Below, in pieces: positions 1-29,581 of a stretch of 29,581 nt of DNA. Numbering within the stretch: position 1 is the first letter of the stretch; every line of letters starts with the position of its first letter. The notes below the pieces were generated by a model, which did no database searches, was not told where the DNA came from, and worked only from the letters and a program-made list of their open reading frames with translations. A program made the position numbers and the translations under genes. Source of the stretch: a virus; IMG/VR virus record IMGVR_UViG_3300033571_001037, positions 1-29,581 of that record. The stretch is one strand, 5' to 3'.

Positions 1-615
1 AGAAGGCTGCTGGCTAGTATACATAGCACTAATATTATTTCTAGACTGAGAAATAAGAACGAGCATCGTTGGCTTAACTTTGTTATTAGCATAATTTAAC
101 ATCTTCCACGCATTGCTGAAGTCCCTAGACTCAGCTCCAATTTGTTTTGTATTTTCAAGTTCTTTAAGTTCGTCTGTGCCTTTTTCAAAATAAATTGCTG
201 GCAACAAAGAAGTGATTGAGTCGATAACAATAATGTCTACTCCAGCATTCATTAGCGCTGTTCCAACATCTACCATCTCATTAATAGTTCTAGCCTGAGA
301 AACAATTAGCTTGTCTGTGTCAACCCCCATAGCCTTAGCCCACTCCTCAGAGTACGACATCTCTGCATCAATCCAGGCACAAAGCTTTCCCTCTTGCTGG
401 GCCATGCCAACCATCTGCAAGCAAAGAGATGACTTGGCGGAAGACTTGCTGCCCCAGACCAAGACCTGTCTACCAAGAGGAAGTCCTCCCATTAGGGCAC
501 GGTTCATTCCGTGACTTGGTGTCTTTTGGTATTCTGTTTTAAAACCAACACCGCTAGATAGGCGCTTGCGAATTCTTGGATCTAGTGCTGCTAATGCTTC
601 TTCAATTGTTGTCAT
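1..615 (-). CDS. RecA-like recombinase ATPase (N-terminal 205 residues; cut by window edge)
   Basis: I translated this open frame by hand from the ATG at 615; it runs off the window at position 1. It has the RecA core order. The P-loop is at residues 55-62 (GSKSSAKS), followed by an IDAE segment at 82-85 holding the catalytic Glu. The Walker B strand VDIIVIDS is at 126-133, and LVLISQSRNNI at 185-195 matches the RecA strand leading to loop L2. The likely role is ATP-dependent strand exchange or recombination-dependent replication. The P-loop has Ala60 where RecA proteins have the last Gly (GxxxxGK), and the usual Asn before L2 is Ser. The start overlaps the stop of the MazG-like gene by one base (TAATG), with GGAG about 11 bases upstream. 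RecA family is confident; strand-exchange activity is not, given the altered P-loop. Confidence 0.85.
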   Translation of the reverse strand, partial: MTTIEEALAALDPRIRKRLSSGVGFKTEYQKTPSHGMNRALMGGLPLGRQVLVWGSKSSAKSSLCLQMVGMAQQEGKLCAWIDAEMSYSEEWAKAMGVDTDKLIVSQARTINEMVDVGTALMNAGVDIIVIDSITSLLPAIYFEKGTDELKELENTKQIGAESRDFSNAWKMLNYANNKVKPTMLVLISQSRNNISAMYTSQQPS

Positions 616-932
616 TAAAATTTTACTCCATGCTTCTCTGGACGAGTCTTATTGTAGCCAGTCTTCTTTTCAAATGCCTCATCCAAAGATACATTTGTAT
701 ACTCATGCTCACGCAACCCTGCGTACAAGTCAAAGGTGCGGATCAGGATGTCTGCCATCTCATCTGCAACCTCTTCTGGTCCACGAGATTTACGAATTGC
801 TTCCATTACCTCAACTGCTTCTGACACAATCATCATTAGCTGTTTTGTAATAAAAATGTCGTCAACATTCTCTGGCCAGAAGCCTTTTTCTACTGCTGTT
901 TCGTGTAAATCTTTTGCAATTTCATCAAGCAC
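615..932 (-). CDS. MazG-like nucleotide pyrophosphohydrolase
   Basis: This 105-residue all-helical protein carries the metal-binding signature of the MazG/dUTPase-like NTP-PPase superfamily: E38xxE41, then 16 residues, then E58xxD61. Family members hydrolyse NTPs to NMP and pyrophosphate; phage versions are thought to adjust nucleotide pools or (p)ppGpp. The substrate cannot be read from the sequence. The start is GTG at 932, because no in-frame ATG lies nearby and GGAGG sits about 9 bases upstream, inside the last codons of the polymerase gene. The gene overlaps the polymerase stop by 8 bases and the RecA-like start by one base, so it sits in a coupled DNA-metabolism operon. Confidence 0.85.
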   Translation of the reverse strand: MLDEIAKDLHETAVEKGFWPENVDDIFITKQLMMIVSEAVEVMEAIRKSRGPEEVADEMADILIRTFDLYAGLREHEYTNVSLDEAFEKKTGYNKTRPEKHGVKF

Positions 933-3900
933 TTTTTATATCCTCCATAATTACTGTTCCGTCTTTTGTTTGTCCAAGGATAAAGTTGTAGGCATTACCC
1001 TCTTCAATTTTCATATATGCTTTTGGAAAGGCAGTTGGAAATACTGTTACAGAGTGCAAGTCTCTTGTTGAGTCTGCCAGAACCAAAGATGCCATTTTCT
1101 TTCCAGCTTTTGTAACCCTTGGTCTGAAAGATACAACAAACATTTCTTCATCTTTATATGGCAACATCCTGTAATTAAGGAACTTAACAATTGCTGCAGG
1201 AGAATTCTTTACCTCATCAATTGGCACGGCGCTGACAATCCTGTTATCAGATGCCAGCAAGAGGTAGGTCTTTCCAGTCTCAATAGAAGTTTGCTCTTCA
1301 TCAAAGATACCAATGCTTCCAGTTTTATCTAGAATCTCTACCCTGGACCAGCCCTGCCCACGCTTAATGCTCTTTACCATACCCATCAAAACAAAAGAAC
1401 CTTTTTCTTCAAAGTCTTCTACTGGATTAATAAAGGCGTGGTAGTGAGATGGAACAGAGATGTTAAATTCTGGAAGGTTTAAGAACTCATAAAGATTTTC
1501 CCGAATCTCCTCATCGTTCCTAGGATTATCCTCAAACGTTGCAGCTCCAACCACTCTAAGAGCCTGGAGCGCTCTACTGTTTACCCCACTGCCCTTTGTA
1601 AACACAAACTCTTCCAAGTGCTTGTATGAGGTAAACGGTCTTGCTTCAATAAACTTGGTGGCAATGTTGTCTGAAATAAACTTAATTGCACTTAGTCCAA
1701 ATCGAATACCCTTGCCCTCGATCTTGAAGTCCATATCTGAATCGTTAATGTGTGGAAGCTTGATGGAGATACCCATTCTTTTAGCCTCAATAAGATACTC
1801 TGTGCGAGCATCCTTGTCTTTTTCATTTTTCAACAAAGAGTACATAAACTCAATTGGATAATAGTACTTCAACCATGCAGTCCAGTAGGAAAGGGTTGAG
1901 TAGGCCACGGCGTGAGACTTGTTAAAGGAATACCCAGCGTGAGCCTCAAAGTCCGTCCACAGGTCTAGTGCGGCGTTAGGCGTAAGGAATCTAGAAGCCC
2001 CAGCTACGAACTGGTCCTTAAACTGGTCAAACTCCTTAGCATCCTTCTTCTTACCAATAATCTTACGAACCTTATCAGCTTCTGCCATAGTCATTCCACC
2101 AAGCTCTGTACAGGCCTGCATAACTTGTTCCTGGTACAGAATACATCCGTAGGTGTCCTGAGTAAATGCCTTCATTACCTGGTGGTGGTAGCTAATATTT
2201 TGCTTACCGTGCTTACGAGCAATGTAGTCTTTACCAATAGTATTCATAGCACCTGGGCGAACAAGTGCGTTAGATGCAGCAAGCTCATTAAAGTTCTTGA
2301 CACCCATCTTAACTAGAAGGTTTGTATATGGAGTAGCTTCACATTGAAAGACCCCCTTAGTATAGCCATCAGACAGCATCTTGTAGATGTTTGCATCTTC
2401 CATATTAATCTTTAGAAGATCGATCCTCTTGCTGCCTTCTCTATCCTGAATAATTTTAAGAGTGTCGTCAAGCACTGACAAAGTTTTTAGTCCCAAAGCA
2501 TCAATCTTAATCAGACCAATCCTTTCAGCCTCTGTCATGTCTACAGCTACTACTGGAATTCTTTCCTTAGATCCTGGAGTGGTTCTAGTTTCTAGAGGAG
2601 CATACTTAAAGATTGGGTCCTTTGATGTAACAACTCCAGCAGCGTGAATACCAGTACCACGAATTCTTCCTCGAAGCTGCTCTCCATACTTTTCAATTTC
2701 TGGATACTTCTCACGGAACTCTGCGGTCTGCTTAGAGCTGCAGTATTCATCCCAAGTGTCTACAAGCTTCATAACCTTGTTGACATCCGACAAAGGAATG
2801 TTTAGAACACGTGCAATGTCTCGAACAACACCCTTGTCTTTAAAAGATAGGAAGGTTGCGATAGAAGCTACGTGCCTATACTGACGAACCAAATAATCCT
2901 TTACCTCTTCACGACGTGAGTCCTGAATGTCGGTATCGATATCTGGGAAGTCGTTACGCTCTGGATTAATGAATCGGAAAAACAGTAGTCCATGAGGAAT
3001 CGGGTCAATGTCTGTGATTCCTAGAGCATAGCATAGAAGCGAGCCAGCAGAAGATCCACGTCCTGGACCTACGACAATGCCTTCTTTCTTTGCCCAGGCA
3101 ATCATAGAACGAACAACAAGGAAGTACGGGCCAAAGCTTTTATCTTGAATAATCTTTAGCTCTTCTTCTAGCCTGTCTAGGTATTCTTGGTTTCCTTCGA
3201 AACCTCTTTCGGCAAGCCCCTCAAGCGCTAGGGTTCGCAACTCTTTGTCTGGGTCCTGATACTGAACTGGCAAAAGATTTAGGTGGTCTTTAATCTTATA
3301 GTCCTGAATCTTGTCTACAATCTCAAGAGTATTCTGATACATGTCTTCTCTGTCAATGCCCTGCGCCTTCATAGCGTTGTGCATTTCTTCGTCAGAGAGT
3401 AGGTGAATCTCAAAGTTATTAAAACTCATTTGGCGGTCTGCACCATACAGGTAGTCTAAACGATCCATCAGGTTGTCGTACTTTGCAGACTTCTCGTAGG
3501 TAACATCCTTCTCTGTTTTATTAGAGTAGGAGTTTAGAATTAGTTTTAGTTCTTGAATTTCTTTTTGAGATGGGTCAGAGTGGTGGCAGTCTGGAGTTAC
3601 CACAGGCTTGATTCCAAACTCATCGGCCAAGTCTAGGATAGTCTTGTTAATCTCTGGTGGGTTATGTGGCATTACCTCTAGGTAATAATCATCACCAAAT
3701 GTTTCCTTGCACCACTGGATGTGCTCTTTAGCATACGCCAGCTCGTTAGCCTCGATTGCTTTTGCCAATACACCAGACAGACAGCCTGATGTAATAACTA
3801 GCCCATCTTTGTACTTTTCTAAAATTTCCCAGTCAATGCGTGGCTTCTTATAAAAGCCTTCTGTCCAGGCAAGCTCGTTTAGCTTGTTAAGGTTTTGCAA

Positions 3901-4206
3901 TCCTTTTGCATTCTTTGCTAGGATAATTAAGTGGTTGTAGTTAAGATCTAGGGGATCGTTCTTTTCTTTTTTGTCTGTGTGGTCTTTACGATCCTTGGTG
4001 ATGTACCCCTCAATTCCAAGAATTGGTTTGATGCCTGCCTCTTTGGCGGCTCGGTACATTTCCCTGTGACCAGACAGAGAACCATGGTCTGTGATTGCAA
4101 TAGCTGGCATTCCTAGCTGTACTGCACGGTCCACATATTCCTGTGGTGTGGCGATTCCGTCAAACAAACTGTAGTGCGTATGAACGTGAAGCCCTGCGTA
4201 ACTCAT
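925..4206 (-). CDS. dnaE: DNA polymerase III alpha subunit (DnaE-type) with intact PHP domain
   Basis: This is a full-length 1093-residue C-family replicative DNA polymerase, slightly shorter than typical bacterial DnaE (about 1160-1190). The PHP domain opens the protein: HVH at 7-9, TDHGS at 39-43 and a CHH motif near 206. The palm has GPGRGSSAGS and then PDIDTD, with catalytic D422 and D424; the third aspartate is D569 in KIDALGLKTL. The fingers and helix-hairpin-helix region follow, then a C-terminal OB-fold (GSFVLMGMVKS). The PHP metal ligands appear intact, so built-in 3'-5' proofreading is plausible, as known for mycobacterial DnaE1. The ATG at 4206 has AAGGA four bases upstream and a near-consensus promoter at 4241-4269. 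No beta clamp, tau or epsilon gene is seen here, so host clamp use or genes outside the window are likely. Confidence 0.96.
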   Translation of the reverse strand: MSYAGLHVHTHYSLFDGIATPQEYVDRAVQLGMPAIAITDHGSLSGHREMYRAAKEAGIKPILGIEGYITKDRKDHTDKKEKNDPLDLNYNHLIILAKNAKGLQNLNKLNELAWTEGFYKKPRIDWEILEKYKDGLVITSGCLSGVLAKAIEANELAYAKEHIQWCKETFGDDYYLEVMPHNPPEINKTILDLADEFGIKPVVTPDCHHSDPSQKEIQELKLILNSYSNKTEKDVTYEKSAKYDNLMDRLDYLYGADRQMSFNNFEIHLLSDEEMHNAMKAQGIDREDMYQNTLEIVDKIQDYKIKDHLNLLPVQYQDPDKELRTLALEGLAERGFEGNQEYLDRLEEELKIIQDKSFGPYFLVVRSMIAWAKKEGIVVGPGRGSSAGSLLCYALGITDIDPIPHGLLFFRFINPERNDFPDIDTDIQDSRREEVKDYLVRQYRHVASIATFLSFKDKGVVRDIARVLNIPLSDVNKVMKLVDTWDEYCSSKQTAEFREKYPEIEKYGEQLRGRIRGTGIHAAGVVTSKDPIFKYAPLETRTTPGSKERIPVVAVDMTEAERIGLIKIDALGLKTLSVLDDTLKIIQDREGSKRIDLLKINMEDANIYKMLSDGYTKGVFQCEATPYTNLLVKMGVKNFNELAASNALVRPGAMNTIGKDYIARKHGKQNISYHHQVMKAFTQDTYGCILYQEQVMQACTELGGMTMAEADKVRKIIGKKKDAKEFDQFKDQFVAGASRFLTPNAALDLWTDFEAHAGYSFNKSHAVAYSTLSYWTAWLKYYYPIEFMYSLLKNEKDKDARTEYLIEAKRMGISIKLPHINDSDMDFKIEGKGIRFGLSAIKFISDNIATKFIEARPFTSYKHLEEFVFTKGSGVNSRALQALRVVGAATFEDNPRNDEEIRENLYEFLNLPEFNISVPSHYHAFINPVEDFEEKGSFVLMGMVKSIKRGQGWSRVEILDKTGSIGIFDEEQTSIETGKTYLLLASDNRIVSAVPIDEVKNSPAAIVKFLNYRMLPYKDEEMFVVSFRPRVTKAGKKMASLVLADSTRDLHSVTVFPTAFPKAYMKIEEGNAYNFILGQTKDGTVIMEDIKSA

Positions 4207-4240
4207 ATTATCCTTAATGTTATTTTTTTAATGTGTAAAA

Positions 4241-4269
4241 ATTATTGCATATTTTTTATAGATTGTCAA
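4241..4269 (-). promoter_or_regulatory. Strong sigma70-type promoter upstream of polymerase
   Basis: On the minus strand, TTGACA (4264-4269) is followed by a 17-base spacer and AATAAT (4241-4246), with TGC just before the -10 (extended -10). It lies in the largest gap of the window, after the hairpin at 4284-4309, and would start a transcript about 28 bases before the polymerase ATG. It would give polymerase, MazG-like and RecA-like genes their own transcript. Read directly from sequence; activity is inferred. Confidence 0.75.
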
Positions 4270-4283
4270 TACGTGTAAAGTGA

Positions 4284-4309
4284 GTGGGGGCATCCGAAGA
4301 TACCCCCAC
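4284..4309 (-). terminator. Hairpin with UUCG tetraloop after the SSB gene
   Basis: On the minus strand an 11-bp stem (GTGGGGGTATC with GATGCCCCCAC, one G-U pair) closes a TTCG tetraloop of the very stable C(UUCG)G type. It starts 8 bases after the SSB stop codon. The following bases (TCACTTTAC) are not a proper U-tract, so it may be a weak terminator, a processing site or a 3'-end stabiliser for the SSB mRNA. Confidence 0.6.
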
Positions 4310-4317
4310 AACTTTAA

Positions 4318-4971
4318 CTACCAGTCGATGTTAGTAGAGGTTACTGACGGAGTGTCAAAACCAAGATAGAACTGCTCTTGCTCTGCGTAAGGCACGTGAC
4401 GGACAACCTTATCTAGATTGAATGGCTCAATCCCAGTCCAGTCAAATGGCTCAGCATCTGGCTTAGTTGGAAGCAGGGTATAGCTTGTTTCTGTTCCCTG
4501 TCCGTTTCTCTTAATCTTCCACTCAAGATTTGAGATTGATCCAGTCTCAAGCGCATACTCACGAAGAGTATTGAATGCCGACTGCTTCGAGATACCCTGA
4601 GACCATACGGCCACATAAGGGTCTTCAGTTCCATCGTCAACTAGAACGTTGCAGTAAAAACGAAGACGAGCCTTCCAGCCAGCCTTTGGGTCCTTACGGT
4701 GCATCTCTTCTGCCCAGTCACGACCCTCAGTGTCCATGGTGTCCAAAGCCTTACGCTTGTAGTCCTTTGGATTTGTGTGCTCTTTTACTACGATAGCAAG
4801 ACCACGGTCTGCATTGTAGTTTGCCGAGTCTTCGTCTAGCTCTTCGATGAATCTGATTTTTGCAGACTGTCCATCCGCTAGCTTTACCCAGCGAACCTTC
4901 TGTCCAGTTCCTTCATATTTTGGTTTGTCAAGCAGGGCTTCGATGTTTTTTAGTCCCTTAATTACGCTCAT
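4318..4971 (-). CDS. Single-stranded DNA-binding protein, T4 gp32-like
   Basis: This 217-residue protein resembles phage gp32-type ssDNA-binding proteins. It has a basic/aromatic N-terminal segment (KVRWVKLADGQSAKIRF near 25-41), a core rich in aromatic and basic residues (WKARLRFYCNVLV near 99-111; LEWKIKRNGQG near 148-158), and an acidic, aromatic C-terminal part ending in IDW. Such proteins coat ssDNA at the fork and recruit replisome partners through the C-terminus. It lies between primase and polymerase, as expected for a replisome gene. The ATG at 4971 has AAGGAG six bases upstream. Its own promoter (4999-5028) and the downstream hairpin could make it a separate abundant transcript, which fits stoichiometric use. 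The family is inferred from overall pattern, not from one diagnostic motif. Confidence 0.72.
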   Translation of the reverse strand: MSVIKGLKNIEALLDKPKYEGTGQKVRWVKLADGQSAKIRFIEELDEDSANYNADRGLAIVVKEHTNPKDYKRKALDTMDTEGRDWAEEMHRKDPKAGWKARLRFYCNVLVDDGTEDPYVAVWSQGISKQSAFNTLREYALETGSISNLEWKIKRNGQGTETSYTLLPTKPDAEPFDWTGIEPFNLDKVVRHVPYAEQEQFYLGFDTPSVTSTNIDW

Positions 4972-4996
4972 GTTTTCTCCTTATTTCTGTGTTGTA

Positions 4997-5935
4997 TTAT
5001 TGTAGCATAGAGGCGATAGTCTTGTCAAACTCAACATCAAGCTTTTTGATTTCTTCGTCTGGCATGTCGCCAATATCCTTGTATTTTTTATTTAGTTGTA
5101 TAACGCTAACACGAGAGCCAAGTTTTTCAACTATCTTATCTTTCATGTTACCGCCTGCTTCATCATTATCAGCAATAACTATAATGTTATTGAAGTATTT
5201 TTGTAGTAGGTCTATCTGAATGTTGGACACGTTGGAGCCTAAAGTAGCTACCGCAGCGAACCCACACTGGTCTAGGCGAATGGCGTCAAAGGATGACTCG
5301 ACGACATACACCTTGCTAGAGGTCTTTATTCTGTGCAAGTTAAAAAGAATCTTGCTCTTTGGGAGTCCTGGGGTGTTTTTAAAGTCTTTGCCCTCAATTG
5401 ATCTTCCAACAAAGCCAACCTCAACTCCGTCTGGAGAATGAACTGGAATAGTCACCATGTCCTGCTTTTCAGAGAACCCAAGCTCAAACTTCTTTACAGA
5501 AGCTTCTTCGATAAGTCTGCCAGAATAGTATCTCATTGCTCTCGGAGATTCTAAAGCTTGCTTATTCAGTCGCTTAATTGTAATCTGGTCAAACTGAGCA
5601 TAGTCTGGCTTGCTATAAAGTTTTCTCTCGATGTCTGCCGAAAGGTCTGTCTCTGCCTCTTTGCTTTTAATAAAACGAACAGACTCGAAGTAGGTTCTTC
5701 CAGAGCTATACATAACAAACTCTACAAGGTCTGCAACTTTGTGGCAAGAAAAGCAGAAAAATGTTCCGTTAACTTTGTCGATTTCTCCAGCTGGAGTTCT
5801 GTGGTTATTGTGGTAAGGGCAAAATATTAGATAGTCTGAGTCAACCTCTGAAACTATGTCTATGCCAGAACCAGACAGAACTCTTTTAATCTGTTCTGCC
5901 GAGTAGGTGTTGCCGTAGTTCTTTTTATTATCCAT
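4997..5935 (-). CDS. dnaG: DnaG-like primase (CHC2 zinc finger plus TOPRIM)
   Basis: From the ATG at 5935 this is a 312-residue primase. The CHC2-type zinc-binding motif is C39PYH42 ... C61FSC64. The TOPRIM domain carries the glutamate of VVESSFDAI (E213) and the acidic pair of ADNDEAG (D256, D258); D290 in KYKDIGD is a possible third acid. It synthesises RNA primers for lagging-strand replication. At 312 residues it is about half of bacterial DnaG, and it ends soon after TOPRIM, so the usual C-terminal helicase-interaction domain is missing. A longer frame to 6040 exists, but its first 35 residues only read the helicase 3' end out of frame, so I chose MDNKKNYG. The start overlaps the helicase gene by 8 bases. 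Confidence 0.9.
   Translation of the reverse strand: MDNKKNYGNTYSAEQIKRVLSGSGIDIVSEVDSDYLIFCPYHNNHRTPAGEIDKVNGTFFCFSCHKVADLVEFVMYSSGRTYFESVRFIKSKEAETDLSADIERKLYSKPDYAQFDQITIKRLNKQALESPRAMRYYSGRLIEEASVKKFELGFSEKQDMVTIPVHSPDGVEVGFVGRSIEGKDFKNTPGLPKSKILFNLHRIKTSSKVYVVESSFDAIRLDQCGFAAVATLGSNVSNIQIDLLQKYFNNIIVIADNDEAGGNMKDKIVEKLGSRVSVIQLNKKYKDIGDMPDEEIKKLDVEFDKTIASMLQ
4999..5028 (-). promoter_or_regulatory. Consensus promoter for the SSB gene inside the primase 3' end
   Basis: The minus strand reads TTGACA (5023-5028), 18 bases, then TACAAT (4999-5004) preceded by TGC, an extended -10. The predicted transcript starts about 20 bases before the SSB ATG and includes its AAGGAG site. The promoter is embedded in the last codons of the primase gene. 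Confidence 0.75.
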
Positions 5936-7154
5936 TTGCTTCTTCAAAGTCCTTGTACCTGTACCAGCCCTTATCAAAGTCTGCTTGCACCATGAACTCT
6001 CCCATAAAACCGTTTCTGTTTTTTCTAAATACGCACTCAATTATATCAGAGTTCGTGGCACGACCTAGAGCTAGGACCCAGTCAGCATCGTACGCAATCT
6101 GTCTAGACCAAGCAGTCTGACCCAATGTAGGAACAGTATCTAGCTTATTAACGTCATCTGGAGTTGCAGACGAGATGGCGATAATGGGAACTTCTTCAGA
6201 AATAGCCATAAGCTTTAGCTCACGAGAAAGGTTCTTCATTCTAACAGTTTCATTGTCAGACTTTTGATTTGGAGACATTAGCTGCAAGTAGTCTACAATA
6301 ATTAGGTCTGGTTTATACTGATCAATTTTTCCTCTAATAACGCTTGGGGTTACTTCTCCACCATTATCATTTGAGATAATGTGGAACTCTGGTTTACCGA
6401 CAAGTTCTTTAGAGTGCCAACGACGGAGGTCTTCTGTTTCAATTAGACCTGAAGATAGCTTACGGTGTGACCACACGCCCTCACCCATAATTGTAAACAC
6501 ACGATTACGAACCTCAGTCTCGCTCATTTCAAGAGAGATGACTAGAGGAGACTTTCCCTGCTTCCAAGCTTGCACAGCAAAGTACAGAGCCATCCAAGAT
6601 TTTCCGATACCTGGATAAGCCAGGAAAACACCAAGCTGTCCAGCAGTAATTCCAGCAGGAAGATAGTTGTCAAAGCCAGCAAGGCCAGTTTTAATTCCAA
6701 TAGACCCAAGAGCATTCTGCTTTTTTAGATGTTCGTAGTAAGCAACTGCATCTTCAATATCTGTAGCGTCAATGTCACGAATAGCTGAGGTGTTCTTTTT
6801 AAGGGCAGATGTCTTAGTAATAATGTCTTCTAGAGCTTTCACGCCTTGGCCAGACTGAACCTCTGTCGCTGTGTTCCGAAGAATATCCTTTAGGCTATCG
6901 CTAAGGTACTCTGACTGAAGCTCTTCTAGGTGATACTTTGTTGCCCCAACGCCATCTACAAGCTGAAAGTCTCTAAACTTATCAACAAGTAATGTGGTTG
7001 GTGGGACTGTTCCGTTGGTCTCTGAGTAGTTTCGAATAAACTGCCAGATATCATTGTGGGTGCGCAGAATGTTGTCTACGTTTGCCTGTAGCAAAACGTG
7101 CACCTGCTTATCTTGCAGTACTGCCGATATTAGCTTAGCTTCAATATTACTCAT
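5928..7154 (-). CDS. dnaB: DnaB-like replicative DNA helicase
   Basis: This 408-residue protein has a helical N-terminal domain (about 1-120), a linker, and a RecA-fold motor. Walker A is GIGKS (182-186) in the context LAYPGIGKSWMAL, Walker B is LIIVDYLQLM (D288), and the LEMSE segment after Walker A is typical of DnaB (H1a/H2 region). It unwinds DNA 5'-3' as a hexamer at the fork. The N-terminal domain is small, and total length is below bacterial DnaB (about 450-470). It overlaps the preceding 103-residue gene and the primase gene by 8 bases each, so the three are probably translated together. The ATG at 7154 opens MSNIEAKL. Confidence 0.93.
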   Translation of the reverse strand: MSNIEAKLISAVLQDKQVHVLLQANVDNILRTHNDIWQFIRNYSETNGTVPPTTLLVDKFRDFQLVDGVGATKYHLEELQSEYLSDSLKDILRNTATEVQSGQGVKALEDIITKTSALKKNTSAIRDIDATDIEDAVAYYEHLKKQNALGSIGIKTGLAGFDNYLPAGITAGQLGVFLAYPGIGKSWMALYFAVQAWKQGKSPLVISLEMSETEVRNRVFTIMGEGVWSHRKLSSGLIETEDLRRWHSKELVGKPEFHIISNDNGGEVTPSVIRGKIDQYKPDLIIVDYLQLMSPNQKSDNETVRMKNLSRELKLMAISEEVPIIAISSATPDDVNKLDTVPTLGQTAWSRQIAYDADWVLALGRATNSDIIECVFRKNRNGFMGEFMVQADFDKGWYRYKDFEEANG

Positions 7155-7458
7155 TTAACCACAGCTGCGCAAGTCTTCGTCGCTCAGCTCTCTCCTCAAT
7201 GTCTCGTTTATAATCGTTTCGTGCATCTACAATCTTGTCAGCATAATTTGCAAAGTATTTCCAGGTTGGCTTTTCTGCTGTCTCAAAATAATATTCTAGC
7301 AGATCATAGCAAAAAGGTAAAGTATAAGATTCAATGAGTGCGTCTGCAGCCCACTGCTCTACGTTTAAATTTAATAAAGGCTTTTCTTGATACTTGGCGG
7401 TATGAAACTTGCTATACCGAGAAAGCAAAGCCATGCGGTCTTTGCGCTCTATTGCCAT
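7147..7458 (-). CDS. Small helical protein upstream of helicase; candidate helicase loader
   Basis: I recognise no family in this 103-residue protein. It looks all-helical, with a basic N-terminus (MAIERKDRMALL), an aromatic middle (FCYDLLEYYFETAEKPTWKY) and a charged C-terminal helix rich in Arg/Glu (YKRDIEERAERRRLAQLW). It overlaps the helicase start by 8 bases and itself starts within a TAATG overlap, so it is co-translated with the helicase. Small helical proteins just before phage DnaB genes are often loaders; that role here is inference from position only. Confidence 0.75.
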   Translation of the reverse strand: MAIERKDRMALLSRYSKFHTAKYQEKPLLNLNVEQWAADALIESYTLPFCYDLLEYYFETAEKPTWKYFANYADKIVDARNDYKRDIEERAERRRLAQLWLNE

Positions 7459-7664
7459 TATCCGAGTTCGGCCTTAGACTCGTTAACCTTTTCAGTAAGC
7501 TTTTGCTCTACAAAGTCGTAGACACGATTGAAGGCATCGTTAATTGTACTATCGCCCTCACGCTTGGTGTCCTGAACTTCTACGTCAATACGTAGTGACT
7601 GAAAATTTCCTAGGTTAAGTGTGTAGCCTAGTGCCACACGAACCTTTGTGTCTTCGTTATTCAT
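7458..7664 (-). CDS. Hypothetical small protein (68 aa)
   Basis: I cannot assign a function. The 68-residue product begins with a strand-like part (VRVALGYTLNLGNFQSLRIDVEVQD, about 8-32) followed by a helix (INDAFNRVYDFVEQKLTEKVNE). The ATG at 7664 has only a weak upstream ribosome site (AAGAAAG about 11 bases away). It ends in a TAATG overlap with the next gene, which supports it being a real member of the replication operon. The beta-then-helix layout is common to small accessory replication or DNA-binding proteins, but nothing more can be claimed. Confidence 0.7.
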   Translation of the reverse strand: MNNEDTKVRVALGYTLNLGNFQSLRIDVEVQDTKREGDSTINDAFNRVYDFVEQKLTEKVNESKAELG

Positions 7665-7682
7665 ACCCTATAACTTTCTTTT

Positions 7683-8213
7683 TTATATTGATTCCGACCA
7701 GACTGGGATAAACCTGCCATCCTCAGTCTTTGTATATGTAAGTATACCATCCCCCATACGCCGTGTCAACTCTTGTTTTGAGGGAGTAATATCATTAGTA
7801 ATTAATCTATCATTCCTTGGCCTACCCATGTGATAGGAAGCCAGTATATCTCGCAGCTCTCTGACCTGTGATTCAGAATAGTAGGACCTTACCTGCCATC
7901 CAGTCTTTCCGCCCTTCTGTGAGCCTGTGGGGGCTGGAATGATGCCTCTACGCATGAGTGACGGCATATACTTTTTATGCCTATTTACTAGGTCTGCCGT
8001 CTCTCCTACAGTGTAGGCTCTTTCACGATTCTTCTTAAAATCATTAATCAAACAGCTCTCAATTCTGTCTTCAATAATGTTATAAACAGACATAATTCCA
8101 TTAGACCTATTGAGGTGGTGTATTCTGACAAGGTATCCGTTTAAGAACCAAACCTTTTTGTTGCCAGGAATTACTGGAGAGTTGTTATACTCTTCCCTAG
8201 TCCTATAAGCCAT
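7683..8213 (-). CDS. MerR/HTH-like DNA-binding protein
   Basis: This 176-residue basic protein has a helix-turn-helix-like segment in the middle: AYTVGETADLVNRHKKYMPS with MRRGIIPAP, the layout of MerR/excisionase-type winged helices (first helix, turn, 'R.G.IP' wing), followed by a recognition-like YYSESQVRELRDIL helix. It could be a transcription regulator or a replication-origin protein; its place between tail and replication modules suits either. A TTG-started frame reaches 8234, but the ATG at 8213 (MAYRTREE) is one base after the preceding stop (TAAGATG), so I prefer that start. DNA binding is likely; the target is unknown. Confidence 0.75.
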   Translation of the reverse strand: MAYRTREEYNNSPVIPGNKKVWFLNGYLVRIHHLNRSNGIMSVYNIIEDRIESCLINDFKKNRERAYTVGETADLVNRHKKYMPSLMRRGIIPAPTGSQKGGKTGWQVRSYYSESQVRELRDILASYHMGRPRNDRLITNDITPSKQELTRRMGDGILTYTKTEDGRFIPVWSESI

Positions 8214-8214
8214 C

Positions 8215-8658
8215 TTAGTTTGGAATACCGACAATAATTAGGTTAACCCCAACAGATGCCGATCCGCTTGCATTAACCTTTACAATACCCTCAACACGAG
8301 AGGTTGTTACTGACTTAAGGATTACTGAAACGTTTCTTCCTGCTGGAGTATCTCCTACGTTTACAGGAGTGGCCGTTGCAACAGGAGCGTACTTGTAATC
8401 GGCAGGAAAATTGTAGGAAAATGGCTGCTCTTGACCAGCTGTAACTGTTGAGCTTGTATATACATCTATGTATGCAGCATTAATCTTAACCCCAGAAGAC
8501 ATAGTGCTTTGCTTGCCATCGGCAGGTGTGTCAATGGTTACGTATCTATTGTTTGTAGGCGATAGTTGCTGTGAAATATCATTAATTGCTTCTGCAATCT
8601 GATATATGTAGGATAGGTCAATTGGCTGACCTCGTTCTGGTAGTGGTATTCTTGACAT
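8215..8658 (-). CDS. Minor tail / tail-tip protein (147 aa)
   Basis: The product has a short helical N-terminus (LSYIYQIAEAINDISQQL, about 15-32) of the kind used for trimer formation or attachment, then a beta-rich domain (INAAYIDVYTSSTVTAG to the end VNLIIVGIPN) that is probably a jelly-roll or similar tail-tip fold. It follows the fibre-like genes and precedes replication genes, so it is the last structural gene of the cluster. It has its own extended -10 promoter and an AGGAG site four bases before the ATG. I do not recognise a specific family; a receptor-contacting or decoration role is inference. Confidence 0.7.
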   Translation of the reverse strand: MSRIPLPERGQPIDLSYIYQIAEAINDISQQLSPTNNRYVTIDTPADGKQSTMSSGVKINAAYIDVYTSSTVTAGQEQPFSYNFPADYKYAPVATATPVNVGDTPAGRNVSVILKSVTTSRVEGIVKVNASGSASVGVNLIIVGIPN

Positions 8659-8667
8659 AGTTCTCCT

Positions 8668-8696
8668 ATTATATCATTAATCAGTCTGTAGTGCAA
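8668..8696 (-). promoter_or_regulatory. Extended -10 promoter before the last tail gene
   Basis: The minus strand reads TTGCAC (8691-8696), 17 bases, then TATAAT (8668-8673) preceded by TGA. The -10 lies only 9 bases from the ATG at 8658, so the predicted start point is 3-4 bases before the ATG. The AGGAG ribosome site would then be mostly upstream of the start point and useful only to read-through transcripts. Confidence 0.65.
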
Positions 8697-8701
8697 GCCT
8701 G

Positions 8702-9163
8702 CTAGGTAGTGCTAATTACTCCATTAGTTGCTGCTATAGTCATGGAGTCTAGTCTAACACGTGGGACAGACATTGTTTGTATCCAGATTTGAGCAGAAAC
8801 CATTGCTGCTGGGATAGGGATTGTAACTAGGTTTCCTGAAACTGTAGCAATGTACCCTGGCAGTCCAACAGATCCTGGGCTTGAGCCCCAGGCTACATAA
8901 ACGTCGTAGCTTATTGGAATTGGACTAGGCTCTGTTGCCCAAGACACCGTCAGGAATCCAGGGCTCTTTGTTATGGCCATGGTGGAATACTCTGAAGGCT
9001 TTAGTGGAACTGGAGAAATTAAGTGTTGTGCAGACCAGTGCGAGAATCTATTTCGGTCCTCAGAGACAATCCTGTATCTAACCACATACTTGCCAAGCCC
9101 TGAATTGATTGGTGGTAGCTGTGTCTTTGAAAATATTGCTTTCTTGATTCCAGTATCTGACAC
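8702..9163 (-). CDS. Minor tail protein with a fibronectin III-like domain
   Basis: This 153-residue beta-rich protein has an FN3-like pattern: YVVRYRIVSEDRNRFSHWSA, then a segment with a strand Trp (FLTVSWATEP), then YDVYVAWG and a final IWIQTMS strand. FN3-like modules are frequent in siphovirus tail tips and may bind surface carbohydrates. The start is GTG at 9163, overlapping the previous TAG stop by one base (TAGTG). It lies among other tail-tip genes. FN3 assignment is by pattern and is moderate. Confidence 0.72.
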   Translation of the reverse strand: MSDTGIKKAIFSKTQLPPINSGLGKYVVRYRIVSEDRNRFSHWSAQHLISPVPLKPSEYSTMAITKSPGFLTVSWATEPSPIPISYDVYVAWGSSPGSVGLPGYIATVSGNLVTIPIPAAMVSAQIWIQTMSVPRVRLDSMTIAATNGVISTT

Positions 9164-10521
9164 TATCTCACATCCATTGCAAGTCTAAATTCTAGGAGGT
9201 TGCTTGAGTTAGCAGCCTTTATAATTGGAAGACCTGTGTCATTTTTAACAACTGTGTATCCAGTTAATCCATATAGAGGATTGTCTGCTGTGAGATTTTC
9301 TAGCCTAATAGCGTCAAGAGCTACATAGTAATCGTCTGAATAAGAAGAGCCGCTCAGAATCGACGAATAAATTTTTACAACTCTAACAGAGGACCATAAA
9401 AATCCTCCGCTCTTTTCTAGGTTTTCGAGCTTTTGACTCTTTACAAAATACCTATTAGAGTTAAAGTTATCTGCGACCGAAGTTAAATGCATTTTCATTC
9501 TTGCGTATTGCGGAGTGGTTGCACCTTCTTCATTAGAAAACTCTATAATAATTTTAACGTCACTTGGATTTAGACTATTCTCATCTTTATTGATAAGGGC
9601 AAAAGCAACTCTAATTTCATCTTGCCCAGAGTTTCTATCTAATGGTACGGTAGTTCCTGCCAGGCGAACATGTGTTGAATTTCCAGAGTTAATGGTAAGG
9701 TTGCTTCCAGTACCTTCAACAGATGAAGTGTCACCCCTCATAAAAATTGTATTATTTAAAAATCTTGGTCGCTCGTTTCTGGCAACTTTTATAATGCTAT
9801 TTAAAACTGAGTTGTCTGCATTTGCCTCAAATACTTTTTCTGGGACATTGATAGATCCAGCAGCTCCTCCGTCTGGAATAACCCCATTAATTTTATCAAG
9901 TGAGTCTGGATAAAAAGGAATTGCTGTTGCAGCTCCAGAGGTTGGACGATACTCCCAGTTTTCAGCATTGCCAAAGGCATACAAAACTTTGCTGTCTGTT
10001 GTTCCAGCAGATGGGTTAGATCCAGCAGAGTAGATTCCTAGCTCAGTAATTTCATATCTTTCTTCTGTAGGCAACTGGGCTGTTAGCACAATGTTGGATA
10101 CTGTTTTTGTTGCAAGCCCTCCTGCAGTGTATGCCCCAGTAGCTGAACTGTTTACAGTAAAACTAGTGCTATTTGCTGAAGCGACTATAGCATTCTTAAT
10201 ATTAAAAGCTAAAACATTTGTTCCAGTGATAGTTATTTGATCGCCAATTTGAAAAGTATTGTTAGCCGTATAAGTAATGGCTGTTCCGTTTGATGCGACA
10301 TTTGTAATTGTCGCCTGCTCTACATCAGAGACGTATCCCCTAGAAATAATCGGTGCTCTAAACATTTCAAAGTCTAGTGATTCTTTTTCTGAATAATCTC
10401 CAAATGCGTCTCCAGAATCTAGAGGCACTGCACCAGAGCCAAAAGCAATAAAAGATGCCATGGCAGGTGCCTGGCCAATAAGGTATTTGGCAAGAATATT
10501 TTTACCAGTATTAGTTAACAT
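9163..10521 (-). CDS. Minor tail protein (452 aa)
   Basis: The N-terminus (NTGKNILAKYLIGQAPAMAS, then FIAFGSGA) is a pattern I associate with phage minor tail proteins that sit at the tail tip, followed by RYEITELGIYSAG near 155-167. Residues about 69-138 look like an inserted beta module. The C-terminal half is beta-rich (RVAFALINKDENSLNPSDVKI; MKMHLTSVADNFNSNRYFVK) and could form a carbohydrate-binding jelly roll. The ATG directly follows the previous stop (TAAATG). It probably anchors or forms part of the receptor-binding apparatus; exact role unknown. Confidence 0.78.
   Translation of the reverse strand: MLTNTGKNILAKYLIGQAPAMASFIAFGSGAVPLDSGDAFGDYSEKESLDFEMFRAPIISRGYVSDVEQATITNVASNGTAITYTANNTFQIGDQITITGTNVLAFNIKNAIVASANSTSFTVNSSATGAYTAGGLATKTVSNIVLTAQLPTEERYEITELGIYSAGSNPSAGTTDSKVLYAFGNAENWEYRPTSGAATAIPFYPDSLDKINGVIPDGGAAGSINVPEKVFEANADNSVLNSIIKVARNERPRFLNNTIFMRGDTSSVEGTGSNLTINSGNSTHVRLAGTTVPLDRNSGQDEIRVAFALINKDENSLNPSDVKIIIEFSNEEGATTPQYARMKMHLTSVADNFNSNRYFVKSQKLENLEKSGGFLWSSVRVVKIYSSILSGSSYSDDYYVALDAIRLENLTADNPLYGLTGYTVVKNDTGLPIIKAANSSNLLEFRLAMDVR
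10108..10317 (-). other. Inserted beta module in the minor tail protein
   Basis: Codons for residues about 69-138 encode a self-contained module: TITNVASNGTAITYTANNTF, a GDQITITG turn, then FTVNSSATGAYTAGG. This 'NGT.TYTA.N.F..GD.ITITG ... FTV....TG.YT.GG' pattern recurs in many unrelated phage fibre and virion proteins. It interrupts the otherwise continuous text from SRGYVSDVE to VSNIVLTAQLP, so it looks like a domain insertion. Confidence 0.6.
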
Positions 10522-11076
10522 TTAGCTTTCTTCCTGTTCGCTATCTATATATATTGTATCATTAAAGATGGTTCCACGACTAAGGACTTGGACCTCTACC
10601 CGCTCATCTTCTGCCAAGTTAATTAGATTAATCACTAAATCCCTGGTGTTTGGATCTATGTAGACTGTTGTTCCTTCTGGACCAAGGCCCACGGCAGGGA
10701 TATATTGCTCTAGCTTAATAGAAAAGTTATTAAAAAATGCGTTGCCCAAGTTTTGCAGGGCAATTAGGGTCTGCGGACTATACCTAATGGCTAAGCTAGA
10801 AAGATTTTTAATTGGCCTGTAGTTTACCGTCTGTCCATTTACAATGTCGTTTCTTGTTATTTCAATTAGTTCCTGTGCCGCAATATCTTCAAAAGCAAGA
10901 AACGCAAGCATGTCTACTGGCACATCAAGATCGCTATTAATTAGGATGTCTGGTGTTGCAATCTTTATGGGCGGAGTTAGTGTGCTCCTGCTTCTTGGCG
11001 TTACTGGCTGTGCAGGAATTGCACTAACTGCAGGTCCAGGATTATATCCGTCAACGAAGCCTCCAGAATTTGTCAT
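10522..11076 (-). CDS. Minor tail protein, unknown (184 aa)
   Basis: The N-terminal 45 residues are Gly/Pro-rich and low in structure (GYNPGPAVSAIPAQPVTPRS), followed by an alternating strand/helix domain (DMLAFLAFEDIAAQELIEIT; NFSIKLEQYIPAVGLG; RDLVINLINLAEDERVEVQV) and an acidic end (DSEQEES). It starts at a TAATG overlap with the tail hub gene and its stop directly abuts the next ATG. A tail-tip structural or linker protein is likely by position; no family recognised. Confidence 0.7.
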   Translation of the reverse strand: MTNSGGFVDGYNPGPAVSAIPAQPVTPRSRSTLTPPIKIATPDILINSDLDVPVDMLAFLAFEDIAAQELIEITRNDIVNGQTVNYRPIKNLSSLAIRYSPQTLIALQNLGNAFFNNFSIKLEQYIPAVGLGPEGTTVYIDPNTRDLVINLINLAEDERVEVQVLSRGTIFNDTIYIDSEQEES

Positions 11077-14000
11077 TATGCTACCTCACTTAAGAATATA
11101 TTCATTTCAGGACCGCTTGGATTCCTATTGTGTTCAATGTTATAGACAACAAATCTGGTTGTCCTAGAAGCTATTTGATTGTCTCCATCCTGATTCTTGT
11201 AGTCAATTTCTAGGATATCTCCTAGCTGTATAATTGGCATAGAAAAAATTCTTGCACCAACTGCAGACCTAGGCTTCATTAGCTTTGTAATCATCCAAGA
11301 CATCATATCGTTAGCGTCATCTTGTGTTTGAATATACGGAGCAGACAAACTAAACTGATTCTTTCCATAAGTCAGCCTGCTAGTCTTTATATCAAAATAG
11401 TTTTTATCTTCTTTTATTGGTGAGACTATTAACGATCCGTTTCTTAGCTGTGGGTCAGAAAAGTTACTGTTCTTTGAAAAGTAGCTGTCTACAGTTAGCT
11501 CATTGTTTGATTCTTGGGTAAAAGTGATTCCCTGAATTAATAGGCCATTGCCACTAGCAGAGTCTAGACTTAGAACTGTGTCAGTTGCATTAAAGATTAA
11601 GAACTCCGCACCATATGCCCCTGCCATAAAACCAGAAACGGTGTAGCCTTTTAGCCTGTTGAATGTTGGGGCAAGTCTTGCATATAGCGCTGGATATGCC
11701 AAGTCATACCTAACGTTAAAGTATGACGCCTCTCTCATAATGGTTCCAAACTCTTCAAAATAAATATCATATTCTGGCGGTTGGGATGGGCTGATCCCAG
11801 AAAGATATGAGCCCTGAATGATACCACCCAAAGCATACTTTCTAAAAGAGTCATTAAGGTTAATTTCATTTGTTGTGAAGATTTTGTTTGATGGAAGATT
11901 AAGGTCTGTTCCAGTATTTTGAGAATAATTTTTTGTAATAGCAAAAACATTTTCAAACATAGCTCTAGCTCCACCACGAACAAAGAGTGCCATATTGTTG
12001 TAAACTGGTAGTGGGTCTACATCGTCTACAATCTGCACTAAGCTATTATTTACATAAAGATAGAATCTTCTAAGATTTCCAATATCCTGGTACTCTACTG
12101 AGAGATCATAAACCGTAGGCTTTTCTTCGTTAAGCATTCTAGACTGACCAACAAGAGTGCCACTATCTACTGTAACACCGATGTAATCTGACCAAAGCTT
12201 AATAGGAATGGCTTCAGAATTTGAGCCAACTATTTTATAGAAAAGAATGTCGTTAATATTTGCTTCTTCGTAATCGTCAATATTGCTTTCAGTTAAAGCA
12301 GCAATCTCAAAGTAGTACCCCACATTTGTATTTGGATTGACCATTACCCCTAGTCCTGCAGATGAGCCACCAATGCTAAGGCTCTTGTCTGGCTTTGTGC
12401 CAGTTACGGTATACATAGGACTTACTCCAGATGGAGTCTGGGTTCTTATGTTGCTGTTTTCCTGTCTGCCAACTAACCTAAGCCTAGTTCCAAAATGCTT
12501 GTAGCTATTTGTCAATGGCTTATAGACATAAGAAACGTAGTCAACGGGATTTTCTGTACTAAAAAAGTTTCCGCCAGTAAAGACTAGTGCCGATGACTGG
12601 ATTGTTCCTGTTTGGGTAGAAAGCATTCTATTAACGTCAGACTCTTTGTTGTAGGTTCCGCTTAAAAAGTTTTTAATTATTCCATTTCTTAAGGTTCTTG
12701 TGGCAGTAGCTGGTGAAAGCCCAGCATTAAGAATATCTGTTGTTCCAGAAAACTCTTGGGATCCAAAAAGATATTTGCTTTGCATTTTGCATCCTCTAAC
12801 GTTTTCGTTATCAGACCAATATGGATTTAGTCCAGAATAGTGATACACAGGCTTAGTGCCAAACTGACCTCTACCATGCTTAGCAACTGCACCATTTTTA
12901 AGTCTAGTTACGCCCTGCACAACTTCATAGTTTGGCTCTGAGTAAATTCTTACAAGTCCTGTAGGATAAATTTTTCCACCAAACGGAAGTTTAGAAAAAT
13001 ATCTTTGATACTCTTGTGTACTTGAAACCCAAACATTGCTGCCATCATCGTATTCTGATTGTGCTAGTCCAGGGATACTATACTGCACGGCATCAAACTT
13101 TATAACTTCGCCATTAGAGTAGAAGTATCCATTGTGTCTGCTTAGCCAGTATACCCCCTCGCCAAGGTCCATTGTATTGTTTATAACAATATGATTAACA
13201 ACTGACGGAACGCTATCGCCTAGCTCTGAGTTAAGTGGTATAGCGCTAAGAATATAATTAGACTGATCTGCAGTTTGATCATTTCTAGACCTGATATTTT
13301 CTTCTGGCGCAACCCGCCAAAGCTCTGCTGGCTCATATACCCATGACTTATCTCTATCTAAAAGAGACGCTTGCTGGATAGAGCCATAAGTTCTTTTAAT
13401 GTGTCTAGCTGTATACTGAATAACTCCATCGTTAAATACAGAGTTTTGCTGTGAAGTAATTTCAATAATGTTGGAAAGTTCTGAGGAGTCTACGTGTACT
13501 GAATTAACAAGTTGGCCTTGCTTGTTTTCTAGGATGCCGCTATCATAAGAATCTGAAGACCCCCTCAGCACCATGTCCGTCGCACGGTCTTCCGTAGAAG
13601 GCATTATGAAGCCCTTGCTCATAACAACAAAATTATTGTATTCGTCAAAGAACATTGCAGATTGTGTTGAAATTGCTAAGTCTTGCAGAACTTGGGCAAT
13701 TGTGTAGTCTGGAGGTACAAAGAAAAATGGAATGACCGCCTCTGACTCATTAGGCAATCTTTTAAAGGTATAGTTAGAAAATCCGATATAGTCTAGCAAA
13801 GTTGAGACAGCATAGCTTAAAGAAACGTTTGTTAGCAATAGTTGCGGTGCTGACAAGAACTCAAAGTAAAAATATAAGTCTCTTAGGGATAGCGAGACTT
13901 TCCTAGTCGAGTTATCTATTTCTGGAAAGCCTTCAGCATACATTGTCTTTATTGGAATATAGTAATCAAAAATGCCACCGAGTTCATTTGCAGCGTTAGT

Positions 14001-15488
14001 AGTTTCTACATTGGCAATAATCTCATAAAACTTAATCTGAGTATTCTGAATAATGTATGGAGCAATAATGCTTTTTGTGTTTGTTCTAACAAAGGCTTGA
14101 TCATAATCAAATATGCTAATAGAACCTGTTGATGCAAGCAGTTGTCCTACTGGCATTCCGCTTACTCCTAGGTCAGATGCTGCTTTTTTAATAGAATACT
14201 CTACGGTCTTGTCCGAGATATCTGCAACTAGCCTTGGAGACATTTCAATTAAATCAAAGGTGGAGTCAGCCTTGTTCATTGTTTCTACTACAACTCTCAT
14301 TCCAGAGATATACTGAAACTCACGGTACTTGCTTCTTCCGTCTGCCACATCGTAATATATTACTGGGTCTGTTAAGTCTGTAGCATAAGAGGTTGTGCTA
14401 TTTACTGATTCTTCTGCAAGGTACCAGCCATAGTTTGGTACAAAGCTTTCTCTTTCTCCATCTATCCAGATGTAGTATGTTCCTAGGTCTTGCTCGGTAG
14501 CTCTAACCAAATACGCTGCTCCAGTAGGAGCTTCATCTGGTAGCAGCCCAATCGATGTATAAGACCCAGCGTCAAGGAATATGCTCCTGTATCTTTCTGG
14601 AACAATTAGTCCGTAAGCAAGCTCTACGTAACCGTCTGGTCCAATTACGGGAAGCCCATTATTTCTAATACTGTCTTCTGAAAAAGAAAGAGCGGTGGTC
14701 CAAGCGTTGTTTTGCAAATACTGGATTGCCCAAGTTTGTGGCACAGTCTTGTTATTATCTCCAAACAGTGGATCCTGGAAGTCTCCAGATGTTCCTCCAA
14801 ATGGGCCCAAGTCAACAGTTCCAACATTAGTCTGCATCTTTACAATAAGGCGGTTAGCTGGAACTTGATTTTTATAAACAATGAATGGAGCAGCATCTTC
14901 AATATAGTGATTGCCATCTATGGTTTTGTTTGCAACGCCACGCTCAACCGTTGTATCAATAACACCGTCTTGATTTTTGTCTACAGACTCTGTTCTATAA
15001 GAAGTCCAGTACTTAAACTGATCGTCTTTATGTGCCATGTAATACCGTGGTCTTTGTGCCATATTTGCGTTTGTGTGGTGAGAGTAAGCCCCCTCAAAGT
15101 ACCTAAGCTTATTAATTCCAGATCTTGGCCTAAAGCGACCAATGCAGTCTTCTAAAGAATAAAGCATAGACTCTTTTTCTTTAGACGATAAAAATGTTGT
15201 GGGTAACCCAGTATCAGTTATTCCGCCATCAATGACTACGTCAGCATCGGTTGCCCCAGTATAAAACTTACCTTCGTCATTATCGTCATAGGTATTGTAA
15301 AGTGAAGCGTATACGGATCTGTTTAACGGGCTAGGAATTGTAGTGTTTTCGCTTGGCCTGTAGCGATAGTTTCCTATACGTGCAATATTTTCTGGAATGT
15401 TAAGGTTCCATTCGGCAACGACCAACGACCTATTCTGAATAACAGATGATGTCTTTAAGTGTTGTTCTAGCTCTGGGTCTTTAAACAT
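11076..15488 (-). CDS. Large tail hub / adhesin protein (1470 aa) with lectin-like domain
   Basis: This is the second-largest protein in the window and follows the distal tail gene, the place of the Tal/tail-tip hub. The first third has no family I recognise, but includes a DxNxDGxxD calcium-type loop at 170-178. The middle (KVSLSLRDLYFYFEFLSAP, LSYAVSTLLDYIGFSNYTF) resembles hub proteins that form the tail-tip ring. Residues about 985-1185 look like a concanavalin/LamG or DUF1080-type sandwich (FEIAALTES; YDLSVEYQDIGNLRRFYLYV; FENVFAITK), suggesting glycan binding. The C-terminus (QLGDILEIDYKNQDGDNQ, then RFVVYNIEHNRNPSGPEMNI) is typical of baseplate hub ends. ATG immediately follows the upstream TAA. 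No peptidase or lysozyme motif was seen. Confidence 0.82.
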   Translation of the reverse strand: MFKDPELEQHLKTSSVIQNRSLVVAEWNLNIPENIARIGNYRYRPSENTTIPSPLNRSVYASLYNTYDDNDEGKFYTGATDADVVIDGGITDTGLPTTFLSSKEKESMLYSLEDCIGRFRPRSGINKLRYFEGAYSHHTNANMAQRPRYYMAHKDDQFKYWTSYRTESVDKNQDGVIDTTVERGVANKTIDGNHYIEDAAPFIVYKNQVPANRLIVKMQTNVGTVDLGPFGGTSGDFQDPLFGDNNKTVPQTWAIQYLQNNAWTTALSFSEDSIRNNGLPVIGPDGYVELAYGLIVPERYRSIFLDAGSYTSIGLLPDEAPTGAAYLVRATEQDLGTYYIWIDGERESFVPNYGWYLAEESVNSTTSYATDLTDPVIYYDVADGRSKYREFQYISGMRVVVETMNKADSTFDLIEMSPRLVADISDKTVEYSIKKAASDLGVSGMPVGQLLASTGSISIFDYDQAFVRTNTKSIIAPYIIQNTQIKFYEIIANVETTNAANELGGIFDYYIPIKTMYAEGFPEIDNSTRKVSLSLRDLYFYFEFLSAPQLLLTNVSLSYAVSTLLDYIGFSNYTFKRLPNESEAVIPFFFVPPDYTIAQVLQDLAISTQSAMFFDEYNNFVVMSKGFIMPSTEDRATDMVLRGSSDSYDSGILENKQGQLVNSVHVDSSELSNIIEITSQQNSVFNDGVIQYTARHIKRTYGSIQQASLLDRDKSWVYEPAELWRVAPEENIRSRNDQTADQSNYILSAIPLNSELGDSVPSVVNHIVINNTMDLGEGVYWLSRHNGYFYSNGEVIKFDAVQYSIPGLAQSEYDDGSNVWVSSTQEYQRYFSKLPFGGKIYPTGLVRIYSEPNYEVVQGVTRLKNGAVAKHGRGQFGTKPVYHYSGLNPYWSDNENVRGCKMQSKYLFGSQEFSGTTDILNAGLSPATATRTLRNGIIKNFLSGTYNKESDVNRMLSTQTGTIQSSALVFTGGNFFSTENPVDYVSYVYKPLTNSYKHFGTRLRLVGRQENSNIRTQTPSGVSPMYTVTGTKPDKSLSIGGSSAGLGVMVNPNTNVGYYFEIAALTESNIDDYEEANINDILFYKIVGSNSEAIPIKLWSDYIGVTVDSGTLVGQSRMLNEEKPTVYDLSVEYQDIGNLRRFYLYVNNSLVQIVDDVDPLPVYNNMALFVRGGARAMFENVFAITKNYSQNTGTDLNLPSNKIFTTNEINLNDSFRKYALGGIIQGSYLSGISPSQPPEYDIYFEEFGTIMREASYFNVRYDLAYPALYARLAPTFNRLKGYTVSGFMAGAYGAEFLIFNATDTVLSLDSASGNGLLIQGITFTQESNNELTVDSYFSKNSNFSDPQLRNGSLIVSPIKEDKNYFDIKTSRLTYGKNQFSLSAPYIQTQDDANDMMSWMITKLMKPRSAVGARIFSMPIIQLGDILEIDYKNQDGDNQIASRTTRFVVYNIEHNRNPSGPEMNIFLSEVA
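14943..14981 (-). other. DxNxDGxxD calcium-binding-type loop in the tail hub
   Basis: Residues 170-182 read DKNQDGVIDTTVE, matching the DxDxDG core of calcium loops (D170, N172, D174, G175, D178). Position 12 is Val rather than Glu/Asp, so this is not a canonical EF-hand; the dockerin/thrombospondin-like loop type is closer. Confidence 0.5.
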
Positions 15489-16151
15489 TTAGACCTCTTC
15501 CAGGGTAACCTGTATATCCCAAAAGTCAAAGTTGTTAGATCCACGCTTAACTACGGAGTAAGAGAAGTCAGAAATAAACATCTCTATAACCTGACTATAT
15601 TTTGAAAGCTGAAGATAAGCCTGAGCATTGTCTCCAAAGTTTGTGTGCTTATCGTATGACAAGTAAACCCAGAAAGAGCCTTTGTGTTGTTCGTACCAGT
15701 CTAGAATTTCTACCCCTCCTGCACCACCGTCAGTGGTAAACTCATCTTTACTGCCAGTTAGCGTAGATCTCCCAGATGAACTAAAGTTTGGAATAGAGCT
15801 AAACGCTCTAGATGGTAACTTTTCCCAGGAAGTAGCTATAGATAGTTTATCAGCAATATGGTATGAGCGCATTCTTCCATTTATCATTCGCTCACGTTTT
15901 TCAATTCTTTCAGTTTTAAAATCAATAGAGGACCTGTTATCATCTGAAAGTATTAAGAACTGGTCCAAATTTGCCAGGTTAGTTTCTCCTGCAGGATTAG
16001 CCCCAACCTCGTTGCCAGTTGGAACAAAGTATCTTTGCTCTTGTGGTGTTCCAGCTGCGACAATCTGCAATGTGCCAGGATTTTCTGACCAAAGCATGGC
16101 TTGTGGTCTTGCATACTTTTTGCGACCTAATAGATAACTTGGTGTGGCCAT
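15489..16151 (-). CDS. Distal tail protein (Dit-like)
   Basis: This 220-residue protein lies directly between the tape measure and the tail hub, the canonical place of Dit. It is beta-rich, with strands such as FWVYLSYDKHTN and VIEMFISDFSYSVVKRGSNN and the C-terminal FDFWDIQVTLEEV, matching the usual ending in which a tail-tube-like strand describes a 'quantity along the tail'. Dit forms the ring that closes the tail tube and holds the hub. The ATG overlaps the tape measure stop (TAATG) and the TAA is directly followed by the hub ATG. Assignment rests mainly on synteny and size. Confidence 0.72.
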   Translation of the reverse strand: MATPSYLLGRKKYARPQAMLWSENPGTLQIVAAGTPQEQRYFVPTGNEVGANPAGETNLANLDQFLILSDDNRSSIDFKTERIEKRERMINGRMRSYHIADKLSIATSWEKLPSRAFSSIPNFSSSGRSTLTGSKDEFTTDGGAGGVEILDWYEQHKGSFWVYLSYDKHTNFGDNAQAYLQLSKYSQVIEMFISDFSYSVVKRGSNNFDFWDIQVTLEEV

Positions 16152-19100
16152 TAGAACCTGTTGCTCCTCATTCTTTGGTCGTCTAGTCCGTGAATTTGCT
16201 TTCTAACGGCTCTAGCAATTTCGTCAGGGTTTGCGTCTGACTTTACCATAACATTAACACTATAATTATACACTGAACCGCCAGATCCTGCAAGAGATCC
16301 AGTCCTATTAATCTCTTCAAGATTGCTTACCCCGAATTTTTTGACAGATGGCTGTTTAACTACAAATTCTCCTGGACTTAGCATTGCTGGAATAGTATCT
16401 GTTCCAGAAGCAAATTGACTAAACAGCTTTGTTGCGAAGCCACCAGATTTCATATAGCCTGGAACCTTGCCTCCTTTGGCAAATTTGGGAAGTGCTGCAA
16501 GTGCTGTTTTTGCTTCTTGTAGCGCTTTGCCAGTCCAACGAATTGACTCATTATAATCTTTTATTATTTTTTCCTGTGCGGCAATTAGTGTTGTTTTCCT
16601 ATCTGCAGGAGAATTGCTCTTTTTAATTTTTTCTATTTCTGTACGGGCGTTACTTATGATTGCATTGTAATCTGCAATTGATTTTTCTAGGGCAGTAATT
16701 TGTTGCTGTAGCTGTTGTCTCTTTGCAGCATTAGGATCTACAGGGCCAGCTGGGCCAGTTCCTGCAGTAGGTCCTGTAACTGGTGGAGGATCATTTACTG
16801 GCTGGCTAGCTGGACCAGTCAAAGATACTGGGTTAGAGTTTACGTTTGCCCAGGCTGCAGCAAGTTGTGGAATTAAAGCTATGGCATCTATAATGCTTTG
16901 CTTGTATGCTTCAGACTTTATACGTGCTAGGTCAATAGCATTTTGGTTTGCTTCCCATTGTACCCTGGTTTGACCCAAGTAAGTCAAAGATTGGAGAATT
17001 GAGTTTTGCAAGTAGTTTGCATTGTCTAGTGCTCTTTGTGCTGGCTCAAGAGTTTGTTCCTCAATATCAAAAATCTCTTTCTTGAGTCTTCTAATTTCTT
17101 TTTCAATTTCTGCCCGTGATTTTCCGTCGGCAGATCTTACTGAACCAAGAGCTTTTTCTCTAGCTGCTTCAATTGTTCTACGCTGAGCTTCAAGTCTTTG
17201 CTGTGCTTCTTTAGCTCGCAACTCCTGGGCTGCCTTAGCAGCTGCTGCAATGTCACCTCTTGAAAGGGCTTCTGCAACGGTAAGCTGAGCTTCCTGTCTT
17301 GCAGCCATCTCTCCATTAGCTTCATTAGCTTTTTCAATAGCCTTGAGTCTATCGTCATAGACTTTATTAATCTCTTCTTCTTGTTCTGCGATACCCTGAA
17401 GAGAAGCTTCATAATCATCAAGGTCGAATTGGTGTTCTGCAATTGCTTCTTGTGCATCTGCAATGGTTTCTTCGAGATCAGCGGTATTGATCAAGCTATC
17501 GTTTTCTCCGCTAAGATTTGTTCCCATTTGGAAGTCTAGCTGTATTTGAGTCTCTAGAGCGTCTAAGCCAGCGAGTACATTACTGACACCCTCGGAAGCA
17601 ACCTCTTCCATTCCTTCTGGTGTTGCAAGCTTTATTTGAAGCTCTATTGCTTGTCCACGACGAAGCTCGTTAAGGTATTTAGCAATCCATCCAGCCGACA
17701 AGGCTCCATCTGCTAGGTCTGCCGCTAGGGCTTTGGCCATTTCTGGATTAGAAAGAACTGTTTCGATAGACTCTAAACTTAGACCCATGGCACTAAGTTG
17801 TGGAATAATCTTTGCAAAGTCTGCAGATATATCGTTAAGGTTTTTTGTTTCAATAAATGCATCTTTGTTCGAAAGGTTCTTTGTTGCAGCATCGACTGCA
17901 CGAATAAGCCCCAAAAGCTCTCTCCACTTTTGTGTTCCAACCTGAGTGGTAGCAATTGCAGCTGCAAGAATTGGATCTTTTGCTGCTCTAAACGCTTCTC
18001 CTATACTTAGTCCTGCGTCACGAAGCTTACCGTAAGCAGAGCTGGCCTCTCTAATTTGCTTTTGCTGTTCTTTAAGATCTTCAATGGCTTCTTCAAATGG
18101 AGTCTTTTCCCTAGACCCTCCGCCACCGCTAAACGTTCTCGAAGCTGCCTGGAAAGGAGAGTTGGCAATAAGACCTTGTAGCTCTTTCCACTTGTCAATG
18201 ACGCCTTGTTGAGCCTGAGCATTTGTTTCTGCAGAAAACGCAGACAAGAAGTTAGCATCAGAAACCATCTTGACCGCTTCTGCTGCACCAATTCCATTGG
18301 CAATAAGAGTTTGATACGCAAGGTCTTGTTCTCTAATCTTATCAATTTGTTCTTGCATTGCAAGAGAAGCTTGCTGGCCTTCTGCAATAGCCTCTTCTTG
18401 ATCTGCCTGAGCTTTTTGGGCCGCAGTTAATTCTATAGTTGCTGCAGCACCAGTTTGCACAACGTTGGTTAAAGCTTTTCTGGCGTCTTCGGCCTTCTTA
18501 GTTTTTCCTGCGTCGGGAGTTCCATCCTTGGCAGCTTCCTCTGCCTCTTTAAGAGCGTTGGCATAGTTTGCTACCTCATCAGCACTTAGGCCAGTTGCAG
18601 CAGCCTGAAGAATTAAGAAAGCATCTGTAGTACTTGTAATTCCTTCAAGAAGTTCTGTGGCACCAAGTTGCGTTGCCAAATCTGGAAGAACGATAGCTGC
18701 TGTCTTTTCATCTAGGCTTGTAAAGCTTTGGTTCAGCTTTGTCATTTCTGCATTAAACTCAGTTGCGCCAATTTGACCATTTACAAGCATGGTGTTTAGA
18801 GATGACATTGTTCCAGCCATTGCCCCCGCAACAAGAGAAGTTTCCGCTGTTGGAGCAGCAGGAGTAGAAGGACTGGTAACTCCGCCTCTTCCACCTCGTC
18901 CAGTTCCCTGCCCAGAAACTGGATTTTGCTCTAAGGCGCCCATAGCTTGTTCTAAAGCAGTTCCAACCTGAGATGGATTTGTCTTAACATCTATAGATGA
19001 GAAAGTTAGGTCAAGAGTTTTCTTTCCAGCTGCGTCAGCAAGAGCCTTAATGATACCTTCCACCACTGCTTGAGGAGCGCCAGAAGCAGAAACGCCCTCG

Positions 19101-22100
19101 GCAATTGATTGCAAAATTATTTGAGCTTGCTCATCTCCAGCTCCCTTTAGAGCCTCAATATCTGCCGCATATTCTTCAAGGAACTGTTCATCGGCAGACC
19201 TTTCAGCAGCTACCTTTTCAGCTTCTAGAGAAGTTGTTCCTCCACCCTGGAATGCGGTTCCTAATGTTCCAGTCTGTGGAGTAAATCCATAAATCTCTCC
19301 AAGCTTTTTTAACTGGTCTGCAGTAACAAAAGCTGCGTTACCCATAGCGGTAATTGCTTCTTTTTCTTTTATCTTAGCGGCAACGGTAAATCCAATAATT
19401 GTTGCAAGTGCTGTTACTGCCAAAATAACAAGACCAACAGGACCTAGGAATGCAGTCATGGCTACCCTTGCAATTGTCAAGGTTCCAGCAAGTCCACCAG
19501 CGGCAGCTGCACCACCTACTGACTTAGCAGCTTCAATAGCTTTCATTGCTATAGCCTTTCTGCCCACAATTAATTCTTGTAGCTTCATTGCGGTTACAGC
19601 TTGAACAATTTGAATTAGTCCAAACATACCAGCAGAAATCATGGAGATTGCTCCAGAGAGTTCTCCGAACTGACCACCGAACATGGAAAGAATTCCACCT
19701 AGGCTAGCAACACCAATAGACAAACTTGTTATTGTGTTTCCAGTATTTTCAAATGCCCTGCCAAGCTTTGAGGATTTTTCAGCATTTTCCTGGTTTGCCT
19801 TAGAAGCATTTTGAGAAGCTACACCCAAAGCGACTAGTGCTGGATGTGCTATTGGAACTGGCCCTGTTGCTTTTGTGGCTTTCTGAGCTTCAGTTTGATT
19901 AGAGAATGTAACGGCAGGAGCAGGGCCCATAGTTCTTCTATTCCCAGTGGCTCCTGCCTCAGCTGAGTTTGCAAGCTGCTGTCCAGCTGAAAACATGTCG
20001 TCCTTGCCAGATTCTAGCCCTTGCTTTGCACCGCTAACAAGGTTTTCGCTAGACTGGTCCATTTCTCTTGAAGGAGAGCTAGCTCCAGAAGCATCGTTTA
20101 CTGCCTCTGCAAGCTGTCTATTAGTTCTTTCAACTATTCGCCTACCAGCATCTGTTAGTGGAGCTGGTGCCGCTCTTCCGTCTGCTTCAGCGTTACCCTG
20201 CGCCATTGCGGCGGTAAGATTTGCTTGAGCATTAGCAATTTGAGCTGGAGTGCGAGAGCCGACTCCTGGGCTAGCTGGGCCTTGTGCTGCCCTGGCATCT
20301 GCACCAGCAACTGTAGCCTTTGCATTTGCAATAAAGTCTGGAGACAGATTGCTCAAAATCTCGCTATCGTCTAAGATGTTTCTTAAAACTTGAGCCTGAA
20401 TCTGTAGCTCTTCTTCAGTTAAAGCAAGGTTGGCATTTATCTTTCTAAGAATTTCTTGCTTTTGATCTTCTGATGCTTGCTCTTCAGTAAGATTGTTTAA
20501 GTTTTCTGTGTAAAGATCTCTTATCGGACCAGAGGATTTGATTGCGTTGCTTAGCTGATTTTCAAATGCTGCTTGAGCTACCCAAAGGTCTTCATTCCAA
20601 CCTTCTTCAAATTGTTTTCCGACACCATCAACTTCTGCAAGGTGAGCCCTGTGTATTTCTCCAGCCTGAGTTACTTTGCCAGCAACCTCTTCTGCAGTCA
20701 TTCCAACTGACTCATAGTACTCAAGCATTGCAGCTTTGCCAGCATTTGCCGAAGCGGTAGCTCTATCGAATTCTTCTTGCCCAGCTGCACCCTTGGCTGC
20801 GACTAGATTTGCTTCTACTCCACCTCTTTTTCCAGAAGCAGAAGCTTTTCTTTCAAGCTCTTTTCCTGTAGCTATTTTTGTAGCTTGTCCTGGCCTCATT
20901 CCGCCAAACTCTGTAGCAACAACCTCAAGCTCTGCCTTAAAGTTTTGAAGAGTTAAGCCAGTTCTGTCGGCAAGTCTTGCAAAGACTTCTTCGATAATGT
21001 CTTCTCCATTATCAACAGATTGTCTAAATTGTTGAGCATAAAGCTCAAGATCTCTAGCAGTTTTTTGTCTAGCTGTATCTATTTGGTAACTTGCTGCAGG
21101 AACTGTAGTGGTTCCACGCACCTGTTGTGGAACGTTTACTGAACCTCTTACAAATCCAGGGATACTGCCTTCAATCATTGCAGCAATAAATCCACGGTTC
21201 TTTTTTGCCACGGCAGCTGGGATAACTGCTTCGCCTGGTTCTAGGAATGCAGCAATCTTATCACCCTTACCAGTACCTGGAACCATTGGAGTTCCCTTAG
21301 AGAATCCTGGAACAGCCTTTGGCTTTCTAGGAGTTGCAATCTTAACATTTGAGTGTACGGCATGGAACTTGCTCCAGTCAACGCCTAGACCAGCTTCAAG
21401 CCTTCTAATCATGTCATCGTAAAGTCCAACCTCAGTTGGGTTTGTTAGTCCAAATGATGCTACAGTCTGCTTTAGTTTTGGAAGAACCTTTGTTATTTCT
21501 GCAATCATCTTTTGGTGGTACTGGGCTGGAGTTAGTCCAGCCATCAGTCCAAGGGTTGATTCTGCAAAAGCTCTCTTAGCACCACCCTTAATTCCAAGCA
21601 GATTAATGATTGCTTGCTCTTCCATTGAAGGCAAGTTTCTGTCATAATCTCTTAGCCCAGATGCCTTATTAAATACCCCAGCTGGACCAGCGTCTGCAAC
21701 TACGTTTCCGTAAACGTTTGAAGCAGACAAATCTTTATCAACACGAAGAAGAGATGCAGTAAGCTGTCTAAAGTACTGCTCTTCGTTAAACACACCCATT
21801 GGCTGAGTATTAACAAACTTGGCATCAAGATCGGACTCTAGAGCCAAGAATCTTCTTATGCCTTTTACGTCCATTGGATCTTTAATAACTACAATTCTTT
21901 GCTGTGGAGCCTCTAGGCCGTGTGCCATTCTAGAAATTTCAGTCGAACGCATTTCAGCAAGTGCTGCTTTTTCATCCAAGACTGGTTTTACAAATACCTG
22001 CTTATTGCCCTTTTGGTATACTCCGCCTAGCCCAAAGATTGGGAAGCTGTGTCCAGTTGTTTTGCTAATCTGGTGACCATAGTTTGTAGGAGGAACGCCA

Positions 22101-24352
22101 GCATATCCGCTCTTCTTAAACATCTCATAAACTTCGTCTGCGGCAGAGCGGTTTTTTGATACTGACTTTGCAGACTGTGGCATTCCTAAAAATACGCCCT
22201 TTGCGTAACCTGGAAGATCTCCAGCAATCATACCCTGAATTAATGGTGCATACTTTTTTGCATGCTTAGCTGGAATAACAGCTTCTCCAGGAGAAAGCAT
22301 TGCTGGAATAATGTCTCCAGCTCCCTTTGGTCCTGGAACAGAAATTACTCCCTTGGCATACTTCTTGGTTTGAGTAGTTCCTCTAGCAACACCGCCTGGA
22401 ACAGAGAATGCTCTTTGTGCGTTAAGACTTCTTGTATACGCTGCTGTAAGCAAGTCAACTGAAGCAGCCTCAGAGGTAAAGGTTTGTTGTAGCTTTGAGT
22501 GTACTTGGTCTAGCGATGCAGCTACAGAAAGCGAACGAAGTTGCTCTTCTGTCATGTAACTTGTTTCTGCACCGAGCCCTGTAGCTTTACCACGAAGCTT
22601 TTGGAACACTTGGCTAATCATTCCAATACCCTTAATTAGGTTTGCAACACCGTTAGCAAGCAGACCAACAACCATGAGAACAACTGGACCAAGACCAGCG
22701 AATAGCAGCGTGGCTCCTGTTATGAATCCTTTAACTCCGTTGTCAAGCTTATTAAACTCTTCTAGAATCTTTGTTCCAAACTCAATAACTGGAGTAATTG
22801 CTTTTAAGAATTCTTCTCCAACTGGAGCAACCGCAGCCTTCAAATCCTCAATTGCTTTTTGGAACTTAAACGTTGAAGACTCTTCAATCTTTCCAAGCTC
22901 TCGACTAGATAGCTGTGCTAGCTCTTCTACTGTGGCGTTGGTTAATTCTAAAACCCTACTTGCCTGGTTGCCGTCCCTAATTACGTTCTGGAAAAGAGTT
23001 GATAGACGTGAAAACTGGAACTTTCCAAAGAGTTGCTCAATTGCCTTAGCTCTGTCTAAAGGATCAAGGACATCTAGGGCACGAGCAAAGTCTTGAACCA
23101 GTCCAACAACATCCCCCTTGTTTTGCTGAACGATAGACTGAATGTTAATTCCAAAGCCTCTAAGCATTTCGCTGGCTACGCCAGTTGGATTAATAAGAGA
23201 TGCAAGACCAGACTTTAGAGCGTTAGCACCTTCAGATGCATTAATTCCACCTTCACGCATAGCTGTTAGCAAGAATGCTAGGTCTTCTACGTCTCCACCA
23301 AGCTGCTTAACGACTGGACCAGCTTTTGGAACTGCGATGGTTAGGTCGTTAATAGATGTAATCGTTTGGTTTTCAACTGCGTTTAGGAAGTCAATTTTCT
23401 TTGCAAGGTCTTCTGTTGCAACCCCGAAAGCATCTGTTATAGATATGGTAGTCTTAAAGGCTTCTCCAAGCTCTACGTTACCAAGCACACCCAGTCTTGT
23501 TGCTTCAGTTACTTGAGCGGTAAGGGCTGCACCAGTCAAACCAGTTGCAGCTGCTTGTGCAGCTAAGTCCATTGTGTCTACAAGGGCTACACCATATTTT
23601 GTAAACTCTCTTGCAAGGGTTTGGATTTCTTCAACCATGGCATTGGTCTCAGCCTCGCCAGTCATCAAATCGCCATAAACACGCTTAAACTGAATAGCTT
23701 GCTTTTCTAGATCCATGAATGTTTTTGCAGCCATGCTTCCAAAAACGCTTAGAGGAAGGGTGAAACCAACCATAAGCTGACGACCAGCCCACTGAGTATT
23801 CTTACCCCAGTTAAGAAGGTTGGTTGATCCTTGTTTTAAAAGCTGATTAAAAAGTTGCTGCTTTTGAGCATTGATAGCAGTCTGTGTTGCTAGGTTCTCC
23901 ATATCAAGGACAAGCGGACGAACCTTGATTGACTGCATTGCACCGTTAGCATCACGGCCTAGCTGAATGTATTGGGTTTGTAAATCTTTTACTCGTTCAC
24001 GAGCTACTTTATTTATTGTTGCAAACTCTGCAGCAAAGTTTTTGCCAAAAGTTTTTGTAGATGCCCCAGCATACCTAAAGTATTCTCCAAGGGAGAACTT
24101 ATTTTTTTCTAGTGAGTTTGTGAATGACTCTGTTGTCGTTCTGACATTGGTCATGCTAGCAGCAAATTTGCCGCTTGCGTTTAGGGACTGGATTAAATCT
24201 TTTTGAAGGTTAGAGGCAGCCGCAGCGTTAGCGGCTGACCCCTTCGCCATTGCGGTATGAAAGGCTGATATTTCTCGCTGTAGATTTTTGATATTTGCTA
24301 GCGCTGCGCTAGTATCAATATCTATTCTAATATTTGACTGAATATCAGCCAT
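16151..24352 (-). CDS. Tail tape measure protein (2733 aa) with embedded domains
   Basis: This is the longest gene in the window. About 1-190 is coiled coil. About 190-430 is the conserved tape measure core (AAQAAATGLTGAALTAQVTE, then MREGGINASEGANALKSG), and hydrophobic stretches lie near 540-575, 1535-1600 and 1610-1665. Two similar linkers (665-720, 1017-1072) carry PGEAVIPA, with a third partial copy (PGEFVVK, 2660). Between the linkers is a globular region with kinase-like motifs. A repeat pair lies at 2006-2062 and 2100-2150. About 2250-2500 is charged coiled coil, followed by a Pro/Gly hinge near 2530. The protein fixes tail length: by the usual 0.15 nm per residue the tail would be about 400 nm. 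It may also help genome entry through its membrane-like stretches. ATG at 24352 has AAGGAAG eight bases upstream; it follows the chaperone genes, as expected. Confidence 0.96.
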   Translation of the reverse strand: MADIQSNIRIDIDTSAALANIKNLQREISAFHTAMAKGSAANAAAASNLQKDLIQSLNASGKFAASMTNVRTTTESFTNSLEKNKFSLGEYFRYAGASTKTFGKNFAAEFATINKVARERVKDLQTQYIQLGRDANGAMQSIKVRPLVLDMENLATQTAINAQKQQLFNQLLKQGSTNLLNWGKNTQWAGRQLMVGFTLPLSVFGSMAAKTFMDLEKQAIQFKRVYGDLMTGEAETNAMVEEIQTLAREFTKYGVALVDTMDLAAQAAATGLTGAALTAQVTEATRLGVLGNVELGEAFKTTISITDAFGVATEDLAKKIDFLNAVENQTITSINDLTIAVPKAGPVVKQLGGDVEDLAFLLTAMREGGINASEGANALKSGLASLINPTGVASEMLRGFGINIQSIVQQNKGDVVGLVQDFARALDVLDPLDRAKAIEQLFGKFQFSRLSTLFQNVIRDGNQASRVLELTNATVEELAQLSSRELGKIEESSTFKFQKAIEDLKAAVAPVGEEFLKAITPVIEFGTKILEEFNKLDNGVKGFITGATLLFAGLGPVVLMVVGLLANGVANLIKGIGMISQVFQKLRGKATGLGAETSYMTEEQLRSLSVAASLDQVHSKLQQTFTSEAASVDLLTAAYTRSLNAQRAFSVPGGVARGTTQTKKYAKGVISVPGPKGAGDIIPAMLSPGEAVIPAKHAKKYAPLIQGMIAGDLPGYAKGVFLGMPQSAKSVSKNRSAADEVYEMFKKSGYAGVPPTNYGHQISKTTGHSFPIFGLGGVYQKGNKQVFVKPVLDEKAALAEMRSTEISRMAHGLEAPQQRIVVIKDPMDVKGIRRFLALESDLDAKFVNTQPMGVFNEEQYFRQLTASLLRVDKDLSASNVYGNVVADAGPAGVFNKASGLRDYDRNLPSMEEQAIINLLGIKGGAKRAFAESTLGLMAGLTPAQYHQKMIAEITKVLPKLKQTVASFGLTNPTEVGLYDDMIRRLEAGLGVDWSKFHAVHSNVKIATPRKPKAVPGFSKGTPMVPGTGKGDKIAAFLEPGEAVIPAAVAKKNRGFIAAMIEGSIPGFVRGSVNVPQQVRGTTTVPAASYQIDTARQKTARDLELYAQQFRQSVDNGEDIIEEVFARLADRTGLTLQNFKAELEVVATEFGGMRPGQATKIATGKELERKASASGKRGGVEANLVAAKGAAGQEEFDRATASANAGKAAMLEYYESVGMTAEEVAGKVTQAGEIHRAHLAEVDGVGKQFEEGWNEDLWVAQAAFENQLSNAIKSSGPIRDLYTENLNNLTEEQASEDQKQEILRKINANLALTEEELQIQAQVLRNILDDSEILSNLSPDFIANAKATVAGADARAAQGPASPGVGSRTPAQIANAQANLTAAMAQGNAEADGRAAPAPLTDAGRRIVERTNRQLAEAVNDASGASSPSREMDQSSENLVSGAKQGLESGKDDMFSAGQQLANSAEAGATGNRRTMGPAPAVTFSNQTEAQKATKATGPVPIAHPALVALGVASQNASKANQENAEKSSKLGRAFENTGNTITSLSIGVASLGGILSMFGGQFGELSGAISMISAGMFGLIQIVQAVTAMKLQELIVGRKAIAMKAIEAAKSVGGAAAAGGLAGTLTIARVAMTAFLGPVGLVILAVTALATIIGFTVAAKIKEKEAITAMGNAAFVTADQLKKLGEIYGFTPQTGTLGTAFQGGGTTSLEAEKVAAERSADEQFLEEYAADIEALKGAGDEQAQIILQSIAEGVSASGAPQAVVEGIIKALADAAGKKTLDLTFSSIDVKTNPSQVGTALEQAMGALEQNPVSGQGTGRGGRGGVTSPSTPAAPTAETSLVAGAMAGTMSSLNTMLVNGQIGATEFNAEMTKLNQSFTSLDEKTAAIVLPDLATQLGATELLEGITSTTDAFLILQAAATGLSADEVANYANALKEAEEAAKDGTPDAGKTKKAEDARKALTNVVQTGAAATIELTAAQKAQADQEEAIAEGQQASLAMQEQIDKIREQDLAYQTLIANGIGAAEAVKMVSDANFLSAFSAETNAQAQQGVIDKWKELQGLIANSPFQAASRTFSGGGGSREKTPFEEAIEDLKEQQKQIREASSAYGKLRDAGLSIGEAFRAAKDPILAAAIATTQVGTQKWRELLGLIRAVDAATKNLSNKDAFIETKNLNDISADFAKIIPQLSAMGLSLESIETVLSNPEMAKALAADLADGALSAGWIAKYLNELRRGQAIELQIKLATPEGMEEVASEGVSNVLAGLDALETQIQLDFQMGTNLSGENDSLINTADLEETIADAQEAIAEHQFDLDDYEASLQGIAEQEEEINKVYDDRLKAIEKANEANGEMAARQEAQLTVAEALSRGDIAAAAKAAQELRAKEAQQRLEAQRRTIEAAREKALGSVRSADGKSRAEIEKEIRRLKKEIFDIEEQTLEPAQRALDNANYLQNSILQSLTYLGQTRVQWEANQNAIDLARIKSEAYKQSIIDAIALIPQLAAAWANVNSNPVSLTGPASQPVNDPPPVTGPTAGTGPAGPVDPNAAKRQQLQQQITALEKSIADYNAIISNARTEIEKIKKSNSPADRKTTLIAAQEKIIKDYNESIRWTGKALQEAKTALAALPKFAKGGKVPGYMKSGGFATKLFSQFASGTDTIPAMLSPGEFVVKQPSVKKFGVSNLEEINRTGSLAGSGGSVYNYSVNVMVKSDANPDEIARAVRKQIHGLDDQRMRSNRF
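17903..18055 (-). repeat. Tape measure internal repeat, copy B
   Basis: Codes for residues 2100-2150 (IREASSAYGKLRDAG ... KWRELLGLI), which align with copy A: an IRE start, 'AY..L...G...GEA', then KW(R/K)EL.GLI. It is preceded in both cases by a Gln/Lys-rich helix. Confidence 0.6.
18167..18337 (-). repeat. Tape measure internal repeat, copy A
   Basis: Codes for residues 2006-2062 (IREQDLAYQTLIANGIGAAE ... KWKELQGLI). Aligns with copy B, which starts 94 residues later and is about six residues shorter. A partial duplication within the tape measure is the simplest reading. Confidence 0.6.
21137..21304 (-). repeat. Tape measure linker repeat, copy 2
   Basis: Codes for residues 1017-1072: 'SKG...VPGTGKGDKIAAFL', then PGEAVIPA (1039-1046), 'AKK...FI..MI.G.IPG...G'. 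It aligns along its whole length with copy 1 at 665-720 (22193-22360). Confidence 0.8.
21473..22045 (-). other. Kinase-like candidate domain embedded in tape measure (residues ~770-960)
   Basis: This region is globular, unlike the coiled-coil parts of tape measure proteins. It has a Gly-rich turn (GLGGVYQKGN, 774-783) leading to VFVKP with K789, a helix with E800/E805, a strand IVVIK (820-824), then DLSASN (D874, N879) and DAG (887-889). The spacing recalls the nucleotide Lys, helix-C Glu, catalytic loop and DFG order of kinases. VxKP rather than VAIK is closer to the PI3/PI4-kinase-like branch. The D-to-N spacing equals that of HRDLKPEN; the N-to-DxG gap is short. Motif reading only. Confidence 0.35.
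22193..22360 (-). repeat. Tape measure linker repeat, copy 1
   Basis: Codes for residues 665-720: 'AKGVISVPGPKGAGDIIPAM', then PGEAVIPA (688-695), 'AKKYAPLIQGMIAGDLPG' and AKGV. Together with copy 2 it brackets the kinase-like candidate. A shorter relative (GTDTIPAMLSPGEFVV) lies near the C-terminus. Confidence 0.8.
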
Positions 24353-24368
24353 TCACTACACTTCCTTT

Positions 24369-24686
24369 TTAGCGACTTGCAGGATTGTTAAGATCGCTCA
24401 AGCGGGCGCCTGATGCCTCTTCAACAATTCTGTAAACAGTTGGCAAGTCAAGTTGCTCTTCCAACTCTTTAATGTCTGTCGCTAGTTCTGGCTTGTACTG
24501 CTTCATAGCGATCTGGACACACTCCATTAGCAGGTTGATAGACTTCTCATTGTCCTCTGCTACCTTTGCAATACCCTCAAATTTCTTAGTGAATTCACGT
24601 AGTAGTGAAATCTTTAGCGGACGTACCGCAATTTCTGTTCCATCAATTAGTTTAATGGTGCTTTGTTCATTAATTGTTGTTGCCAT
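24369..24686 (-). CDS. Tail assembly chaperone, short paralog (105 aa)
   Basis: This 105-residue protein consists only of the domain shared with the upstream 231-residue protein: EIAVRPLKISLLREF, LLMECVQIAMKQYKPEL, then DLPTVYRIVEE. A hand alignment gives about 35 identical positions over about 80 residues. By position (between major tail protein and tape measure) it is a tail assembly chaperone, corresponding to the G form in lambda. Only 16 bases separate its stop from the tape measure ATG, leaving no room for a frameshifted T extension. It has an extended -10 promoter in the short gap upstream and an AAGGA site about eight bases before ATG 24686. Confidence 0.82.
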   Translation of the reverse strand: MATTINEQSTIKLIDGTEIAVRPLKISLLREFTKKFEGIAKVAEDNEKSINLLMECVQIAMKQYKPELATDIKELEEQLDLPTVYRIVEEASGARLSDLNNPASR

Positions 24687-24717
24687 TATTCGTTTCCTTC
24701 CGAAATAGGTTTATCTA

Positions 24718-24726
24718 ATTATAACA
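24718..24726 (-). promoter_or_regulatory. Extended -10 promoter before short chaperone
   Basis: The minus strand reads TGTTATAAT (24718-24726), starting three bases after the TGA stop of the long chaperone gene. I see no good -35, but extended -10 promoters can do without one. The leader would be about 25 bases and include the ribosome site. Confidence 0.6.
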
Positions 24727-24729
24727 CAA

Positions 24730-25425
24730 TCACTTGGTTTTTTTGGTTAAATCTTGGTACCCAAGCCCCATACCAATACCAAACCCTGCCTTGGATGCGT
24801 TAGCCCCTTGTAGGGCTACCACGTCGTTTGCATCGGTTGTTCTTCCTCCGCTAAAATGCTTGGCTTTCATTTTTTGCCAAGCATCCTGTCCATCATCCTT
24901 GCCCTTATCTATGTCAATCCCTTGGATTGCTGCAAGAAACTTTTTTTCCTCATGATCTAGCTCTCGCTTTGACTCAAGCGTGGCCACCAGCTCTGGCATA
25001 GACATCGATGTCTCCAGCTCTTCGTAGTCTTTCCAAATACCCAAAAGAAAAACTTCTGACTCTAACTTAGCCAAGTCAAGCTTTTCCCACGTAGTACCAC
25101 TCTCAACAGCCTGTTGTTTAACTGGCTCTTCTGACTTTTCGCTAACCTTAATACCACCTGCTACGTCAATAATCTTATATATAGTTGGTAGATCAAAAGA
25201 GTCTTCTAGATCTTCTGTAGTTTTTATTTCTGGGTAGTACTGTTTCATGGAAATTCTAGCACACTCTACCAGCAAGCCAATGGCTTCGTCGTCATTCTTG
25301 GCTGCCCTGACTTTTTCTAAAACTGCCAGGAATTCTCTCAAATACTTAATCTTTAATGGGATAACGTAGATTTCCACATCGTCTACAGTCTTGACAAATG
25401 CGGTATCGTATATTTTGGTGGCCAT
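24730..25425 (-). CDS. Tail assembly chaperone, long paralog (231 aa)
   Basis: Residues about 1-100 form the chaperone N-domain shared with the 105-residue paralog (EIYVIPLKIKYLREF; LLVECARISMKQYYPEI; DLPTIYKII). After a linker (about 100-112) comes an extra domain (WEKLDLAKLESEVFLLGIWK; ELVATLESKRELDHEEKKFL) and a Gly-rich end (GFGIGMGLGYQDLTKKTK). This matches a lambda GT-type fusion, but in one continuous frame: no slippage is needed and I saw no clear in-frame slippery heptamer near the junction. GT proteins bring tape measure and tail tube subunits together. The ATG at 25425 has no ribosome site; the upstream -10 sits six bases away, so translation is probably leaderless. Confidence 0.82.
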   Translation of the reverse strand: MATKIYDTAFVKTVDDVEIYVIPLKIKYLREFLAVLEKVRAAKNDDEAIGLLVECARISMKQYYPEIKTTEDLEDSFDLPTIYKIIDVAGGIKVSEKSEEPVKQQAVESGTTWEKLDLAKLESEVFLLGIWKDYEELETSMSMPELVATLESKRELDHEEKKFLAAIQGIDIDKGKDDGQDAWQKMKAKHFSGGRTTDANDVVALQGANASKAGFGIGMGLGYQDLTKKTK

Positions 25426-25431
25426 GTATCC

Positions 25432-25460
25432 ATTATAGCAAAAAGAAACTGCCCAGGCAA
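25432..25460 (-). promoter_or_regulatory. Extended -10 promoter giving a leaderless chaperone mRNA
   Basis: The minus strand reads TTGCCT (25455-25460), 17 bases, TATAAT (25432-25437) preceded by TGC. GGATAC separates the -10 from the ATG, so the start point falls at or next to the A of the ATG. No Shine-Dalgarno site is present. The -35 lies inside the terminator stem described at 25447-25478. Confidence 0.72.
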
Positions 25461-25478
25461 GTTAATACCTGGACAGTT
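25447..25478 (-). terminator. Rho-independent terminator after the major tail protein
   Basis: On the minus strand AACTGTCCAGG and CCTGGGCAGTT form an 11-bp stem (one G-U pair) with a 10-base loop, followed by TCTTTTT (to about 25441). It lies 25 bases after the major tail protein stop and would end or attenuate that abundant transcript. Confidence 0.85.
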
Positions 25479-25503
25479 CCTATATTAAGTTATTTAGTTA
25501 GTA

Positions 25504-26208
25504 TTAGCTGTTTAGGGATAGTGTACGATCTACGATCTTACCGTAAGAAGCATCGTCGTTTGGAAGCAAGCGGAAGCTTACCTCAAACATTGTTGCCTCG
25601 TCACGCTTTGCAGATACTGTAACGCTCTCAATTGAAAGTGCACGGTATGCTACGTAGATACGCTCGATCTGGTCACCCTCAGCACAGTCACCTGTACCTG
25701 GACCAACTGCTACTAGACCACGCTCTACTGGACATTCTCCAATGTCACCAGCAGACATGTTCATAACCTTGTTTCCTGCAAACAGACCAGTTGTTGCTCC
25801 TGGACCGCTCTTTGGAGTAATGTCATCTGGAGCACCTGCAACTGCGAATAGCAAGTTCTCTAGTGTAGACTCAGCAAATGTAGTATTCAGGTTAACCTGC
25901 ATACCTTGCTTGTATAGCTTTGCAACGTCGAGTACCTGGTCAACCTGTACTTCTCCGAAATCAGGCTGGAACTGAATTTCCAAACCGTTCATTGTGTAAC
26001 CAACGTTACGGTAGTCTGTATCAGCTGTCAGCGTGTTGCGGTAAGTTACGTCCTCACCAAGAGCTGGAAGGTCAAGCTCAGCCTGAGCGTTTGTAAGCGC
26101 TCCCGCTGTTGGACCTGTAGCTACCTGACCGATTGGACCAGCCTCGTATGTAAATAGCGCTGCTGCACCAACAATGATGTTTGCGCTAGAACCACGTGTA
26201 TATGCCAT
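25504..26208 (-). CDS. Major tail (tube) protein
   Basis: This 234-residue beta-rich protein sits just before the chaperones and tape measure, the standard place for the tube subunit. Strand-like segments include GYTMNGLEIQFQPDFGEVQV and RALSIESVTVSAKRDEATMF, the second resembling the common tail-tube ending. It begins MAYTRGSSANIIVGAAALF, similar to other actinophage tube proteins. A strong AGGTG site lies seven bases before the ATG, and the gene is framed by its own extended -10 upstream and a clear terminator downstream, fitting high expression. An unusual short segment with two Cys (about 157-178, ECPV and GDC) lies in a loop. Confidence 0.88.
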   Translation of the reverse strand: MAYTRGSSANIIVGAAALFTYEAGPIGQVATGPTAGALTNAQAELDLPALGEDVTYRNTLTADTDYRNVGYTMNGLEIQFQPDFGEVQVDQVLDVAKLYKQGMQVNLNTTFAESTLENLLFAVAGAPDDITPKSGPGATTGLFAGNKVMNMSAGDIGECPVERGLVAVGPGTGDCAEGDQIERIYVAYRALSIESVTVSAKRDEATMFEVSFRLLPNDDASYGKIVDRTLSLNS

Positions 26209-26261
26209 ATTATTTCACCTCTTTTTCCTTAAATAGATAGAAGGCGTGTTTCCTCAAGATA

Positions 26262-26270
26262 AGTATAACA
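26262..26270 (-). promoter_or_regulatory. Extended -10 promoter for major tail protein
   Basis: The minus strand reads TGTTATACT (26262-26270), about six bases after the stop of the tail terminator gene. It differs from TGnTATAAT at one base. The leader would be about 47 bases with a good ribosome site. No clear -35. Confidence 0.5.
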
Positions 26271-26276
26271 GGCCTT

Positions 26277-26888
26277 TTAGAAATTATTTGACTTGTGCCA
26301 GTCGTAATCTATGATCATTTTGTTGCCAGCGTATGTCCTGGCAGTGCCAAAGTCTATAATGTCTCTAGTCTCTTCTAGCTGATATACCTTGATTTTATGG
26401 AAAAACGGCAAGAAGAAGTCTTTTCCTGCAAACCTAGCAGTAATAACTCTGGGGTTTGCTGGATTGGACAGGTAAGACGCACTGGCTACTCCGCCATTTG
26501 GCAATACTGGAGTTCCAGGATTTGTTGCTTGGTAAGACTTTACAAAAGCATTTAGCTCTTGGGCAGACTCATCTTCTCTATCCAGTAGGTCTTGGACTAG
26601 CTGGGTTGTCTCAATAAGGGCTTCTGGGTCTCCAGCTGTCTTGTAAAAGTAATAAAGCAATTGCTCACTCTTAATGTGAGGAAAAGGACCTCTGCGCATT
26701 TTCAACATTCTGTCATAAACAGCAAATACGTTATTGGCTGCTTCTGGAAAGGTTGAGGTTAAGGAGTCAATGTCCGTTGGTAGTGTTGGGAAAAACTTAA
26801 AATCTCCAGTAAACTTATCTGGCAAGCTTTCTGGAACCTTTGAAGACAGGTATGCATTAATAAAAACTGGTGGATAGTAAATAGGCAT
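26277..26888 (-). CDS. Tail terminator-like protein
   Basis: This 203-residue protein is the last of the neck genes, directly before the major tail protein, where the tail terminator normally lies. It has an acidic helix-rich middle (EALIETTQLVQDLLDREDES) and a C-terminal beta part (HKIKVYQLEETRDIIDFGTA, then MIIDYDWHKSNNF). Terminators cap the tube and join it to the head. It overlaps the previous gene's stop by TAATG. Synteny is the main ground; a tail-completion role is the alternative. Confidence 0.65.
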   Translation of the reverse strand: MPIYYPPVFINAYLSSKVPESLPDKFTGDFKFFPTLPTDIDSLTSTFPEAANNVFAVYDRMLKMRRGPFPHIKSEQLLYYFYKTAGDPEALIETTQLVQDLLDREDESAQELNAFVKSYQATNPGTPVLPNGGVASASYLSNPANPRVITARFAGKDFFLPFFHKIKVYQLEETRDIIDFGTARTYAGNKMIIDYDWHKSNNF

Positions 26889-27565
26889 TAGGTAGTTCCT
26901 CCAAGACCTGCGTTGACAATCCAGCGGAATCCTGTAGTTACCCCAACAGACCTACCACGAGACTTACCAGAAGAAAGGTTTTTCTTGTATGCTCCTGGAT
27001 TTTCTAGATAGTCAGCAATGCCGCTGGTTCGTAAGAATGCCTGAGTAAAGTATTTGCTAAAGAAAGAATCAAACACTCTTTCGTACTGCCCTTCTACATT
27101 TCCTCCAGGATTGGTTACTGTTACTGGACCCTTTGTAAAAACTTGTTCTCCATTTTCTTCAAAGGCAAGAACTTTTGCCTGAACTGGCCTAATCGTTACG
27201 GGAACTCCGTATTCCATAATCCTTGCTTTATCGTAGAAGGGCACATTAGAGCCTTCCTTAACTGAAGAAGATTGGCTAAAAGTTGAGTTAATAGAAAGTC
27301 CAAGATTACTAATAGTATAATCTAGTTCAAAGAGTCTGGAGTTTGGAGACCCTGTTTCGTGCCACTCATAGATATGGTGCAAAAGAGCTGGGTTTAATCT
27401 AGCGTTTGAGTCTACGTATTGCTTTAGCATCTCAATAGTGTGCTCTCCCATGATTCTCATAAACCTGGTTTTCCCTAGCTGAATTCCGTCAAGAAAGCCA
27501 GTGGAGTAGTTCATTACGTTCTTCATGTCTTTTATAAAACTGCGGTTATCAAACTTGTATTTCAT
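26888..27565 (-). CDS. Tail completion / neck protein (HK97 gp10-like position)
   Basis: This 225-residue protein has a helical N-terminus (DNRSFIKDMKNVMNYSTGF) with basic residues, a YEWHETGSPNSRLFELDYTI segment, and a C-terminus rich in Gly/Ser/Arg (SSGKSRGRSVGVTTG). HK97 gp10-like neck proteins combine an N-terminal helix with an F-x-L beta core and occupy the same order, after head closure and before the terminator. It overlaps the head-closure gene by four bases (ATGA) and the next by one. Family inferred from order and gross layout. Confidence 0.65.
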   Translation of the reverse strand: MKYKFDNRSFIKDMKNVMNYSTGFLDGIQLGKTRFMRIMGEHTIEMLKQYVDSNARLNPALLHHIYEWHETGSPNSRLFELDYTISNLGLSINSTFSQSSSVKEGSNVPFYDKARIMEYGVPVTIRPVQAKVLAFEENGEQVFTKGPVTVTNPGGNVEGQYERVFDSFFSKYFTQAFLRTSGIADYLENPGAYKKNLSSGKSRGRSVGVTTGFRWIVNAGLGGTT

Positions 27566-28011
27566 ACGTCTACCCCCTGATTATCTGATCTACGCAGAAT
27601 AACCTTGTAATACTCTATGTCCCCAAATGGGCCAGAAAAAGGATCGTTGGTGGCTATTTCAAAAATTGTAGATTTTCCAGCACGTGGACCAGCTGTTTCT
27701 ACATAAATAGGGTTGCAGTTTTTGTCACGAATGTTAGTAAGGATAACGTTAGTTATTGCGTTTCCAGTTTCACGACTAGAAAATCTAATATCTTCACGAA
27801 TTCTTCCAATAAGGGTAACGTCTTTAGTTATGTTGACCGTCGGCTTGACTTCTTCTTTTCCAGCTGTTCCAGCAGAGCTAAATGCGCAGCTAACTGTTCT
27901 ATCTAAAATCCAGGACTTTTGAACGTTTCCGTAGGGACCTTGGTCTGTGACTGGGTAATAAATATCTGCCTCCATTGGGAAGACAAAATCTGTCTTATCT
28001 CCACACGGCAT
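27562..28011 (-). CDS. Head-closure (stopper) protein
   Basis: This 149-residue beta-rich protein contains segments reminiscent of SPP1 gp16/HK97 gp7-like stoppers: MEADIYYPVTDQGPYGNVQKSW at 13-34 (a short barrel start on a 'Y.p..d.yG.....W' pattern), an internal VTLIGRIREDIRF and a C-terminal IEYYKVILRRSD. Stoppers close the portal channel after packaging. The gene starts in a TAATG overlap after the adaptor gene and overlaps the next by four bases. Confidence 0.7.
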   Translation of the reverse strand: MPCGDKTDFVFPMEADIYYPVTDQGPYGNVQKSWILDRTVSCAFSSAGTAGKEEVKPTVNITKDVTLIGRIREDIRFSSRETGNAITNVILTNIRDKNCNPIYVETAGPRAGKSTIFEIATNDPFSGPFGDIEYYKVILRRSDNQGVDV

Positions 28012-28868
28012 TATAATACTCCGATTGTCTTAATAGGCTTTACATACTTAGAAAGTATCTTGTCTACAAGCAGATTACCTGTTCCTTCAAAAACTTGTCC
28101 GTCAAACTTAATCTTAAACTGGTCTGTATTGTAGTCCGCTATGTAGCGTTTATAATAGTCTAGCTTACCGCAAGCAATGTCTTCTATAAGTAGCTCTGTG
28201 GCCCTCACAAGGTCTCCTGGAAGGGTTTTGTAACCTACCTCAAGCACAAACTTGTAGTCGTAGTTTTTAGGAAAAGCTGTGCCATAAAACAATGGATAGT
28301 CCTGCATATCTGAGCCAGCCCCTGGAAGGAGGTTTGGTGCAGCATCGTCCCTATTTAGAGTTCCAGTATAGCTTTGGGTAATTGCAGTCTTGTCTGCAGT
28401 AATTTCATAAAACCTGTTTGTTACCAAAACGTTATTTTCATATACGGACAAAATCTTTTTACCGTCAATCCACAAAGGAATATAGTCTGCTCCTAGACCA
28501 CTAGTCTCAAAAACCTTCTTTCGATAGTAAAAGCCTCCATCGACTATTGAGTCGATAATTGCTCTGGCTAGCTCTTCGTGCTTTGCGTACTCCCCAATTT
28601 CAGAAAGGGTTGTGCCTTTTGTTTTTGGATCTACGTATGGCCTAGTAATATCTACATAGGTGCTATCGGTAAAGATATCAACCTGATAAGAATTGTCGTA
28701 TTCTTGAGGCAATTGTACAAGAACTTCCGAATCCGCATTGGAAGTAATAGTTAGTGCTGTAACTGAGTTGTCCGCCAGATCACGGACGATTACTGGATAT
28801 GCAGTAGATGGGTTTTCTACTCCAATTCTAGCAACCGTGTTATAGGGGGGTACCCTCAGAATTTCCAT
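28011..28868 (-). CDS. Head-to-tail adaptor (gp6-like), with extra N-terminal domain
   Basis: From the ATG at 28868 this is 285 residues. The helical parts HEELARAIIDSIV near 99-111 and ATELLIEDIACGKLDYYKRY near 235-254 resemble the gp6/gp15-type connector ring. Before and between them are beta parts (ILRVPPYNTVARIGVE; LWIDGKKILSVYENNVLVTN). At 285 residues it is about twice the usual adaptor size, because of a roughly 65-residue N-terminal beta domain and a long insert. A TTG-started frame extends to 28913, but would overlap the upstream gene by 41 bases, so I chose the ATG four bases after its stop. It joins portal to stopper. Confidence 0.72.
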   Translation of the reverse strand: MEILRVPPYNTVARIGVENPSTAYPVIVRDLADNSVTALTITSNADSEVLVQLPQEYDNSYQVDIFTDSTYVDITRPYVDPKTKGTTLSEIGEYAKHEELARAIIDSIVDGGFYYRKKVFETSGLGADYIPLWIDGKKILSVYENNVLVTNRFYEITADKTAITQSYTGTLNRDDAAPNLLPGAGSDMQDYPLFYGTAFPKNYDYKFVLEVGYKTLPGDLVRATELLIEDIACGKLDYYKRYIADYNTDQFKIKFDGQVFEGTGNLLVDKILSKYVKPIKTIGVL

Positions 28869-28872
28869 TATA

Positions 28873-29265
28873 TTACTTTCCGAATGCGTTAGCGACTTCT
28901 TCTGGTGTTGCAAGCCTTACGTGACTTCTAGTTAGCCAAGCCTCAGCTTTTGTTTTGCTAATAATATTATACCCACGGTTTAGGTGTCCGTAGCCATCCC
29001 AGAATACGTTCTTGGTTGAAAACAAGGCAACCTTGTCTTCTTCTTTTTTGATAGACGCAGGCTTTTCTTTTTTAGAAAGATCTGCTTTTCCAGATCCAAT
29101 TACTCCGTTAGCAACTGGGGTTAGTGCTGGCTTTTTTGGTGCTTTTGAGTCTGCTGTTTTTGATGATATGATTGCGTCGTCAATTATTGAAGACGACTCT
29201 GTTACCTTACCAGATTTAATTTTTAACTGGTCTGCAACAATGTCTGTATTTGTGATGTCAGTCAT
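28873..29265 (-). CDS. Small head-associated protein next to capsid
   Basis: From ATG 29265 this is 130 residues. AGGAGG six bases upstream decides the start over a TTG at 29283. The N-terminal two-thirds is low-complexity, rich in Lys, Ser, Ala and Asp (e.g. SSKTADSKAPKKPA; KKEKPASIKKEED). The last 50 residues form a compact domain (VALFSTKNVFWDGYGHLNRG; EAWLTRSHVRLATPEEVANA). Such 'FS.KN..W.G.G.L..GYN' proteins occur beside capsid genes in actinophages; their role is not settled (decoration or neck). It has its own promoter after the capsid terminator. Confidence 0.72.
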   Translation of the reverse strand: MTDITNTDIVADQLKIKSGKVTESSSIIDDAIISSKTADSKAPKKPALTPVANGVIGSGKADLSKKEKPASIKKEEDKVALFSTKNVFWDGYGHLNRGYNIISKTKAEAWLTRSHVRLATPEEVANAFGK

Positions 29266-29282
29266 GGTTCCTCCTACTATCA

Positions 29283-29291
29283 ATTATATCA
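29283..29291 (-). promoter_or_regulatory. Extended -10 promoter after capsid terminator
   Basis: The minus strand reads TGATATAAT (29283-29291). The predicted start point lies about 10 bases before the ATG at 29265, within or just before the AGGAGG site. The -35 region would fall in the terminator stem and is poor. Confidence 0.6.
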
Positions 29292-29304
29292 GATAATAAG
29301 AAGA

Positions 29305-29329
29305 GGGCAGAAGCCATAAGCTCCTGCCC
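29305..29329 (-). terminator. Rho-independent terminator after the capsid gene
   Basis: On the minus strand GGGCAGGAGC and GCTTCTGCCC form a 10-bp stem (one G-U) with a five-base loop, followed by T-rich TCTTCTTATTATCT. It starts about 24 bases after the capsid stop and immediately precedes the next gene's promoter. Confidence 0.8.
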
Positions 29330-29352
29330 CCATCAAATGGTTAGACTAAGAT

Positions 29353-29581
29353 TTAAGAATCTGAGCCGTCTGCGTCAGCGAACGCAATAGCGTCCTCTTC
29401 CTCCCAAGTTACACCAAAGCGTACGAATACTGTGTACTCGATTGTGTCCTTCTTTGGCTTGTACTCACGGTTTACAGTGATGTCTCTCTGGAAACCCCAT
29501 ACACGGTTCTGAGGGAATGTAAGGTCTACATATCCTGCAGGGTAGTAAGGAACTTCCTGAACGTCAATTCCTAGAACACGA
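29353..29581 (-). CDS. Major capsid protein, C-terminal end (partial)
   Basis: I translated the last 75 codons by hand (frame from 29580) to TAA at 29353-29355. The text VPYYPAGYVDLTFPQNRVWG, then FQRDITVNREYKPKKDTIEY and TVFVRFGVTWEEEDAIAFAD, is typical of an HK97-fold capsid C-terminus: the 'N..WG.QRDI..... ..D...Y....R.G....' pattern, ending with an acidic tail. The gene continues outside the window, and the following terminator plus new promoter fit a very highly expressed gene. Confidence 0.8.
   Translation of the reverse strand, partial: RVLGIDVQEVPYYPAGYVDLTFPQNRVWGFQRDITVNREYKPKKDTIEYTVFVRFGVTWEEEDAIAFADADGSDS

Follow-up and report, generated by a model that had tools for sequence, protein, structure and literature searches.

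A probable two-gene tail assembly chaperone pair in place of the programmed -1 frameshift in an environmental virus and its relatives

Described chaperone systems and the locus in the window

Programmed frameshifting in tail assembly chaperones is among the most conserved recoding events of phages, and its purpose is thought to be the setting of the ratio between a short protein (G) and a long one (GT). In lambda, gpG and gpGT are made by -1 frameshifting, gpG being about 30 times as abundant as gpGT, and the short form coats the tape measure protein, while the T domain of the long form recruits the subunits of the tail tube (PMC5009743). When G and T were permanently fused in TP901-1, with no separate G, the particles looked normal and were non-infectious (PMC4493119). 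Another arrangement has been reported in the T4-like phages, in which one short and one fused long chaperone gene work with no frameshift (Vladimirov, Gautam and Davidson 2022, Virology 566:9, quoted in PMC10885494). In the Microbacterium EA phages, the chaperone ORFs have been described as separately expressed (PMC7302621); actinophage chaperone ORFs that have no evident slip site have also been published, and by their description they are not reported as a fusion of the N- and C-terminal domains (N- and C-domains) accompanied by a duplicated N-domain.

The nearest annotated matches of the proteins analyzed here are actinophages. In tblastn against annotated phages, 130 records were found, 127 from Streptomyces and 3 from Rhodococcus phages, with the best E value (6e-30) to Streptomyces phage tail assembly chaperones; among the matches listed, those of the long protein are split in two, and no record aligns with as much as 80% of the long-protein query at a single place. 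Twelve phages were read in detail (Coruscant, BillNye, EGole, Faust, Wofford, Annadreamy, Patelgo, Gilson, Karimac, Jay2Jay, Francesca, and NiceHouse), and in all of them the space from the major tail protein gene to the tape measure gene holds an N-domain ORF and a C-domain ORF that are out of frame with each other, the latter at -1. Many of these ORFs are annotated as tail assembly chaperones, and a joined two-part product is annotated in Patelgo, Francesca, and NiceHouse. The Stanwilliamsviridae (Streptomyces phages Coruscant, BillNye, Faust, Patelgo, and others) are homologous to our proteins in the C-domain and also in the N-domain, and the Rhodococcus phages Francesca and NiceHouse in the C-domain. 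These frameshift types share with the present locus the slot between the major tail protein and tape measure genes, a terminator-like hairpin after the major tail protein gene, and an extended -10 upstream; however, they have a single leadered gene driven by a Shine-Dalgarno sequence (SD), in which a -1 slip joins N and C, whereas here N and C stand in one frame whose start is of the leaderless type, and the next gene is a separate N gene with a leader.

The window, i.e., the whole stretch of 29.6 kb that was analyzed, carries on its minus strand, in this order, the genes of the major tail protein, the long protein, the short protein, and the tape measure protein, with the following features:

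25504..26208, minus: major tail protein gene (PHROG 2175, 1.1e-31; synteny with annotated major tail proteins)
25439..25478, minus: terminator-like hairpin and U-rich tract, arms 25468-25478 and 25447-25457, read from the sequence
25432..25440, minus: extended -10 TGCTATAAT of the long gene, 6 nt before ATG; predicted leaderless start
24730..25425, minus: putative long chaperone gene (GT equivalent), 231 aa, ATG start, single unbroken ORF
24718..24726, minus: extended -10 TGTTATAAT of the short gene, 31 nt before ATG; leadered
24693..24701, minus: Shine-Dalgarno GGAAGGAAA of the short gene, anti-SD energy -9.3
24369..24686, minus: putative short chaperone gene (G equivalent), 105 aa, ATG start, N-domain only
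16151..24352, minus: tape measure protein gene, an ORF of 2733 aa with its own SD and without an extended -10

The upstream neighbor of the long gene, the major tail protein gene, belongs to a "protein with Ig domain" family, and the hairpin lies between these two genes. The tape measure gene starts 16 nt past the stop of the short gene (11-39 nt in relatives). The pair occupies the slot of G and GT in lambda, with a spacing kept in relatives. Within the tape measure gene, around 21254-22453, a long stretch without any Pfam match lies between repeated PAMLSPGEAVIPA-like segments. Elsewhere in the window and in the same direction as the tail genes, 925-4206 (minus) encodes a 1093-aa DNA polymerase III alpha subunit with PHP, DNA_pol3_alpha, and finger domains, and a 147-aa ORF (8215-8658, minus) has an unusual start, with an extended -10 (TGATATAAT) 9 nt before its ATG and an SD-like AGGAG in between.

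The original prediction described two adjacent genes, the long one first, encoding related proteins of 231 and 105 residues, and both ORFs are present as described. In the long protein, the N-domain spans residues 1-98 and is followed by a linker and a C-domain at about 110-231, all in one frame. BLASTP aligns the short protein with these first 98 residues at 43/98 identical and 69/98 positive positions (E 3e-27); an earlier hand count had given about 35 identities in 80. PHROG 10504 matches both N-domains (5.6e-21 and 6e-19) and PHROG 10474 matches the C-domain, present in the long protein only, both families being listed under "unknown function". AlphaFold2 models of modest confidence (pLDDT 78 and pTM 0.61 for the long protein, 70 and 0.55 for the short one) gave an identical order of elements in the common domain. 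In identity, common PHROG, and predicted order of secondary structure, the short protein is the counterpart of the long protein's N-domain, as in G and GT.

Fold and profile searches gave some matches to known chaperones. In BFVD, a collection of predicted viral proteins, the best fold match is an unnamed protein (A0A9E7LT63, E 1.8e-13), with a named tail assembly chaperone ranking third (9.3e-4) and further chaperone matches weaker; the named chaperone family PHROG 1932 matched weakly, in 7/64 sequences (best 3.2e-4), and PF23857 in 1/53. On the other hand, Pfam and PDB sequence searches gave nothing convincing, Foldseek against the PDB gave no match at E<=0.001, and no sequence relation to lambda gpG/gpGT was detectable, the likeness in function to these being one of analogy. 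Taken with the homology to annotated chaperones, these matches suggest that the long and short proteins would act as chaperones.

Two kinds of locus among the relatives

Relatives, which are about 39% G+C and come from environmental contigs, were gathered by scanning IMG/VR, which returned hundreds, and their loci were typed by profile searches of the translations for the N- and C-domains. The 254 loci classified are best matches to the queries, their proportions not being population frequencies; they comprise 188 distinct loci (153 fused and 35 frameshift), and since many are near relatives, the counts given below are of non-identical, not phylogenetically independent, sequences. A fused N-C gene followed by a separate N gene was found in 210/254, that is, a fused long and a separate short gene with no frameshift, as described for the T4-like phages, which are a different phage group likened here by their gene arrangement as quoted. 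In 40/254, N and C lie in different frames, always -1. Three fused loci end 16-128 nt past the last match and are not scorable for the short gene, and a single one (L162, 1/254), at a contig end, seems to hold a short gene alongside a long gene that is broken. Among the scorable loci of the 254, there was no fused gene without a short gene and no frameshift type with a second N gene, either of which would be an intermediate state. A search of the genome collection gave one locus only, L255 (CAINGU010000031.1), of the frameshift type and in a MAG labelled as a cyanobacterium, which is probably a misbinned phage contig.

The window C-domain and the -1 frame proteins share 12 invariant columns in 7 sequences, and because this domain aligns with the -1 frame proteins of relatives, the long gene would correspond to the GT product obtained without a frameshift and the short gene to a separate G. 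Frameshift-type loci mostly carry their slip heptamer at one column, as C CCA AAT/C, G GGA AAC, or G GGA AAA. In one subfamily of Streptomyces phages, the Boydwoodruffvirinae (L003, L005, L169, L173, and L174), the -1 frame opens near C CCG GAA, in the column of C CCA AAT elsewhere, which may be a non-canonical site or another frameshift site. In four loci (L168, 3091-3150; L172, 3058-3147; L005, 2923-3144; L003, 2875-3144), the C-domain part of GT is publicly annotated as a separate small gene with an internal start, and these small genes look like mis-annotated -1 frameshift products.

The claim that the long gene has no clear slippery site has to be amended in its letter, since two XXXYYYZ heptamers are in frame in the window, TTTGGGT (about codon 127) and AAAAAAG (about codon 161), and it stands in substance, since neither is conserved and the -1 frame is closed; both were rejected as slip sites. 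The canonical A_AAA_AAG near codon 161 is what would favor the view that the long gene is still a frameshift gene, in which an internal slip there or in the linker yields a truncated, G-like product, the short gene being left as a duplicate that is redundant or in decay. Nevertheless, AAAAAAG is kept in only 33/148 relatives, an XXXYYYZ occurs within the linker in only 30/148 and with no heptamer in common, and the -1 frame past the N-domain stays open for a median of 1 codon, so that no conserved slip site supports frameshifting. A slip site retained in the short gene was likewise considered and rejected (18/148, with mixed heptamers); the short proteins end in a tail similar to that of the frameshift G, in which the slip codons are altered. 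Access to the short gene from the long one by frameshift or readthrough was also discarded, given that the frame offset between them is scattered (88/63/59) and that a promoter-like element and an SD belong to the short gene itself. A single frame and no conserved site were found where lambda makes its long form through a programmed frameshift at a slip site; judged on these predicted products, the pair is of the G/GT type, outside the frameshift class.

Across phages, pairwise identity is 0.70 for the short protein, 0.55 for the long N-domain, and 0.68 for the C-domain, with median dN/dS values of 0.135, 0.196, and 0.133, respectively, and in 95% of phage pairs the identity is higher for the short protein than for the long N-domain. 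Both genes are under purifying selection. These values argue that the short gene is not decaying, and we give a long gene that still frameshifts almost no credence. The faster divergence of the long N-domain, together with the lack of a solved-structure match and the weak matches to the named chaperone families, could instead speak for paralogues with separate roles, the short protein being the chaperone and the long one a different tail protein; against this, the long protein is collinear, in both of its domains, with the GT that related phages join by a frameshift and that is annotated there as tail assembly chaperone, the slot after the major tail protein gene and before the tape measure gene is retained, and the BFVD matches include such chaperones, and we regard separate roles as improbable. 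Very likely, on the comparison of domains and frames, the locus encodes a tail assembly chaperone pair in which two genes have taken the place of the programmed -1 frameshift.

In the N-domain tree, 53 short proteins form one clade (97/91) adjoining five environmental frameshift G proteins (99/95), and the long N-domains are more divergent than the short proteins, their placement varying with rooting and long branches. With the long-branch rows removed, the long and the short sequences each fall on one side of a branch (88 and 99), and long plus short as one group has an AU p of 0.81, so the tree data do not reject it. The C-domain tree, with two changes of state, does not decide for one origin of the fusion. 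Domain homology, the two-state loci, the trees, and the loss of the slip site all support gene duplication in place of the frameshift, as had been proposed. The simplest reading is a tandem duplication of an ancestral G/GT frameshift gene, the first copy then becoming an in-frame N-C fusion, i.e., a constitutive GT, and the second being truncated to its zero-frame N-domain (G) with loss of the slip site, an order of events that we infer. The non-infectious particles of TP901-1 with the fusion alone would explain why the fused state is always paired with a short gene.

Expression signals and the G:GT ratio

An extended -10 of its own for each gene, hence two promoters and two initiation modes, had also been predicted, and this is supported in the window, by TGCTATAAT and TGTTATAAT, and by conservation in about 150 distinct relatives, whose start codons were assigned by alignment. 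For the long gene, the -10 was scored as TGnTAnnnT at 4-10 nt before ATG in 152 distinct genes, all with ATG starts, and TGNTANNNT was found at this distance in 138/152, with a spacing of 5-9 nt and most commonly of 6 nt (73); the exceptions mostly have TAnnnT without TG or a slightly longer spacing. An SD-like 5-mer precedes the long gene in 1/152 (mean anti-SD energy -2.3). From such a -10, transcription would begin at the ATG or no more than about 3 nt away from it, with no SD, as expected of a leaderless gene of the actinobacterial type. Upstream of the short gene, an extended -10 lies at 11-50 nt in 153/153, the perfect TGNTATAAT (TGnTATAAT) is present, at 15-50 nt, in 150/153, and an SD-like 5-mer in 151/153 (anti-SD energy -10.3). 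The hexamers of the long gene are varied (TATACT, TAGAAT, TATAAT, TAAAAT, and TACAAT), whereas that of the short gene is almost fixed. Shuffled upstream regions gave an extended -10 at 4-10 nt in about 1.7% and the perfect motif in 0.4%. Frameshift-type G genes are leadered and have an SD like the short gene (31/34 and 30/34). The hairpin before the long gene has a mean z of -5.86 in 59 relatives, 98% of them below -2, and the same z scan of relatives found none before the short gene. Tape measure genes have an SD but an extended -10 in only 6/148, and given their start 11-39 nt past the short stop, the tape measure gene probably shares a transcript with the short gene.

By analogy with lambda, the long protein would bridge the tape measure, through its N-domain, and the tail tube subunit, through its C-domain, with the short protein coating the tape measure and present in excess over the long form. 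An excess of the short form would be expected from its near-consensus extended -10, its leader, its strong Shine-Dalgarno, and a transcript in common with the tape measure, and also from the position of the long form behind a terminator and its production from a leaderless message. Leaderless messages can be well translated in actinobacteria, so a lower output from such a message is not guaranteed. Promoters of M. tuberculosis that have TGNTANNNT exceed the others in strength, and during growth its leaderless messages were at lower read levels than those with an SD (PMC3898074). The two promoters and initiation modes could set the G:GT ratio. It is possible, and we propose it tentatively from these signals, that recoding was swapped for a device of transcription and initiation, with a leaderless GT, a leadered SD-driven G, and a ratio responsive to the host ribosomes.

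A two-gene chaperone pair whose ratio is set otherwise, by terminator readthrough from the major tail protein transcript, by mRNA decay, or by protein stability, is unlikely, in our view. The terminator between the major tail protein and long genes could indeed be read through late in infection; nevertheless, a readthrough message would give the long ORF no Shine-Dalgarno, whereas a spacing of 5-9 nt from the -10 to the ATG is preserved in 138/152.

Meaning of the two-gene arrangement

The two-gene principle is not wholly new, as T4-like phages have already been reported with a short and a fused long gene. This likeness rests on the gene arrangement as described in the quoted source, and the asymmetry of a leaderless and a leadered gene is a feature of the present family. 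In the open-access literature (subscription papers being outside our scope), we found no report of the two-gene arrangement in this family and none of a leaderless/leadered chaperone pairing.

The arrangement is common to a large group of mostly uncultured phages with hundreds of environmental contigs, and wherever a slip site is expected in annotation, such genes will be overlooked or wrongly named. The domains, their order, and their neighbors have been retained while the ratio device has been replaced, and since frameshift-type relatives exist for comparison, the purpose of the slip site becomes directly testable. If the proposed swap of recoding for promoters and initiation modes is true, the G:GT ratio would differ from a slip frequency, which is fixed by the sequence, and it could follow the state of the host ribosomes, through leaderless initiation with 70S ribosomes versus SD-driven initiation with 30S subunits.
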